A DNA stretch of 64,000 nucleotides from Terriglobia bacterium (GTDB lineage: Bacteria; Acidobacteriota; Terriglobia; JAIQFV01). The notes beneath the pieces are model-generated. The model made no database searches. It was not told the origin of the DNA and saw nothing but the letters and a program-made list of their open reading frames with translations. Position 1 is the stretch's first letter. Each line of letters begins with the position of its first letter. This document shows, in pieces, positions 1 through 64,000 of the stretch. The stretch covers positions 1 to 64,000 of the forward strand of contig JAIQFY010000004.1 of the NCBI GenBank assembly GCA_020072965.1, given 5' to 3'. Both the position numbers and the translations under genes were made by a program.

Positions 1-3000
1 GCGCCGGCATCTACCTGACCCGATTTGGTCGAAACAGCGGGGCGATAATCGACGAAAAACCGTGCGGAGGTGATTGGCGGAGAAGGTGGAACCCCGACCT
101 CGCTGACCACGACTCCGTTTTGTTTAAGCCTGAAAACCGCGGTCCCATAAGGCGGGCTCCCGGAGTTGAGCGTCAATGCAGCATAGCCACTGTTGGTGGG
201 GCCTGATGCATCTATCGTCGTGGTTAAGCCAGCTCCACCCGAATTGATCTGAAGGTCGATCGAAGATTTTGGAGGTGCCCAAAAGAAACCTGCCTCCAAA
301 GAATAGCGCTCGCCATCGGGATTCACGACGGCAACCGCGGTCGAGTCGCCTCCGCGCGCAGGCACAATGGCTTGCAGCGTGTTCTGATCCACAAAAGTGG
401 TTGAAGCGCGAACACCTCCAAACTCAACCCTCGCGCCGTTCACGAATCCACTGCCTCGAATGGTTACCGTTGACCCAGCCGCGGCCGCGCCGAGCGATAC
501 AGGGGCGATGCTCAGGGGAACCTTGTACAGTTGAGCCAGGGTAATCCCACTGTTCGAGATCAAAAACATCTTGCTGCCGGTCTCGTCCAAAACCAATGCG
601 TGAAAACAGTACGGTAAAGGATCAGGCAGTCCGACCTGGAGGACCAAACGACCTTGATGACTATCGAAGATGTCAACGCCCGAAATATTCGGCATGAATA
701 AAAGACTACCCGAAGGACTCAAACGTTCGCCATAAATGTTGTTATAGCTATATGGCCCCGCGTATGCGTAAGAAACCGAGGTGTACATGCTTACAGGGAA
801 TAACGAGGAATCAAATGCGTTAAAATCTGCCACGAACCAGTTGCCATCGGCATTCAGGGCCGCATCGCTAGAACCCCAGTTGGATGCTGTGGTGAGCGTG
901 TTGGCTTTGAAATCTAACAGGCCAACGGGTCCTTCCATAGGCTTCAAAGTGGACAAGAATATCTTGCTGCCGTCGGGGGATGAAGCCATGGTTGCAAATC
1001 CCGACGAGAATGAGATGTTTTGTTGGCTTGCGTCACAACTCACCACACCTGAGCAACTCAGGCTACCTGAATCGAGATCAAGCAGGTGGAGTCTGCCAGA
1101 AGCCAGAAGATAGGTACACACGACATCAATAAGCATCCGGTGGTCCCCTGCGGGGGAAATCATGAGGTCTCGACCGAGACAAGACGCTTCCTGATCTGAT
1201 GGCGTCAGCGCCGGCTTGGTGCTGATGACGCTCATCTGATCAGGATTGATGATGGAAATCGTGCCGTCGTCGGAGTTCATCACAGCAAGGAGTTGTCCAT
1301 CTGGAGTAAGCGCGATCCCGGTCGGCGAGTTTCCGACCGCGATCGGGGGCAAATAGGTTTGCGAACGGAGATCGAAGATCTCCACTCGATTGTGGTCTTC
1401 GTTGGAGAGGTACAATCGTTGTCTTTGTCGATCATAGACCATGTCATCGAGCCCACCCTCCCGTGGGAAGACCTGCACAAAATCAAGATACTGGTAGCCT
1501 CCTCGAACGGTCGTGGAGCCATTGGGCGTGATGACAGCCACATCCGCGAGACCTGGGGGTCCAGGTGGGGAGAGCACTTTCAGGCTGCTGAACATAAATG
1601 GGGCGTAGTAGCCCTGAAAAACTGCCGGGGTCACTTGAAGGATTTTGGCGGGTTGGCCGCCTATCGTTACTTGAACTCCGACTGCATCAAGGCCGTACCC
1701 GAGAAGGGTGAACTGCGTGCCACCGGCTGGTGTGGCGGCATTGGGGCTGATGTTAACGATGGATGGGCCATAAGTCACCGCCTCTGGCTGGACCTCGAAC
1801 CAGCCGTCGGAATGGACTAGCGTAACGTTGGCAGGACCCGGTCGGGGGCCCGGCGGTACCATCATTTGGATGACATGGCTTGCTGGATCGGAAATGTTTG
1901 TGCCGACAAGTGTGTCGGGCGATGCCGGCGGCGCACCAATAAAAATGCTGTAGTTCTTTGCCTGGTCCGTCAAACCTGAGGTATTGAGCTTTACTGCCAC
2001 TGGCGCAGATTGGCTGACGAGTTGAGGAGCCAGCGTGAATTGGCCAGGCAAAGGCAAGGTAAAGGCCCCTGACGACTGAACGTCCAGGAATGCAACGCCG
2101 CGTGGGCTGGCCCCGAATATCATCCCCGTCTCATCTATCGCAAGTGGAGTGTTGCCATACCCGAGATCGGGCACCATTCCGAGCAAGCTGAAATTTTGGG
2201 TGTCGAGGATCGCGACTTCGTCGACCATCGTTGGTCCAAAGGGACCGAATGCATAAAGACGTTTGCCATCGACGCTATAAATCAGGAAGCTCAGGCCACC
2301 GAGCCACGGAATTGAGCCAACCAAATTTCCTTGTGGATCGAAAAAACCCACCCCGTCTCCTTGGTCAAGAAAACCGGCGAATTGGTGACCATCCGGGCGA
2401 AGGGCACTGAACAATGCCACCGGTACCGGCGCAGAAAAACTGTTTCCAGAAGCATCTAAGAAGGTAATCGCTTGGCCGCTGCCACTGGACCAACTGACGA
2501 CCGCGGTTGAGCCATCGTCTGTGCGATGGATCTGGCTTGGGAAGAACAATCCTGGAACTTCAGTGACGGTCATTTGGTCTGTCGTCCGATTCCAAAAATA
2601 AACATAGGTCATGGTGGTGTATCCGTGCTGGCCCAGGATGAGCGCATTCCCGGTGGAGAGCGCAACGACTTGTTTAGGAAAAATGAAATCGACGGTGACG
2701 CCTGGAGTCGAGAGATGTGGTGCCGGAACCAGACGCGTTACTTGAAGAAGGTCAGGATTTATGACGGCTATATTGGGAGAGTACCCACCGACGAGAACCG
2801 CGCCGCCATCAGGCGTCTCGTCAATCCCGAAGGGCTGCTCGACGGGAATCGTGGCCACAAGATGGCCGTCGGTGGAAGAGAGGACCCGAACTTGGTTTGT
2901 GATCTGGAGTGTTACGAAAACCAGTTTACGCTTCGCATCGTAAACTGCCGCAGCAGGTTTTTCATCGGTCCGGACAAAGGTGCTTCGAGTTGGTGTGGTA

Positions 3001-3779
3001 ACCTGCGGGAACGGCACCGTTACGTTTAGCGTGACGGCCGCCATGCTCGTCTGGTTTGTGGCATCGTTCGTGGCCGTGATCACAATCGGAACGTTTTGGA
3101 ACGGTTGGGCCACTGCTGAAGCCCTGACGGGTAGCGTACCGGGATGGTCGGACGTCGCACCAAAATCACGGTAATCGAAATCGACTCCACAACCATTAAA
3201 CAAACCGAAATCAGTGTACATTCTAAGGGAAGTACCTGGAGCAGCAGTCGTGGAGATGTGCAGCGTGCCAATTGATGCTGGAGTGAGAGATAAGGTGGGA
3301 GGGGTGACCGAAATCTTGAACGCTGGCGGAGAGTAGACTTGAACCACAAAGAGGTAGGTATGGCTGATCGTCCCACTGGTTCCGCGAATGGTGATAGTGG
3401 CACCGCCTGCCGGTGCCGATATGTCGGCGGTCAGCGTAACCTGCTGGCTCTGTCCTGCAGCAAGGGTGAAGGAGCTTGATGGAGAAACATGCACCCCTGG
3501 CAGCAAGCCTTCAAAAAAAATGGACACCTGTCCAGAAAATCCGCTTGTGCCGCTAATTGAGATTGTGAATGGAGGAAACGAGCTTCCAGAATTTAGGTCA
3601 ACTCGACCTAGTCGAACGCACGGAGCATAAGTGGCCGAAAGAGAGAAGTCCGGAGTTGTGGGTGATGATTGAGATCCGGAGAGGCAGTACACTGCTCTAC
3701 CTCCGTAACTTAACAGCCAAACCATTGCGAGGACGCGAGCGAGTATGACGCACCGAACCCGTATTGTTTTTAAAGTCAT
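1..3779 (-). CDS. Very large secreted TIG/IPT and beta-propeller protein, C-terminus beyond the window
   Basis: The frame reads from ATG at 3779 down to base 1 with no stop I could find, so at least 1,259 residues are present and the C-terminus lies outside. The N-terminus (MTLKTIRVRC, then a hydrophobic stretch) looks like a signal peptide. Ig-like segments follow. Then comes YVTN-type beta-propeller sequence (phrases such as LVFVTLQITNQVRVLSS, VYDRQRQRLYLSNEDH, ALTPDGQLLAV). At least two TIG/IPT modules are visible, with the cores TPAGGTQFTLLGYG (around 1700) and GSTVTIRGSGF (around 470). The end of the visible part resembles the beta-sandwich that often follows TIG modules in acidobacterial secreted proteins. 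The role is probably extracellular or surface binding; no catalytic motif was seen. The nearest SD-like sequence is a weak GGTG. Confidence 0.85.
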   Translation of the reverse strand, partial: MTLKTIRVRCVILARVLAMVWLLSYGGRAVYCLSGSQSSPTTPDFSLSATYAPCVRLGRVDLNSGSSFPPFTISISGTSGFSGQVSIFFEGLLPGVHVSPSSSFTLAAGQSQQVTLTADISAPAGGATITIRGTSGTISHTYLFVVQVYSPPAFKISVTPPTLSLTPASIGTLHISTTAAPGTSLRMYTDFGLFNGCGVDFDYRDFGATSDHPGTLPVRASAVAQPFQNVPIVITATNDATNQTSMAAVTLNVTVPFPQVTTPTRSTFVRTDEKPAAAVYDAKRKLVFVTLQITNQVRVLSSTDGHLVATIPVEQPFGIDETPDGGAVLVGGYSPNIAVINPDLLQVTRLVPAPHLSTPGVTVDFIFPKQVVALSTGNALILGQHGYTTMTYVYFWNRTTDQMTVTEVPGLFFPSQIHRTDDGSTAVVSWSSGSGQAITFLDASGNSFSAPVPVALFSALRPDGHQFAGFLDQGDGVGFFDPQGNLVGSIPWLGGLSFLIYSVDGKRLYAFGPFGPTMVDEVAILDTQNFSLLGMVPDLGYGNTPLAIDETGMIFGASPRGVAFLDVQSSGAFTLPLPGQFTLAPQLVSQSAPVAVKLNTSGLTDQAKNYSIFIGAPPASPDTLVGTNISDPASHVIQMMVPPGPRPGPANVTLVHSDGWFEVQPEAVTYGPSIVNISPNAATPAGGTQFTLLGYGLDAVGVQVTIGGQPAKILQVTPAVFQGYYAPFMFSSLKVLSPPGPPGLADVAVITPNGSTTVRGGYQYLDFVQVFPREGGLDDMVYDRQRQRLYLSNEDHNRVEIFDLRSQTYLPPIAVGNSPTGIALTPDGQLLAVMNSDDGTISIINPDQMSVISTKPALTPSDQEASCLGRDLMISPAGDHRMLIDVVCTYLLASGRLHLLDLDSGSLSCSGVVSCDASQQNISFSSGFATMASSPDGSKIFLSTLKPMEGPVGLLDFKANTLTTASNWGSSDAALNADGNWFVADFNAFDSSLFPVSMYTSVSYAYAGPYSYNNIYGERLSPSGSLLFMPNISGVDIFDSHQGRLVLQVGLPDPLPYCFHALVLDETGSKMFLISNSGITLAQLYKVPLSIAPVSLGAAAAGSTVTIRGSGFVNGARVEFGGVRASTTFVDQNTLQAIVPARGGDSTAVAVVNPDGERYSLEAGFFWAPPKSSIDLQINSGGAGLTTTIDASGPTNSGYAALTLNSGSPPYGTAVFRLKQNGVVVSEVGVPPSPPITSARFFVDYRPAVSTKSGQVDAG

Positions 3780-4459
3780 AAATTCACCGGTTTGCCCATT
3801 CAGATGAAATGCCCTCTAACCTCGATTCCAGGAGGGCGCGATGCCACACGGATGAAGCGGTGTTGTCCATAGCCGGCCCTCAATGTGTGACCGGATCGAT
3901 GCCGATGTCGTATCTGCGTTCGTCCCCGTATGCAGCGATGCATGACTCAGCACCAGAATGAGCAGCGCTTGCGTCATGAACGAACGAGCCCTTATTCCCC
4001 CGAGGCCTGAAGATCGGTTGCCAATCCTAAATCGAACCACAAAAGGAAATGGAGAGAAACGTCTCGCAGACATGGTTTCTCCGAATTGAGGTCAGGGGGC
4101 ATCCGTCATCGGATGCCAGAGTTGGAACAAAAAGCCTCACGCGTGCTTGCATCCAGTGTCGGTCTCAGAGAATCGAGGGAATTTACGGCAGACACCCGCG
4201 CACAACAACACCGAACTGTGTGAAAGGTAGCACAACAGGCTCCTTCGTGTCTACCGGGGCAGCGTATCCGGAAGGATTATCTTGAATTAGGTCCCTCCGG
4301 GAGGTAAGATTGCCGGTGATGCTTGCCCTCATCCTTCGGCTTGGCAGCCCACGAGCCGACCTTCCCTGATAGCGAGACGGGCAATGCCACTCAATTGAAT
4401 TCCTCTCGAATAGTGTCTTCCTCAGTAGAGCACTCTTAGCTAAAGGAGACTTAATTAAT
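3780..4459. other. Divergent intergenic region
   Basis: About 680 bases separate the minus-strand secreted protein from asnA. I found no convincing gene, tRNA or riboswitch here; in particular no T-box, which one might look for ahead of asnA. Short ORFs exist but lack SD sequences and protein-like composition. The last 20 bases contain the asnA ribosome-binding site AAAGGAGA. Confidence 0.5.
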
Positions 4460-5599
4460 ATGAGCACTATAGCTGACAAGAAAGCGGATCTGGCGGGACC
4501 GGGAATCGGCAATTATGAAGACTTGGAGAAAATTCTCCCCAGTGATTACCGATCGCTGCTGGATCCGAAGGAAACGCAGACAGGCATCTTTGCGGTGAAG
4601 AATTACATCGAGGAGAACCTGTGCAAGGAACTCAACCTGATGATGGTCCAGGTTCCCCTGATCGTGGACGTGGAGAGCGGTGTGAACGACATGCTCGACC
4701 GCGACGGCTCACGCACCCCGATCCAGTTCCACATTTCGAACGACTACGGCAAGCATCCCATCGATGCCCAGGTCGTGCAGGCCGCCACCAAGTGGAAGCG
4801 CGTCGCCCTGAAACAGTTTGAAATGAAGGTGGGCGAGGGGCTGTGCACCGACATGCGCGCGGTGCGCAAGGACTACTTCCTCGACCACGACCATAGCTGC
4901 TATGTGGACCAGTGGGACTGGGAGCGGGTGATTACGGCGGACCAGCGAAACCTGAATTTCCTGAAGGGTATCGTCCGCGGGATCTGGAAGGTGCTTAAGG
5001 GCGCCGAGGTGCATGCCCAAAAATTGTTCCCGCAACTGAAAACCAACAAGTATCCCGACCTTCCGGAAGAACTCAAGTTCCTGCATGCCGAGGAGATCCT
5101 GGACATGTATCCCGACATGCCGCGCAAGCAGCGAGAGACGGCCATCCTGCAAAAGTACCCGGCCGTTTTCATCATCGGGATCGGCTGGACACTCAAGGAT
5201 GGCTATCCGCATGAAATGCGGGCTGCCGATTACGACGACTGGGTTACCGAAACGGTGTCCGAGAGTGGCCAACCCATGCACGGCCTCAACGGCGACATCC
5301 TGGTCTGGAATCCGGTGACCAAGCGACGCCATGAGCTGACCTCCATGGGGATCCGCGTCAATCCTCAAACGCTCCAGCAGCAGTTGGAGATGACCGGTCT
5401 GACGGATTTCCTCAAGTTCCCTTACCACCAGGCCATCATGAAGAGCGAGATTCCCCTCAGCATCGGCGGAGGCATCGGGCAGTCACGTACCCAGATGCTG
5501 TTGCTCAAGAAAGCACACCTGGGTGAGGTGAGCGTTACCGTGTGGCCGAAGATCCTGAAGGAGATGTGCCACAAGAAGAGCATCCACGTGCTCGAATAG
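4460..5599 (+). CDS. asnA: Aspartate--ammonia ligase (asparagine synthetase A)
   Basis: AsnA makes asparagine from aspartate, ammonia and ATP in the cytoplasm, using a class II aminoacyl-tRNA-synthetase-like fold. The 379-residue product shows family hallmarks: QTGIFAVKNYIEENL near the N-terminus, VQVPLIVDVESGVND, the HSCYVDQWDWE segment, and the motif-3-like GGGIGQSRTQM near residue 336. It is longer than the usual roughly 330 residues, mainly through about 20 extra N-terminal residues and a slightly longer middle. ATG at 4460 is preceded by AAAGGAGA at good spacing. It stands alone, with a small membrane-protein gene downstream. Confidence 0.93.
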   Translation: MSTIADKKADLAGPGIGNYEDLEKILPSDYRSLLDPKETQTGIFAVKNYIEENLCKELNLMMVQVPLIVDVESGVNDMLDRDGSRTPIQFHISNDYGKHPIDAQVVQAATKWKRVALKQFEMKVGEGLCTDMRAVRKDYFLDHDHSCYVDQWDWERVITADQRNLNFLKGIVRGIWKVLKGAEVHAQKLFPQLKTNKYPDLPEELKFLHAEEILDMYPDMPRKQRETAILQKYPAVFIIGIGWTLKDGYPHEMRAADYDDWVTETVSESGQPMHGLNGDILVWNPVTKRRHELTSMGIRVNPQTLQQQLEMTGLTDFLKFPYHQAIMKSEIPLSIGGGIGQSRTQMLLLKKAHLGEVSVTVWPKILKEMCHKKSIHVLE

Positions 5600-5760
5600 T
5601 CGAAAAGCAATGGACCGCGGAGGCCGCTCAGGTCGCGGAATGTGAATCACGGCCCTGGAGACGAAACGGTCCCGCAATCTCAGCGCCTCTCGCGGTTCAA
5701 AGTTCGTACTGCAGTATTCCGATATCTAAATTCTTATTTTTTGTATTCAGGGGTGGCGCA

Positions 5761-6108
5761 ATGTGGTTGACCGTTGTTGTGGCTGTGGTTTGTCTCGGTG
5801 TCGGTTTCGCGGGCGGCTTCTGGTTTTACCGTTCGACCATGGAGTCGGAGCGGGAGCGAGGCAATCTGGCCAAGAAGATTTCAGCCCTGCCTTACATCCT
5901 CCTCGATTTCATGAATAATTCGAGATTCAATGCGCTCACCCCGGACGACAAGCTTGAATTTATCACCGACTTTTTCCGGCAGGAACTCAAGGCCCTGAGC
6001 GTAGCCGCCTACACGACGACGCAGGCAGCCTTGGATGATTTTTATCAGCGCAAAAAGTTGAATCTCAAGCCCGCCAAACCGAGCGCCAAAGAACAGGCCG
6101 TCAGCTAA
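5761..6108 (+). CDS. Hypothetical small membrane-anchored protein
   Basis: I do not recognise this 115-residue protein. It begins MWLTVVVAVVCLGVGFAGGF, a single N-terminal transmembrane or uncleaved signal-anchor helix. A soluble part follows with charged helices (LTPDDKLEFITDFFRQELKAL) and a Lys/Pro-rich end. An upstream in-frame start at 5542 would overlap asnA and read non-protein-like sequence, so I prefer ATG 5761, which has AGGGGTGG just upstream. It is followed by a strong hairpin terminator. Confidence 0.65.
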   Translation: MWLTVVVAVVCLGVGFAGGFWFYRSTMESERERGNLAKKISALPYILLDFMNNSRFNALTPDDKLEFITDFFRQELKALSVAAYTTTQAALDDFYQRKKLNLKPAKPSAKEQAVS

Positions 6109-6121
6109 GCCGTCCCGCCCA

Positions 6122-6163
6122 GGTCGTCTCTCCTTAAGACAGGAGGGACGACCGCCGGTTTTA
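6122..6163 (+). terminator. Hairpin terminator after the small membrane protein
   Basis: GGTCGTCTCTCC (6122-6133) pairs with GGAGGGACGACC (6142-6153), a 12-bp stem with one G-U pair and an 8-base loop. A GGTTTTAT run follows at 6158. It lies 14 bases past the stop codon. Confidence 0.6.
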
Positions 6164-6258
6164 TAGGCAATCGAGGATCGGAGCAGTGATGTGTGTGGCA
6201 CGAATGGAAGACCGCATGTGCAATAACCAACCCATCCGCGGCGGGATGTCTAAGTCAG

Positions 6259-6520
6259 CCCAGGGCATCGCCCCATAAGCGTTAACCTAAGACCGGAGTA
6301 ATGAGAGGTCCATAATCCCTCCGGCGGAAGCCGGGGGATGGTTCAGGTACAGCCTACGGCAGCGATCCCCTTTTCATTGTCTCCCCCCCATCCCGCGAAG
6401 CGGGATGGGGGGGTGTAGTTTGTTTTTGGAGCCTGTGTTTGTGGGCTGTACTTGAACCATCCCCCTCCCCCTTTAAAATCAATCCTCTTTAGGTTAACGC
6501 GCATGGGGCATCGCCCTGGG
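6259..6520. repeat. Nested inverted-repeat element, MITE-like, 262 bp
   Basis: Three nested palindromes share one centre. The outer arms 6259-6290 and 6489-6520 are 32 bases each and match at about 27 positions; both begin or end in CCCAGGGC and GTTAACCTAA. The middle arms 6333-6354 and 6444-6465 are 22 bases with one mismatch. A perfect 14-bp inner hairpin with a GAA loop lies at 6383-6413. No ORF with protein-like composition lies inside. Confidence 0.75.
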
Positions 6521-6894
6521 TTCGTACCCCTCCGGAATTGATCAGGAACCTGAAAGGGTTCCCTTAAATTCGAAAATTCCGAGTGCTGCAGGGAGAGCCA
6601 ACCCGACCTCCGGCTGAGTCGCAAGGCCTGAGGTTAAGGCTGACCCTCAATTTGTTTTGATTTCGCCCAGGGGGCCTCAATGGAACTACTCCATCCCATG
6701 GAATCCGCCGTAGCGGATTCGGGGAAGTTAAATTGTTAAAGAGACCCAGGGCGTTGCCCTGGGCTAATGAATGAATCCCTTTCAGGGATTGGAGTAATTC
6801 AAATTGCCAGGGCCTTAACTCCGTGACTCCTCCCGATTCTTGATCGGGGAATAACCTGCAAGAGAGCCTTCGGGCATCCGACACCTCCCCCCGA
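6521..6894. repeat. Palindrome-rich spacer
   Basis: This stretch has no gene. It holds the palindrome CCCAGGGCGTTGCCCTGGG (6745-6763) and the hairpin AATCCCTTTCAGGGATT (6774-6790). The same pair of words recurs at 47588-47846. Other short GC-rich inverted repeats lie around 6530-6570 and 6830-6850. The function is unknown. Confidence 0.6.
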
Positions 6895-8466
6895 TCAGTT
6901 GGAGCTCTTCTTCTTTAAGACAGTTGCCGTGCTGCCATCAAACAATGGGAATGAAGCGCGGGGCACGAAGGGTGAACCTTCTGATTTCAGATCCCGGTTC
7001 ACCGCGGGGGCGTTAAGGGTCAGCGAGGACGCTCCCTGATCACCGGTCTTGGTAATAATGTAATCAAAAGAGCGGATGACGGAGAAGTCTGACTCATTGC
7101 CGAGGGGAATGAATTCGGCGGGAAAATTCTGAAAGGCGGCATAGCACCTCAAGGTCTGGTCGTTGTAGCGATACACAAATGGGACAACACCGATGCGCAG
7201 TAGCCGTTGCGACGGGCTGAAGGGGCGAGAGTCCCCCTCGATCCAACCCAGTAATTGGCGAATGCTCCAGTCTTCCCGGTGAGGGATTGTTTCACTGAAG
7301 AGGGCGCCATCCCACAGTTTCCATTCATATCCCGCGACCTGAAGCTGTAACACGCCTCTGTAGCGGGGCATGCCAAATTGCGATGCGAAAAAGAACAGGA
7401 ATGAGGCTGCCAGGGTGAGCGCGACGAGAACACGCCGGACCCTCGTTGATTGAGACAGAACCCAGTCGGAGACGAGAAAGGCGATAGCAGGTGCGCACGG
7501 AATAAAATGACGGACGTCTTTGTTGGCAATGACGAAAGTAAGCAGGAAGTAGCCTGCCGCCAGCCACACCAGGAGCACCTGCTTCGCTTCGTTGGCTTGC
7601 TTCCAATGTCTAACCAACGACACCAACAGCAGCACTCCCAGCAACGGGTGGAGATAGTAATTCACCAGGGCATTGGGATAGAAAAGAGCCGCCGCCAGAT
7701 TCCATCCCATTGGATCGTGCTCAACGATTGCCTGCTGACGATTGAGGGAATAGAGCGCTTTCACATCTCCCCAGTGCGGAGCATACCAGGCAGCCGCAAT
7801 GGCCGCAGCGACCGCCGCTGCGGACAAACCCCACACGAGGCGCCTGGCTGAAAGATGCGGAGGTTTTCTCAAGAACACAAAAAGGGCAGGAAAGAAAACG
7901 TAAATCGGGAAACTCTCCTTCACTAAAAGTCCCATCGCGGCGATGAGGCCCAGGGCGATCGAGGATCTTCCCCTGGTAAAATTCTCCGTGCACAGGAGCA
8001 GGTACATGAAGGCGGTGACGAGCGCCATGAGCGCGATTTCCAGTGAAACCTCCCGGACAAAGGAGGCCACGATCGTCATGCAAAGGGTGAGGGCCAGGGC
8101 GAGCAGCCCGGTGGCCGGTGAAAAGAAGCGCGTGCCCATGGTGTATGCAGCGATTGAAAAGAGGGTCATCCAAAAAAGATTTGCCGCCGCCGCCCAATCA
8201 ATAGAGGGCCGGGTTAAGGCGAACTGAATTCCCAAAAGGATGTGCGGCAGGGGGGGATAGGCCACAAAACGATGGCTGAGAAATACCTCGCGAAATCCGC
8301 GCAGGGAGAGGCCGGAGAGTGGGCGTGAAAACTCGAGGCCGGTGCGAATCTCCCCGGCCGTATCGGGACCGGGGGGACGGGAGTTCCGACTGAGCCACAG
8401 CAGCGAACTGCCTCCAAAGAAAACGATCAACCCCAGGAGCACCCAGGCATGGAATCGTGGCTTCAT
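6895..8466 (-). CDS. GT-C type membrane glycosyltransferase (ArnT/PMT-like)
   Basis: This 523-residue polytopic membrane protein has about ten hydrophobic helices. An acidic motif (GPDTAGEIRTGLEFSRPL) follows the first helix, as in GT-C glycosyltransferases that use polyprenyl-phosphate sugars. SHRFVAYPPLPHILLG resembles the substrate-site loop of the dolichyl-phosphate mannosyltransferase/ArnT superfamily. The C-terminal 150 residues are soluble and presumably periplasmic. Its ATG overlaps the stop of the upstream phosphoesterase gene by four bases (ATGA), so the two are likely translationally coupled. Acceptor and donor cannot be told from sequence. Confidence 0.75.
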   Translation of the reverse strand: MKPRFHAWVLLGLIVFFGGSSLLWLSRNSRPPGPDTAGEIRTGLEFSRPLSGLSLRGFREVFLSHRFVAYPPLPHILLGIQFALTRPSIDWAAAANLFWMTLFSIAAYTMGTRFFSPATGLLALALTLCMTIVASFVREVSLEIALMALVTAFMYLLLCTENFTRGRSSIALGLIAAMGLLVKESFPIYVFFPALFVFLRKPPHLSARRLVWGLSAAAVAAAIAAAWYAPHWGDVKALYSLNRQQAIVEHDPMGWNLAAALFYPNALVNYYLHPLLGVLLLVSLVRHWKQANEAKQVLLVWLAAGYFLLTFVIANKDVRHFIPCAPAIAFLVSDWVLSQSTRVRRVLVALTLAASFLFFFASQFGMPRYRGVLQLQVAGYEWKLWDGALFSETIPHREDWSIRQLLGWIEGDSRPFSPSQRLLRIGVVPFVYRYNDQTLRCYAAFQNFPAEFIPLGNESDFSVIRSFDYIITKTGDQGASSLTLNAPAVNRDLKSEGSPFVPRASFPLFDGSTATVLKKKSSN

Positions 8467-10331
8467 GGGAGGGTCGCGGTATCAAACACATTGCCATCCA
8501 GGTCGATGGCCGAAAGAGTCACGTTGGCTCCGTCCACGGTGAACAGGACATAGTGGTGAATCCTGGCATATTTTTTCACCGCCGAATTCCAAGGAACTTT
8601 GATGTCCCGGGGGTAGAAAGGCGCTCCCGCGCCTCCACTGATGATCTGCGTCACCGGATGTTGCATCAAGGGGTCTATCGAATGATCAATAATCGTCCGG
8701 GAGTAAGTGTGCTCGTGGCCAAACAACATCGCCGTCACTCCATAATCATTTATCAGCTTCATGAAGCGGTCGCGCATGGCGACCACGTCTCCCAGCGGAA
8801 TAGAGGAATCGTTCAGACCGTTCCACCACATCGCGTCCGCAGAATGACTGCTGGTGGGAAAGGCCATATCCTGCCCGCAGACAAAGATATGTTCCACCCC
8901 GCGTTTCCGGGCGTCGGCCAGGTCCTTGGCCAGCCAATTCATTTGGTTCTCCATGATGTACCCGTTGCGATTGCCGCCGAGCAGCTTCCAGGGGAGGGCG
9001 CGATCGGGCAGCGGGGAGGCATGCGTGAACCAGTAATCCGTGTTGAGCATGACGAAGTGAGAATTGCCGTAATCGAATGAGTAGACCGTCCCACGGTAAC
9101 TGGGGCCGGTGACGCCGTCGCGAACTTCCGGGGATGGATAATCGTCTTCGGGATTGGCGAAGTGGCGGGCGAATTCGGTTTCCGCGTTGACGTTGCCCGT
9201 TTTGTCGCGGTTGTAGGAATTCTTGGCAGCGTCGTGGAAAAAATCTCCCAACGATTCGTGATTCCCCATCCCTTCATAGATGGGAATCAGATGACCGACG
9301 GGCTCCGAGATCAACTTCCAGGCATTCAGCATCAAATCAAAATTCTCAGCACTGGAGGTATAACCGGCAGTCAGATCGCCTCCAAAGAGAATGAATTCAG
9401 CCCCGCGGCGGTAACTGTCATTCAAAAGCGGTTGTGTGACCCTTGCATTCACCCCGCCAAAATCGTTAAAGGCTCCACCCGGGGAAGGCCGTCCATCAGA
9501 CATGAACACAAAATGAAATTGTTGACTCTTCTCCGGGGCGGAGCGGAGACTATAAATGCGGCTAGCTGTCTCCGACTTTGCATCAATACCATCGAACGCC
9601 AATACCTGGTAGCCATAAACCGAACCGGGGTTGAGGCCGGTGATCTTGATCTTGTGATCCCGCTCAAGGACCGGCTCTCCGGAAATCTTCCTGGGGGGAG
9701 CCGGAGACGCATCAAGGAATAATTGCACCACGCCGCGCGAAGGGCGATCCGTGGTCCAGAAGATAACCGCGGAATGGTCGGTCACCTGATCCACGAAGGG
9801 GCCATAGAGTATTGTCGTGCGCTTTTCATAGCGCCCTGCCTGTCCGAAATAGTGGAAGCGAGATTCAAAATACCTCATCCTGCCCGAGCGGGAATCAAAG
9901 ATCTCAAGCCGGAAATAGACGTCACCCTCATGTGCGGGGCTGTCCTCGGACCGCTCCCCTGCATTCTCCAGCTTCTTGAGGTCGAAACTAAGGCGATGCG
10001 AAATGGCGGGCTTCTTTCCAGATTCACGCACTTCGAACTGGAAAAAGGGCGCTTCCAGCTTCAGGTCGGGATTGATCTGTCCGAAGAAAGCCCTGGGCGG
10101 CGGGGTTGGTGTCATTGTCTCGAAGGTGAGATTCACTCCCCCATTCACTTTTATTTCTACCGTCGGCACCGCTTTCAAAATCCGGTCGTCCCGCTTGTAA
10201 GGCTGAAGGTCTGCGAGGGATTTAGGCAAAGCCGCCTTGGAGGGGGTCTGGCTGGAAACGGTGAGTGAGGATGTCAGAAGGATGGCAACCGACAGAAAGA
10301 GACTTCGAAAAACTGAAAGACTCTTCTCCAT
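8463..10331 (-). CDS. Secreted purple-acid-phosphatase-like metallophosphoesterase
   Basis: The 622-residue product has a signal peptide (FRSLFLSVAILLTSSLTVSSQ). A fibronectin-III-like domain follows at about residues 180-270 (KITGLNPGSVYGYQVLAFDG). The calcineurin-like domain comes next, with GGDLTAGY near residue 317, GMGNHES near 355 and GHEHTYSRT near 538; these are the usual dinuclear-metal ligands. The DxH motif I is seen only as MSDGRPS, so the first metal site may be altered. It probably hydrolyses phosphomonoesters or diesters outside the cytoplasm. It is first in a two-gene operon with a GT-C glycosyltransferase. Confidence 0.82.
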   Translation of the reverse strand: MEKSLSVFRSLFLSVAILLTSSLTVSSQTPSKAALPKSLADLQPYKRDDRILKAVPTVEIKVNGGVNLTFETMTPTPPPRAFFGQINPDLKLEAPFFQFEVRESGKKPAISHRLSFDLKKLENAGERSEDSPAHEGDVYFRLEIFDSRSGRMRYFESRFHYFGQAGRYEKRTTILYGPFVDQVTDHSAVIFWTTDRPSRGVVQLFLDASPAPPRKISGEPVLERDHKIKITGLNPGSVYGYQVLAFDGIDAKSETASRIYSLRSAPEKSQQFHFVFMSDGRPSPGGAFNDFGGVNARVTQPLLNDSYRRGAEFILFGGDLTAGYTSSAENFDLMLNAWKLISEPVGHLIPIYEGMGNHESLGDFFHDAAKNSYNRDKTGNVNAETEFARHFANPEDDYPSPEVRDGVTGPSYRGTVYSFDYGNSHFVMLNTDYWFTHASPLPDRALPWKLLGGNRNGYIMENQMNWLAKDLADARKRGVEHIFVCGQDMAFPTSSHSADAMWWNGLNDSSIPLGDVVAMRDRFMKLINDYGVTAMLFGHEHTYSRTIIDHSIDPLMQHPVTQIISGGAGAPFYPRDIKVPWNSAVKKYARIHHYVLFTVDGANVTLSAIDLDGNVFDTATLP

Positions 10332-10715
10332 GAAAGGCTCCAGCGGCCCGGGAATGGTTCTTGAATTGAATAACGATCCTGATGAAAAGCACGCCGATTC
10401 TATCAGGTTGGGTCAGCGATTTACAAAGTGAGAATCATCTCGGAGGCGATTATTCTTAGGACGCTGTGCGTTCCGGGGGGCTGGCGGGAATGGCGGCCCG
10501 AAGGTCGAGCCAGGGTAAAGGGAACAAGTCCGTTGGGATGGCACGCGGCTGGGAGTGAAAAAATTGGTGTCGAGGAAACGGCGTGTCGCGCGGAACGTTT
10601 CGTCGCTGGGGGCAATGTGGCATACTATGCGGAAAATTACTGGAAACGGCTGAGAGTGCGAAACCGGACGCGAGGCGGCTCGCGTTATTCCCTGATGCAA
10701 AAGGAGGGCAAGTCC

Positions 10716-11198
10716 ATGGATCTGGATGTCTATCGCGTGGAAATTCCTGAGGGATGCAATGTCATCATCGGGCATACCCATTTCATTAAAACGGCAGAGG
10801 ATTTGTACGAGATCATGGTTAGCGCGGTGCCGCAGGTCAAGTTTGGGATCGCGTTTTGCGAAGCCAGCGGACCGTGTCTCGTCCGGGTCGAAGGAAACGA
10901 CGAAGCGCTGAAATCATGCGCAGCCAGGGATGCGCAGGGCATCGGCGCCGGGCACAGCTTCACCATTTTGATGCGTGATGCCTACCCCATCAACGTCTTG
11001 AATGCCATTAAGTCCTGCCAGGAAGTGTGCACCATTTTCTGCGCCACCGCGAACCCCGTGGAGGTCGTGATCTTCAAGAGCGCGCAGGGCCGGGGGATCC
11101 TGGGAGTGGTGGACGGTTCTGCGCCAAAGGGAATCGAGGATCCAGCCGCACGCACGGCGCGCAAGGAGATGCTGCGGAAGTTCGGGTATAAACTCTGA
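10716..11198 (+). CDS. Adenosine-specific kinase family protein (COG1839-like)
   Basis: The 160-residue protein matches the small, mostly archaeal adenosine-specific kinase family: GCNVIIGHTHFIKTAEDLYE, VKFGIAFCEASGPCLVR, NPVEVVIFKSAQGRGILGVVDG. The reading frame stays open upstream to 10428, but ATG 10716 has the strong SD AGGAGGG seven bases ahead and gives the expected family length. The kinase name rests on limited biochemistry of homologues, so the true substrate here is uncertain. No operon partner. Confidence 0.85.
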   Translation: MDLDVYRVEIPEGCNVIIGHTHFIKTAEDLYEIMVSAVPQVKFGIAFCEASGPCLVRVEGNDEALKSCAARDAQGIGAGHSFTILMRDAYPINVLNAIKSCQEVCTIFCATANPVEVVIFKSAQGRGILGVVDGSAPKGIEDPAARTARKEMLRKFGYKL

Positions 11199-11415
11199 CA
11201 GAATGGAAGGGCGCTGAACCGCGGAGCCGCGAAAGACGCGGAGTTCTTAAGATCCGGGGCTTGTCAAAATCGGCTCGAAACCCACGTGCTCAGCCATAAG
11301 GCGAATCTCACGGAAATTCAGTGGGATCTATCAGGAGTGGATAAACAGCGGGAATTGAAGTGATATCTACACATCAACTCCCACGGGGACGCGGTCAGAC
11401 CCGATCGACCGGTCC

Positions 11416-11835
11416 TCACGCAGCCGCATGGCAATCAAATGCCTTCTTCTGGCAGACCTGTCGGAGCGCCATGACAAGCGCGTCCTCGTCCCCCGAGGGC
11501 GAGGGAGAGGGTGCAATCAAGTAACTTCGTCTGCGGGCATGCCCTCCCATTTGTTCCAATATCGTGTCCGAGGGACTACAGGGAATAACAATGCAGTCAG
11601 GTGACACCCCCTCCAGATAATCGACTGCCGATCCGACTTCCGTGGGGGTATCCAGCGACAGAACAGCAATGTCAAAATCAATCTTCGAAAGATTCCGAAA
11701 AAGACCATCCTGTCGCGGGGTGACATGAAACGCGGAACAATGATGGCACGCGCACAGATCCATCCAGCGCTCCACGAAAGCAGGGTCGTGCGAAACCAGG
11801 AGCACTTGGATGCGTCGATCTCCCGGCTTTAACAT
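11416..11835 (-). CDS. Degenerate receiver-domain protein (pseudo-receiver), downstream copy
   Basis: This 139-residue protein has the alternating beta/alpha pattern of a CheY-like receiver: QVLLVSHDPAFVERW as strand 1, then FDIAVLSLDTP where a receiver has DLVLLDxxMP. The phosphoacceptor position is Ser rather than Asp and the C-terminal KP motif is not evident, so it is unlikely to be phosphorylated in the standard way. ATG 11835 is chosen over 11862 because AGGAGGG lies just upstream. It follows a second degenerate receiver by 47 bases and is presumably co-transcribed. No output domain is present. Confidence 0.6.
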   Translation of the reverse strand: MLKPGDRRIQVLLVSHDPAFVERWMDLCACHHCSAFHVTPRQDGLFRNLSKIDFDIAVLSLDTPTEVGSAVDYLEGVSPDCIVIPCSPSDTILEQMGGHARRRSYLIAPSPSPSGDEDALVMALRQVCQKKAFDCHAAA

Positions 11836-11882
11836 TTGGATCCCTCCTGCAGTAAAACACAAACCTGATACAGGGACTCCGT

Positions 11883-12290
11883 TCAGGCCGTTTGGGCCTT
11901 CGCGACCTCAAAGGCCGCTCGGCGATGAAGCGTGAGATCATATATGCGCCCGAACTCCTTCCAGTCAACCGGGCGGACAATGTAATCGAACACTCCATGC
12001 CGAAGGCAGGACAGATAAAAAGGTACGTCGTCGCTGGGTGAAATAACGACGACCGCAGTCGCCGGGCGGTTATTGCGGACCGCATCGAGCACGGCACAGT
12101 ATTCCTGATCGGGCGTCTCAATTCCCATGAAGACGGCATCGAAGTCGTTGCTGATAGCAAGCCGTCGCACAGCTTCGCCGGGTGTTTGAACAAACTCGAC
12201 GCGGGCGTGGGAGCCCTCAGCATGCGCCGTTATTTTTTCGCGTTCAGAGAGGGTTACATGAACGACCAGGATATGGGGGGTATTTTCCAT
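11883..12290 (-). CDS. Degenerate receiver-domain protein (pseudo-receiver), upstream copy
   Basis: The 135-residue product starts HILVVHVTLSEREK and keeps the receiver fold signature. FDAVFMGIETPD sits where the phospho-Asp motif belongs, but the acceptor is Gly. AVVVISPSDD resembles the strand-4 Ser/Thr segment and FDYIVRPVDW the strand-5 KP motif with Arg replacing Lys. It therefore looks like a phosphorylation-independent receiver. SD GAGGTGGTGG precedes ATG 12290. It has no DNA-binding domain and is paired with the 139-residue protein downstream. Confidence 0.65.
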   Translation of the reverse strand: MENTPHILVVHVTLSEREKITAHAEGSHARVEFVQTPGEAVRRLAISNDFDAVFMGIETPDQEYCAVLDAVRNNRPATAVVVISPSDDVPFYLSCLRHGVFDYIVRPVDWKEFGRIYDLTLHRRAAFEVAKAQTA

Positions 12291-12520
12291 GGACCACCAC
12301 CTCGTCTGTTAATTTGCCAATAAAAACGAGGCAGACTACAGTAAGGGAAGTGAAAGGACCTCTTCACACGCAAGAGATTCCGAGCATCACGGCAGCGGTG
12401 GGACTTCCCAAAAAGTCTCAAGACCTAAATACTCCTTGGAAGGGCAAAAGTCAAGGAGGGCAGAAATTGAAAACAGAGCTCAACTCCAGGCCCGAAGGGC
12501 CTAAGAGGAGCTCAGATGGG

Positions 12521-13195
12521 TTACGCTGCGACCGCCGGCCGTTCCCTGTCCAGCCAAAATGCAATCCCAGCAACAACAATCGCCTGGACCAACCACACGA
12601 CAGCAAGGGCTCGGGGACCAGGTGGCACCGTGGAGATTGCCTGCCCTATTATCGCCGAAGCAGAAAGAAAAATCATAAAGAGGATCATCCCGTATTTTGC
12701 GGGGCGGCCAACGTTGCCCGCAGATTTCAGGTAAAGGGTGAGGCCGGCCACAACCAGCAATCCCTCAAGCACCAGCGCCGCATAGAGGTGATTCCATAGA
12801 CCCAGCCCCAGCATGTACGAACGTGCCCCGGCGACGGGCATTTCCGCAACGTGGACGATGAGGTCAGTCAGAAAATGTGAGAAAACCGCCACGGCAATGA
12901 TCCAGGGAATCCTCGTACCGGGTTGTTTGCCCTTTGGCCATACCCTCTCTGCTGCAAGCAACGCAAGCGTCGACCAAAGAAAGGCCGCCAGTAGGCCATG
13001 GGAGTAGGGGAAGGAAAAGGTCAAATAATGAAGGTCCCGGTAATTTGCAGGGACCACAACATGCTCGACGCCCAGGAGAACGAGTGCCCCCAGGATGAAA
13101 TCAAAAAATAGTGCCGCAAAAATCAGGATGCCAACGTTGATATTCCGGTCGGCTCTCTTCAGCGCAAGTCCGACCCCGAGATGGCCGATGAACAT
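12521..13195 (-). CDS. YdjM-like membrane-bound metal-dependent hydrolase family protein
   Basis: The protein has about six transmembrane helices and conserved His/Asp positions typical of the YdjM/PF04307 family: MFIGHLGVGLALKRADRN at the start, FFDFILGALVLLGVEH, YSHGLLAAFLWS and FSHFLTDLIVHVAEMP. The family is named for a predicted metal-dependent phosphohydrolase-like site; substrates are unknown. ATG 13195 is preferred to an upstream in-frame start at 13291 because the family begins at MFIGHLG and the extension is not protein-like. The predicted length is 224 residues. Confidence 0.72.
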   Translation of the reverse strand: MFIGHLGVGLALKRADRNINVGILIFAALFFDFILGALVLLGVEHVVVPANYRDLHYLTFSFPYSHGLLAAFLWSTLALLAAERVWPKGKQPGTRIPWIIAVAVFSHFLTDLIVHVAEMPVAGARSYMLGLGLWNHLYAALVLEGLLVVAGLTLYLKSAGNVGRPAKYGMILFMIFLSASAIIGQAISTVPPGPRALAVVWLVQAIVVAGIAFWLDRERPAVAA

Positions 13196-13419
13196 AGAGG
13201 GGGCCTTCGTAATGGTGGTTCGTTGATTCCAGGTGTTTCGGCGGTTCGAGAAAGCGCGCAGAGGCACTCCACCGGAGCGGAGCGCCCCCACAGTTCCAAA
13301 TCACCGCACAAGGTTCTTAGTCTGCCCGTCCAACCACCGCTTCAGGGGGGCAAATTAGTCGAGAAGAGCGGACGCAACCTTGATCTCCCCCTTGGAGATC
13401 CCGTTCCGGAGGGGTCGTT

Positions 13420-13929
13420 TCAATGATCCCTTTTGGCCGGCTGACCTGAAGATTCTCTGGTGTCTTGGCGATAGGCTATTTGGTTCGCGTCCAACCAGCC
13501 AATGGCGATTTTCTCAAACGCTTTTTCGCGAAATCGATACCAGTCCTCTGCAATGCCGCGTTGATGAATGGCGTCTTTGAAAAGGCGAAACGCGCCATTG
13601 CCGTGGATCTTGGACAAAAACTCATTCCGGATTTCAGGATTGTCGAGCGAGGCGCAAAATTCTTCCATGATCGCCCACTCATGGATCTCGAATTTGGTAG
13701 GGAGTTCCAGGTAATCTTCAGAGTCCAGGACCTCCCGCTTTTTTTCGATTAACTCTTTTTGCCATGGTGGAGCATCGTCATGACCCAACTCGTCGGGGAG
13801 ATCGTAAATTTCATCGTCAACCAAAGTAACGAGTTCGCCGGTCCTTTTGTTGAGGAACGCGGTGTGGGAGTCGTCGATGACGTCCATTTCATTTATGACC
13901 GCCTGCAGGGAAACCACGGGAGTCGTCAT
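13420..13929 (-). CDS. UPF0158 family protein
   Basis: The 169-residue acidic protein matches the UPF0158 (PF03682) pattern: VVSLQAVINEMDVIDDSHTAFLNKRTGEL, LPTKFEIHEWAIMEEF, and the C-terminal GAFRLFKDAIHQRGIAEDWYRFRE. The function of the family is not known. The start ATG 13929 is secured by the near-perfect SD GGAGGTGAT. It appears monocistronic. Confidence 0.85.
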   Translation of the reverse strand: MTTPVVSLQAVINEMDVIDDSHTAFLNKRTGELVTLVDDEIYDLPDELGHDDAPPWQKELIEKKREVLDSEDYLELPTKFEIHEWAIMEEFCASLDNPEIRNEFLSKIHGNGAFRLFKDAIHQRGIAEDWYRFREKAFEKIAIGWLDANQIAYRQDTRESSGQPAKRDH

Positions 13930-14171
13930 TTATCACCTCCGTTGTGGGCATTCACTTACTGAGGATGATAGAAAATAGCGACGGATGACAGCATCTCTCG
14001 AAGCGGATCACGGCCCGACTCGGCGGGCTTGCACAACTCAACATGAATGGGACGACGAGTGTCACTATATTGGATCATCCTCAATAAGGTAAGCTCAAAA
14101 TATGTTGTATTGATCTCCAATCCAAATGCTTGACGCCGAAGAGCGCCAACCGCATCGCCCTTCCGGCCCCC

Positions 14172-16022
14172 TCATTGTTCCATCGCCCGGTTTTGCTCGT
14201 CCAACCACTTCTTCAAGGGGGCGAAATAGTCGAGGATGGCTGACGCGTCCATCCGGTCTTCGCCCGTGAGTGCTTTGAGCGCCTCCGGCCACGGACGGCT
14301 CTGCCCCATCTCCATCATCTGGATCAGTTTGGCCCCGGCTTTCTTGTTGCCGTATATTGAGCAACGGTTCAACGGGCCGGAGTAGCCCGCTTCGCGGCAC
14401 AAGGCGCGATGAAATTGGAACTGGAGAATGGTGGCGAGGAAGTATCGCGCGTAGGGAGTGTTGTCGGCGACGTGATACTTGGCGCCGGCGTCAAAGTCCT
14501 GTTCAGTGCGGGGTGAAGGGGGAGCAATGCCCTGGTATTTCAGGCGCAAATCCCACCACCCCTTGTTGTAGTCAACCGCGCCGATCTCTCCGGAGAAGAC
14601 CTTCCAGCGCCACTGATCGACCAGATATCCAAAGGGCAGGAAGGCCACTTTATCAAGCGCCAACTGAAGCAGCAGTCCGATGTCGGCGCTTGCGTCGGGC
14701 ACCTGGCCGATCAATCCGATCTGTTTCAGGTATTCCGGCGTGACCGAAAGGGCAACGGCATCCCCGATGGCCTCATGGAAGCCGTCATGGGCGCCGCTTT
14801 GAAACAGCGGCGGCTGAGGGGCATAGGCCATCTGATAATAATTGTGACCCAACTCGTGATGGACCGTGGCAAAGTCTTCATCGTTAATCTCGATGCACAT
14901 CTTCAGGCGGACATCCTTCTGATTGTCAATGTCCCAGGCGCTCGCATGGCAGACCACTTCACGGTCCATGGGTTTTGTAAACAGGGACCGTTCCCAGAAG
15001 GTGTCGGGGAGCGCAGGGAATCCCAGCGAAGTAAAAAATCCCTCGCCATAACGGACCATCTGGCGAGCATCCGTTTTTCGCTGCTTGAGGGTTTCGGTCA
15101 AGCTGTAACCGGGGTCACCGTTGGCGGGCTTCAGAATGGAGTAAATGTTTCCCCAGGTCTGGCTCCACATATTCCCCAGCAGGTGTGCGGGAATGGGCCC
15201 ATGGGGAGGCACCAGTTGGGTCCCATACTGCTTCACAAGTTTTTGGCGTGTATAATTATACAGGGAATCATACAGCGGTTTAACCTGCTGCCAGAGTCGC
15301 TCCATCTCGATCGCAAACGCCTCTGGAGTCATATCGTAATTCGAGCGCCACATGGCCCCAACGTCCTTGAACCCCATCTCGCGGGCGCCTTTATTGGCAA
15401 GATCCACGTAACGCACATAGCGGGGCCGGTAAGGCGGTGAAACCTTGTGCCATCCCAGCCAGATCTGCTTCAATTCTTCAGGATTTCGGCTGGTGGCCAG
15501 GATCCGTTCCATGTCATTTAAGCTTAGACACTTTCCTTTCTCTCCCTCGGGACAGTATTTTCCTTTTCCGTAGTCACTTTTCATGGAGACGGCGATCTTC
15601 GTTAATTCCTCCCGTTCGGCCGGGTTGCCGGGCGCGGGCAAGGTCAGGGCAAGGCGCAGCAATTTGAACTTTCGTTCGGCGCTGGCGGAAAGCTTCACGC
15701 CCTCGAACTTTCTCGCGGACTTTGCCAACTGAGTGACTGCCGCGATCAGCTCCTGATTGGCCTGGGCGGAGAGGGCCTCGGTATCATCGGTGATGAAGTT
15801 GCTGTTCACCCAGTCGGCGCGACTCGCATGGATCGACAGGTCCGATACTCTTTTCTCCGCTTCCCTGATGAACTTCTCTGCCTCGGCCGCGGTGGGTTTC
15901 GCTCCGTTTGCATTTGGGGACGGAACCTGGGCAAACGAGCATCCTGCGATGAGAGAAAGAAGAAGAAGTAATATGAATGACGGTCTGACAATAAGATTTA
16001 TTGTGGAGCGAGACGATTTCAT
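14172..16022 (-). CDS. Peptidase M2 (angiotensin-converting-enzyme-like) lipoprotein
   Basis: This is a zinc dipeptidyl carboxypeptidase-like protein of 616 residues. The zinc motif HHELGHNYYQM lies near residue 385 and the downstream glutamate ligand in GFHEAIGDAVALS, about 25 residues on, as in ACE. The N-terminus is a signal peptide ending in LIAGC, which fits a lipobox, so the mature enzyme is probably lipid-anchored outside the inner membrane. ATG 16022 is chosen because GGAGG precedes it by seven bases; the upstream extension to 16100 is not signal-like. Likely role: release of dipeptides from peptides in the periplasm. Confidence 0.9.
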   Translation of the reverse strand: MKSSRSTINLIVRPSFILLLLLSLIAGCSFAQVPSPNANGAKPTAAEAEKFIREAEKRVSDLSIHASRADWVNSNFITDDTEALSAQANQELIAAVTQLAKSARKFEGVKLSASAERKFKLLRLALTLPAPGNPAEREELTKIAVSMKSDYGKGKYCPEGEKGKCLSLNDMERILATSRNPEELKQIWLGWHKVSPPYRPRYVRYVDLANKGAREMGFKDVGAMWRSNYDMTPEAFAIEMERLWQQVKPLYDSLYNYTRQKLVKQYGTQLVPPHGPIPAHLLGNMWSQTWGNIYSILKPANGDPGYSLTETLKQRKTDARQMVRYGEGFFTSLGFPALPDTFWERSLFTKPMDREVVCHASAWDIDNQKDVRLKMCIEINDEDFATVHHELGHNYYQMAYAPQPPLFQSGAHDGFHEAIGDAVALSVTPEYLKQIGLIGQVPDASADIGLLLQLALDKVAFLPFGYLVDQWRWKVFSGEIGAVDYNKGWWDLRLKYQGIAPPSPRTEQDFDAGAKYHVADNTPYARYFLATILQFQFHRALCREAGYSGPLNRCSIYGNKKAGAKLIQMMEMGQSRPWPEALKALTGEDRMDASAILDYFAPLKKWLDEQNRAMEQ

Positions 16023-16326
16023 TGAATGCCTCCGGTTCTCACGAGTTTGTTGCTGGAAACTATAAGGCTGAACAGGGATTTCCTCACGCTTGTGTCGCAC
16101 GCCAGAGACCCCTGAAGCTCGGACATACTAAAAAAATCCTTACACAAAGATGGAGACTAATCAAGCGGGACGATGCGAAAAAGAACTCACCTTCCCTCCC
16201 GGGATTCAATCCCGGGGAGGCCAGCCCTTCATCAGAGGGTGGGTGGTTCCATGGGAGCGCCGGGGATCCATGGATCAGGGAGAATGGATCCTGGCAGGGG
16301 CTCGCGGTCCCGGCAATAGTGCGCAC

Positions 16327-16824
16327 TCATTTGATGGAGATCACCTGACCCTTCGTTATCATTTGTAAATCCGCAGGGCTCAGCTTGAAGACGGCGTGAG
16401 GGGTTCCGGCAGCGGCCCAGATTTCCTGATAGGCCATCAAATCTTCATCGATGAAGGTCTTCAGGGGCTCAAGGTGTCCAACCGGAGGAATGCCGCCAAT
16501 GGCAAAGCCCGTCCTGACGCGGACAAAATCGGGATCCGCTTTCTCCACGGGTTCACAGAGCATCTCAGCAATTCCCTTTTCGTTGACACGGTTTGAGCCG
16601 CTCGCAACGATCAAGATCGGCGACTGGGTGTTGCGGCCTTTGAAGACGAGCGACTTGACGATTTGTCCGACCTGGCAACCCACCGCCTGGGCCGCTTCCC
16701 GCGCGGTTCGCGTGCTGGCGGGAAGTTCGAGGACCGCACACTCAAGGCCGAACGCCTTCAAGGCATCCTGGACTCTTTGGGCGCTGGGGCTGAGATTTGT
16801 CGAGGCCATCTCCTCAGGCTCCAT
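16327..16824 (-). CDS. YbaK/EbsC-family aminoacyl-tRNA deacylase
   Basis: The 165-residue single-domain protein matches freestanding trans-editing deacylases that hydrolyse mischarged tRNA. REAAQAVGCQVGQIVKSLVFKG contains the conserved Lys-Ser/Thr substrate pocket motif, followed by LIVASGSNRVN, and GGIPPVGH is the diagnostic GxxPPxGH loop. No synthetase is fused or adjacent. M6 is a possible alternative start. It is downstream of a methyltransferase gene on the same strand, 24 bases away. Confidence 0.85.
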   Translation of the reverse strand: MEPEEMASTNLSPSAQRVQDALKAFGLECAVLELPASTRTAREAAQAVGCQVGQIVKSLVFKGRNTQSPILIVASGSNRVNEKGIAEMLCEPVEKADPDFVRVRTGFAIGGIPPVGHLEPLKTFIDEDLMAYQEIWAAAGTPHAVFKLSPADLQMITKGQVISIK

Positions 16825-16848
16825 GCTGGGACTCTTGTCTCATTTTTC

Positions 16849-17586
16849 TTATTCGCTTCTGTGGATCGCAGAAATTCCAATTCCAAACTCCAAATTCCAG
16901 ACAAAATCCAAGTAATCGACTTGGTTGGTGAATTTGGAATTTAGTCTTTGCTTGGACTTTGGACTTTCTCCGGGCTTCCCTGCAATTACGATCTTGAATG
17001 TCCCCCGGAGGAGCGCGGGTTCCTCGTATCGTTTCTCGAGGTTCGCGGCTTCGAGGAGCGGCCCCAGCGGGCGGTTAATGTCCGTGAAGAAAAAATTTGC
17101 CGGCAGGTTCAGGAATCGCCTGCCCCAGGACGGATGCCCGCCGTCCGGAAGAAACTTATCGAGAATAGAGATGGTTCCCCCCTTCTTGAGCACCCGCGCA
17201 GCCTCTCTGGCGCACGCGATGGGATCGGGGATGATGGCCAGGATCAAGTGCAGGATCACATGATCAAACGTCCTGTCCTCAAACAGCAGCTTTTCTCCAT
17301 CCATGACCTCCGCTCGCACCGGGAAGCCCAAGCGTTCGGCCCGGCGCCGGATTTTGTCGACCATGGCGGGTGAAATATCCACTGCGGTGATGTGCAGTCC
17401 CCGGGGAAGATACTCAAGATCACAGCCCGTCCCTGCTCCCACGATTAAAACGCGGTCGCCCGGCATTGGGGCGAGTAGCTCGATCGCCCGTTGCCTGGCC
17501 TTTTCAAGGGGCCGGACAATGACGTCAAAGAAGGGCGCGTAGAATGAGTATCGAACCCGATTCCATTGAGTGGAGTTGATACGCAC
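16849..17586 (-). CDS. SAM-dependent class I methyltransferase with repeat-derived C-terminal tail
   Basis: The 245-residue product has motif I VLIVGAGTGCDLEYLP, motif II ITAVDISPAMV and the post-motif LPDGGHPSWGRRF, as in UbiE/PhcB-like small-molecule methyltransferases. The substrate is unknown. The start is GTG 17586. The domain proper ends around FKIVIAGKPGESP; the last roughly 40 residues (starting KSKQRLNSKF) are translated from the AATTCCAAA-type repeat at 16871-16970. The conserved gene probably once ended earlier. See the matching tail on rsmG. Confidence 0.8.
   Translation of the reverse strand: MRINSTQWNRVRYSFYAPFFDVIVRPLEKARQRAIELLAPMPGDRVLIVGAGTGCDLEYLPRGLHITAVDISPAMVDKIRRRAERLGFPVRAEVMDGEKLLFEDRTFDHVILHLILAIIPDPIACAREAARVLKKGGTISILDKFLPDGGHPSWGRRFLNLPANFFFTDINRPLGPLLEAANLEKRYEEPALLRGTFKIVIAGKPGESPKSKQRLNSKFTNQVDYLDFVWNLEFGIGISAIHRSE
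16871..16970. repeat. AATTCCAAA-type inverted repeat overlapping a methyltransferase 3' end
   Basis: Repeated words CCAAATTCC/GGAATTTGG and TCCAAAGTCC occur in opposite orientations around a centre near 16920 (ATCGACTTGG/TTGGTG). The element is the same in word content as 62443-62670. It lies inside the reading frame of the methyltransferase. Confidence 0.6.
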
Positions 17587-17778
17587 TTGGTCGGGCCCTC
17601 TGCCCAGGGGGTAAAAATGACGGGGTTAAATTCCTTCATCAGCCGAACAATCGGAACTCCCTGTAATCTCGATTACCGCTTAGATGAACCACCTTGGAAC
17701 CGCCCTTATTCGTTGATCCAGGATATCCAAAGTCAATGCAGGAATTCTAAAGCCCAGGCATCCGCTGATGTATGGGCT

Positions 17779-18108
17779 TCAGCTGGAAATATCCAAACTC
17801 ATGGCAAGAGCCTGATTCAGGAGTTGAATTTTTGCCGGCGACAGAGTGCCAATAAAGTTCGTCAAAACCGTCTTGGACAGACTGACCAGTTCATCACAGT
17901 GGATACTGCTTTGGTGCTTTAAGCCCTCGTCAACCCCGACAGGGACCTGAGTGGACAATCCGTCGTAGGCGGTGTAAACGGGCGCGCAGATCACGGTTGC
18001 AAAGCGCGAGTCGATCACCACCTGCCGGCTGACAACCACAAAGACCCTGAACCGCCGGGGATCCTTGGCTGACGGATGAGTCACTCGGTAAAGATCAGCC
18101 CGCTTCAA
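17779..18108 (-). CDS. Type II toxin, PemK/MazF family
   Basis: The 109-residue protein resembles MazF/PemK endoribonuclease toxins: [11 protein letters not shown] near the N-terminus, [11 protein letters not shown], the [17 protein letters not shown] strand pair, and a C-terminal helix. The family cleaves mRNA and halts growth until neutralised. Translation probably starts at TTG 18108, overlapping the antitoxin stop codon by four bases (TTGA), which gives tight coupling with antitoxin made first. The pair is preceded by a promoter with an embedded palindrome. Confidence 0.82.
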
Positions 18109-18335
18109 AGCGCCACCTGATAAGCGAGAACCTCCCCGGCTTCTTCGTTGAGTCGCCGGGAGGACCGATTAATAATATCCAGGTCCTTCGCGTTCTTGGC
18201 GTCACGGAGCATTTGAGCAATGAACGCCCTCGAAGCGGTCTCGATGAAGGCTGACCGGTTCTTGTACTGCTTTGAGAACCTGTCGATCGACTTCAGAACG
18301 TCTTCTGATAGGGTGATAGATGTCTTGATTTTCAT
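18105..18335 (-). CDS. Ribbon-helix-helix antitoxin
   Basis: The 76-residue product begins [20 protein letters not shown], the N-terminal beta-strand and helix of an RHH/CopG-like DNA-binding domain, and continues [14 protein letters not shown]. The C-terminal half ([15 protein letters not shown]) would be the toxin-binding part. ATG 18335 is chosen because the RHH domain starts there; the longer frame to 18440 runs through the promoter. It probably represses its own operon through the palindrome at 18345-18362. Confidence 0.82.
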
Positions 18336-18341
18336 ACTACT

Positions 18342-18370
18342 TAAATACTCCAATTGGAATATGATGTCAA
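18342..18370 (-). promoter_or_regulatory. Toxin-antitoxin promoter with palindromic operator
   Basis: On the minus strand a perfect -35 TTGACA (18370-18365) is followed after 17 bases by a weak -10 TATTTA (18347-18342). The spacer carries ATACTCCAATTGGAATAT (18345-18362), an 18-base palindrome with one mismatched pair that also covers part of the -10. This is the expected arrangement for autorepression by an RHH antitoxin. It ends 7 bases before the antitoxin start codon. Confidence 0.6.
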
Positions 18371-18688
18371 GCCCCATGAAGCGCACTAAAGAAACAGGTA
18401 TATGAATCAAGGGTGCGAAAGACGCAACTGCCTGGCGCATCCTTCAAGGGGGGCTCTTGAGAAATTCCTTGCAGCACGGCATTCAAAACTGGTACAAATC
18501 CTGTTTTTGGCGTCCTGTGGGGGGGGTAAAGCCTCACGTGCCGGCCTGCAATCGGGCGCGGAGGCTGTTAGGGTGCGTTCACCCGGCGCCCCCCGCGTGC
18601 AGCGCCGGAAACGGCATCGGAATTCTCGCCACGAACAACCTGCGACGTCGTCACTCATTTTGAATTTGCTAATGAGGTCTATCGAACC
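18371..18688. other. Intergenic region between the toxin-antitoxin operon and fabH
   Basis: About 320 bases with no gene I can support. Short ORFs on both strands lack SD sequences. A GAGG at 18674 could serve as the fabH ribosome-binding site. Confidence 0.45.
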
Positions 18689-19693
18689 ATGTCAACGCCA
18701 TCTTATCGAGTAAAGATATCCGGCTTGGGGACCTATGTCCCGGACCGCCTGCTGACAAATGCCGACCTTGAAAAAATGGTCAAGACGAACAACGAATGGA
18801 TAATGGAGCGAACGGGGATCCGCGAGCGCCACATCGTTGAAAAGGGCACCGCGACGTCCGACCTGGGGGCTCGCGCCGTGGAGTGCCTTCTTCGGCACAT
18901 GCATCTCACGCCCGATGACATCGAGCTCATCGTTGTGGGGACAGTCACACCGGACATGTTCTTCCCCTCAACCGCCTGCCTGATCCAGAACAAGGTGGGT
19001 GCAACAAGGACGTGGGGCTTCGACCTGTCCGGGGCGTGCTGCGGGTTTATTTATGCACTGACGGCGGGGGCGCAGTTCATCCGCTCCGGGGCCCACCGGC
19101 GGGTGGTCGTCGTGGGGGCCGACGTGATGTCGTCCATCATAGATTATAAGGATCGCAACACTTGTGTGCTGTTTGGCGACGGAGCTGGTGCGGTGATGTT
19201 GGAACGAGCCGAAGACGGGGAGGCCTTCGGCATCATCGACTTTGCTCACGAGGTCGATGGATCGGGGGGTCCGTATCTCTACATGCCGGCGGGGGGCAGC
19301 TTGAACCCCTCCTCCCATGAAACGGTGGACAAGAACATGCATGTGGTGCATCAGGACGGCAAGCAGGTGTTCAAGTACGCCGTCCGCAAGATGGCTGAGA
19401 TTTCAGAAACCGTGCTGAAGCGGAATAATCTCACCGCCCACGATGTCAAGCTCTTGATCCCGCATCAAGCCAACATGCGGATCATACAGGCCACCGCCGA
19501 TCGACTGGGACTTCCGCCGGAGCGTGTCATGCTGAACATCAGCAAGTACGGGAACACCACGGCGGCCACCATTCCCCTCGGGATGGCTGATGCCATTGCC
19601 GAGGGGCGCCTGAATAGAGGCGACCTCGCCCTTTTGGTGAGTGTTGGGGCGGGTTACACGGTGGGGGCTGTGCTGGTCCGGTGGGCGTTCTGA
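18689..19693 (+). CDS. fabH: 3-oxoacyl-[acyl-carrier-protein] synthase III
   Basis: FabH condenses acetyl-CoA (or a branched acyl-CoA) with malonyl-ACP to start fatty acid synthesis. The 334-residue protein has the full catalytic triad: Cys117 in DLSGACCGF, His259 in [10 protein letters not shown] and Asn289 in [11 protein letters not shown]. The N-terminal [14 protein letters not shown] and the C-terminal [13 protein letters not shown] are typical. It is not clustered with other fab genes, so it may be the sole or an additional KASIII. Confidence 0.95.
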
Positions 19694-19890
19694 GAAAATT
19701 TGATGATTCGAGCGCGTGCGAAACCTTCACCCCGTCGGGATCGCATCCAGTCAGGCGAACGAAGTCAGAGGCCGGAAGCCAGAAATCCCAGGTTGGCGGC
19801 GAAAGAAAGAAGAAGTAGCAAGATTGCCAGCAATTGTTGAGTTGGTCTGCGGTCTGATCATCGTTCATCGGCGTTAGTCAGTGTCCGCCT

Positions 19891-21042
19891 TTATCTTTCC
19901 CCCTGAAATCTCTCAATACTGAACGGTGCCAGGTCCACCGTGGTCTGGCCATCCACAATCAGCTCGGAGATGGCAGTAGCCGTGATGGGGGTCAGCAGGA
20001 TACCATTCCGGAAGTGTCCGGTGGCGTAAACCAGCCCATCGCAAGATGATCGTCCGAGGATCGGGAGATGATCCCGGGTGTTCGGCCGCAAGCCTGACCA
20101 CGCTTCCACAAATTCACAGGACGCAAGGGGGGGTGCAAAGTCGATTGCCCGGGCAAGAATTCGTTGCATGGCGTCAACGGTGTTGGCTTTACAGTAACCG
20201 ACATCCTCCATCGTGCCGCCAAGGAGCAGGCGTCCCTCAGGAAAGACCGCGACGTATCCCCCTTCGTAACGCAGCGTATGCCGCAGCAGGGGATGTGTGC
20301 CACTGCCGGATTGTGGGCTTCTCACGGCCACGATCTGGCCGCGCGTTGGATAGACGGGAATGGATTCACCGCTTCCCGTCTCGATTTCAGGAGACCAGGA
20401 CCCGGCGGCTAACACCGTCACTCTGGCAGAAAGATTCTTCCCCTGGGCCTCAACCCCAACAACACGACCGCCTTCGTTGATTAGCCGATGGACCGGGCTC
20501 CCCGTCCGAATTTCAACGCCCCGTTTCTTAAGGGCGGCCTGGAGGGCTGCCAGCCAGGCGCGGTTATCCAGCTGATGGTCACCGGGATAGAAAAGCGCAA
20601 GTTGGATGGCGGGTGAAAGGGCCGGCTCCGCGACCTGGAGTTCCCTCCCCTGCAACCGTTCCACCGTAAATCCCATCTTCTGTTGCCACTCGAAACGAGA
20701 GACGAGGGCCTTCGCCTCGTGCTCATCGAGGGCCAGGAACAGCGCCCCCTCATCGCGATAGTTTGCACTCATCCCGGTTTCGGATTCGATTTCGCGGAGG
20801 AAAGTGGGATAGATTTCGCGGCTCGCAATGGCCAACCGGAGCAAAGGCGTGTCCTCCTCGGCTTCGGTGTAAGGTGCCAGCATACCTGCGGAAGCGTAAG
20901 AGGCTTCGCGACCAGCCTCGTTCCGCTCGAGGACCAGCACCTGCAATTTCTTCTGCGCCAGTTTCCAGGCGATGGACATTCCGATGATGCCGGCGCCGAT
21001 GATAATGACATCCCAACTTTTCTGGTTTGTCTGATTCCCCAT
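19891..21042 (-). CDS. thiO: Glycine oxidase (ThiO-like FAD-dependent amine oxidase)
   Basis: ThiO oxidises glycine to the imine used in thiazole synthesis for thiamine. The 383-residue protein has the Rossmann FAD motif VIIIGAGIIGMSIAWKLA near the N-terminus and the ATG-like signature GLVYATGHFRNGILLTP near the C-terminus. Residues such as ASYASAGMLAPYTE and WSGLRPNTRDHLPI match the family. No thiazole genes and no TPP riboswitch are adjacent, so a broader D-amino-acid or sarcosine oxidase role is possible. AAGAAGG precedes ATG 21042. Confidence 0.85.
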   Translation of the reverse strand: MGNQTNQKSWDVIIIGAGIIGMSIAWKLAQKKLQVLVLERNEAGREASYASAGMLAPYTEAEEDTPLLRLAIASREIYPTFLREIESETGMSANYRDEGALFLALDEHEAKALVSRFEWQQKMGFTVERLQGRELQVAEPALSPAIQLALFYPGDHQLDNRAWLAALQAALKKRGVEIRTGSPVHRLINEGGRVVGVEAQGKNLSARVTVLAAGSWSPEIETGSGESIPVYPTRGQIVAVRSPQSGSGTHPLLRHTLRYEGGYVAVFPEGRLLLGGTMEDVGYCKANTVDAMQRILARAIDFAPPLASCEFVEAWSGLRPNTRDHLPILGRSSCDGLVYATGHFRNGILLTPITATAISELIVDGQTTVDLAPFSIERFQGER

Positions 21043-21180
21043 GAAAGCCTTCTTTCGTTGTTGGATCCGTTTCCTGTGAACACTTTAAGAGATTCCAGTG
21101 CGTGAATCAACCCGGGACTTTGCCCGGTGCCACGAGACGGAATCTAAAGAACTGATTTTACCGTCTTCACAAAACGGCAG

Positions 21181-21189
21181 TGTTATAAT
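21181..21189 (+). promoter_or_regulatory. Extended -10 promoter for the cyclophilin gene
   Basis: TGTTATAAT is a perfect extended -10 (TGn plus TATAAT) 74 bases ahead of the cyclophilin ATG. No good -35 is seen at 17 bases, which extended -10 promoters can tolerate. Confidence 0.5.
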
Positions 21190-21262
21190 CCGCGGGTAAC
21201 TTTGGAGTCTCAAACTACTGGCCCGAAAGCCAAAACAATCAAACCTTTTCAAAGGACCCGTC

Positions 21263-21892
21263 ATGAAAAAACCGCTGGTGTGTCTGTTGGCAATGATTAT
21301 TGCAATGACTTTGATGCCCCCGCTTCTCGCTGCGCCGGAGACAAAGCCTCCAAAGCCGCGCAAGCCCGGTGTGTACGCAGTATTTGATACCACGATGGGA
21401 ACGTTCGTGTGCGAGCTTTATGAAAAGGCGGCTCCGATGACGGTCGCCAATTTCGTCGGTTTGGTGGAGGGGACCAAGGAGTGGAGTAACCCTCGCGGCG
21501 AAGTCAAGAAAGGCGTCCCTTATTACAACGGCACGATCTTTCACCGTGTCATCAAGGATTTCATGATCCAGGGTGGTGATATCACGGGGACGGGAACATT
21601 CAGCCCTGTTCTTAAGTTCAAGGATGAATTTGTCGACGCCCTGAAGTTCGACCGGACCGGTCTGTTGGCCATGGCCAATTCGGGGCCCAACTCTAACGGT
21701 TCCCAGTTTTTCATCACAGTAAGCACTCCATCCAACCTGAATGGCGTGCATACCATTTTTGGTCGCGTGGTTGAAGGTTATAACGTAGTGGAAAAGATCT
21801 CCAAGGTTCCTGTGGGTCCCGGCAGCAAGCCTTTGAATAAAGTGGTGATCAACACGATCACGATTGACCGCGTGGCGAATGCTGCGAAATAA
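21263..21892 (+). CDS. Secreted cyclophilin-type peptidyl-prolyl cis-trans isomerase
   Basis: The 209-residue protein has a signal peptide (LLAMIIAMTLMPPLLAAPE), so it acts in the periplasm as a foldase. The cyclophilin core is complete: GTIFHRVIKDFMIQGGD with the catalytic Arg, ANSGPNSNGSQFFIT and the LNGVHTIFGRVVEG loop. AAAGGA precedes ATG 21263. It is monocistronic, with its own extended -10 promoter and a downstream terminator. Confidence 0.93.
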   Translation: MKKPLVCLLAMIIAMTLMPPLLAAPETKPPKPRKPGVYAVFDTTMGTFVCELYEKAAPMTVANFVGLVEGTKEWSNPRGEVKKGVPYYNGTIFHRVIKDFMIQGGDITGTGTFSPVLKFKDEFVDALKFDRTGLLAMANSGPNSNGSQFFITVSTPSNLNGVHTIFGRVVEGYNVVEKISKVPVGPGSKPLNKVVINTITIDRVANAAK

Positions 21893-21903
21893 CCCAACAA
21901 TCC

Positions 21904-21931
21904 AGGGCGCTTCGATCGATCGGAGCGCCCT
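21904..21931. terminator. Shared hairpin terminator between convergent genes
   Basis: AGGGCGCT (21904-21911) pairs with AGCGCCCT (21924-21931), and the loop TCGATCGATCGG is itself self-complementary, giving a stem of about 12 bp. The plus strand continues TTAAAGGTTTTTC. It sits between the cyclophilin stop and the stop of the convergent HAD gene, whose last codon it touches. Confidence 0.6.
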
Positions 21932-22668
21932 TAAAGGTTTTTCAGGACCTCAGGAATTTTCCGAAAATCACTGACCACGGGCACCCCTCTCCCCTCGCTT
22001 TGTAATTCCCTTCTGGAGTACTTTGTGATTCCAGTAAACAACAGGGCATGCATCCCGGCGCCCTGCGCGCCCCGGATGTCAGTGCGGATGAGATCACCGA
22101 CGTGCACCGATTCCTCAGGGTGAGCACGAAGCTTTCGAAGCGCCAGGTGAAAATTGTCGATATGGGGTTTGGTGCGACCCACCTCATCCGAAAAGACACA
22201 GTGCCTGAAGTAAGGAAGGAGCCCGTCCTGTTCTAGAATCCGCCTCAGGACGCGGCCTGGTGTAATGCCGGTGTCACAAATGATGGCCAGCCGGTACCGT
22301 TCCGCAAGAAGGGGGATCGTCTCGCGAACACCCCCGATAGGCCGCGGCGGCGCTATCCGGCTAAAATCCCCATACGCCTCCGATAACCGGCGCAATTCAC
22401 GCGGTGTGTGGCGGATTTTTAAGCGGTCCAAGACGACCCGGAGGCGTTGTTCGGTGGTAAGCGATCGATGGTGCCGCTGCCACCACTCGTCGAAGAGGGC
22501 GTTGGCATGATCCCACGCGCGGCGACGCTCGGAAGCGGAAAGCGGTTGGCCTCGTCCTAAGAGGAATTCCGCCATAAGCCTTCGACGGGCGCGCTTCCTT
22601 TTTTCCAGGGCCGTCTTCGTGTCGCGATAGAGCGTCATCCAGAAATCAAAGGTGATGGCCTTCAACAT
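21931..22668 (-). CDS. HAD-superfamily hydrolase
   Basis: The 245-residue protein has HAD motif I as FDFWMTLY (nucleophile Asp, but Trp at the usual DxD acid/base position), motif II CDTGIT, motif III Lys in GRTKPHIDNF, and motif IV HVGDLIRTDIRGAQ. A helical cap of about 90 residues follows motif I. The Trp variant occurs in several HAD subfamilies and may change chemistry from phosphatase. The substrate is unknown. ATG 22668 is used rather than TTG two codons upstream. Confidence 0.8.
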   Translation of the reverse strand: MLKAITFDFWMTLYRDTKTALEKRKRARRRLMAEFLLGRGQPLSASERRRAWDHANALFDEWWQRHHRSLTTEQRLRVVLDRLKIRHTPRELRRLSEAYGDFSRIAPPRPIGGVRETIPLLAERYRLAIICDTGITPGRVLRRILEQDGLLPYFRHCVFSDEVGRTKPHIDNFHLALRKLRAHPEESVHVGDLIRTDIRGAQGAGMHALLFTGITKYSRRELQSEGRGVPVVSDFRKIPEVLKNL

Positions 22669-22845
22669 AGTCAAGGGTTAATCCGAAGTGAGGCCCTCGC
22701 CGACCAGGGCCCGGGATGTCTGCACCGATCCTCCGGTCGAATCTCGATGCAAGGAGAACCATCCGAATGTTCAGCGGGAGGGGTGATAGTGAGGGACAGG
22801 AGGGCACAGAGGGCGGCAGCGCCTGCCATGGGTTCTTGAAATTTC

Positions 22846-23160
22846 CTAATCCTTCATCCTGAGTCGTTCCACCACTTCACCCTGGAGGATATGTCGCTCG
22901 ATGATCTCGGCGGCGTCTTCTTTGGTCTTCACCTGGTACCAGGTTCCTTCGGAATAAATGACCACGGTCGGCCCCCGAAGGCACTGGTCGAGGCAGCCGG
23001 CCGCATTGATGCGCACCCTCCCCTTCAATCCATGCCGCGCAATCTCTGCCTTGAAGAACTCCCGTAGTTCTTCACTTCCCTTATCGGCACAGCAACCCTT
23101 GGGATGGCCGGGTGGACGTTTGTTCACGCAAACAAAAACATGGTGTTCGAAGTGAGGCAT
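22846..23160 (-). CDS. Thioredoxin-like [2Fe-2S] ferredoxin
   Basis: The 104-residue protein begins MPHFEHHVFVCVNKRPPGHPKGCCADKGSEEL and later has NAAGCLDQCLRGPTVVIYSEGTWY. The Cys pattern is that of the thioredoxin-fold 2Fe-2S ferredoxins related to the NuoE C-terminal domain. It probably transfers electrons to an unknown partner; no hydrogenase or Nuo gene is nearby. M7 of the open frame (23160) matches the usual family start. Confidence 0.85.
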   Translation of the reverse strand: MPHFEHHVFVCVNKRPPGHPKGCCADKGSEELREFFKAEIARHGLKGRVRINAAGCLDQCLRGPTVVIYSEGTWYQVKTKEDAAEIIERHILQGEVVERLRMKD

Positions 23161-23186
23161 GTGCGCCCCAGGAATCATTCGCCGGG

Positions 23187-23738
23187 CTATTTCGTTATGA
23201 ACGACTTCGTTAACCGGCGGTTGCCATAATTGACGATCAGGTCAAATCCCTGCCCGGTCGAAGCGAGGTCGATCTTCATGTGATCAGACAGCGCGTCAAC
23301 CGTCGAGAAGGAAACATCCTTTTTATAAACCACATTCCCCTTGGGCGCCGGGGAAAAAACGTTTCCCGGCTTGACGAACGTTGCACCGTCGAATTGCACC
23401 ACTGAAAGGGTCATCGGCTTCACGTCTTCGCCGGGAACGATGACCAGGGCAAACTGGCCGGGATTTATCTTTGTCCCTTCCAGGGTGAGCGGGACTTTCG
23501 TGTCGAGCTCGGCGAAGGGCCAGGTGCGCTCCCCGTAGTAAGTCCCCTTGGTGCCGTGCTCAATATACGAAAAGGTGACTTCTCCCCAGGGAAAATTCAA
23601 GTAGGAAACGGACACGGCATCTTTAATCGTGGCCAGATCCAGGTTGGCGGTCTGAACCGTCGTCTGTTCACGCGTCTGCGCGAAACCCGTCTTCACCAAA
23701 CACGCTAGAAGAAACAGCAACACGGCATATCTTTTCAT
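23187..23738 (-). CDS. Secreted hypothetical protein (possibly DUF2911-like)
   Basis: The 183-residue product starts MKRYAVLLFLLACLVKTGFAQ, a clear signal peptide. The mature part is beta-rich (VTFSYIEHGTKGTYYGERTWPFAELDTKVPLTLEG, then GQFALVIVPGEDVKPMTL) and faintly resembles DUF2911 domains, but I am not sure of this. It lies between a secreted esterase (upstream, 23-base gap) and a ferredoxin on the same strand. No catalytic motif was recognised. Confidence 0.65.
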   Translation of the reverse strand: MKRYAVLLFLLACLVKTGFAQTREQTTVQTANLDLATIKDAVSVSYLNFPWGEVTFSYIEHGTKGTYYGERTWPFAELDTKVPLTLEGTKINPGQFALVIVPGEDVKPMTLSVVQFDGATFVKPGNVFSPAPKGNVVYKKDVSFSTVDALSDHMKIDLASTGQGFDLIVNYGNRRLTKSFITK

Positions 23739-23761
23739 ATGCGAAAGCTCCATCGAATTGA

Positions 23762-24802
23762 TCATTTTGATTTATTGGGCAGCATCTCGGCCGAAGGCGA
23801 CTTGGAACCGCCCTGAAACGCCTCGGAAACAAATTTCAAGGATCGCGGAATCACGGATCGAGCGTATTCCCAACCGTGGTTGCCGGGGAAGATGTGGAAC
23901 TCATGTGGAATGTGGTTCGCCGTCAGGGCCTGGTCCAACGTCTCCGCCCCCACATTGAACCCGAATCGATCCTGGTCGCCGCAATCGAAGTAGATTTTCA
24001 ACGGCGGCGGTTTCTTAAAGTTCTCCGCCAGCAGGATGGGATTATTGTGCCCCCAGAATTCCTTGTTGATAGGGTTTCCAAACACGCGCTCCGCGAGCTG
24101 CAGCCGGAACTGCATGCGGCGATCAGCGCTTGATTCCTGGGGGATTTCTTCCAGGACAGCCGCGCTGTGGGCGGCGGCCACAGAAAAAATGTCGGGATGC
24201 TTCATTCCCAGCGTCAGGGATCCAAATCCGCCCATGGAGACCCCCAGGATGCCGCGTGCTTCACGGCGGGCAATCGTCCGGTAGTCCGCATCAATCCTGG
24301 GAACCAGCTCGTTGATAATGAAGTCCTCGTATCGCGATTTGCCATCGAGCGAATTGATGAAGAAGCTGGAGCCGCCATTGGGCATCACCACGATCATTTC
24401 CCCGAGGTCATGATCCGTTTCCATCTTCTCGAAGATCGTACTGACCCCGTTGCGCTCCCAATCGTTCTCGTTTCCAAACTGACCGTGCAAAAAGTAGAGG
24501 ACGGGATAGCGGCGGGTCGGATTGGCCTGGTATGACGCCGGAAGTTCCACGGCGTAATTCTCTTCCAGCCCGAGTGCGGTGGAGCTCAATGCCTTGTGTT
24601 CGATGAGGCGGTCACTGGAAACGAAGGAACGCGCTTGAGGGTTGAGAGGCGCCTGGCTCGGGGCGGGGGGCTGTGAAAATCCGATGGAACCTGCCAGCAG
24701 GAGCAGTCCCATCAGGTAATGGGTGACGAAGAATATCCGGCCCCGTGCTCTGGCGCGATACTTCATTGACAGAGATCTCACCCCCCAGCGAAGAACTCTC
24801 AT
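23762..24802 (-). CDS. Secreted alpha/beta-hydrolase, putative esterase family (esterase D/S-formylglutathione hydrolase-like)
   Basis: The protein has an N-terminal basic region and a hydrophobic segment (FFVTHYLMGLLLLAGSIGFSQ), so it is exported. The fold shows YPVLYFLHGQFGNENDW (oxyanion region), the nucleophile elbow GVSMGGFGSL with Ser near 188, an Asp in YFDCGDQDRFGF and His in FPGNHGWEYA. Such enzymes hydrolyse acyl esters such as feruloyl, acetyl or trehalose esters; the substrate is unknown. Starts at 24802 or 24766 are both possible; an AAGGAG lies ahead of 24802. Confidence 0.82.
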   Translation of the reverse strand: MRVLRWGVRSLSMKYRARARGRIFFVTHYLMGLLLLAGSIGFSQPPAPSQAPLNPQARSFVSSDRLIEHKALSSTALGLEENYAVELPASYQANPTRRYPVLYFLHGQFGNENDWERNGVSTIFEKMETDHDLGEMIVVMPNGGSSFFINSLDGKSRYEDFIINELVPRIDADYRTIARREARGILGVSMGGFGSLTLGMKHPDIFSVAAAHSAAVLEEIPQESSADRRMQFRLQLAERVFGNPINKEFWGHNNPILLAENFKKPPPLKIYFDCGDQDRFGFNVGAETLDQALTANHIPHEFHIFPGNHGWEYARSVIPRSLKFVSEAFQGGSKSPSAEMLPNKSK

Positions 24803-24946
24803 GATTGGCCCGACCTTCTCCTTTTGGTGAAGGCGCAGTATAGGCGAATCCGGGCCCGGGCGCAAGATTGGATCATTCCGCGTTACAAAGTTTTACATGG
24901 AGAAGGCGGCCGCTCTGAGGGGCGAGCCCGGCGCGATGGCCTTGTC

Positions 24947-25537
24947 CTACTTCAGGTGGGATAACATCGCTTTGAATTCAGGCGTGCCGCTGCGACCCAG
25001 CAGTTCATAGATGATCATCTCGGTCGAACTGAGCAGCCCGCCGGCTTCTTTCATCCGGTCGAGGCCTATCTTCCAGTTGAAGTCGCTGCGCGACGAGGTG
25101 GCATCGGAAGCCACCTGAACCTTGAATCCTTCCTGCACGGCACCCAGTGCGGTTTGGGCCACACAAATGTGGCTTTCAATTCCGGCGATCAGCAATGTGT
25201 TTCGACGGGGCTTGAGCTGCTTGATCGTGTCCCGGAAGACAGGATTGTTGAAGCACCCAAACTCAGTCTTGTCGATGGGGTGAAGGTCGGGCGGAAGAGC
25301 TTCACGGATGGCCTGGACGGTCTCACCCAAGCCGCGCGGATACTGTTGCGTCAGCAGGATGGGGACATCGAGGATTTTCGCGCACTCAATGAGCAGCTTC
25401 GTATTGCGGAGGACCCGCTCGCTTTCAAAGACCGCAGGAAGCAGCTTTTCCTGGAGGTCGACGACGACCAGGGCACAGCGATCTTTTTCCAGCAGGACGG
25501 GTACTCTTGAAAAGACCATGGGGACAGGGTTTTCCAT
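24947..25537 (-). CDS. Isochorismatase-family cysteine hydrolase
   Basis: The 196-residue protein has the family triad: Asp in CALVVVDLQEKL, Lys in DKTEFGCF and Cys in GIESHICVAQTALGA near residue 125. The last motif lacks the exact isochorismatase residues and looks more like the YcaC/nicotinamidase-related group. The reaction is amide or ester hydrolysis of a small molecule, substrate unknown. The open frame extends to 25702, but ATG 25537 has AAGGAAG upstream and is where homology begins. Confidence 0.82.
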   Translation of the reverse strand: MENPVPMVFSRVPVLLEKDRCALVVVDLQEKLLPAVFESERVLRNTKLLIECAKILDVPILLTQQYPRGLGETVQAIREALPPDLHPIDKTEFGCFNNPVFRDTIKQLKPRRNTLLIAGIESHICVAQTALGAVQEGFKVQVASDATSSRSDFNWKIGLDRMKEAGGLLSSTEMIIYELLGRSGTPEFKAMLSHLK

Positions 25538-25819
25538 AATGGTTTCTTCCTTGTGATGTGATGCCTGCATTGTAATGAAAGGAGCTGGTTCATGGAAAGA
25601 CATTATTCGATTCTCGGTTGTCCACTGGCCGCCCTGTGTAACAGGTCTGCAAGACCACGCTTGTTGGCAAAAATCTTTCAGCATCAATGGCTCGTCGACC
25701 ACGTTCTGGCGGCGGCTCCATCCGCCCCTGTTGAGTAGTTTTTTGACTTATGTTATACCCCATGGGAACAAGACGAACACAGAATCCTGAAATAAAGCGC
25801 AGGGGAAACAGAGGAGGCT

Positions 25820-26638
25820 ATGGACGATACCAATTTTGTGGGTGTGTTCGGTTATGGGCGATTCGGCAAATTTCTTTGTGACGAGCTCCGTCGGGCCGGT
25901 TCCGGGAACGTTCGAATTCGGGTGTATGACCCGGTCGCAACACGTGATGCACAAGCCGCTCCCAAATTTGCCGAGACCTGGTCCGCGCGGGCGACCGGCA
26001 AGGCGAAGGCCGACATTGAGTTTGTCTCCGCGCCCGAAGCCGCCCGAGGCGCCATCGTTGTGTTTGCGGTTCCGATATCAGACCTCAAAGGGGCAGTCCT
26101 GGCGGCCGCGCCATTCATGAGTGAGGGTGCCATCGTCATGGACGCTTGCTCGGTCAAGATAAAGCCGCTGGAAGTCATGAAGCTGCTGCTGCCCCCGAAT
26201 GTCGAGATCCTGGGGGCACATCCGCTTTTCGGCCCGGATAGCGCGCAAGCCAATCGTGGCATTCGTGGCTTCAAGGTAGTGTTGTGTCCGGTCCGCATCT
26301 CCGCAGATCATGTGTCAACCATACGTGGGTTTCTGGAAAAGGCTGGACTGAAGGTGATCGAGACCACCCCCGAAGCGCACGACCGTGCCATGGCCGGATC
26401 ACAGGCACTGTTCCATCTCGTTGCCCGCGCCGTTCAGGAACTCGAGTCTGACAATCCCGCTTCGCAGGAAATCATTACGCCCGGCCCGTCTCGATTGTTC
26501 GAAGATTTGAAAATTCTCCAAAATGACACGGCGCAGTTGTTTCTGGACATTCAGCGGGAAAACCCGTTTGCGCGGGAGGTTCGCGAGAAATTCGTCAGTC
26601 GCCTGGTGGAGATCAATCGCACCTTGAATCAAGATTGA
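25820..26638 (+). CDS. Prephenate dehydrogenase-family protein
   Basis: The protein oxidatively decarboxylates prephenate (or arogenate) toward tyrosine. The 272-residue product has the NAD(P) site GVFGYGRFGKFLCDELRRAG, then IVVFAVPISDLKGAV, VMDACSVKIKPLEVM, LGAHPLFGPDSA and the catalytic-domain helix MAGSQALFHLVARA. It lacks fused chorismate mutase or ACT domains. GAGGAGG sits immediately before ATG 25820. It is followed on the same strand by a DUF2461 gene after 41 bases, without an obvious functional link. Confidence 0.85.
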   Translation: MDDTNFVGVFGYGRFGKFLCDELRRAGSGNVRIRVYDPVATRDAQAAPKFAETWSARATGKAKADIEFVSAPEAARGAIVVFAVPISDLKGAVLAAAPFMSEGAIVMDACSVKIKPLEVMKLLLPPNVEILGAHPLFGPDSAQANRGIRGFKVVLCPVRISADHVSTIRGFLEKAGLKVIETTPEAHDRAMAGSQALFHLVARAVQELESDNPASQEIITPGPSRLFEDLKILQNDTAQLFLDIQRENPFAREVREKFVSRLVEINRTLNQD

Positions 26639-26679
26639 CAGGCACATAGCCCAGGTTCTATCTGAGGAGATAAGACTCT

Positions 26680-27426
26680 ATGTTTCAGCCGAGTTCGTTT
26701 GCAGGTTTTAACCGGGACACCTTCCATCTTTTCCGCGATCTGGCGGAGCCCGAAAAGAACAACAGGCTTTGGTTTGATGCAAATCGGTGGCGGTACGAAG
26801 AGAACGTCGTGGGGAGGTTCAAGGCCCTCCTGCAGGCGTTGAAGCCGTGGGTGCGGAAGTTAAATCCCCAGTTCGACTGCACCGGGAAGACAAATGGAAA
26901 CTTTTCCCGCATCAATCGCGATATCCGTTTCAGCAAGGACAAATCCCCTTACAAGTTGAATTATTACCTCTATTTTTTTGACCAGCGCCGGGCCCGCGAC
27001 AGTGACGGACGCCTTTACGTGGGAGCGAGCGGCGAAGGGCTCACCGTAGGCTTCTCGATTTACGGCGAATGGCGGCGTAAGACCGGTGATGTGCTGGAAA
27101 CCGTCTTGAAGAAGCGCCTTTCGAAGGACGGCACGCTGTTGCGGGATTACCTGGGGCGGCGCTCCATGGGTCGGCGCTATGAGGGGTATTGGTACTCGAT
27201 GAAACAAAAGGAATGGACCCAGCACCGCGGCCTGCCCAAAGATTCCGAAGACTGGGACAGGTTGCTCGCATGGGTGGTGCGCCGGAGGATCAAGCTCCGG
27301 CCTGCCTGTTCCGAATCTGTGCTGGAAGAAATTCAGGGGATCTTTAAAGAGCTGTATCCGCTTTACGTTTTTTCCGCCTCTTCTGAACGGGATTGGCGGC
27401 ACACCTTCAAGAAATTCGCAAAGTGA
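26680..27426 (+). CDS. DUF2461 (TIGR02453) family protein
   Basis: The 248-residue protein follows the DUF2461 pattern: FHLFRDLAEPEKNNRLWFDANRWRYEENV, SRINRDIRFSKDKSPYK, YVGASGEGLTVGFSIYGEW. The function of the family is not established. Its stop codon overlaps the next gene's likely GTG start by four bases (GTGA), which suggests translational coupling to the M20 peptidase. Confidence 0.85.
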   Translation: MFQPSSFAGFNRDTFHLFRDLAEPEKNNRLWFDANRWRYEENVVGRFKALLQALKPWVRKLNPQFDCTGKTNGNFSRINRDIRFSKDKSPYKLNYYLYFFDQRRARDSDGRLYVGASGEGLTVGFSIYGEWRRKTGDVLETVLKKRLSKDGTLLRDYLGRRSMGRRYEGYWYSMKQKEWTQHRGLPKDSEDWDRLLAWVVRRRIKLRPACSESVLEEIQGIFKELYPLYVFSASSERDWRHTFKKFAK

Positions 27427-28898
27427 AGGGATGCTCAATCCGTCCAAAGGTACTCGTGACCGCGCACCCCTCTGATTTTTTGACGACCCCGAAAACTTGC
27501 CGCCGCCTATGGATTGGGGTGTTGCTGGCCCTCTGCCTTTCCTGTTCTCCCCTGGTCGCCCAGTCTGGTCCCATCGATTGGCCGAAGACACAGGATGAAG
27601 CGGTCGTGATATTGCAGAACCTGATCCGGCTCGATACGTCGAATCCCCCGGGACATGAAATCCTTGCAGCCCAACAGCTGAAGAGGATTTTCGATGAGGC
27701 GGGAATAGAGTCTTCGGTCTATGAATCGGCGCCCGGTCGCGGCAATATCGTGGCACGCCTTAAAGGTGACGGGAGCAAGAGACCGGTCCTCCTGCTGGGC
27801 CATCTCGATGTGGTCGGCGTGGAGCGCGATCACTGGACGATGGATCCCTTTGGGGGCGAAATTAAAGGGGGCCGCCTTTATGGTCGTGGAGCTGCCGACA
27901 TGAAGAGTCTCGTCGCGACGGAGGTCATGACCCTGCTGTTAGCCAAGCGGTCGGCCATTCCCCTGCACCGCGATCTAATTTTTGCCGGAGTGGCGGATGA
28001 AGAGTCCAGCAGTGAATACGGCATTCAATATCTCATCCTGAACCACTGGCCGGAGATCGAGGCCGAGTTCTCCTTCAACGAAGGTGGAAGAATCGAGTCC
28101 TCCCCCCGCACGGGAAAAGTAGACTGGGTTGGAATCCAGACCACCGAAAAACGCCCTTATAACCTCCGCGTCATTGCCCGCGGAACCAGCGCGCACGCCT
28201 CCCTGGAGACCCCGGACAGTCCGATTTATACCCTGGCTCGAGCCCTGGTTCGCCTCTCCGAGTATCAACCGCCTCTGAAACTGAATGAGACCACCCGAAA
28301 GTATGTGGAGGAGATCGGCGAACTCGAGCATCTGCCCGGCGACTGGTACGAAGAATCCCACAAGGTGAGATCCGGAGCCGGGCCCCATGCGCACGACGAC
28401 GGGCCCGGTCAGAGCCTCGCGCTGTATGCCACGTTGCACGACACCATCTCCCCCACCATACTGGCGGGCGGATACCGCTCAAATGTCATACCCGCCGAGG
28501 CGGAGGTGAATCTTAATTGTCGGCTGCTGCCGGACACGGACATCGTGGAGTTCGTGGATACGCTCAAGAAGGTCATTCATGAGGAGCAGGTGGAAATAAA
28601 ATATCAATCGGACTCCCGTCCGCGCACCTCTCCCACGCCCTATGCCACGGCGGCCTTCAAGGCCTATGAAAAGGTGGTGAAGAAAACACTGGGGGCAACG
28701 ATTCCCCTCATTCCCATCATGGGGACGGGCGCGACCGATTCTTCGTTTTTGCGTTCCCACGGGATGGCCAGCTACGGCATAGATCCATTCTTAGAGGACC
28801 ATCCCTCCAACGCGCATGGAAATGACGAGTCGATTTCGCTTAAGGGTTATCGCGACGGAGTGAAGTTCCTTTTTGAGGTAATCGAACGGCTGCAGTGA
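27423..28898 (+). CDS. Exported M20/M25/M40-family zinc peptidase
   Basis: The enzyme has the M20 di-zinc signature: LLLGHLDVVGVERDHW (first His and Asp), GRGAADMKSLVA (bridging Asp), GVADEESSSEYGIQ (catalytic and ligand Glu), and the distal MGTGATDSSFLRSHG. The dimerisation domain lies between. A hydrophobic N-terminus (LWIGVLLALCLSCSPLVAQS) indicates export. I prefer GTG 27423, overlapping the upstream stop by four bases; TTG 27393 is also open. It probably releases amino acids from peptides or N-acyl amino acids. Confidence 0.88.
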   Translation: MKGCSIRPKVLVTAHPSDFLTTPKTCRRLWIGVLLALCLSCSPLVAQSGPIDWPKTQDEAVVILQNLIRLDTSNPPGHEILAAQQLKRIFDEAGIESSVYESAPGRGNIVARLKGDGSKRPVLLLGHLDVVGVERDHWTMDPFGGEIKGGRLYGRGAADMKSLVATEVMTLLLAKRSAIPLHRDLIFAGVADEESSSEYGIQYLILNHWPEIEAEFSFNEGGRIESSPRTGKVDWVGIQTTEKRPYNLRVIARGTSAHASLETPDSPIYTLARALVRLSEYQPPLKLNETTRKYVEEIGELEHLPGDWYEESHKVRSGAGPHAHDDGPGQSLALYATLHDTISPTILAGGYRSNVIPAEAEVNLNCRLLPDTDIVEFVDTLKKVIHEEQVEIKYQSDSRPRTSPTPYATAAFKAYEKVVKKTLGATIPLIPIMGTGATDSSFLRSHGMASYGIDPFLEDHPSNAHGNDESISLKGYRDGVKFLFEVIERLQ

Positions 28899-28917
28899 AG
28901 GGTGGTCCTCGAGGGAT

Positions 28918-29451
28918 TCAATCTTCGACCAGAAATTTCCAGTCCCCCGGCTGGTAGGCCGTTTGTTTGTCAAACTCGAAGGACTCCTGGCGGGTCATGG
29001 GAAAGAACTTCCCCGAGGCGCGCGCAAGAACCTCCCCGGCATCATTGTGGACCTCCCCCGCGGAGATCAGGTAGCGCGACTTAGTTTCTTTGAGGCGGGC
29101 CGTGACGGTCAAGGATTGGCGGGTCGGAGCCCGCCTCACAAATCGCACCGTGAGCTCCGCCGACACGAAGTAACACCGCCGTTCAATGCAGGCAGCCCAG
29201 CCCAGGGCTTCATCCAGCAAACTGCACAGAATTCCGCCGTGCACTACGCCGGGATACCCCATCTGCTCGATTCCAGCCGTCAGATGCGTTCTCACCACAC
29301 CTGCTTCACAATACCATCGGACACCCAGGGCGGCCCGATTGTGTTTATGGTCGCCACACAGGAAACAGGTGTCATAGCTGGGAAGATAGCGTTTCACTTT
29401 AATCCGCCAGGGCGGAATGCTCGCCCTACTTTTGGTCGGGGAGTGTATCAT
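28918..29451 (-). CDS. Hotdog-fold thioesterase (PaaI/YbgC-like)
   Basis: The 177-residue protein has the hotdog core with the signature GYPGVVHGGILCSLLDEALGWAA, in which the HGG loop and acidic residue on the central helix are catalytic in PaaI-type acyl-CoA thioesterases. Upstream residues CFLCGDHKHNRAALG form an N-terminal Cys pair found in a subset of these proteins. The substrate is unknown. It converges with the M20 gene and diverges from an SDR gene. ATG 29451 is chosen over 29475; AAGGGG lies ahead of it. Confidence 0.8.
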   Translation of the reverse strand: MIHSPTKSRASIPPWRIKVKRYLPSYDTCFLCGDHKHNRAALGVRWYCEAGVVRTHLTAGIEQMGYPGVVHGGILCSLLDEALGWAACIERRCYFVSAELTVRFVRRAPTRQSLTVTARLKETKSRYLISAGEVHNDAGEVLARASGKFFPMTRQESFEFDKQTAYQPGDWKFLVED

Positions 29452-29582
29452 GAAACTCACCCGCCCCTTAGACATCGCCAGTTTTACCGAGATCGAAGGT
29501 GGCCGGAGAATCAGGCCGACGCATCGAGGGCGGGACTGGGGTTAACCAAGACGGTTTCATTGACGGAGTATGGGGATTAGCG

Positions 29583-30557
29583 ATGAAGGTTCTAATTCCA
29601 GGCGGGTCCGGACAGGTCGGAACGGTGCTGGCGCGTGCATTTCATGCCGATGGTCATGAGGTGGTTGTTCTAAGCCGTCATCCGGAGCCCGCGCCCTGGA
29701 GCGTCATTCCCTGGGACGCGCGGAGTTCAGGTGAGTGGGCGTCCGAGGTGGACGGTGCGGACGTGGTAATCAATCTGACCGGACGCAGCGTGAACTGCCG
29801 CTACAATGCAGGGAATCGGAAGGCGATCCTGGACTCCCGCATCGACTCCACACGGGTATTGGGGCAGGTGATTGCCGGATCAGCAAGGCCACCGCGAGTT
29901 TGGCTGCAGGCAAGCACTGCCACGATTTATGCTCATCGTTATGATGGCGCAAACGACGAGAGGTCGGGAACCTTGGGCGGCCAGGAACCGAACGCCCCCG
30001 AGACCTGGCGGTTCAGCATCGAAGTGGCCCGGGAGTGGGAACGCGCTCTTGACGAGGCAGTGGTGCCCCGCACGCGAAAGGTAAAGCTTCGATCGGCTAT
30101 GATTATGAGTCCAGACCGGGGCGGAGTATTCGACGTTTTACTAAGCCTCGTCCGGCACGGCCTTGGTGGACGCGCCGGAAACGGACGTCAATACGTCTCC
30201 TGGATTCACTGCGAGGATTTTGTGCGAGTCGTCTATTGGCTCATTGAACGTGAAGGGGTCGAGGGCGCCGTCAATGTGGCCGCTCCAAACCCATTGCCGA
30301 ATGCGGAGTTCATGCGTTCGCTGCGGGATGCCTGGGGCATCCCGTTCGGACTTCCTGCGACGGAATGGATGTTGGAGGTCGGAACATTGATTCTGAGATC
30401 GGAAACCGAATTGGTTCTCAAGAGTCGCCGCGTCGTACCCGGCAGGCTTCTTCATGAAGGATTTTCGTTCGAATTTCCGGACTGGCCGACAGCGGCTCGC
30501 AACCTGTGCGGCCAATGGCGTCATATGGACATAGTAAACCAGTCCTCGGAGCGGTAA
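29583..30557 (+). CDS. TIGR01777-family NAD-dependent epimerase/SDR
   Basis: The 324-residue extended SDR begins MKVLIPGGSGQVGTVLARAF with the NAD-binding glycine motif, followed by VINLTGRSVNCRYNAGNRKAI, which is the diagnostic TIGR01777 segment (related to E. coli YfcH), and WLQASTATIYAHRYDG. Its C-terminal part contains the DUF1731-like VLKSRRVVPGRLLHEGF. The substrate is unknown. ATG 29583 fits the conserved start; the frame open to 29499 overlaps the divergent gene. Confidence 0.9.
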   Translation: MKVLIPGGSGQVGTVLARAFHADGHEVVVLSRHPEPAPWSVIPWDARSSGEWASEVDGADVVINLTGRSVNCRYNAGNRKAILDSRIDSTRVLGQVIAGSARPPRVWLQASTATIYAHRYDGANDERSGTLGGQEPNAPETWRFSIEVAREWERALDEAVVPRTRKVKLRSAMIMSPDRGGVFDVLLSLVRHGLGGRAGNGRQYVSWIHCEDFVRVVYWLIEREGVEGAVNVAAPNPLPNAEFMRSLRDAWGIPFGLPATEWMLEVGTLILRSETELVLKSRRVVPGRLLHEGFSFEFPDWPTAARNLCGQWRHMDIVNQSSER

Positions 30558-30628
30558 CTCCATCGGGGCGGTAGTTGACCCGAAACCGCCTGGTCAAGCT
30601 AAAAGAGTAGGCAACGCGTCGAGCGGAC

Positions 30629-31045
30629 ATGCAGAAAAGCCCGGGAGCTGAAACGTCCATCATTCTGTTTGATGGAGTCTGTAATTTCTGTAACGGTTCG
30701 GTCCGGTTCATCATCAACCGGGACCCACAAAAGCATTTCAAATTTGCACCCCTGCAATCTCCTGCTGCTCAGACACTGCTGCAGAAGCACGGCCTGAGCC
30801 TGGAGCCTCTTGATACATTTATCTTAATCGAGGAGGGAAAGACTTACAGTCGCTCCACGGCGGCGCTGAGAATAGCAAGGCAGCTCAAAGGGCTCTGGCC
30901 TGCCTTGTATGTATTGATTCTGGTACCCCGAGCCATCCGTGATTCCCTATACAACATTCTGGCAAGAAACCGGTACAAGCTGTTCGGGAGGCGAGGAACG
31001 TGCATGATTCCCTCCCCTGAATTGAGGGATCGATTTATGACCTGA
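30629..31045 (+). CDS. DCC-family thiol-disulfide oxidoreductase (DUF393)
   Basis: The 138-residue protein carries the DGxCxxC motif in IILFDGVCNFCNGSVRFI, the hallmark of the DUF393/DCC family. The rest of the thioredoxin-like fold follows (FAPLQSPAAQ, TFILIEEGKTYSRSTAALRIA). It probably acts as a thiol-disulfide redox protein; physiological partners are unknown. It is encoded 71 bases after the SDR gene, perhaps in the same transcript. Confidence 0.88.
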   Translation: MQKSPGAETSIILFDGVCNFCNGSVRFIINRDPQKHFKFAPLQSPAAQTLLQKHGLSLEPLDTFILIEEGKTYSRSTAALRIARQLKGLWPALYVLILVPRAIRDSLYNILARNRYKLFGRRGTCMIPSPELRDRFMT

Positions 31046-31130
31046 GGGCCCACGAATCGAGTTTTCAGGCTCCCCGTCATTGGTTCGGTGAGCGCAGCGA
31101 CCACCCGCCTCACAACCCAGGATCTCTCTC

Positions 31131-31991
31131 ATGAGCTTCTTTTTCAATTTCGCCGATGAAATCCGACCGGAGTTTCGGGCAATATTGTTCTATGTGTTTG
31201 CCTTTCTGGTGCTGGTCGTTTCGCAGACGGTGGTGACGCTGGCAGGGGTGGGGGACGGTACAGTCTATCAAGCCCTCGTCTATCCCCTCGAAGCGATCGG
31301 ATTGTTTGGACTGAGCGTGATTGGCTTTCAAGAGTTCGATCACCGGTCTTCGGCCCCTCTCGGATTTCGACACAGAAGAGCGGGCATTCTTCTTCTCGAA
31401 GGCAGCGTGGGCGGCATCGTGGCTGTCGCCGTGGTTTTCTTCGGAGTGTGGTTTCCCGTGCGGGAGGCGAGTGGGCTGGCCATCCTGCCCAATGCCGTCC
31501 TGCATCGCGAGTTTCTCCTTGGGTTGTTTATTTTTTTCTTTGCTGCGGCTGTGGAAGAAATGGGATTTCGCGGATATCCATTTGTGGCGCTCCGCGCGTC
31601 GTTGAGAAGATGGGGAGCTTCCGTGATCCTGTCCCTTCTATTTGTGGCGAGCCATCCCAATTTCTATCACTCTACCGTGGCAATGCTTTCTACTTTTTTA
31701 GGAGGTATCGTTTTCACACAGTTTTTTGTGTTGGCAGAAAGTCTATGGCTTCCAATCGGCTTTCATTTCGGATGGAACGTGGGCCAGGCGCTGGTATTTC
31801 CCCTGCACGGCCGCACCGCGACACTCGTGACCGTGTCAAACTTTAATCCCGCGGCATTGGGCCTTACAGAGGGAGCTGAGCAATCGTGGTGTGCTGCGAC
31901 GATATTACTGGGACTTACAGTCCTGGCTGAAATTCTGATCCGAAAAAAAAAGATTCGGCCTCTCCCTGTGGTCCGCAGAGACATCCGATGA
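31131..31991 (+). CDS. CPBP-family intramembrane metalloprotease
   Basis: The 286-residue polytopic membrane protein has the CPBP (CAAX protease and bacteriocin-processing, Abi) motifs: FAAAVEEMGFRGYPF (EExxxR), LLFVASHPNFYHS (second motif His), and GFHFGWNVGQALV (third His/Asn). Seven or eight helices are predicted. Prokaryotic members are thought to cleave membrane peptides or act in immunity to bacteriocins; no such partner gene is adjacent. ATG 31131 has only a weak SD (CAGGA). Confidence 0.85.
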   Translation: MSFFFNFADEIRPEFRAILFYVFAFLVLVVSQTVVTLAGVGDGTVYQALVYPLEAIGLFGLSVIGFQEFDHRSSAPLGFRHRRAGILLLEGSVGGIVAVAVVFFGVWFPVREASGLAILPNAVLHREFLLGLFIFFFAAAVEEMGFRGYPFVALRASLRRWGASVILSLLFVASHPNFYHSTVAMLSTFLGGIVFTQFFVLAESLWLPIGFHFGWNVGQALVFPLHGRTATLVTVSNFNPAALGLTEGAEQSWCAATILLGLTVLAEILIRKKKIRPLPVVRRDIR

Positions 31992-32049
31992 CATCCAATG
32001 ATTGAGAAGGTTTTGTGCAAAGAGGCAGAAGCCGACAGAAGATTTTTCA

Positions 32050-32078
32050 TTCGACGGCATTGCGAATCCGGATATAAT
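32050..32078 (+). promoter_or_regulatory. Putative sigma-70 promoter for the S9 peptidase gene
   Basis: A perfect -10 TATAAT (32073-32078) has TTCGAC (32050-32055) 17 bases upstream as a partial -35. The start codon follows after about 118 bases. Confidence 0.4.
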
Positions 32079-32195
32079 CATTGTTTTATTTTCTCAACAT
32101 CCTGAATCCAACCCGTGATCTCCGTCCGGATCTCTTATGAAGAGTGCTTGCGGTTCTCCCCGATCTTATCGCGTCCCACCCCCGGAGGCTTTCCT

Positions 32196-34256
32196 ATGAA
32201 ACGAAAATGGGTCGTCTTTTTCTTCCTGTGTTTGTTGTACATCTCTGTGGCAGCTCCAATCGTGGCGGCGCCGCGCGCCTTCACCATTGACGATGTTTAC
32301 AAGATCAGACCGGTTCGGGAGCCGCAAATTTCTCCCGATGGAAAGTGGGTGGCGTATGTAGTCAGCGTCCCCAGCCTTGAGAAGAATCGTGGCAACACTG
32401 ATGTCTGGCTGACACCGAGCGGGGGTGGCGAGGCTCGCCAGCTGACGACTTCCGAAAAGCGGGATGATACGCCGCGATGGTCGCCGGATGGTAAACAACT
32501 TGCGTTCATCTCAACACGGGGCGGAGACCCGCAGATCTATCTCCTGGATATCGCCGGGGGAGAAGCGCGTCCATTAACCTCCATTCACGGGGGCGCCGAC
32601 GGCGAAGTCTGGTCTCCGAATGGGAAGTGGCTGGCCTTTACTGCGTCCATTTATCCCGAGTGTTACTCGGCCGATTATAAGAAGCTGGATGACTGCAACA
32701 AGAAGAAGGATGAAGAACGCGAGAAGAATCCGGTGAAAGCCCGAGTGGTTACGCGCTTGCTCTACCGGCACTGGAATGCTTACGCCGACGACAAGCGCTC
32801 GCATGTGTTCATCGTGCCCGCCGCCGGCGGGGAGCCCATTGATATGACCCCCGGAGATTACGAGACCCCGACCTTCGCCGTTGGGGGAGGAGGCGATTTT
32901 GCTTTTTCACCTGATTCAAAGGAACTGGCGTATGTGTCCAACCATGAAAAAAACGAGGAATCTTCGACCAACTCCGATATCTTCGTCGTCCCCGTCGGCG
33001 GAGATCCGTCCAAAGAAGCGGTAAAGATTTCGACCAGCCCGGGGGCCGATACCAGCCCGGTGTATTCCCCCGACGGACGTTACATCGCCTGGAAGACCCA
33101 GGCGCGCGACGGGTATGAAAGCGATTTGATCCGTCTCGCGCTGTACGACCGCCAGGCGAAAGCCGTCAAGATCATCTCAGACCAGTGGGATGACTGGATC
33201 GAACAGATCCTTTGGGCGCCCGATTCCAAATCAGTGTTCTTTACGACCGATTATCACGGCAATGTGCTGGTAATGAGCGTGACGGTCAACGGCGGGCCGG
33301 TGAAGACCGTGCTGAGCGAAACCGGCTGGCACGAAGGAGTCGATGTCTCGTACGATGGAAAATTCGTGGTCACGTCCTGGCGGGACGTATCGCACCCCGC
33401 TGAAATTTTTCGTGCCGATGCCGATGGAAAGAACTTTCGCCCGCTGACCCATGTCAACGACGCGCTCGTTGCGGAATGGGGCCTTAACAATGCCGAGGAG
33501 CACTGGGTGACGTCCAAGGATGGCGCCAAGATCCAGCTCTTCGTCGTTAAGCCGTTCCAGTTTGAGGCGAACAGGAAATATCCCACCGTGCTCATCATTC
33601 ATGGGGGCCCACAGCAGATGTTTGGCAATGCCTTTCGCGCGGAGTACCAGATCTACGCTCAGGCCGGGTTTGTCACGGCGTTTTCCAATCCGCGGGGCTC
33701 GCCGGGCTACGGCCAGAAGTTTGTCGAAGAGATCTCCGGCGATTACAGCGGAAAAGTCTATGACGATCTCATGAAGGTCACTGATTACCTGGAGACGCTC
33801 CCCTACGTGGACAAAGGCCTGATGGGCGCGACGGGGGGCAGCTTCGGCGGGTTCATGGTGGATTGGATTGAAGGGCACACCGACCGATTCAAGGCCCTCA
33901 TCGCCCATGCGGGCCCTTCCGATCAGCTTTCCTTTTTCGGAACCACCGAGGAGCTGTGGTTCCCGACCTGGGACCTGAAAGGCACACCGTGGACGAACTG
34001 GGACCATTACGTGCAAATGTCACCGGTGAAATACGCGCCTAATTTCAAAACCCCCATCCTCATCACCCACGGGGAGATGGACTACCGCGTCCTGATCGGG
34101 CAGGGCGAGGAGATGTTCACCGCCCTTCAGAAGATGGGGGTCGAATCGAAATTTATCCGGTTTCCCGACGAAGGGCACTGGATCCTCAAGCCTCAGAACT
34201 CAAAGTTCTGGTATGAACAGCAGTTGGGGTGGATGAAACAACACTTGATGAAGTAG
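32196..34256 (+). CDS. Exported S9-family prolyl oligopeptidase-type peptidase
   Basis: The 686-residue protein has a signal peptide (WVVFFFLCLLYISVAAPIVAA), then an N-terminal WD40/PD40-like beta-propeller with repeated SPDGK-type turns (SPDGKWVAYV, SPDGKQLAF, SPDGRYIAW). The C-terminal alpha/beta-hydrolase domain has the nucleophile Ser549 in GATGGSFGGFMV, Asp in THGEMDYRVLIGQG and His in FPDEGHWI. It belongs with acylaminoacyl peptidase/DPP-like serine peptidases. The start ATG 32196 has GGAGG ahead. The next gene, a D-aminoacylase-like lipoprotein, starts 22 bases after the stop. Confidence 0.93.
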   Translation: MKRKWVVFFFLCLLYISVAAPIVAAPRAFTIDDVYKIRPVREPQISPDGKWVAYVVSVPSLEKNRGNTDVWLTPSGGGEARQLTTSEKRDDTPRWSPDGKQLAFISTRGGDPQIYLLDIAGGEARPLTSIHGGADGEVWSPNGKWLAFTASIYPECYSADYKKLDDCNKKKDEEREKNPVKARVVTRLLYRHWNAYADDKRSHVFIVPAAGGEPIDMTPGDYETPTFAVGGGGDFAFSPDSKELAYVSNHEKNEESSTNSDIFVVPVGGDPSKEAVKISTSPGADTSPVYSPDGRYIAWKTQARDGYESDLIRLALYDRQAKAVKIISDQWDDWIEQILWAPDSKSVFFTTDYHGNVLVMSVTVNGGPVKTVLSETGWHEGVDVSYDGKFVVTSWRDVSHPAEIFRADADGKNFRPLTHVNDALVAEWGLNNAEEHWVTSKDGAKIQLFVVKPFQFEANRKYPTVLIIHGGPQQMFGNAFRAEYQIYAQAGFVTAFSNPRGSPGYGQKFVEEISGDYSGKVYDDLMKVTDYLETLPYVDKGLMGATGGSFGGFMVDWIEGHTDRFKALIAHAGPSDQLSFFGTTEELWFPTWDLKGTPWTNWDHYVQMSPVKYAPNFKTPILITHGEMDYRVLIGQGEEMFTALQKMGVESKFIRFPDEGHWILKPQNSKFWYEQQLGWMKQHLMK

Positions 34257-34278
34257 GGGTCCGCAAAGGACATTCGTG

Positions 34279-35964
34279 ATGCAAAAACAAATCTTCGCCG
34301 TTGCCATTGCTGTTGTGCTTTTCTTCTGTTCCGCCTGTTCACGCCAGCCGGATTACGATGTGTTGATCGTGAATGGGACGGTCGTGGATGGAAGCGGGTC
34401 GCCGGGTATTCGGGCTGACGTTGCGATCCAGCATGACCGGATCGTCAAGGTGGGTGATCTGAGGAATGGCCGGGCCCGCAAAACCATTGACGCGACCGGC
34501 CTCGTGGTGGCGCCTGGATTCATCGACATGCTGGGACAATCGGAGTTGATCGGCCTGGTAGACCCGCGGGTGCCCTCGAAGATCCATCAGGGCATCACGA
34601 CGGAGATTACGGGCGAAGGCGAATCGATCGCCCCGTTGAATGATGCCCTGATCAAAATCATGCAGCCCCTCCTGGAACATTACAAACTCACGGTCGATTG
34701 GCGGACGCTGGAGGAGTATTTCGCGCGTTTCAAGAAACAAGGCATGGCGATCAATTTGGGCTCCTTTATTGGCGCGACCCAGGTGCGCGAGTATGTGCTC
34801 GATTCGGAGAACCGTGCGCCCACGAAAGAGGAACTGGAAGAAATGAAATCCCAGGTCGCCGAAGGGATGCAGCGGGGAGCCCTGGGGGTTTCAACTTCGC
34901 TCATCTATTCGCCGGCGATTTACGCGAAGACCGACGAGTTGGTCGCCCTCGCCCAGGTGGCGGCCCGGTATGGCGGGATCTATGCTTCGCACATTCGCAA
35001 TGAAGGCGACCACATCTTCGAGGCGCTGGATGAGGCATTCCAGATCGGCCGGGAGGCAGGAATCGGAGTTGAGATATGGCACCTCAAGGTGGCAGGCCGG
35101 GATATGTGGGGAAAGATGCCGGAGGTCTTGCAGAAGATCGAGAACGCTCGTGCCCACGGCGTTAATGTCGGGGCCGACCAGTACCCGTACATCGCGGCGG
35201 CAACCAACCTGGCGGCCTGCATGCCTCCCTGGGCACATGAAGGGGGCAACGAGAAACTGATCGGACGGTTGAAAGACAGGAAACTGCGGGAACGCATCAA
35301 AAAGGAGCTGCCTTTCCGTAGTGAAAAGTGGGAGAGCGAATGGTTCGATGTGGGCGGCGCCCCGGGAATACTAATCTCGTCGGTCTTGAATCCCAAGTTA
35401 AAGGTGTATGAAGGCAAACGGCTCGATGAGATCGCCAGAATCCGCGATGAATCGGATCCCATGGACACGCTCATGAACTTCATCATTGAGGACAACGCGC
35501 AAACCGGCGCCATCTATTTTTCGATGAGTGAAGAGGACGTCCGGGCTGCGTTGAGAATGCCGTGGGTCGCCGTGGACTGCGATTATGGCGCCTCCAATCC
35601 CACGGGCATTCTGGCCGACGAAAAGCCCCATCCACGCGCTTACGGAACATTCCCGCGGATCCTGGGAAAATACGTTCGCGATGAAAAGGTCCTGCCGCTC
35701 GAAGTAGCCATCCAGAAAATGACCTCCGTCGCTGCGCGGCACGTGGGGTTGAGAGACCGCGGGATGATCAAGGAAGGAAACTTTGCCGACCTCACCGTCT
35801 TTGATCCTGCGCGCGTGTCGGACAAGGCGACGTTTGAGAACCCCCATCAATTCCCGGTTGGCATTGAGTATGTCCTGGTGAACGGGCGGCTCGAACTGGA
35901 GCATGGAGAGCAAAATGCCACCCTGGCGGGCCAGCCCCTGCGCGGACCGGGATACAAGCAATAA
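34279..35964 (+). CDS. N-acyl-D-amino-acid deacylase (D-aminoacylase)-like amidohydrolase, lipoprotein
   Basis: The 561-residue amidohydrolase starts with a signal sequence ending FFCSACS, a plausible lipobox. The metal-dependent domain follows: GSPGIRADVAI, DATGLVVAPGFIDML, YASHIRNEGDHIFEALDE, GVEIWHLKVAG, ADQYPYIAAATNL and a C-terminal GNFADLTVFDP. This is the D-aminoacylase/dihydroorotase-like group; the usual HxH of strand 1 reads DML, so the first metal site is altered, as in D-aminoacylases. It probably deacylates N-acyl-D-amino acids or splits D-residue peptides. Likely co-transcribed with the S9 peptidase. Confidence 0.85.
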   Translation: MQKQIFAVAIAVVLFFCSACSRQPDYDVLIVNGTVVDGSGSPGIRADVAIQHDRIVKVGDLRNGRARKTIDATGLVVAPGFIDMLGQSELIGLVDPRVPSKIHQGITTEITGEGESIAPLNDALIKIMQPLLEHYKLTVDWRTLEEYFARFKKQGMAINLGSFIGATQVREYVLDSENRAPTKEELEEMKSQVAEGMQRGALGVSTSLIYSPAIYAKTDELVALAQVAARYGGIYASHIRNEGDHIFEALDEAFQIGREAGIGVEIWHLKVAGRDMWGKMPEVLQKIENARAHGVNVGADQYPYIAAATNLAACMPPWAHEGGNEKLIGRLKDRKLRERIKKELPFRSEKWESEWFDVGGAPGILISSVLNPKLKVYEGKRLDEIARIRDESDPMDTLMNFIIEDNAQTGAIYFSMSEEDVRAALRMPWVAVDCDYGASNPTGILADEKPHPRAYGTFPRILGKYVRDEKVLPLEVAIQKMTSVAARHVGLRDRGMIKEGNFADLTVFDPARVSDKATFENPHQFPVGIEYVLVNGRLELEHGEQNATLAGQPLRGPGYKQ

Positions 35965-36097
35965 ATTCATTCGTTTCGAGTGCAGAAACTGGTGAGTTAG
36001 AGGATGTGACGCTGTGGCTCGCATCCTTCAAATGTAGCGTGGTAAAAACCGGCCCGCCCGGTAGGACGGGAAACATTGTCTTTCGAAAGGAATTTCT

Positions 36098-36610
36098 ATG
36101 ACCCTCCAGGAAATCAAACTCTTATTTGCTTACAACGCCTGGGCGAGCGACCGGATCTTTGAAGCCCTCGCTCCTATGCCGGTGGAGGATTATTTCAAAG
36201 ACCTGAAAGGGAGCCACGGCGGCATCCATGGGACCCTAACGCACCTGGTCGGGGCTGAAAAGATCTGGCTGTCTCGATGGGCCGGTAGTCCGGATAAAAC
36301 CATGTTGAAGGCCGAGGAATTCACGACGCTGGCCGATCTCCACTCGGTCTGGGAGAAGGTGGGTCGGGAGACAGCAGCTCTTGTGGCGAAAATGAACGAC
36401 AAGAAGTTGCAGGAGACCCTCGGCATCACCACCAGCAAAGGAGTCCAATACACCCACACATACCAGCAGATGTTTCAGCATCTGGTAAATCACTCCACGT
36501 ATCATCGTGGACAAATCGCGGCCATGATGAGGCAGGTGGGCGCGACGCCGGCGGCAACGGATCTTATCGCTTTTTATCGACAAGTGGGTGGGGCCGTGGC
36601 GGGGAGATGA
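36098..36610 (+). CDS. DinB-family protein
   Basis: The 170-residue four-helix-bundle protein fits DinB/YfiT-like metal proteins: LLFAYNAWASDRIFEAL, HLVGAEKIWLSRW (first His), and the C-terminal QHLVNHSTYHRGQIAAMMRQVG, which supplies two more His ligands. Members include thiol transferases, but the substrate here is unknown. AAAGGAA precedes ATG 36098. Monocistronic. Confidence 0.88.
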   Translation: MTLQEIKLLFAYNAWASDRIFEALAPMPVEDYFKDLKGSHGGIHGTLTHLVGAEKIWLSRWAGSPDKTMLKAEEFTTLADLHSVWEKVGRETAALVAKMNDKKLQETLGITTSKGVQYTHTYQQMFQHLVNHSTYHRGQIAAMMRQVGATPAATDLIAFYRQVGGAVAGR

Positions 36611-36776
36611 GCTGCAGGCAGTGGGCCGAGCTGGGAAAGCGATCATTCGGGGTGGATCCGCGTGCCCGTTGAAGGGCGATCGGTGGCGGCAGATCACCCC
36701 CCACGACATCTAATCCTCCGTTCGATCCGTAGTCTCATAGGAAGGGTGTCACCCTCACTGGTTCTTACGATTCGGA

Positions 36777-37073
36777 ATGACACAACCCGATCAAAAAGGA
36801 ATACCGCTTTGCTTTGAGGCAGCTGAGGAGCGGGATCTGATCCGCCGCATGGGGGAAGAGCGCGACCAGGCGGCATTCCTGAAAGTTTACGATCGGTATT
36901 CCCGGGTCGTCTATAACCTGGCGCACAAGATCTTGCGCGACGACTCCGAGGCCGACGAGGTGCTCCAGGACGTGTTCTGGCAGTTTTGGAAGAGCATTCC
37001 GCAGATTGATTTGGAGAAGGGGAATCTTTTCTCGTGGCTGGTGGTGCTGGCGCGGAATCGCTCCATTGATTGA
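36777..37073 (+). CDS. ECF sigma factor lacking region 4 (truncated)
   Basis: The 98-residue product aligns with sigma-70 region 2 only: EERDQAAFLKVYDRYSRVVYNLAHKIL, SEADEVLQDVFWQFWKS and LFSWLVVLARNRSID, which is where an intact ECF factor would continue into the linker and region 4. A TGA stops it right there, and only 40 bases separate it from the anti-sigma gene, so region 4 (about 60-70 residues) is absent from this locus in every frame. It may be a decayed gene, or a region-2-only protein. It lies directly ahead of an intact anti-sigma gene, the usual operon order. Confidence 0.7.
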   Translation: MTQPDQKGIPLCFEAAEERDLIRRMGEERDQAAFLKVYDRYSRVVYNLAHKILRDDSEADEVLQDVFWQFWKSIPQIDLEKGNLFSWLVVLARNRSID

Positions 37074-37113
37074 TGGAGACGACACGGAATAGGATCGTGG
37101 CGTCGGAGTAACC

Positions 37114-37875
37114 ATGGACTGCAAAGAAAGCAAAGAGGCCATGGGGTTGTATGTGGTCGGCGCGCTGGCCCTCGATGAGGTCCGCGAGCTCGAAGAACAC
37201 ATAGAGCATTGCCCCACGTGCAAAGTCGAACGGGCGGCTGATGAGCAAGCTTATGCCCTGCTGCCATTCGCGCTGGATGGCCCCTCCCCTCCCGCCTCCG
37301 CACGCCGGGCTCTTCTTGACCGGCTGGAGGAGGAGAGATCGACTCGTCGAGTCGAGGCCCGCGGCCTGAATTTCCTGCTCCGCCCGGCGTTTGCCTATGT
37401 ACTTCTTGCGCTCACAGTGTTGGCGATCGCTCTGGTTGGATTCCAGGAGCACCAAAGATATTCCCGTCAAATAGCTGCGGCCCGCGCTGAAATTGATACT
37501 CTGAGATCCCAAATCGATCTCACGCAAGCCCAGTTGGCCCTGATTCAAGCCCCGGATACCACCGTGCTTAACCTGGCAGGTCAACCGGTCCATCCGGAGG
37601 CGGTGGGAAAGTTGTTTTGGAATAAATCGAGAAAGATCTGGCTGGTATATATATTTCAATTGCCGGCTCCGCCGTCGGGCAAGGCCTATGAGCTCTGGTT
37701 CCTCACCAGGAAGAATCCGGTTCAAGCAGGGATGATTTCCTCCGACTCTCAAGGAAATGGGTTCGCGCAGATTTCCATTCCGGAAGGCGTTGAACCCATC
37801 AGTGCCGCGGTTTCCCTGGAGCCGGAACAGGGGGTCTCCGCCCCCACAGGCGCCATCTATCTGGCCGGGACTTGA
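37114..37875 (+). CDS. RskA-like transmembrane anti-sigma factor
   Basis: The 253-residue protein starts with a zinc-binding anti-sigma domain (LEEHIEHCPTCKVE, HxxxCxxC). One transmembrane helix follows around residue 90 (FAYVLLALTVLAIALVGF), then a coiled segment and a C-terminal RskA-type extracytoplasmic domain (LVYIFQLPAPPSGKAYELWFL...GAIYLAGT). It would hold an ECF sigma factor at the membrane. GGAGT precedes ATG 37114. Its natural partner is the adjacent factor, which here lacks region 4. Confidence 0.85.
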   Translation: MDCKESKEAMGLYVVGALALDEVRELEEHIEHCPTCKVERAADEQAYALLPFALDGPSPPASARRALLDRLEEERSTRRVEARGLNFLLRPAFAYVLLALTVLAIALVGFQEHQRYSRQIAAARAEIDTLRSQIDLTQAQLALIQAPDTTVLNLAGQPVHPEAVGKLFWNKSRKIWLVYIFQLPAPPSGKAYELWFLTRKNPVQAGMISSDSQGNGFAQISIPEGVEPISAAVSLEPEQGVSAPTGAIYLAGT

Positions 37876-38267
37876 TCGGGGAGATTCGGTTCGGCCTGAA
37901 GATGCTGTTTAACCCAAGCCCTTCAGAAATCACGGCGGAAGTCGACGGCGCGAATTGTTTTCATTTCTAAGTTGCTCAAAGGATTGAGCCTTCGTTGGAA
38001 GGTCGGAACTGACCAATTCATGCTCGGAGTTTTTGCTTGAGAATTCTTCCGAAGTGGATTAAAACATCTCTACCTGCGAAGGGTGGTCTTGCGATTCAAG
38101 GGTAGCGTTGATCCGCACGACCTCAAGGAGGCAACCTTTAGAATCGCTACTTGTATCCCCGTGATGAGTATCCCTCCAGCTCGACATTCCAAGCGATGAC
38201 TTTTCGATTCAATGCCGGAGCCTGAAGCAATTTCAGCATGGGCTATTTTTCAGACCAAGGAGAAAGC
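37876..38267. other. Intergenic leader upstream of a secreted protein
   Basis: This 390-base stretch has no gene or riboswitch I recognise. It likely contains the promoter and 5' leader of the secreted protein. AAGGAG at 38258 is its ribosome-binding site. Confidence 0.4.
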
Positions 38268-39695
38268 ATGAGTTTCAAAAGATGGAAGATCGTTCTTTTT
38301 GTATTTAGCCTGGCTGTCCTGTTCCTAGGGGCGACTGCCCGCAGTCAAGCACAGCAAACGGATTTCTTTATACCTCAAGTTGTGGACGGCGGCGGTTATC
38401 GCACTCTGTTCACGGTGACCAATCTTTCCGCCTCGACCGTCGCACCGTTTACGATTCAAGCGACATTTGATCCCGCTTTCGGTGGCGGCCCGGCGGCAAT
38501 CCTGAGCATTCCTGGTCAAACCGGCGGGCAGGCAAGTGCCTCCCAAACCGTCGCACCGAGCGGACAAATCACAATTTCCACTGTGGGAGCTGCCGGTGGT
38601 GTGAAAGTGGGTTGGGCGAAGATCAGTACTCCTGCGACCGTGGGTGTCTCTGCCGTCTTTCTGGTTGTGGATGGGAACGGCAATGTAGCAAGCGCGGCGG
38701 GAATTCTGCCGCAGCCTTCACAGCCGACTTTTACCGTTATCGGCATGATCAAGTCCAGTGCAAAAACCGGTGTGGCGGTCTTGAATCCGTCCAATGTTGA
38801 CGCCCATGCCACATTCAAATTGCTCGATGCCAATGGATCGCAGGTCTCCACGGATAAGGCCATGACGATTCCTGGCCTCACCAAGATCGCACAATTCTTC
38901 GATGAAGGATCACTCTTTGCCGGTGTTACAAATTTTGACGGCTCCGTGGCAATTTCAAGTGACGTTCCACTCCAAGTTCTGAGCCTGCGCCTTGATTTTC
39001 CTAGTGGAAACGTTGCAACCTTGCCGAATCTTCCCGGGCGTACGGGAGTTCCATTGCAGCATGCTGATGCTTCCTTCAGCTGGATTGACGCCACGCCTGC
39101 GGGGGGTGGGGGCCGTATCGCCCTGGGGACCGATGTGAATTCCACGGATGTAAATGGGAAAACCACAAACATCGCTTTCCCCTTCTCCATCACGATGTAT
39201 GGTAGGACTTATGGGAATACACCATTCGATCAGATGTCGGTCTCCGAAGATGGCTGGGTGAGCATGGGAAATGGCTTTGCTGCCACCCCGACGGCCTTGC
39301 CCAGTGCGACCCTTCCGCCAGGCCTGGTCGCCCCATTCTTTGCGAACTTCCACTACAACAACACAAACCCCAATGTGGGCGTATTCAGCCGCGTCGATGG
39401 GACGCTTCCGAATCGACGCTTCGTCATTGAGTGGACCGACGTCAGTTTCGTGGATTCGTCCCTGGGGACGTCGGCCCGATTCGAAGTGGTTTTCTTCGAA
39501 GGCACCAGTGATATCAAGTTCCAATATCAGGTCGTGGGGAACAACCCCGCTGGTCCCGGGATTGTGGTTGGAATCCAGGATGACACGCGGACCCAGGCGG
39601 TCTCCGTGGACCGTTCCAGCAATCCTCCGGGAGCAAACAAGGCGAAGACACTTCAGTACTTCGGAGGCACCAACTACACGCTGGTTCAGAACTAG
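38268..39695 (+). CDS. Secreted beta-rich protein of unknown function
   Basis: The 475-residue protein has a signal peptide (IVLFVFSLAVLFLGATARSQAQQ). The first half (about residues 30-270) is a Gly/Thr-rich beta domain (FFIPQVVDGGGYRTLFTVTNLS...), a pattern I associate with acidobacterial secreted proteins. The second half begins near FPFSITMYGRTYG and looks like the beta-sandwich seen after peptidase or repeat regions (VSEDGWVSMGNG, RFVIEWTDVSF, FEVVFFEGTSDIKFQYQ). No catalytic site is visible; adhesion or surface display is a guess. It ends before a good terminator. Confidence 0.75.
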   Translation: MSFKRWKIVLFVFSLAVLFLGATARSQAQQTDFFIPQVVDGGGYRTLFTVTNLSASTVAPFTIQATFDPAFGGGPAAILSIPGQTGGQASASQTVAPSGQITISTVGAAGGVKVGWAKISTPATVGVSAVFLVVDGNGNVASAAGILPQPSQPTFTVIGMIKSSAKTGVAVLNPSNVDAHATFKLLDANGSQVSTDKAMTIPGLTKIAQFFDEGSLFAGVTNFDGSVAISSDVPLQVLSLRLDFPSGNVATLPNLPGRTGVPLQHADASFSWIDATPAGGGGRIALGTDVNSTDVNGKTTNIAFPFSITMYGRTYGNTPFDQMSVSEDGWVSMGNGFAATPTALPSATLPPGLVAPFFANFHYNNTNPNVGVFSRVDGTLPNRRFVIEWTDVSFVDSSLGTSARFEVVFFEGTSDIKFQYQVVGNNPAGPGIVVGIQDDTRTQAVSVDRSSNPPGANKAKTLQYFGGTNYTLVQN

Positions 39696-39737
39696 CGGCG
39701 GCTTCGCCCCGACGGCGTTTTCGAGAAGAATTTCATC

Positions 39738-39787
39738 GCGGCCGTAGAAAGCCCTTTCAGGGGGGTTCTGCGGCCGCATTTTTTTGG
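39738..39787 (+). terminator. Rho-independent terminator
   Basis: GCGGCCGTAGAA (39738-39749) pairs with TTCTGCGGCCGC (39766-39777), with a short G-U pair inside, and ATTTTTTT follows at 39778. It lies 42 bases past the stop of the secreted protein. Confidence 0.8.
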
Positions 39788-39991
39788 GGCGCTCGCGGAT
39801 GGGATCAGAGGCGCCGGAATGCGGACAGGATAATCCTGAATTCCGAGCCAGAAAACTCCGGGATGCTCTTTATAAGGATTGCAGGAAAGATCGATCGACT
39901 CTCCTTCTCTCCCCACTCGCCTGGACCCAAACCAAACCCTGCCTCCATTGGTCGCGGGAATCGCTCCACCCGGGAACAAGCCATGGACGGC

Positions 39992-40079
39992 AAGGTAACG
40001 GGACGGGCCGATAGCGGAGGGGCCGGAAGCCTTCCCCCGATCGCCTGGCAAGATCCGGAAATTTCAAATTTGAGATCGG
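39992..40079 (+). repeat. Dispersed repeat, copy 1
   Basis: An approximately 88-base sequence runs from AAGGTAACGG to AATTTGAGATCGG, with core GGGGCCGGAAGCCTTC. An inverted, about 75-80% similar copy lies at 40352-40440. No protein is encoded. The surrounding 39788-40676 has no supportable gene. Confidence 0.6.
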
Positions 40080-40351
40080 GACTGTCCAATAAAACATCGG
40101 GCATTTCGCTCTCACCGTTTTGATGAGCGAGCATAGGCAGGTGGAATAAGATTTTTTGATTTCAATTTTTTACGGTCCCTTGAATCTGACTTCCAAAGTG
40201 GAAGCTGCGGTCTGAACAGAGCAAGGAAAGCCTTCCTGATGGTCTCTTCATTTTTCGAGGAGGAGTATTCTGGGGCGGGAGTTTCAGGGCGCAGCCCCGT
40301 TGTGGCCTGCTTGGCTGGGGACTGTTGGTTTGATACATTGTCCGTCAGTTT

Positions 40352-40440
40352 CCGATCTCAAATTTGAAATTTCAGATCTTGTGAACCGACGTGGAGAAGG
40401 CTTCGGCCCCCGCCACGATCGTCCCATGCCGTTGGCCTTC
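40352..40440 (-). repeat. Dispersed repeat, inverted copy 2
   Basis: Read on the minus strand it runs from AAGGCCAACGG through GGGGGCCGAAGCCTTC to AATTTGAGATCGG, matching copy 1 with scattered mismatches. The two form an inverted pair with a 272-base spacer. Confidence 0.6.
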
Positions 40441-40581
40441 CGCCCAAACTCTCTAACTTGTCAACGTCCAGATGTTCAAGAAATCCCTGATTTCGCAGGG
40501 GTCTTCGAGTCTACCGGTGAAACTGAATGGAAACCCAATTCTAAATAGTTGAATTTCTTCGGGCTTTAAATGGAAATGACT

Positions 40582-40609
40582 GATCTGGAAATTTCAAATA
40601 CGAGATCGG
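40582..40609 (+). repeat. Dispersed repeat, partial copy 3
   Basis: Only the AT-rich end of the repeat is present (GATCTGGAAATTTCAAATAC then GAGATCGG). It lies between copy 2 and the mutY stop codon. Confidence 0.5.
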
Positions 40610-40676
40610 CAATCCGCCTGGCGACGGGGCTGAAAAGCCGCCCCGAGGAGGGAATTTGGTGTACTGGCGTCCTGGA

Positions 40677-41807
40677 TCAGCGGTTCTGGAGGTTGGACAG
40701 TATCTTTAACGACGTGGAATCGAAGAGATGATCCTTCAGCGCCCGGGCCGTGATCCAGCGACAGGGCATACGATCGCACTGGAGTCTCCCGACTTCGCCG
40801 TTCAGTTGCGCTTCAAACGCCTGCACTGTGATCCTGCGGAAAGTTATGTTCTGCTGGAAGCGGCAAAGGGGATGGCTTATGGTGAATTCTCTCCCAAAAC
40901 GTTTATGAAGGGAGCGGCCCAGGAAGGCGGAGGAATCCCGTCCGTCCCGTCCCGGATCACCTCGCGCGGGCACATCAAATTGGGGGAATTCCCAGAAATC
41001 ACGCATGAGCTCTTCGTCGCGCCTCTGAACAAGGAGAACACGATTCCGACCGTCGCGAACCACTGCGGCAAGTCGGTGGAGGTATTGAGCGGTCTTTGTC
41101 CGGCGCGGTTTCGGGATCCTGCTCTCTAAATTCAGGTGGCGCGCTCGGCACATCGATTTCACTGGGCACAAACCACATTGGGGCTGACGCGGCAAACACA
41201 CCAGGGCGCCCAGCTCCATCATTCCCTGGTTAAAATCGGAGGGCGAACGCCGGGAGGTCAATTGTCCGGCTAAAGACCAAAGATATTTCTGATAAGGGGC
41301 GGCTTTGACATCTCCTCGCAGAGCCATGACCCGGGCCAGAACACGCTCCACGTTCCCGTCAACGACGGGATATCTTTGTCCGAAAGCAATCGAAAGAATG
41401 GCCCCCGCGGTGTATCGCCCGATGCCAGGGAGAGACCGCAGATCCTCATAGCGCTGAGGAAATTCTCCACCGTATCGATTCAGGATAATCCTTGCAGCCC
41501 GATGGAGATTTCGGGCGCGGCTGTAGTAACCCATGCCGGCCCACCGTGCCAACACGCTTGACGGCGATGCCCTGGCGAGCTCCTGGATGGTCGGAAACTT
41601 CTGAAGAAAAGCCGGGTAGTAGCGCAACACCGTGACAACCTGCGTTTGCTGGAGCATGACTTCGGACACCCAGATATGATAGGGGTCGCGAGTTCGGCGC
41701 CAGGGCAAGTCGCGGTGTTCCCTGCGGAACCATTCGAGGAGCCGCCTCCTGAAGTAAGCATGAGGAAAGGAGGGGTTTGAGAGGTCGGGACCGGGCTTTC
41801 TGGACAA
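40677..41807 (-). CDS. mutY: A/G-specific adenine DNA glycosylase
   Basis: MutY removes adenine mispaired with 8-oxoguanine. The 376-residue protein has the HhH-GPD domain (VMLQQTQVVTVLRYY, AGMGYYSRARNL, LRSLPGIGRYTAGAIL, catalytic Asp in YPVVDGNVERVLAR) and the 4Fe-4S ligands CLPRQPQCGLCPVKSMC. The C-terminal NUDIX-like 8-oxoG recognition domain follows (LAAVVRDGRNRVLLVQRR, DFWEFPQF). The start is probably TTG 41807, since no upstream ATG fits. It lies downstream of three small membrane-protein genes on the same strand. Confidence 0.93.
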   Translation of the reverse strand: MSRKPGPDLSNPSFPHAYFRRRLLEWFRREHRDLPWRRTRDPYHIWVSEVMLQQTQVVTVLRYYPAFLQKFPTIQELARASPSSVLARWAGMGYYSRARNLHRAARIILNRYGGEFPQRYEDLRSLPGIGRYTAGAILSIAFGQRYPVVDGNVERVLARVMALRGDVKAAPYQKYLWSLAGQLTSRRSPSDFNQGMMELGALVCLPRQPQCGLCPVKSMCRARHLNLESRIPKPRRTKTAQYLHRLAAVVRDGRNRVLLVQRRDEELMRDFWEFPQFDVPARGDPGRDGRDSSAFLGRSLHKRFGREFTISHPLCRFQQNITFRRITVQAFEAQLNGEVGRLQCDRMPCRWITARALKDHLFDSTSLKILSNLQNR

Positions 41808-41929
41808 TAGAACACCTGCTTCTTCAGAAGCCCTCCCCGCCTGCAGCCTTCCACAGTCGCTCGGCGTGAGTGAGGGGCTTCAAAATTCAATCGGAAACCG
41901 GTTCGTCAGACCGCTTTAGATGAACACCC

Positions 41930-42211
41930 TTAATTGATCGTGGTCAGGCCCTGATGAATCCATAAGGCCGCCACCACCAGCAGCAGGATGGCGCTGACGA
42001 TGCCAATCCATTTCACGTACGGGCCGACGGCATCCATCTGATGCGCAATGTGCTGTTGCTCGTGCAGGAGCGCTTCCTCGCCGCGATGCAAGAAAACCTG
42101 ATCTTCTTCTTTCCTCGCCAGAAGGGCGCGATAAATCAGCAGCATGACCCACAGGAAAGTAATCACGGCCCAACCTGAAAACAATGGCACAAGCAGAGAA
42201 TCAATTTTCAT
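41930..42211 (-). CDS. Small two-helix membrane protein, paralogue 3
   Basis: The 93-residue protein has two transmembrane helices (LLVPLFSGWAVITFLWVMLLIY and WIGIVSAILLLVVAALW) flanking a cytoplasmic or periplasmic loop with REEDQVFLH-like sequence (KEEDQVFLHRGEEALLHEQQ). It is clearly related to the proteins at 42572 and 43459, though more distantly than they are to each other. GGAGGTCAT precedes ATG 42211. I do not recognise the family. It is nearest to mutY. Confidence 0.7.
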   Translation of the reverse strand: MKIDSLLVPLFSGWAVITFLWVMLLIYRALLARKEEDQVFLHRGEEALLHEQQHIAHQMDAVGPYVKWIGIVSAILLLVVAALWIHQGLTTIN

Positions 42212-42571
42212 ATGACCTCCTGACTGGAACAGCATTTACAGGAGGGTCCTCTTTAGGATCCTGATGATATTTTAGCGCGATTGTGTTTGGAAAACAAAAG
42301 AGGGGAGTTCACTGCGGCAGATGCGATCGATCAGAAGGGAAAAACACAAGGGAGACTGAGGACGAGATCCTCCGTGACCCCCACTCACACCCGACAAGGA
42401 AGTGAGCAATACTCTTGCCGAAAGGATACGGAACAGCGGTCATGCTATGCAGCGGGCCGGACACACTTCCCGGCTTAAGTGGGTGAGATTCAACAAAGAA
42501 AAATCCCTCCATCCTGGGCCTTTGCACACAAGGGGTTGCATCCGGATGGAATGGCTGCCCTGGCGTAAGGC
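42212..42571. other. Spacer between small membrane-protein paralogues
   Basis: A 360-base gap with no gene or clear structure that I can support, apart from a few short direct and inverted words. Confidence 0.35.
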
Positions 42572-42850
42572 TCACAGACCACTCCACCCCCGATAAAACC
42601 AGAGGATCCCCAATAAAGCCATCAAGGTGAGGCTTAAGGTGCGGGACCAGTGCAAGTAGGGAGAAAGCCGCTCCACCCGTTCCGCAAGTTCCTCCTGGTC
42701 ACGGACGAGATATTCCTCACCGTCGAACAAGAATATCCGGCCTTCCTCGTGCATGCCAAGGACGCCCCGGTAGATTGAAAGGGAGATCCAGATTGCTGCA
42801 ATCAACTCCCAAAGTGAAAAAACCCACAGGAGAAGCGCTGAGCTCTTCAT
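42572..42850 (-). CDS. Small two-helix membrane protein, paralogue 2
   Basis: The 92-residue protein starts MKSSALLLWVFSLWELIAAI, has helix 1 to about residue 30, a loop YRGVLGMHEEGRIFLFDGEEYLV, a heptad-like helix (RDQEELAERVERLSPYL) and helix 2 ending FYRGWSGL. It is about half identical to paralogue 1 at 43459 and shares its upstream sequence. The EED motif is changed to EEG here. Function unknown. Confidence 0.75.
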   Translation of the reverse strand: MKSSALLLWVFSLWELIAAIWISLSIYRGVLGMHEEGRIFLFDGEEYLVRDQEELAERVERLSPYLHWSRTLSLTLMALLGILWFYRGWSGL

Positions 42851-42852
42851 GG

Positions 42853-42880
42853 CAACCTCCTGGTTGGTGATGTCTCAAAG
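42853..42880. repeat. Duplicated leader, copy A
   Basis: The 28 bases directly upstream of paralogue 2 (AACCTCCTGGTTGGTGATGT then CTCAAAG on the plus strand) recur almost unchanged at 43740-43767 upstream of paralogue 1. They include the ribosome-binding site AGGAGGTT. Confidence 0.7.
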
Positions 42881-43458
42881 AATCTCGGATAAGTCTGGCT
42901 TTGCCTCGCCGAGTTCCTATCGCAAATAAAACTACAATTGGGGAGAGGATGAAAGGAAGCCGCTGCTCATGGACACATCCGCAACATCGCGCGCCATTCT
43001 CGTCATTCAACAGAACTCTTCAGAGTGCGGCGGGCTCCCCCAGTCTGTCCAAATGAGCTCCAACCGACACCCTCATTCAGACAAGAAAAGGATATCAGCG
43101 ATTGGATTTCTTCATGTGACGTGAATCACCGGAGGCGGTGAAAATCCGGCGTTCAACTGGGCGCTCCTTAAAATGAACGCGGAGCATCCCGCCACGGCGG
43201 ATCTTCGACAGGTGGGGCCACACTCTGGCGGCCCTTCGGGCCTGCCTGGCACTTCTTCTATCTCAAGATTTCGCGGGGGTAAGATCGTTCCGTCTGAGTG
43301 AACGGGGGCAGGGAAAAAACAGGGAGCTTGGGGAAGAGGTGAATCCCTTCCGCCAAGGAGGGCCGCAAAGCGCCCCTCAACAAAAACTGGCCCGGCGCGG
43401 TGAGGCAAGCGGGCCGTGATTCCTGCCGGGTCGGTCCGGAAACGGGAGGGGGGACCTT
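42881..43458. other. Spacer between paralogues 1 and 2
   Basis: About 580 bases with no supportable gene. ORFs on both strands lack SD sequences and read as arginine/proline-rich shadow sequence. Confidence 0.35.
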
Positions 43459-43737
43459 TTACATGGCATTCCATCCCCGATAGAACCAGAGGACGCCGAA
43501 CAAGATCAGCAGCGCAGCGCTAAGGATCCCCGACCAGAGAAGGTAAGGGGATACCCGTTTCAATTTTTCCGCAACTTCCTTTTGCGCACGGACAAGTGAT
43601 TCTTCGCCCTTGTGTAAAAAAACCTGATCTTCCTCACGCATACCAATGACGCCGCGATAGATCATCAAGGCGATCCAGAATGCCGTGACCCCTGCCCAAG
43701 CGGAGAATACTCCAATGAGAAGTGCACTGCTCTTCAT
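43459..43737 (-). CDS. Small two-helix membrane protein, paralogue 1
   Basis: The 92-residue protein (MKSSALLIGVFSAWAGVTAFWIALMIYRG) has two helices and the loop MREEDQVFLHKGEESLVRAQKEVAEKLKRVSPYL. It is the closest match to paralogue 2 and shares the EEDQVFLHxGEE motif with paralogue 3. AGGAGGTT lies just ahead of ATG 43737. I do not recognise the family; the conserved charged loop between two helices suggests a partner-binding or ion-coupled role, which is only a guess. Confidence 0.75.
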   Translation of the reverse strand: MKSSALLIGVFSAWAGVTAFWIALMIYRGVIGMREEDQVFLHKGEESLVRAQKEVAEKLKRVSPYLLWSGILSAALLILFGVLWFYRGWNAM

Positions 43738-43739
43738 GC

Positions 43740-43767
43740 TAACCTCCTGGTTGGTGATGTCTCAAAG
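43740..43767. repeat. Duplicated leader, copy B
   Basis: Near-identical to 42853-42880; it carries the ribosome-binding site of paralogue 1. Its presence upstream of two paralogues points to tandem duplication including the 5' untranslated region. Confidence 0.7.
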
Positions 43768-43926
43768 GATAGCTGGTTATCGTGAAGTTGTTCCACCCGC
43801 ATTCTAACGCAGATGGAATGGCAAACGAAGAAATGGAGGGATGCTGCCCCTCCATTGTGAACATGTGAACAATCTCAACATAACCCGATTCTTGTTGCCC
43901 TGCTGAATCGCCGCCAGGGATGCCCA

Positions 43927-44646
43927 TCACTTTCTGGGTGGTTTTGATGGGCGGATCTCGACCCGGCTAGGCAAACTCCGGGGGTTATGCCGCAATAGAT
44001 CCAGGACGGCCTCGGCAATATCCTCGGGCTGGAGTTGCCATGCTTTGGAGGCATCGGCGGTGTCTCCTCCAAATTCCGTGTTGACACTGCCCGGCATGAT
44101 GTAGCTCACGCGGATGTTGTCGTAACGGACCTCCTGCATGAGGGCCTCGCTGAACCCGATCAATCCGAATTTGGAGGCGTTATAAGCAGCCGCTTTCGGA
44201 AAGGCGTTCTTCCCGGCCAGGCTTCCGATATTGATAATCCAGCCTCCGGACTTCTTCATGTGGGGGAGGGCTTCATGACAGCAGTAAAACATCCCCGAGA
44301 GATTGGTTTCAACGACCTCCTGCCAGTGCTCGGGGGAGAGGTTCTCGACCAGCTCAAAGATCCCGACGCCGGCATTGTTGATCAGGATGTGCAGTCCTGT
44401 ATAGGCGGAGGCCGCCTCAGCGATCATCTCGGCGACCATGTCGGGTTGGCGCACATCACAAACAGAGCCGCGGATCCGATCGGCGGCCGATTTCTTCAGT
44501 TCCTCGATGACTCGCGTCACCGCGTCCCGATGGCGCGCCACAATGGTCACCGACGCCCCTTCGCGGAGCAACGCTTCGGTAATCGCCCGCCCGATCCCCT
44601 TGGTCCCGCCCGTCACTACTGCTGCCTTGCCGTCCAGTAGACCCAC
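43927..44646 (-). CDS. Classical short-chain dehydrogenase/reductase
   Basis: The 239-residue protein has the SDR signature TGGTKGIGRAI, the INNAG segment (ILINNAGVGIFELVE), catalytic Ser in NIGSLAGKNAF and YNASK in AAAYNASKFGLIGF. The cofactor specificity and substrate are unknown. The start is GTG 44646, with the strong SD GGAGGGGA. It is a single gene; the neighbour at 43737 is unrelated. Confidence 0.9.
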   Translation of the reverse strand: MGLLDGKAAVVTGGTKGIGRAITEALLREGASVTIVARHRDAVTRVIEELKKSAADRIRGSVCDVRQPDMVAEMIAEAASAYTGLHILINNAGVGIFELVENLSPEHWQEVVETNLSGMFYCCHEALPHMKKSGGWIINIGSLAGKNAFPKAAAYNASKFGLIGFSEALMQEVRYDNIRVSYIMPGSVNTEFGGDTADASKAWQLQPEDIAEAVLDLLRHNPRSLPSRVEIRPSKPPRK

Positions 44647-45170
44647 AGTCCCCTCCTTGGATGATCCAGACTATTGAAACCCCCGAGAATTCGGAAGTCC
44701 GGGGGGCTGTTTCAAGATGAAATGTCTGCGGGATTGATCTTTGCACAAATCGAGTGCATTTTTCAAATAGAAGGCGAACGAGTATTGCTCTATTTTGAGG
44801 ACGAACGTACACTCATGCAGATTCAATGATTCAGGTCATTCAATTAGGAAACCATGAAGTCAGGTGGAGGAGGCCTCATCGAAGGATCTCTAAACCGGGT
44901 GCCGCAGACATGCGCTTTTGGCATGTCTGCGAATTCCTGCAACGACCAGTCTCTAGCTCTTCAGCTCATCTTGTTCAATCCTCCGTTCTCGACATCGCTG
45001 AAGACGCAATGCTCGAGCCACATGGTTCATTATTTATGTTGGTCTCAGGCCTCTTTGCAAAGCGCCCCACTTATGCAAATTAGTCCTGTTGGTTCGGGCT
45101 CATCCGGGTGAGGAAATTGAGAGTCATGGTCGGAAAAGGATAGTCCCCTTTGAGGGGACTTGTCTTAATA
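44647..45170. other. Intergenic region before the nested palindrome element
   Basis: About 520 bases without a supportable gene. Frames at 44826-45111 are open but lack SD sequences and protein-like composition. A CCCCTTTGAGGGG hairpin (45145-45157) lies near the right end. Confidence 0.4.
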
Positions 45171-45343
45171 CAGCCCGCCGGTTCACCGGCGGGAACAGCG
45201 AGCTAGAAGGCGTACCCCGATTCATCGGGGTTGGTGGGGGATGGGCGGTCGTTAACGGCCGACCTGGGTATGAGGTCAACCCCGATGAATCGGAGTGAAA
45301 AACCGGGAGGGGTAGGCTTACCCGCCGGTAAACCAGCGGGCTG
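45171..45343. repeat. Nested inverted-repeat element, 173 bp
   Basis: Outer arms 45171-45193 (CAGCCCGCCGGTTCACCGGC then GGG) and 45321-45343 match over 23 bases with two mismatches. The inner arms CCGATTCATCGGGGTTG (45217-45233) and CAACCCCGATGAATCGG (45277-45293) are perfect 17-bp complements. Between them GGTCG/CGACC forms a third pair. Flanking GC-rich hairpins follow at 45355-45370. No gene inside. Confidence 0.75.
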
Positions 45344-45402
45344 TACGCATTCAAGCCCGGCGAGCCGGGCTGTAATTCAACGTCTTTCGTTCGCAATCGC
45401 GT

Positions 45403-46047
45403 ATGCATCTATTCATCCCCTCTCCCTCCGGCCATCTGGAGTCTCTCTTGACCGAACCGAAAATCACCCCGCATGAATGGGGGTGTGTGCTTTGTCACCC
45501 CCACCCGCAGTTTGGCGGAACCATGCACACGAAAGCCATTTTCCGTTCGGCACGGGCTCTCCAGTCATTGGGGATGGTGACGCTCCAATTCAACTTCCGG
45601 GGAGTGGGTCAAAGCACCGGCACTTTTGATGAAGGGCGAGGAGAGAAGGACGACGTTCGTGCCGCTGTTGATTTTCTTCGCGGGCGTTATCCAGACGCAA
45701 GGCTTGCCCTGCTTGGGTTTTCTTTCGGCGCCTGGGTGGGGCTTCAGGTGGGGGCGGAGGATGACCGGATCGTGCAACTCATCGGCCTGGGAATTCCGTT
45801 CAGCATCTCCTCATTTTCATTTCTAAACGCATCGGTGAAGCTCAAACTGATCATACAGGGCTCGCGCGACGAGTTTGGGTCCCGAGAAGCCATCGAAACC
45901 TGGTATGAAACCCTGTCGGAACCGAAGAAGCTTGTCCTGATCGAAGGAGCGAACCATTTATTTGATGGAAAGATCCACGAGCTTCAGAAATCCATCGTGG
46001 AGTACTTCTCGGAGCAATACTCGATGGGTGCCGTCAATCCAATATGA
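45403..46047 (+). CDS. Alpha/beta hydrolase of the dienelactone-hydrolase/COG2945-like type
   Basis: The 214-residue protein has the HPHPQFGGTMHTKAI motif (oxyanion and first strand), LQFNFRGVGQSTG, the nucleophile elbow LLGFSFGAWVGL with Ser, Asp in IQGSRDEFGS and His in EGANHLFDG. This pattern is the COG2945 hydrolase family; the substrate is unknown. The start ATG 45403 lies just beyond the palindrome element, without a clear SD sequence. A probable selenoprotein gene follows. Confidence 0.85.
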   Translation: MHLFIPSPSGHLESLLTEPKITPHEWGCVLCHPHPQFGGTMHTKAIFRSARALQSLGMVTLQFNFRGVGQSTGTFDEGRGEKDDVRAAVDFLRGRYPDARLALLGFSFGAWVGLQVGAEDDRIVQLIGLGIPFSISSFSFLNASVKLKLIIQGSRDEFGSREAIETWYETLSEPKKLVLIEGANHLFDGKIHELQKSIVEYFSEQYSMGAVNPI

Positions 46048-46221
46048 GGGGAAGCTCTCCGGCGAGGGGACACAAGCTCTGCACGCTCCCGGAATATGCC
46101 GCCCCTGCTTTTATTCAAGGTCCCTTTCCGCGTTGTCCGCGTTCGTCCGAGTCCATCGAATGGGTGGAGCACACATCGAAAAGCATCGGGTTCGCCACCC
46201 TGATTTCAGAAGGGATGTGCC

Positions 46222-46869
46222 GTGGCTGACAGAATCCCTGTGATTGTTTTTTCAGATTATCTCTGACCGTGGTGCTTCAACGCCGCGGTGCGGCTGCGAA
46301 TAATCCAGAGAGAGTTTCAGGACTCCGTTGAGATGATCGAGAAGTTCTTCCCGTTGCGGCGAGGTGTGGAAAACCATGCCGAATTCACGGAATACATCAT
46401 TGGGCATCGTCACGCCGCCAGCGAGCAATTGAAGTCCGATGCGGAGGTGTCCGATCCCCCCGCCTTCTCCATTCCTCCGTTGGGGACCCGGTACCCGCGC
46501 TCCTCGATGCCGGCTCTGGAGGCTGCGGCCTTCGTGCAACGGAATTATCCGGATCGATTTGATGCCTTCGACCTGGCTTTATTTCAGGCATTCTTCACGC
46601 GGACCGAGGACATCAGCAACATCGATTTCCTGGTCCGCCTTGCCTTTGATTACAATATCAGCATGGAGACCTTGCGGGAGGCCTTGGAATCAAGGCAATT
46701 TAAAGAAACCGTGATGAAGGATTTTCGAGTTGCGTCGGAGGAGTTTGGGGTGACCGGAATCCCCACCGTCATTCTCCCGGACCAGTTCCCCATCGTCGGC
46801 GCTGTTCCGACGAGCCAGTATCGGGAAGCGGTTCAGCGCGCAATTCGCGGACGGCCAAACAGACGCTGA
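46222..46869 (+). CDS. DsbA/FrnE-family thiol oxidoreductase with in-frame TGA at the active-site Cys: probable selenoprotein
   Basis: Read through TGA 46264-46266, the frame gives a 215-residue protein beginning VADRIPVIVFSDYL-Sec-PWCFNAAVRLR. That is the FrnE/DsbA motif SDYxCPWCF with the first Cys replaced by UGA; the second Cys (46273-46275) is intact. The remaining 193 residues are typical: a helical insertion, FDAFDLALFQAFFTRTEDI, and the cis-Pro loop VTGIPTVIL. The only possible start in frame downstream of a stop at 46201 is GTG 46222 with AAGGGA ahead. A hairpin with loop GGU lies at 46282-46294. Standard gene calling would start at GTG 46288 and lose the active site. UGA as an ordinary stop in a decayed gene is the alternative. 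Confidence 0.8.
46271..46305 (+). promoter_or_regulatory. Putative bacterial SECIS hairpin
   Basis: GCCGC (46282-46286) and GCGGC (46290-46294) pair around the loop GGT. Outside a 3x3 internal loop, TTC (46276-46278) pairs with GAA (46298-46300), and GGT/ATC pair further out with one G-U. The loop G-U lies 21-23 bases after the UGA, about where the loop of E. coli fdhF-type elements falls. It is inside the reading frame, as bacterial SECIS elements are. Confidence 0.5.
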
Positions 46870-47314
46870 AATAACGCAAGGGGAAAGGAGTAGGCAGCAC
46901 GAACAAGCCCGCCGAGGTGGCGCAAGGTTGCGCATTCTTGGGGATGATCAGTTTTTCTCTATTCGACTCGCCACGATTAATCCCAAATTCCGAAATTGAT
47001 CCTTTCTTAAAGCCGCGCAGCGGTCCGCCGCAAGCGGATAGCCTGGGGCGTCAGCCCCAGGATAGACGTCAGTTTCTGCCAGGCAGCCCGCCTGGGCGGG
47101 CGGCATAACTCTTTTTGGCATGGCCAATTCGTTTCAACTGCTCCCTATGCGAACGGATAGGATAAAAGAGTATTCGATGATTTTGGAGTTCGGGTCAATC
47201 CTCTATCGCACACATCGCAAAAGACGCGATGTATGCGCCACCCGGCGTCAGATGAATCGGAGGTGAAGACGTGAAAGGATATTTTAAGAGGCGGGCGCGG
47301 CGCTCGGTAAAGGA
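46870..47314. repeat. Gene-free region with two palindromes
   Basis: About 445 bases with no supportable gene. It carries the perfect hairpins CCTGGGGCGTCAGCCCCAGG (47042-47061) and GCCCGCCTGGGCGGGC (47086-47101). These resemble the palindromes at 47588-47846 and 45171-45343. Confidence 0.55.
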
Positions 47315-47500
47315 TCACTCTTCCGAGGCCATTTCTGAAATCTCCACATGGAGGCGATGCTCCGTGTCCATGGCCTCGATTTCACGCTGGCGCGCTTCGG
47401 CTTCCTCCCGGGTCTTAAACCGCTCGGTGCGCGTCGCAATTCCGAGGTTCTTGCTGATCTTTGGATAGACGTTCAATTCGTAACGATCGATCTCAGTCAT
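47315..47500 (-). CDS. Small hypothetical protein
   Basis: The 61-residue ORF (MTEIDRYELNVYPKISKNLG...) is charged and has amphipathic character, ending with an acidic helix (REEAEARQREIEAMDTEHRLHVEISEMASEE). ATG 47500 has no strong SD. I do not recognise a family. Composition is protein-like, unlike the surrounding shadow frames, so I list it with moderate confidence. Confidence 0.4.
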   Translation of the reverse strand: MTEIDRYELNVYPKISKNLGIATRTERFKTREEAEARQREIEAMDTEHRLHVEISEMASEE

Positions 47501-47587
47501 GGCTAAGGTGTAAACCGAAGGGGCTCCAAATACACAATCGGAGTCTGTTTTAGTTTCTCAACCACATGAGTGATTCATTCTGCGCTG

Positions 47588-47846
47588 CTGCCCTGAAAGG
47601 GCAGTCTCCAATAGCCCAGGGCACGGCCCTGGGAAGGACGACCATTATTGGGTCTTGATTTGCCCTGAAAGGGCAATCTAATAGAGGTGCGGCTGGGCGC
47701 ACGAGAATTTTTAATCGTCCGCGGGCCCCCAAGATTCATCTACTCTGCCAATTAAGGAAACCCGCCCAGGCGGGTTTGTGTGCGTTGGGCGATGTGATCC
47801 CTCAGGGCGTTGCCCTGGGCTCTTGAAGATTGCCCTTGCAGGGCAA
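47588..47846. repeat. Cluster of six palindromic repeats
   Basis: CTGCCCTGAAAGGGCAG (47588-47604), CCCAGGGCACGGCCCTGGG (47615-47633), TTGCCCTGAAAGGGCAA (47660-47676), AAACCCGCCCAGGCGGGTTT (47758-47777), CAGGGCGTTGCCCTG (47803-47817) and TTGCCCTTGCAGGGCAA (47830-47846). Two word families alternate, the same ones as at 6745-6790. The 501-base gap around it (47501-48001) has no gene. Confidence 0.7.
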
Positions 47847-48001
47847 GAAAACAGGCACGAGGTTGTTTGCGCACTCAAATCCCCGGGGCGCCAAATTAGC
47901 GCTTATTCATGCGCACGATTTCCGAATACGCCAAAATTTAAGACGGCTCTCTTATCTTGCGTTTCCACTTATTGAGCCGCTGCAGCCTCTTTGAGGCTGC
48001 T

Positions 48002-49306
48002 TCAATACATCTTTTCCAGAATCTGTTCTGCGGCGTCCGCCGTCTTGCTCAGATCATTGATGGTGTGCGCGGAAGAAATGAACATGGCCTCAAACTGCGA
48101 GGGAGCGATGAAGATCCCGCGACGCAGCATTTCGTGGAAGAACTTGGCGTATGCCTTGGTATCGGAGGTTTTGGCGGAGGCGTAGTCGATCACCGGCTTG
48201 CCGGTAAAGAAAACGGTCAACATGGAGCCGATGTGGTTGATGGTGATCGGCCAGTTGCGCCGTTTGACGGTGATTCGCAAAGCTTCCACGAAGCGGTGTG
48301 TCGTCTCATCAAGCGACTTGTGGAAACCGGGCATCTGCAATTGGCGAAGCATTTCGATGCCCGCGCGCATGGCCAACGGGTTTCCGGACAGCGTTCCGGC
48401 TTGGTAGACCGGCCCCAGAGGCGCCACCAGCGACATCACATCGCTGCGGCCACCGTAAGCTCCCACCGGCAGTCCCCCACCGATGATCTTTCCCAGTGTG
48501 GTCAGATCGGGACGGACTCCCACAAATTCCTGGGCCCCTCCGGGGGCCAGCCGAAACCCGGAAATCACCTCGTCAAATATCAGCAGCGCCTCGTACTCGC
48601 GAGTCACTTCGCGCAAACCCGAAAGAAACGCTCCATGGGGAAGAATAACACCCATATTGGCCGGAATGGGCTCGACGATGACGGCGGCGATTTCTTTGCC
48701 TTCTTTTTCAAATATCTTTCGGACCGCGTCGAGATTGTTGTAGGGAACATTCAGGGTCAGGGCGGCCACTTCTTCAGGCACGCCCGGGCTCGCGGAAATC
48801 CCCAGCGTGGCAAGTCCTGAGCCGGCCTTCGACAAAAAACTGTCCCCGTGTCCGTGGTAACACCCTTCGAATTTCAGAATCTTCTTCCGTTTGGTGAAGG
48901 CGCGCGCCACCCGGACGGCGCTCATAGTGGCCTCGGTGCCGGAGTTGACGAAACGCACGAGGTCGATGGACGGCATCGCCGTTTTCACCAGGTTCGCGAG
49001 CTCGACTTCCAGGGGTGTGGGAGCCCCATAGCTCGTTCCGTGCGTCACCTGTTCTTGAATGGCGCGGACGATGGCGGGATGGGCATGCCCCAGAATCAAC
49101 GGACCGTACGATCCTACAAAGTCGATGTATTCGTGATCTTCCACATCAACGATCTTTGAACCGTACGCCCGTTTGACGAAGAACGGCTCGCCGCCCACCG
49201 CCTGGAATGCCCGCACGGGACTATTCACGCCGCCCGGAATCGACTTGCGGGCTTCCATGAACCAGAATTTCGAACTCTGTAAAGCTTTCACTTTTCCTTC
49301 AGCCAT
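48002..49306 (-). CDS. hemL: Glutamate-1-semialdehyde 2,1-aminomutase
   Basis: HemL, a PLP enzyme, converts glutamate-1-semialdehyde to 5-aminolevulinate. The 434-residue protein has [18 protein letters not shown] at the start, VHGTSYGAP-like [40 protein letters not shown] and the PLP Lys in [18 protein letters not shown]. It is last in the heme operon; its ATG 49306 overlaps the hemB end by 19 bases, so coupling is likely. Confidence 0.95.
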
Positions 49307-50265
49307 TTTGCGGCATCCTTTGCGAAATAGGTCAAAATCAGATCCGCGCCCGCGCGCTTGATGGAGGTCAGAAGCTCCAACACTACGCGGCGCTCGTCGA
49401 GCCAGCGCTTGCTGACCGCCGCCTTCACCATGGAGTATTCGCCGCTGACATTATAAGCCGCGACGGGAACGTTGACCGCGTTCCGCACCTCGCGAATGAT
49501 GTCGAGATAAGGCAGTGCCGGCTTCACCATGACGATATCCGCGCCTTCTTCAATGTCGTTCAGAACCTCTTTCATCGCCTCGATCCGATTGGCCGGATCC
49601 ATTTGATACGACCGCCGGTCGCCGAACTTCGGGGCGCTTTCAGCGGCTTCGCGGAAGGGGCCATAGAATCCCGAACAGTACTTGGCGGCGTAGGAGAGAA
49701 TGGGGACATTCGAGAAATCGTTTTCGTCGAGAATCTCCCGGATCGCTCTCACCCGGCCATCCATCATGTCGGAGGGCGCCACGATATCGGCCCCCGCCTG
49801 GACGTGAGAGAGGGCCTCGTCCGCCAGCAACTTTACCGTCGGATCGTTCGCCACATCGCCGTTTTCGATCACGCCGCAATGACCGTGGCTCGTATACTCG
49901 CACAGGCAGACATCGGTGATCACAATCAAATTGATCTTGGCTCTCTTGATGGCGCGGATGGCCTGTTGCACCACCCCCTGCTCCATCGACGCATGGCTGC
50001 CGATTTCGTCCTTGGCCTCGGGAATTCCAAAGAGGATGATCGCCGGAATGCCCAGACGTGCCACCTCCCGGCACTCCCGGACGATTTCATCCACCGACAT
50101 TTGAAACACGCCGGGCATGGAACGAATTTCCTTTTTCACTCCTTTTCCCGGACACACAAACAACGGGTAGATGAAATCCGCGGGGGAAAGCGCGGTCTCC
50201 CGAACCATGCTGCGAATCAACTCGTTGCGCCGCAGCCGCCGCGGTCGATGCATCGGAAAAGGCAT
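49288..50265 (-). CDS. hemB: Porphobilinogen synthase (delta-aminolevulinic acid dehydratase)
   Basis: HemB joins two 5-aminolevulinates into porphobilinogen. The 325-residue protein has the metal-site motif [14 protein letters not shown], the active-site Lys in [17 protein letters not shown] and the Schiff-base Lys in [14 protein letters not shown]. The three-Cys metal motif is the zinc type. It starts 18 bases after hemD. Confidence 0.95.
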
Positions 50266-50283
50266 AAAAGCAACCTCCGGAAT

Positions 50284-51084
50284 TCAAGAAGATTGATAGA
50301 AACGAATAATTGCCGCCGTCAGATCACTCAGGGTTGATGGAGTCGCTTCGATGGCGACATCAACGCCCTGCTCCCGCAACGCGGCAGAGGTGGTGGGGCC
50401 GATAGAGGCCGCACGAAAATGGTTCTTGATGATTGCAAGCTGCTCCCGCCCGACCCAGAGGACGAATTGTTGAACCGCCGAAGGAGAGGCAAAGGTGATG
50501 ACGTCGATCTCTCCCCCCCGGATTCGTTCGATCCATGTTGAGGACTTGGTCTCCGCCGGCTGGGTTCGGTACACCACCACCTCGAGAACCTCTGCCCCCC
50601 GGGCGCGCAGCTCGCGAGGCAGTTCCTCCCGTGCCAGGTCTCCGCGCGGCAACAAAACCCTCTTCCGAATCAAATCAGGCCCCAGGGTTTCGAGGATCCC
50701 CTCGGCACTGAAGTTTTTCGGCACCGCGTCGACCTGGAGTCCCAATTCCTGGAGCCGGTGTGCCGTCGCCGCGCCGACCGCATACACTTGATGCGTCTTC
50801 AAAACCGGGCTCTTGTTTTGACTCAGTCCTCTCGCCGTCCATTTGTCAACGGCGTTCACACTGGTGAAGATCAACAAATCAAACTTGGCCAGCTGATCCA
50901 TCGCACGGTCGACCAGGGCCCAGGAAGGTGGATCGGCGATCTGAATCAGTGGGAGGGTGATGACGAGAGCTCCCAACGCTTCCAGTTGTACCGCAAATTC
51001 CGCAGCCTGCTCGCGTGCGCGCGTGATGATGATACAGCGGTCTCGAAGGGGGAGGCTCCTTGTCGAACTCAGAGATTGATTCAT
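50284..51084 (-). CDS. hemD: Uroporphyrinogen-III synthase
   Basis: HemD closes and isomerises hydroxymethylbilane. It is a poorly conserved two-domain family; the 266-residue protein shows CIIITRAREQAAEFAVQLEALGALVITLPLIQI, DLLIFTSVNAVDKW, YAVGAATAHRLQELG and DVITFASPSAVQQFV, followed by ASIGPTTSAALREQGV. Position between hemC and hemB supports the call. A 69-base gap to hemC could hold an internal promoter. Confidence 0.88.
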   Translation of the reverse strand: MNQSLSSTRSLPLRDRCIIITRAREQAAEFAVQLEALGALVITLPLIQIADPPSWALVDRAMDQLAKFDLLIFTSVNAVDKWTARGLSQNKSPVLKTHQVYAVGAATAHRLQELGLQVDAVPKNFSAEGILETLGPDLIRKRVLLPRGDLAREELPRELRARGAEVLEVVVYRTQPAETKSSTWIERIRGGEIDVITFASPSAVQQFVLWVGREQLAIIKNHFRAASIGPTTSAALREQGVDVAIEATPSTLSDLTAAIIRFYQSS

Positions 51085-51153
51085 CGTTGTTCCCTGATCA
51101 GTCCGTTCGCTTTTGATTCTCTGTCAGACCGAAGAGGCATGGGGGGCTCCTGA

Positions 51154-52104
51154 TCAAACCGCAGGGAGTTCCGATGCCGCGGACCTTCGAATCACATCCA
51201 GGATCTTATCCGCTCCAGCCCGGAGCAGTTTCTTTGCCAGGGTGGATCCGAGGGAGGATGCCTCCGATTCCCTCCCTTCGATTCGATCCCGCAGATAAAT
51301 CTTTCCATCAATCGACATCACGCACGCCTCCAGGATGAAGCGTCCCTGCTCGGCGCGAGCCCACGCCCCGATGGGCACCTGGCATCCGCCCTCAAGTTCC
51401 CGCAGCAGAGTTCGTTCGGCTTCCACCGCCGACCGGGTGGGAGCGTGATTGAGCCGATCCACCAGCTGGCGCAATTGCGGGTCTCCGGCCCGGCATTCGA
51501 CTCCCACCGCCCCTTGTGCGACGGCGGGCAGTGCAATGTCGGTGGAAAGGGATTCTGTAATGCGCGAGGACCAGCCCAATCGCTGGAGCCCGGCCTGAGC
51601 GAGCACGATGGCATCGTAAAGCCCTTCGTCCAACTTCCTGACCCGGGTGTTCAGATTTCCCCGGAGGGTCAGGATTTCGAAATCGGCACGAAAGTGTTTT
51701 AGAAGCGCCTGGCGACGCAGGCTGCTGGTCCCGATCCGGGCGCCGGAAGGAAGCTCGGCGAGTTTCTTTCCATCCCGGCTGAGGAGGGCGTCGCGCACGT
51801 CCTCGCGCTCGCAAACGGCGGCGATGACCAGCCCCTCCGGAATCTCCGTGGGGACGTCTTTCATGCTGTGTACCGCGATATCGACCTCCCGTGACAACAG
51901 CGCATCTTCAATTTCCTTGATGAACACCCCTTTGCCGCTCAGCTGGGCGACCGGGGCATTCGTATCGCGGTCGCCTTCGGTCCTGATGGTCTTAAGATCG
52001 ACCGTCGTTTCAGGTGACAGTCGGGAGAGCGCATCGCGAACGAAGTGCGCCTGCCACAAAGCGAGCTGACTCCCGCGGGTGCCAATAATGATGCGGTTTA
52101 CCAT
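51154..52104 (-). CDS. hemC: Porphobilinogen deaminase (hydroxymethylbilane synthase)
   Basis: HemC polymerises four porphobilinogens. The 316-residue protein starts IIIGTRGSQLALWQAHFV, has SMKDVPTEIPEGL, and carries the dipyrromethane-cofactor Cys in LEGGCQVPIGAWA. Its ATG overlaps the hemA stop by seven bases, so the two are likely coupled. Confidence 0.95.
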   Translation of the reverse strand: MVNRIIIGTRGSQLALWQAHFVRDALSRLSPETTVDLKTIRTEGDRDTNAPVAQLSGKGVFIKEIEDALLSREVDIAVHSMKDVPTEIPEGLVIAAVCEREDVRDALLSRDGKKLAELPSGARIGTSSLRRQALLKHFRADFEILTLRGNLNTRVRKLDEGLYDAIVLAQAGLQRLGWSSRITESLSTDIALPAVAQGAVGVECRAGDPQLRQLVDRLNHAPTRSAVEAERTLLRELEGGCQVPIGAWARAEQGRFILEACVMSIDGKIYLRDRIEGRESEASSLGSTLAKKLLRAGADKILDVIRRSAASELPAV

Positions 52105-53372
52105 TCTTCCTTGTCCAGGTCGAAAAGATATCGAAGCGCCTTGGCATGGTCCTGGCGCTCGCTTTCATCGGCGGTGCGCTTGAGCCGGATGGTCGGCTCG
52201 TGCAGAATCTTGTTCACGATAGACTGCGTCAGGGCATCAATGATATTCCGCTCCCGCTCCCCCATCGGTCCCAGTTTGCGCAGATGGGTTTCGAGTTCGG
52301 CGGTCCGGATTTGTTCCACCTTCTTTCGAAGGCTCGTGACGGTCGGGACCGCGGCCAATCCCTCGAGCCAGCGGGTGAAGTGGCGCACTTCTTCGTCGAC
52401 AATCTTATCAGCCTTCGGAATGTCCTTTTCACGTTCCGCGCGATTATTCTCAGCGATCGATTTGAGGTCGTCGAGGTTGTACAGGTAGACGTTGTAAATT
52501 TCCTGGACACGGGGATCAATGTCCCGGGGCAGGGCGATGTCGATGAAGAACAAGGGACGGTGTTTGCGCGCCGACATCAGCCGCTCCAGATGAGCCTTGG
52601 TGATGACGAAGTCGGGCGAACTGGTGGAGCTGATGATGATGTCGGGCGGGAGGAGCGCCTCGTCCAGCTTTTCCCAGGGGATCGCAGTGCCCTTGAATTT
52701 TGCCGCCAGTTCCTGCGCCCGGTCGAGCGAACGATTCGCGACCACGAAGTTCTTTACGCCATGCAAGGAGAGGGACTCCACCGTCAGCTCACTCATTTCT
52801 CCCGCCCCCAGCACCAGCACGGCACGCCCTTCCAGCTTTCCAAAAATCTTGGCTGCGGTTTCGACGGCGACCGAGCTGAGCGACACCGGCCGGCTGCCAA
52901 TCTCCGTTTCCGCCCGTACCCGCTTCCCCACCTCCACCGCTTTTTGAAACAGCCGGTTCAGTACAATTCCCGTGCTCTTGTTTTCGAGCGCCAGGACGAA
53001 CGCGTTGCGGACCTGGCCGAGAATATGGGGTTCCCCCACGACCTGTGAGTCCAGGCTGGATGCGACGCGAAACAGATGGCGCACCGCTTCTTCCTGGGCC
53101 TGCTGGTAGAAGCAGCCGTTCAGGGTGGCGGGCGAGATATGATGGAACTCACAGACGAAATTCCGAATCTCCTCCAGAGGACTGGTGTCTCCCTCCGCGA
53201 GGCCGTAAATCTCACTGCGGTTGCAGGTCGACAGGATGACGTCCTCGCGGAGCAGTCCTCGCTCCAAAAGGGTGGTCAGGGCTGTTCGGCTTTGATCCGG
53301 AGTGAAAACCACCCGCTCCCGGACTTCCACCGGGGCCGTGGTGTGATTGAGTCCAACTAAAAAGATCGGCAT
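52098..53372 (-). CDS. hemA: Glutamyl-tRNA reductase
   Basis: HemA reduces glutamyl-tRNA to glutamate-1-semialdehyde, the first committed step of C5 heme synthesis. The 424-residue protein has VGLNHTTAPVEVRE, the catalytic Cys in LSTCNRSEIYG, AVETAAKIFG and the NADPH-domain VLVLGAGEMSELTVESL. A C-terminal helical dimerisation region follows. The 6-base gap to the preceding ccsA-like gene places it in the same operon. Confidence 0.95.
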   Translation of the reverse strand: MPIFLVGLNHTTAPVEVRERVVFTPDQSRTALTTLLERGLLREDVILSTCNRSEIYGLAEGDTSPLEEIRNFVCEFHHISPATLNGCFYQQAQEEAVRHLFRVASSLDSQVVGEPHILGQVRNAFVLALENKSTGIVLNRLFQKAVEVGKRVRAETEIGSRPVSLSSVAVETAAKIFGKLEGRAVLVLGAGEMSELTVESLSLHGVKNFVVANRSLDRAQELAAKFKGTAIPWEKLDEALLPPDIIISSTSSPDFVITKAHLERLMSARKHRPLFFIDIALPRDIDPRVQEIYNVYLYNLDDLKSIAENNRAEREKDIPKADKIVDEEVRHFTRWLEGLAAVPTVTSLRKKVEQIRTAELETHLRKLGPMGERERNIIDALTQSIVNKILHEPTIRLKRTADESERQDHAKALRYLFDLDKEEW

Positions 53373-53378
53373 CCGAAT

Positions 53379-54194
53379 TCAATAAAACTTGTGGAACGAG
53401 GAAAAAAACAGATTGACCACGCTGTAACTGAAAATAATGATCAGGAAACCGCACACCGAGATGATGGCGGAGCGCTTCCCTTTCCAGGTCCCCTGCTTTT
53501 CCAAAAAAAGGTATCCGGCGTAGACCAGCAGGGTGATGAGCGACCACACGAGCTTGGGGTCCAACGCCCAGTGGACATGAAGTTTGCGCGCCCAGAGCGA
53601 TCCCAGCAGAATTCCGCACACCAACACCGGCACGCCAATCGCGACGGAGGTGCGGTTCATCCGCTCCAGAAGCTCCAGCGAAGGCAATCGTGAGAACAGA
53701 AGCCCGGAGCGGCGAATTCGAATTTGGTGGTGCTGCAACAGGTACATCGCCGACAGGATGAAAGAAACCGTGAAGGCGGAGTAAGCAAAAATGTTGGAGG
53801 TGACATGATACGCAAACAGCGCGCCACGCAATTCGGCGGGCGGCGTGTAGCGTTCCGTCCGGTTCAACAGGGTCGCGAGGATCAGGAGGATGACGGGAAT
53901 GGGCAGCAGGAACGCCCCGACGGACTTTTGGCGATGGCGGAATTCCAGCGCCAGGTAAATGATCGCCACCATCCACGCAAACAGCGAGAGCGATCCGTAA
54001 AGGTCGTTGTAAGGGACGACACGGAACTGGCGCGACCGTGCCAGCATGGCGCCAAAATGAATCGCCATGCTGAGAACTAGGAACCGGGAAGCCAACTTGG
54101 CAAACGCCGGTTTGCGCTCAAGCAGGTTGAGTCCGTAGAGCACTTCGGTAATTAGATACGAAAGGATGGCAATCCAGCTGAGGATGATGTACAT
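53379..54194 (-). CDS. CcsA/HemX-like cytochrome c assembly membrane protein
   Basis: The 271-residue protein has eight hydrophobic helices and the CcsA/HemX pattern VLVCGILLGSLWARKLHVHWALDPKLVWSLITLLVYAGYLF, which includes the conserved His and Trp-rich segment. Such proteins export or ligate heme, or (HemX) keep HemA stable. Being first in the heme operon, ahead of hemA, fits HemX-type regulation of HemA. Which of the two roles applies cannot be told from sequence. Confidence 0.82.
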   Translation of the reverse strand: MYIILSWIAILSYLITEVLYGLNLLERKPAFAKLASRFLVLSMAIHFGAMLARSRQFRVVPYNDLYGSLSLFAWMVAIIYLALEFRHRQKSVGAFLLPIPVILLILATLLNRTERYTPPAELRGALFAYHVTSNIFAYSAFTVSFILSAMYLLQHHQIRIRRSGLLFSRLPSLELLERMNRTSVAIGVPVLVCGILLGSLWARKLHVHWALDPKLVWSLITLLVYAGYLFLEKQGTWKGKRSAIISVCGFLIIIFSYSVVNLFFSSFHKFY

Positions 54195-54397
54195 GAAGGA
54201 GAATCCTGTTCACCGACGGAAGCCTTGAGAAGTTCGCTGTTGTCAAAACTACCAAGCAAACCCCCGGGCGGAATCAACGCTTATTCTAAGCAGCCCCTGG
54301 AGGGCACCAGGACCGGGCAGCGGGCACGTCCATTCCCAGAGACAGGCTCGATCAGTATCGCCCTCCCGGTCGAAAGTGACAACCCTGCAAATGCTGA

Positions 54398-54426
54398 AGT
54401 ATAGCAAAATAGCAAATATCTCACAA
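54398..54426 (-). promoter_or_regulatory. Putative heme-operon promoter
   Basis: On the minus strand TTGTGA (-35, 54426-54421) and TATACT (-10, 54403-54398) are separated by exactly 17 bases. It would give a leader of about 200 bases before the ccsA-like gene. The rest of the 349-base divergent gap (54195-54543) has no gene. Confidence 0.5.
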
Positions 54427-54470
54427 ATGGCGCTGAGCGGCGCAGGACGCGCTGCGGGCCTGCAATTGGC

Positions 54471-54499
54471 TTGACAGGTGGGCGGACCGCCACTATAGT
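54471..54499 (+). promoter_or_regulatory. Strong sigma-70 promoter for the rpmH cluster
   Basis: TTGACA (54471-54476), a 17-base spacer and TATAGT (54494-54499) give a near-consensus promoter 45 bases ahead of the rpmH start codon. The spacer itself contains a short palindrome GGCGGACCGCC. Confidence 0.8.
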
Positions 54500-54543
54500 G
54501 GGGGTTTTGTAAGCACGCTGGACTCAAACTAGGAGCACACCTG

Positions 54544-54681
54544 ATGCCGAAGAGAACATTTCAACCCAATCGGAGACGGCGCGCCAAGACGCATGGCTTT
54601 CGGGAACGCATGTCGACACGCTCGGGCCGCCTGGTTCTAAAACGGCGACGGGCAAAGGGTCGTAAGCGGTTGATTCCTTAG
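54544..54681 (+). CDS. rpmH: 50S ribosomal protein L34
   Basis: The 45-residue basic protein ([19 protein letters not shown], then [20 protein letters not shown]) is a textbook L34. SD TAGGAG precedes ATG 54544. It leads the conserved origin-type cluster and has its own strong promoter. Confidence 0.97.
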
Positions 54682-54716
54682 GCAGAACCGTTTGGGGGAC
54701 GAGGGTAGATGGTTCC

Positions 54717-55085
54717 TTGAGATTTCCCAAGCAAATTCGGCTTACTCGCAGAAGCGACTTTCAAAGAGTGTATAAAAACGGCCGGCGGGCACGAGGGATC
54801 CATTTCGTTGTTTTCTTTGATACGAATCATCTGTCCTACAGTCGTTTTGGAATGACGGTGTCCAAGAAGTTAGGGTCGGCTGTCCGGCGAAACCGGATCA
54901 AGCGCATTTTCCGGGAGGCGTTGCGCTCCCACCAGGGAGAGGCGATGCCAGGGTTCGACTTTGTCTTCAATCCCCATCCATCGGCGGCGAAATTGAAATG
55001 CCAGGCGCTCGCGGAGGATGTCGCCCGGGTGCTCTCACAATTGAAGGGAAAGTACGATGCGTCGGTTGGTGTTAAGCGCGCTTAA
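54717..55085 (+). CDS. rnpA: Ribonuclease P protein component
   Basis: The 122-residue protein begins at TTG 54717, since ATG 54709 hits an immediate stop. LTRRSDFQRVYKNGRRARG and the RNR motif KLGSAVRRNRIKRIFREALR are diagnostic. It binds the catalytic RNase P RNA to process pre-tRNA. It overlaps the next gene, yidD, by 29 bases. Confidence 0.95.
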   Translation: MRFPKQIRLTRRSDFQRVYKNGRRARGIHFVVFFDTNHLSYSRFGMTVSKKLGSAVRRNRIKRIFREALRSHQGEAMPGFDFVFNPHPSAAKLKCQALAEDVARVLSQLKGKYDASVGVKRA

Positions 55086-55266
55086 CCTATATCACAGGCT
55101 CGTCTCACCCTTGCTCCCCCCATCCTGCAGGTTTGTTCCATCCTGTTCTGTTTACGCCGCTGAGGCGGTGGAAAAGTATGGGTTTTTTAAGGGGAGTTGG
55201 CTCGCAGTGCGTCGATTGTTGCGATGCCATCCGCTCGTTCAAGGGGGTTACGATCCCTTGCGTTGA
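55057..55266 (+). CDS. yidD: Membrane protein insertion efficiency factor YidD
   Basis: The 69-residue protein shows the YidD pattern LYHRLVSPLLPPSCRFVPSCSVYAAEAVEKYGFFKGSWLAVRRLLRCHPLVQGGYDP, including the PSC(R)F-PSCS Cys motifs. It assists YidC-dependent membrane insertion. ATG 55057 overlaps rnpA. Confidence 0.95.
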   Translation: MRRLVLSALNLYHRLVSPLLPPSCRFVPSCSVYAAEAVEKYGFFKGSWLAVRRLLRCHPLVQGGYDPLR

Positions 55267-55389
55267 GCTGAGTTCCAGGGATTGCCCAGGGGGATGGGAC
55301 CGGGACTCATCGGAATACGAACTATCCGTTGAGCCCACCTGCGCGCATCTCCCCATTCAGGTTACCTCCGCCGATCACTTTTAGAGGCC

Positions 55390-56997
55390 ATGGAAAAAAG
55401 ATTTCTCCTTGCTTTCGTGTTGTCCCTGTTGGTGCTGGTGCTCTCGCAGGTTCTGATTGAAAAGAAATTCAAGCAGACTGCCCGGCCGACGCAGCCCCCC
55501 GCATCATCATCGCAGTCGACACCTGCCACAAACCCACAGCCGCCCCCCACCCCAGCAGAGACGAAAACGGCCGGTGTATCGACCGTGTCCTCGCCGATCA
55601 AAGCGGAACGAGAACACGATATTGTGCTGGAGAATTCGTTGGTCAAGGTTATTCTTTCGAACCGCGGCGGGATCGTTAAGAGCTGGATCTTGAAGCAATA
55701 TAAGGATTCGAATCGACAAGTACTGGATCTGGTCGCGGGGGGCGATCCTGCCAAGGAAGGAATGCCTCTTTCCTTGTACTTCCCTGACAATAATGATCTG
55801 TCGAATCAAGTCAATTCGGCGCTCTTTGCTGATACAGGAAAAGAGCCGAATGACGCGGCTGCACAAAAAAAGACGGGCGTTGTGCTGCAATATTCCGAGA
55901 ATGGCATCGAGGTTGAAAAGTCTCTTTCCCTGAAGCCCAATTCTTTCCTGGCGGAGTTGGATATCCAGGCAAGTAAAGCGGGCACGAATTTGCCTTGCCT
56001 GGTGGAATGGCCGGCGCGGTTTGGAGACAACGCCCTGGAGACCCGCGACGACGCCCGCGAGGTCGTGACCCTCACGGAAGGACGGCCCACGAAGACCTCC
56101 CTCGCGAAGGTCAAGGATATTCAGGAGCTGGCCGGAGGATTCAAAGTGGGGGGTGTGGAAGACCGGTATTTTGTCGCGATCTTCCTGCCTGCTACACCCA
56201 TCTCGAGAGTTCAGGTCAGGCAGACCGGTGCGCGACTTGCACTCCCGCCAGAAATCGGCCGCTTGTATGTAGGTCCCAAGGAGATTGGCCTTCTCAAGGG
56301 CGTCGACCCTCAACTGGAGTCACTGGTTGATTTCGGTTGGTTCGGCATCATAGGGAAGCCTCTATTTTTTGCGCTAAGATGGATCTACGGCTATTGTAAG
56401 AATTATGGTTTGGCCGTCATATTACTTACGATCGTCATTAACATGGCAATCTTCCCATTACGTTGGAAAAGCATGGTTTCTGCCCAAAAAATGCAGAAAC
56501 TCCAGCCGAAGATCAAGGCAATCCAGGAGAGGTATAAGAAATATAAGGTCAATGATCCCAAGAAACAGGAAATGAATCAGGAAATGATGGCCCTTTACAA
56601 AGAGCATGGGGTCAATCCGTTAGGTGGGTGCCTTCCCATATTACTACAAATGCCGATCTTGATAGCTTTTTACAATGTTTTGACGGTGGCGATCGACCTC
56701 CGCCAGGTTTCATTCCTCTGGATCCCGGATCTTTCGCAATACGACAAGACTTTTGTCCTGGTGATCATCATGGTGGTCACACAATTCCTGATGCAGAAGC
56801 TCACGCCGACACCATCGGCCGACCCCGCTCAAGCCAAGCTCTTCATGTTGATGCCTCTCGTGTTTGGATTCATGTTCGCAAAAGTGGCAAGCGGGCTGGT
56901 GCTCTACTGGTTGACAGGGAATGTGATCGGAATAATCCAACAGTTGTATTTGAATAAGCACGGAATGGCGACAGCCCCTGCCGCCATAAAAAAGTGA
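55390..56997 (+). CDS. yidC: Membrane protein insertase YidC
   Basis: YidC inserts and folds inner-membrane proteins. The 535-residue protein has an N-terminal helix (FLLAFVLSLLVLVLSQVLI), a low-complexity Pro/Thr/Ser linker, a large periplasmic beta-domain, and the conserved C-terminal core with MAIFPLRWKSMVSAQKMQKLQPKIKAIQ and GGCLPILLQMPILIAFYNVL. This is the Gram-negative (long periplasmic domain) form. Confidence 0.95.
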   Translation: MEKRFLLAFVLSLLVLVLSQVLIEKKFKQTARPTQPPASSSQSTPATNPQPPPTPAETKTAGVSTVSSPIKAEREHDIVLENSLVKVILSNRGGIVKSWILKQYKDSNRQVLDLVAGGDPAKEGMPLSLYFPDNNDLSNQVNSALFADTGKEPNDAAAQKKTGVVLQYSENGIEVEKSLSLKPNSFLAELDIQASKAGTNLPCLVEWPARFGDNALETRDDAREVVTLTEGRPTKTSLAKVKDIQELAGGFKVGGVEDRYFVAIFLPATPISRVQVRQTGARLALPPEIGRLYVGPKEIGLLKGVDPQLESLVDFGWFGIIGKPLFFALRWIYGYCKNYGLAVILLTIVINMAIFPLRWKSMVSAQKMQKLQPKIKAIQERYKKYKVNDPKKQEMNQEMMALYKEHGVNPLGGCLPILLQMPILIAFYNVLTVAIDLRQVSFLWIPDLSQYDKTFVLVIIMVVTQFLMQKLTPTPSADPAQAKLFMLMPLVFGFMFAKVASGLVLYWLTGNVIGIIQQLYLNKHGMATAPAAIKK

Positions 56998-57036
56998 CGA
57001 ATTGAGGACTTTCGACGTCCTTAAAATATCTCAACT

Positions 57037-57516
57037 ATGGAAAAAGAAACAGGGATTTCTAATCAGTCGGATTTTCAGGCTCGGCTTCTCGATTTTGCAA
57101 ATCATCTTTTTCTGACGATGGGGTTCAAGGTGGAATGCTCCATGTCGGTGACCGAAGGGATGCTCTATTTGGATCTTTCCGGGCGGGATGTGGAGGAACT
57201 CATTTCGAACCGGGCTGAACTGCTCCATGCCGTGGAGTACTTGCTCAATAAGATTTTTCAGACGGACGTCAACGAGCATGGCATGATCAATTGCGACGTC
57301 ATGGGCAAGAAACAAACGCGGATGACCGAGCTTCAATTGATCGCGCGGACCGCGGCGGAGAAGGTTCGGCAAACCAGGCTCCCGTTCAAATTAAACCCCA
57401 TGGATTCGCGGGAGCGCCGGATCGTTCATCTCGCCCTGGCTGATGACCAGACCATACGTACAGAGAGCGAAGGTGAAGGCGAATTTCGAAAAGTGGTGAT
57501 TTATCCCTCAGAGTAG
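57037..57516 (+). CDS. jag: Jag/KhpB-like RNA-binding protein (KH and R3H domains)
   Basis: The 159-residue protein has a KH-type domain (FANHLFLTMGFKVECSMSVTEGMLYLDLSGRDVEELISNRAELLHAVEYLLNKIF) and an R3H domain (TAAEKVRQTRLPFKLNPMDSRERRIVHLAL). It lacks the N-terminal Jag domain found in longer homologues. Proteins of this type bind RNA and affect cell elongation in some bacteria. Its position after yidC is the usual one. Confidence 0.88.
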   Translation: MEKETGISNQSDFQARLLDFANHLFLTMGFKVECSMSVTEGMLYLDLSGRDVEELISNRAELLHAVEYLLNKIFQTDVNEHGMINCDVMGKKQTRMTELQLIARTAAEKVRQTRLPFKLNPMDSRERRIVHLALADDQTIRTESEGEGEFRKVVIYPSE

Positions 57517-57526
57517 GTTCTGCAGT

Positions 57527-57554
57527 GAGGCCGTCCGCCTTGGCGGACGGCCTC
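57527..57554 (+). terminator. Perfect hairpin after jag
   Basis: GAGGCCGTCCGCC (57527-57539) and GGCGGACGGCCTC (57542-57554) form a 13-bp stem with a TT loop. The following CTTCC is not a good U-tract, so termination is possible but not assured. Confidence 0.55.
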
Positions 57555-57683
57555 TTCCGGAATACTCAGGGGGTCCACGAAGTTATTTGAGTTAGCATCT
57601 TCGTCTCTGCCGTTTCCATCCCCCGCCCTCCTCCCTCTTCAAACTTCTCTCCTCCTTTCTCCCGCTTGATATAAAATCCAGGA

Positions 57684-59069
57684 GTGCTGGCCCACGACAC
57701 AATCGTTGCCATATCAACGCCTCCAGGACGAAGTGGTATTGGTGTCGTCCGACTCAGCGGGGAAAACGCCCTGCCAATCGCGCAGACCCTCATGGCGATC
57801 AATGGCTCTCATGAAGGTAGCGCACCTCTGTCGCCGCGGTACGCCGAACGAATTGACCTCGTGGATCCCTCCAGTGGCGCGTTGATCGATGAAGCGGTGG
57901 TGACCTACTTCAAGGGCCCGAAGTCTTATTCCGGCGAGGATGTCGTTGAGATCAGTTGTCACGGATCACCCGTCGTGCTTCATCACATCGTTCAACTCGC
58001 GATGGCCGCGGGTGCGCGGATTGCCGAGCCCGGAGAATTCACCCTTCGCGCCTTCTTGAACGGACGGATCGATCTGGTGCAGGCGGAGGCTATCCAGGAT
58101 TTAATTGATGCTCGGACCTTCTACCAAGCGCAGGTGGCCATCCAACAGGCACACGGGCTCCTGTCAAGAACCCTGGGGCCGCTGAAAGAGCATCTGATCG
58201 ACCTCATTTCCCTTCTGGAAGCGGGGATAGATTTTGCGGAAGATGATGTGCCTGTTCTCGCCGCTGAAGCGATTGAGTCCAGGCTACAGAACCTGCAGGC
58301 CGAGTTGAATCCCATTCTTCAGAGCTTTTCGGCCGGCCGGGTCATCCGAGAGGGGCTTTCCCTGGCAATCATCGGGCGGCCCAATGTCGGGAAGTCGAGC
58401 CTCTTCAACTGCCTCCTGTCAAGTGACCGGGCCATTGTGACGGACATTCCCGGGACAACCCGGGACCTGATCTCGGAGTTGGCCCAGATTCACGGCATAC
58501 CCGTGCGATTAATGGACACCGCCGGGATCCGCGAGTCCCGGGACCGGGTGGAACGCGAGGGGGTAGCCCGGTCTTACGCCGCGCTGGCAGAGAGCGACCT
58601 GGTCCTACTGGTGTTGGATGGCTCTGCGCCCTGGGATTCCGCGGAGAAGGCCCTCCTTGACGAGGTGGGGCCCTTGAAACACGTGATTGTGCTGAACAAG
58701 AGCGATCTGGGGATGCGGATTGAACCCTGCAGGATGGAACTTCGTTCCTTCCGGGTGATGTCGGTCTCCGCCAAGACCGGCGAGGGGATTCCCCGGCTCC
58801 GGGAGGTCATCTTCGAAATGGCTACCGGCCGGTCGGTAGGTGACATCCTCCCCCAATCGGTGGTGACCAACCTGCGCCATCAACAGTTGCTTTCGGAGTG
58901 TCGATTCAAACTTGATGAGGCGCGGGAGCGGCTGCGCGCGCAGGATCCTCATGAGGTGATCCTTCTGGGTCTCTACGGCGCGCTGAAATCGCTCGATACC
59001 ATCACCGGGGCCACCACGGTCGAGGATATCCTGGGAAACATCTTTTCGCGGTTCTGCATCGGAAAATGA
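57684..59069 (+). CDS. mnmE: tRNA uridine-5-carboxymethylaminomethyl modification GTPase
   Basis: MnmE with MnmG modifies wobble uridines. The 461-residue protein begins at GTG 57684 ([25 protein letters not shown]). It has the N-terminal formyl-THF-binding domain, then G1 [13 protein letters not shown]2/G3 DIPGTTRD and DTAGIRE, G4 NKSD, and the C-terminal FCIGK. Partner mnmG is 460 bases downstream. Confidence 0.96.
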
Positions 59070-59528
59070 CCTTTGCGGGCGATAAGGGGTGACGCGTTTT
59101 TTCAACGGAGAGGACGACGGTCAGAGGAGGCTGTCAGTTCTCAGTTGTCAATGAAAAGCGCCCCAAAGAACTCCGTACTCCTCGATCGATTGCCCACATT
59201 GCCGGCCGGACCCCGGAACCATCGGGAAACAATGGTTCGAAACTGCCCCGCTATGGCAGTAACGCCGTGGTCTTTCCCACCATAAGTTAATAAGTCGTAT
59301 TACGATATATTGAACTTGTTCCGCTGCCCGCATCAAGATATTTTCTGAGGGAAAACCGAAGGCATATTCCTGCGATACTGACCCGAGGGGAGCCTGGTGA
59401 ATTGTTTCACAGAATGTCGGTTTGCCGACATTCGTGGCCAACGGCTTTCCTTTTCAAGCCCCCCGTAATAGAATGCCAGTTTCGAATTGAATGGGCACTC
59501 CGGTGCGCTCAAAGGAAGAGTGAGAGCC
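59070..59528. other. Intergenic region between mnmE and mnmG
   Basis: About 460 bases with no supportable gene. It contains the hairpin GAATGTCGG/CCGACATTC with a TTTG loop (59413-59434), and a TCAGTTCTCAGTTGTCA word near 59141. mnmG may have its own promoter here. Confidence 0.4.
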
Positions 59529-61607
59529 ATGAACCCGGGATCGGACGAAAAATATGATGTCGTGGTGATCGGGGCCGGCCATGCCGGTTGCGAGGCCGCA
59601 GTCGCGGCCGCGAAGATGGGCTTAAAGACCGCCCTGCTGACCATGAACCTTGACCTCATCGCGCAAATGTCGTGCAACCCCGCGGTGGGAGGCATCGCCA
59701 AGGGCCACCTCGTCCGGGAAATCGACGCCTTGGGGGGGGTGATGGGTGAAGTCATCGATCGAACCGGGATCCAGTTCCGGCTGCTCAATACGAGCCGTGG
59801 GCCGGCCGTTTGGAGCCCTCGCGCCCAGGCGGACAAGCAGAAGTACCGGGTGGAAATGCGCCGGGTCCTGGAACAGCAACCCCTTTTGACCATCAAGCAA
59901 GCAGAGGTCGTGGATCTGATTCTGGAGCACAATGGAGTCGTGATCCGGGCTTCAGAATTGACGCTGAGCTCTCCGGGGAAGACCCATTTTGACGGGAAGC
60001 TGGATATCCGGGATTACCAGGCGCTAAGGGAAGAGATTCTGCCCGGCGACAAGATCAGGATCCGTGGCGTGGAATTGATTGACACTCGCGTGATTGAGAC
60101 CGAGGCCGTCATTCTGACGACGGGAACATTTCTCAACGGCTTGATTCACGTCGGGGAGCGCCGCTATTCGGCAGGACGCAGTGGCGAGCCCCCCTCCTGC
60201 CTGCTGGCAGAAGCGGTGAAGCGCATTGGTTTCCGCACGGGGAGGCTCAAGACCGGAACACCGCCCCGGCTTGATGGAAGAACCATCGACTACTCGAAAT
60301 TGACCCCCCAGCCAGGTGACGTCCGGCCAACCCCTTTTTCCTTCCGGACGAAGGAACTTTCGCTCCGGCAGGTGAATTGTCATATCGCTTATACCACCCC
60401 CGAGACTCATGCCATCATTCGCCGCAACCTCAATCGCTCCCCTCTTTACAGCGGCCAGATTCGCACCCTGGGTCCGCGCTATTGCCCCTCCATTGAAGAC
60501 AAGGTTGTCAAATTCGCCGACAAGGAACGCCATCAACTCTTCCTGGAGCCCGAGGGCCTGGACACTTATGAGGTCTATCTCAATGGATTGTCAACGAGCC
60601 TGCCCGTTGATGTTCAGATGGGGATGGTCCACTCCATCGCGGGGTTGGAAAAGGCAGAGTTGATTCGGCCGGGATACGCCATTGAGTATGACTTCGTTCA
60701 ACCGACGGAGCTTTTTCCTACGCTGGAAACCAAACGGGTCGAAGGCTTGTTTTTTGCGGGCCAAATCAATGGTACCACGGGATACGAGGAGGCGGCAGGG
60801 CAGGGAATTATGGCGGGAATCAACGCCGGGCTGAAGGTTCGGGGGCGAGATGCGATTACGCTCGACCGGACGCAGGCCTATATCGGGATTATGATCGACG
60901 ATCTCGTGACCAAGGGGACAAACGAACCCTACCGGATGTTCACCTCGAGAGCGGAGTACCGCCTCCACCTGCGGATCGACAATGCGGACCTCAGACTTAC
61001 CGACCTCGGACACGTGGCCGGCCTGGTTACAGCGGAGGAATATGCCGAATTCAGGAAGAAGCGGGAGCGGATCTCGAAACTGAAGGATTTGCTGAACTCG
61101 ATCGCTGTCCCGAGGGATTCCAAGTTGCGGGAGCAGGTGGACTCTCTGTTGGAGTCACGACTGGCTGACAAGCCGAAATTGGCGCAGTTCTTGAGGAAGC
61201 CGGAGGTCCGCCTCGTCGAGGTGGCCCCCCTGATCACCGAGTTCTTGAATTTGGAGATCAATACCACGCTTCCCGTCGACGAGGGAGAGCTCCTTGTCGC
61301 CGCCATCCAAGTGAAATACGAGGGATACCTCAACCAGCAGGTGCGTGAGATTGAGCGCATGCGCCGGTCTGCCATGAGAGCTATCCCTTCAGATTTTGAC
61401 TACTCCTCGATTCCGGGGCTTTCCCGTGAGATGGTTGAAAAGCTAACACTCGTTTCCCCTCAAACCCTGCATCAAGCCGGTCGCATCCCCGGGGTCACCC
61501 CGGCGGCAGTGCAACTGGTCGCTGTATACCTGGAATTGGGACGGCGCCAGAAGGCGGGTACTTCTCTGCGTCCGGAAGATGAATCCGACTCTCAGCCCTC
61601 CGCTTAA
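59529..61607 (+). CDS. mnmG: tRNA uridine-5-carboxymethylaminomethyl modification enzyme MnmG
   Basis: The FAD enzyme MnmG has the N-terminal [18 protein letters not shown], the conserved [39 protein letters not shown] and C-terminal ISGVTPAAV-like [10 protein letters not shown]. It is 692 residues, longer than the usual roughly 630. Most of the excess is a stretch of about 40 residues (59945-60068) inserted just before the strand AVILTTGTF, where E. coli MnmG has a short loop. ATG 59529 has AAGGAAGAG ahead. Confidence 0.93.
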
Positions 61608-61770
61608 GACAGGTTGATCTCCACAGGGACATGCGGACCAGGGGCTATATATCACCCGGTCTCCAGAGAGCGGGAATCGATGCGATGCTTTTCCAATCAT
61701 CACCATCTGATCTGACCTGAAGTGTTCAACCTGTTGTCTTCCGGGCTTCCGAGTCCCTGATTTTCTTGCC

Positions 61771-62487
61771 ATGGTCGACACAAATTCTGTTGATAAGCGA
61801 ATCCGGCCCTCACTTTTCACTCAGGAGCAGATGGCCGCTATTTTTCAACAGTTTGGGGTGTCCTTGTCCGCCTCACAGATAGAACAAGTCGAGAGATACA
61901 CGCAGCTGCTCGAGAAGTGGAACGCCAAGATCAACCTGACACGAATTGTCGAGGTGAGGCGCATCTACGAGGAGCACTTTGGCGAATCCTTTTATCTCTC
62001 ACGATTTCTGCCCGGGTTGTGTCGAAGCTTATTGGATGTAGGATCCGGCGCCGGTTTTCCCGGCATTGCGCTGAAGATTCTGAACCCCCGGCTGTCCTTG
62101 ACCCTGGTGGAGTCGTCCACCCGGAAAGTCCTGTTTCTAGATGAAGTGATCTCCACCCTGGGAATGGCGAGTGAGGCCAGCGTGATTCAGGCCCGTTTCC
62201 AACAGTTCGTCGAGGAGGGGGAAGGGAATTTCGATGCCGCCACTGTGCGGGGGGTCAAGATTTCTCAGGACCTGATCGATTGTTTCAACGCGGTCCTGCG
62301 CCCGGGTGGCCGGTTGATTGTGACCACGAGCTTAGCCTGGGCGAAGGAGTTCCAAAAACTCCGGTCGGGCCGCTTGGCTTGGGCTGAGCCACACCCGATT
62401 CCCTCGGGGTCATCGCGCGTGGTGTTGGTGGGGGAAAGACAGCCCGAGGCGGGAAAATCCAAATTCCAAAGTCCAAAATCCAAATAA
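61771..62487 (+). CDS. rsmG: 16S rRNA (guanine-N7) methyltransferase RsmG with repeat-derived tail
   Basis: RsmG methylates G527 of 16S rRNA. The 238-residue protein has YTQLLEKWNAKINLTRI, the SAM motif LLDVGSGAGFPGIALKI, LTLVESSTRKVLFL and VRGVKI. The domain ends at SSRVVLVGERQP; the last residues ([13 protein letters not shown]) are encoded by the left arm of a 34-bp inverted repeat. Its position after mnmG and before parA is the standard origin-proximal order. Confidence 0.93.
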   Translation: MVDTNSVDKRIRPSLFTQEQMAAIFQQFGVSLSASQIEQVERYTQLLEKWNAKINLTRIVEVRRIYEEHFGESFYLSRFLPGLCRSLLDVGSGAGFPGIALKILNPRLSLTLVESSTRKVLFLDEVISTLGMASEASVIQARFQQFVEEGEGNFDAATVRGVKISQDLIDCFNAVLRPGGRLIVTTSLAWAKEFQKLRSGRLAWAEPHPIPSGSSRVVLVGERQPEAGKSKFQSPKSK

Positions 62488-62670
62488 GACCCAAATTCCA
62501 ATGTCCCCAATTACAAATATAAACGAAGCGATCTTCCAGGAATGAGGATTCCCCTTTTTCTGGGTTCTCGAATGGATTTCTATCGAGCTGGAGTTTTCTT
62601 GATTCAGCCGTTTGGAATTTGGATTTTGGAGTTTACTTGGACTTTGGAATTTGGATTTTCCCGCCTCGGG
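62443..62670. repeat. Perfect 34-bp inverted repeat spanning the rsmG end to parS
   Basis: Left arm 62443-62476 begins CCCGAGGCGGGAAAATCCAA and right arm 62637-62670 is its exact reverse complement. The enclosed 160 bases hold more AATTCCAAA-type words in both orientations. The left arm lies inside rsmG, and the right arm ends one base before parS. No gene inside. Confidence 0.85.
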
Positions 62671-62671
62671 A

Positions 62672-62687
62672 CGTTCCACGTGGAACA
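62672..62687. promoter_or_regulatory. parS centromere-like site
   Basis: CGTTCCACGTGGAACA matches the ParB-binding parS consensus (TGTTCCACGTGGAACA) in 15 of 16 positions; the core GTTCCACGTGGAAC is a perfect palindrome. It lies 81 bases ahead of the parA start. Confidence 0.9.
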
Positions 62688-62767
62688 TCCAAGGCCTAAA
62701 ACCGGGCGCGGACCATTTTTACATTTTGTCGAGGCGGGTATTTGTGGTAGATTTCGACGCATCTACC

Positions 62768-63562
62768 ATGGGCCAAGTCATTGCCATTGCCAATCAAAAG
62801 GGAGGAGTCGGTAAGACGACGACGGCGATCAATCTGGCCGCGTCGCTAGCGTCCGCCGAGGCCCGCACCCTGCTGGTGGATTCCGATCCTCAGGCGAATT
62901 CCACCAGTGGCCTGGGTTTTGCACGTGACCCCGGACGGCGGAGCATCTATCATGGCCTGACCCTGTTCGAACCTTTTGATTCGCTGGTCCAGGCGACGGA
63001 GATGGGGCATTTGTTCCTGATCCCGTCGGAAAGGAACCTGGTGGGAGCGACCGTGGAGTTGGTGGGGATGGAAGACCGGGAAATTCGTCTTCGCAACGGG
63101 TTGGATCCCCTGCGGGACCAGTACCGATTTATTCTGATCGATTGTCCCCCTGCCCTGGACATCCTCACGTTGAATGCCCTGGTGGCGGCCGATTCCGTTC
63201 TGATCCCCATCCAGTGCGAATACTTTGCCCTGGAAGGAATCTCCGAGATGCTGGACACCATGGAGCGGATCAGGCAGCACCTCAATCCCACGCTGGCCCT
63301 GGAAGGGGTGCTTCTCACGATGTTTGATGATCGCACCAACCTGGCGACCCAGGTGCGACAGGACCTGTTGGATTTCTTTGGGGAGAAGATCTTTTCCACG
63401 GTCATCCCACGCAATATTCGGCTGGCCGAGGCCCCCAGCCACGGCAAGCCCATCATTCTGTACGATGCCCGATCCCGCGGGGCGGAAAGTTACATTCAAC
63501 TGGCAAGGGAGATCCTGGAGCATGACCACCACTACAAAGAAGGCGCTCGGGCGGGGGCTTAG
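62768..63562 (+). CDS. parA: Chromosome-partitioning ATPase ParA (Soj)
   Basis: ParA moves ParB-parS complexes apart during chromosome segregation. The protein starts [24 protein letters not shown] (deviant Walker A), then [36 protein letters not shown] and [13 protein letters not shown] 62768 is the conserved start (264 residues); GTG 62744, with GAGGCGG ahead, would add eight residues. It overlaps parB by 41 bases, so they are coupled. Confidence 0.95.
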
Positions 63563-64000
63563 TGCCCTGATTCGAAGCGGCGACAGCGGCCAGGAGGGGG
63601 TTCGGGAGGTCGATATCGACCTGCTCGAGCCCAATCGATTCCAACCGCGGACCGATTTCGACGAAGCCAAACTCAATGAACTGGCCCAATCCATCAAGAC
63701 CAACGGCGTTTTGCAGCCCCTCCTGGTGCGAAAGGTGCAGGACCGTTATGAAATCGTGGCGGGAGAGCGGCGATGGAGGGCGGCACAGCTGGCGGGATTG
63801 TTTAGAATCCCAGTGGTCGTTCGCGCTATCCGGGATGAGCGGTTGCTGGAAGTGGCGCTGGTCGAGAACATCCAGCGGGAGAACCTGAATCCCATTGAAG
63901 CAGCCAAGGCCTTTCAGCGCCTCCATTCTGAGTTGGGCCTCTCCCATGATGAAATCGCTCATCAGACCGGGAAGGACCGGACCACGGTCACCAACTACAT
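63522..64000 (+). CDS. parB: Chromosome-partitioning protein ParB (Spo0J), partial
   Basis: ParB binds parS and spreads along DNA as a CTP switch. The visible 159 residues show the N-terminal [12 protein letters not shown] (ParA-stimulating), the ParB/Srx domain with [25 protein letters not shown] and the [12 protein letters not shown] box, and the beginning of the helix-turn-helix ([17 protein letters not shown]). It continues beyond the window. ATG 63522 lies within parA. Confidence 0.95.

Follow-up and report, generated by a model that had tools for sequence, protein, structure and literature searches.

The window, meaning the whole stretch of 64,000 nucleotides that was analysed, lies on contig C68 of a genome of 5.9 Mb that is 100% complete. 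Its plus strand contains a reading frame for a DsbA/FrnE-like oxidoreductase in which the only internal stop codon is a TGA at codon 15, and the frame ends at a TGA of its own (46867-46869). With the internal TGA read as selenocysteine (Sec), the predicted protein begins VADRIPVIVFSDYL-U-PWCFNAAVRLR, and Sec15 and Cys18 form its only redox pair. The features of the locus are collected in Table 1.

Table 1. Features of the candidate selenoprotein gene
Feature	Position	Strand	Description and basis
Shine-Dalgarno-like AAGGG	46210..46214	+	7 bases 5' of GTG 46222; sequence reading
Complete coding sequence	46222..46869	+	DsbA/FrnE-like, 215 residues; starts at GTG, has TGA as codon 15 (read as Sec) and stops at TGA
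UGA read as Sec15, first position of UxxC	46264..46266	+	Aligned with the invariant Cys of Cys homologues
Cys18, presumed resolving Cys of U-P-W-C	46273..46275	+	Sole cysteine codon of the frame
Bacterial SECIS-like stem-loop within the coding sequence	46281..46298	+	GCCGC (46282-46286), GGU (46287-46289), GCGGC (46290-46294); comparison and published criteria
Ordinary table-11 ORF	46288..46869	+	193 aa from GTG 46288; product of a standard gene caller, without the active site
Pro181 in GVTGIPT, presumed cis-Pro facing the active site	46762..46764	+	Invariant in the alignment; cis form expected from the family

The reading frame and its conservation

The first-pass annotation proposed that an in-frame TGA replaces the active-site Cys of an SDYLCPWC motif, and this is borne out: the frame beyond the TGA is open as far as its own stop, and the following Cys is intact as Cys18 of U-P-W-C. 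Two details are corrected. The motif S-D-Y-L-U-P-W-C is present, at codons 11-18 instead of 12-18, and the open frame after the TGA comprises 200 sense codons instead of 193, the latter number being the length of the ordinary ORF. As had been predicted, ordinary annotation begins with that ORF, past the active site. The protein read through the TGA matches the Pfam family DSBA (PF01323) with 70.1 bits against a cut-off of 25.6, its residues 7-205 covering profile positions 2-191 of 191, whereas the shortened ORF obtains only 40.4 bits and covers only positions 100-191. The gene almost certainly encodes a full-length Sec-containing redox enzyme that is mis-annotated, so that what annotation would shorten is likely to be a complete selenoenzyme.

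The gene is also found, with 94% protein identity and the same TGA, in the genome of another species of the genus (G001). DNA identity between the two genomes is 0.91-0.93 in blocks from 46222 onward and about 0.65 immediately upstream. Because the conserved block starts exactly at codon 1, the codons 5' of the TGA are presumably translated. The genes differ at 67 bases, distributed 15/8/44 over codon positions 1/2/3, and include synonymous changes 5' of the TGA in codons 6, 9 and 14; within codons 15-26, the region of the stem-loop, one base differs. The start codon is GTG in the window and ATG in G001, and a purine-rich, ribosome-binding-like stretch precedes both, with GAGAGG in G001 at the same place as AAGGG in the window. 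The comparison was also searched for a conserved operon partner; the region upstream shows no clear conservation, and the search yielded no functional partner.

Selenocysteine machinery and genetic code

The selenoprotein interpretation is supported by the machinery encoded elsewhere in the genome, for which the first-pass annotation had advised a search. The set is complete: a tRNA-Sec with anticodon UCA (69.8 bits), SelA (456.6 bits), SelB (381.7 bits) and SelD (376.7 bits), all above cut-offs. The selD gene (G000:C68:64978-65904) lies about 1 kb past the right end of the window and contains a single internal TGA, in the context KAAG-U-AAKIGPKD; because this TGA is in frame, the SelD of this genome appears to be a selenoprotein as well. 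TGA is not reassigned in the genome, since seven of the eight clear neighbouring genes use it as their stop, and reassignment was rejected on this ground. A scan across the window for other redox-motif frames with a TGA revealed no further credible selenoprotein. Among 30 tested genomes that carry Sec forms of the gene, SelA is found in 29, and the lone miss is a genome that is 81% complete.

Homologues and exchange of Sec and Cys

The closest homologues (L023-L030) come mainly from Myxococcota and from other metagenome-assembled genomes. They have the motif SDYLCPWCFNA and 28-34% overall identity to the window protein, which lies on a long branch of the tree. Relatives have either Cys or TGA at the Sec column, as the Sec reading had led one to expect. 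Across the nine aligned sequences, which include eight Cys homologues, the residues S11, D12, Y13, L14, P16, W17, C18, F19 and N20 are invariant, and position 15 is Cys in place of Sec in all eight. The nearest homologues are mostly Cys forms; in a sample of 284 Myxococcota-group genomes around L023, four members of the subfamily have a TGA as this codon (L091, L099, L107 and L117). TGA-bearing homologues were checked individually before being counted. Two were left out of the Sec set: L118 (genome G608), in which the TGA is an ordinary terminal stop and the active site has Cys, and L119 (G571), which is a Cys form.

More remote members from the class and phylum of the window carry TGA in the contexts FTDFVUPWC, SDYVUPFC, SDYVUPYC and HDYVUPWC. 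Several further DsbA/FrnE-like Sec clades, with UPWC, UPFC or UPYC active sites, occur both within this phylum and among the Myxococcota group, and many of their members have a strong hairpin after the UGA (members L034-L043, L051-L056, L059, L063-L066, L120 and L122-L124).

A tree calculated by a quick method with the Sec column left out, and containing several long branches, needs seven changes between Sec and Cys, at least five of which are forced by well-supported branches. The Cys homologues L023-L030 and L087-L116 belong to the same subfamily by both tree and motif. In the sample from the Myxococcota group, SelA is present in 42 of the 46 genomes that carry the subfamily (E at or below about 5e-14) versus 134 of the 238 others, a difference with a Fisher p of 2e-6 that ignores relatedness. 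The Cys form of the subfamily is also mostly found in SelA-bearing genomes. For this reason, the SDYL(U/C)PWCFNA subfamily might be connected with selenium metabolism as such, for instance as a redox partner of selenoproteins or in selenium handling, though we consider this unlikely. Either such a role exists, or the Cys forms arose from Sec forms and persisted in lineages that use Sec; shared ancestry of the genomes could also explain the association.

A SECIS-like stem-loop after the UGA

The hairpin GCCGC-GGU-GCGGC that had been noticed after the UGA is present, and it spans bases 16-28 past the UGA, one base less than the 15-28 first given. An alternative pairing adds an outer clamp of CGC (46281-46283) with GCG (46296-46298). 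The structure agrees on all four points with the published model of bacterial SECIS elements (PMC13188914, Fig. 2A). The model calls for a loop of 3-9 nt on an upper stem of 4-16 bp, and the hairpin has a loop of 3 nt on a stem of 5 bp. One of the first two loop positions is expected to be a G, mostly with G or U after it, and the loop reads GGU. The distance from UGA to apical loop, expected at 16-37 nt, is 20 nt, the UGA ending at 46266 and the loop starting at 46287. The energy, expected at or below -7.5 kcal/mol, is -8.5 for the constrained hairpin and -10.5 for the fold of 46270-46307.

Against codon-preserving shuffles, the hairpin of the window alone is not significant (p about 0.15), and when 46264-46312 is folded without constraint, the energy minimum is another hairpin, which starts at the UGA; stand-alone significance was rejected for these reasons. 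The case for a SECIS element therefore rests on relatives, and comparison with the Cys forms and with the SelD of the same genome supports it. The selD gene has a strong hairpin, GGUCCAAA-GGA-UUUGGACC, whose GGA loop is at +23 to +25 from the U of its UGA, and the GGU loop of the window gene is in the same register. Relative to codon shuffles, the energy of the constrained hairpin is lower in the Sec forms of the subfamily than in its Cys forms (Mann-Whitney p 0.003); over all sequences the same comparison gives p 3e-9, which is not exact for related sequences. Lower clamp and upper stem both pair in six of six Sec forms versus none of 34 Cys forms of the subfamily (Fisher p 2.6e-7), in a test for which the structure was defined after inspection, two registers were allowed and the sequences are related.

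One codon of the stem specifies Ala in all six Sec forms, and Ser or another residue in most Cys forms. Because this Ala codon belongs to the stem, the RNA signal may have an influence on the protein sequence here. No Rfam family was matched in the window. The subfamily, with its repeated exchanges of Sec and Cys and an RNA signal that appears to come and go with Sec, is a natural set in which Sec gain and loss can be followed.

Alternative readings of the TGA

The gene might instead be a pseudogene or a truncated gene, whose TGA is a real stop and whose downstream part is either translated from GTG 46288 or unexpressed. The existence of the 193-aa ORF is consistent with this, but its product would be missing the first strand as well as the entire active site. 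Moreover, G001 retains the TGA, the codons before it, the start and the ribosome-binding-like element, with third-position-biased changes throughout, and in many relatives the Sec column itself again holds a stop codon, which is always TGA. A pseudogene or truncated gene is very improbable in the face of these observations. A miscalled TGC or TGT was another concern of the first-pass annotation. No point in favour of a sequencing or assembly error was found, and such an error is practically excluded by the identical TGA in an independent genome, where it stands amid the 67 other base differences, and by the joint occurrence of stem-loop and TGA in relatives.

A different possibility is that the TGA is decoded as Cys or Trp, through near-cognate readthrough, a reassigned code or a variant tRNA. 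Insertion of Cys would also yield a working enzyme, the column being Cys in homologues. However, TGA is the usual stop of the neighbouring genes, a canonical tRNA-Sec(UCA) with SelA, SelB and SelD is at hand, the stem-loop tracks the Sec forms, and nearly all genomes with TGA forms have SelA. There is very little chance, in our judgement, that Cys or Trp is the residue inserted. We regard it as very probable that the gene product is a selenoprotein, namely a FrnE/DsbA-like oxidoreductase of thioredoxin fold whose active site is Sec15-Pro-Trp-Cys18, whose location is probably the cytosol and whose UGA is decoded with the help of the stem-loop.

Predicted fold and function

The AlphaFold2 model (pLDDT 86.6, pTM 0.84) has a thioredoxin fold with a helical insertion. 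The closest structures found by Foldseek are 2in3, FrnE of Deinococcus radiodurans, SCO1869 and HCCA-isomerase/kappa-GST-like structures, with a TM score of about 0.75 for 2in3 and FrnE. The thioredoxin fold and inserted helical domain of the model, together with Pro181, which is conserved in the alignment, are the traits of DSBA proteins. Cys18 is the only Cys of the protein, and because a second Cys motif at the C terminus, the trait of FrnE proper, is absent, we call the protein FrnE-like and not FrnE. By inspection, there is also no visible signal peptide of the kind that periplasmic DsbA has, and the N terminus starts directly with the first strand. With no signal-like stretch and no Cys other than Cys18, the protein is probably a cytosolic UxxC oxidoreductase.

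In the proposed mechanism, UGA 46264 would be decoded as Sec by SelB and tRNA-Sec(UCA), the tRNA being charged via SelA and SelD, and the stem-loop about 20 nt downstream would assist. We infer Sec insertion at this codon from the sequence evidence. Sec15 would then act as the nucleophile in thiol/disulfide (or selenenylsulfide) exchange, attacking a disulfide or an oxidised substrate, and Cys18 would resolve the intermediate.

Relation to known selenoproteins and to FrnE

UxxC selenoproteins of the DsbA type have been known since 2005, as the first-pass annotation recognised, and the window gene is a new member of this class. Sargasso Sea sequences contain DsbA-like UxxC selenoproteins under COG2761 (PMC1088965), the Global Ocean Sampling (GOS) survey lists DsbA 1-3 selenoproteins (PMC2398784), and a 2026 review includes a "DsbA-like protein form 1" (PMC13188914). 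By their published descriptions, these proteins (COG2761/PF01323) share with the window protein the Pfam family, the N-terminal Sec of UxxC and a SECIS right after the UGA (PMC1088965, PMC2398784, PMC13188914). Green algae are mentioned as having a FrnE that contains Sec (PMC6627142). The 2026 review (PMC13188914) has no mention of FrnE, "Acidobacteri" or "Myxococc"; FrnE and "Acidobacteri" are also absent from another review, and the literature searched held no selenoprotein paper mentioning both "Myxococc" and SECIS. The new elements here are the number of Sec/Cys switches required by the tree and the frequent company of SelA even for the Cys form.

Both the profile search (8e-18) and the fold comparison (TM 0.74-0.77) give FrnE of D. 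radiodurans (5cnw and related structures) as the group that matches best. It has CPWC at the same place and, like the window protein, an N-terminal strand followed by the active-site helix, but it uses Cys and not Sec and is 260 aa long versus 215. It also has a second, C-terminal Cys motif that the window protein lacks. The top Foldseek match is 2in3 (E 4.8e-11), a putative disulfide isomerase of Nitrosomonas europaea that has 20% identity and is uncharacterised. The Cys homologues of the subfamily itself differ in having Cys at the Sec position and in lacking the conserved stem-loop of the Sec forms.

Other features of the window

Two further segments of the window were noted in the comparison with G001. 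The segment 47500-48002 is about 90% identical in the two genomes and has no ORF longer than 65 aa and no clear codon periodicity of changes; it is possibly a conserved noncoding element situated past the 3' end of hemL, and it has no Rfam match. On the minus strand, 47315-47500 contains an ORF of 61 aa (MTEIDRYELNVYPKISK...), and 12 of its 17 changes relative to G001 are in one phase. This codon-like pattern suggests that it is likely to be a real small gene.

The minus strand also encodes, at 41930-42235, 42572-42850 and 43459-43737, three small proteins that resemble one another and are 92-101 aa long. Each has two hydrophobic stretches around a common IYR...EE...GEE region, and the three are apparently paralogues in a row.
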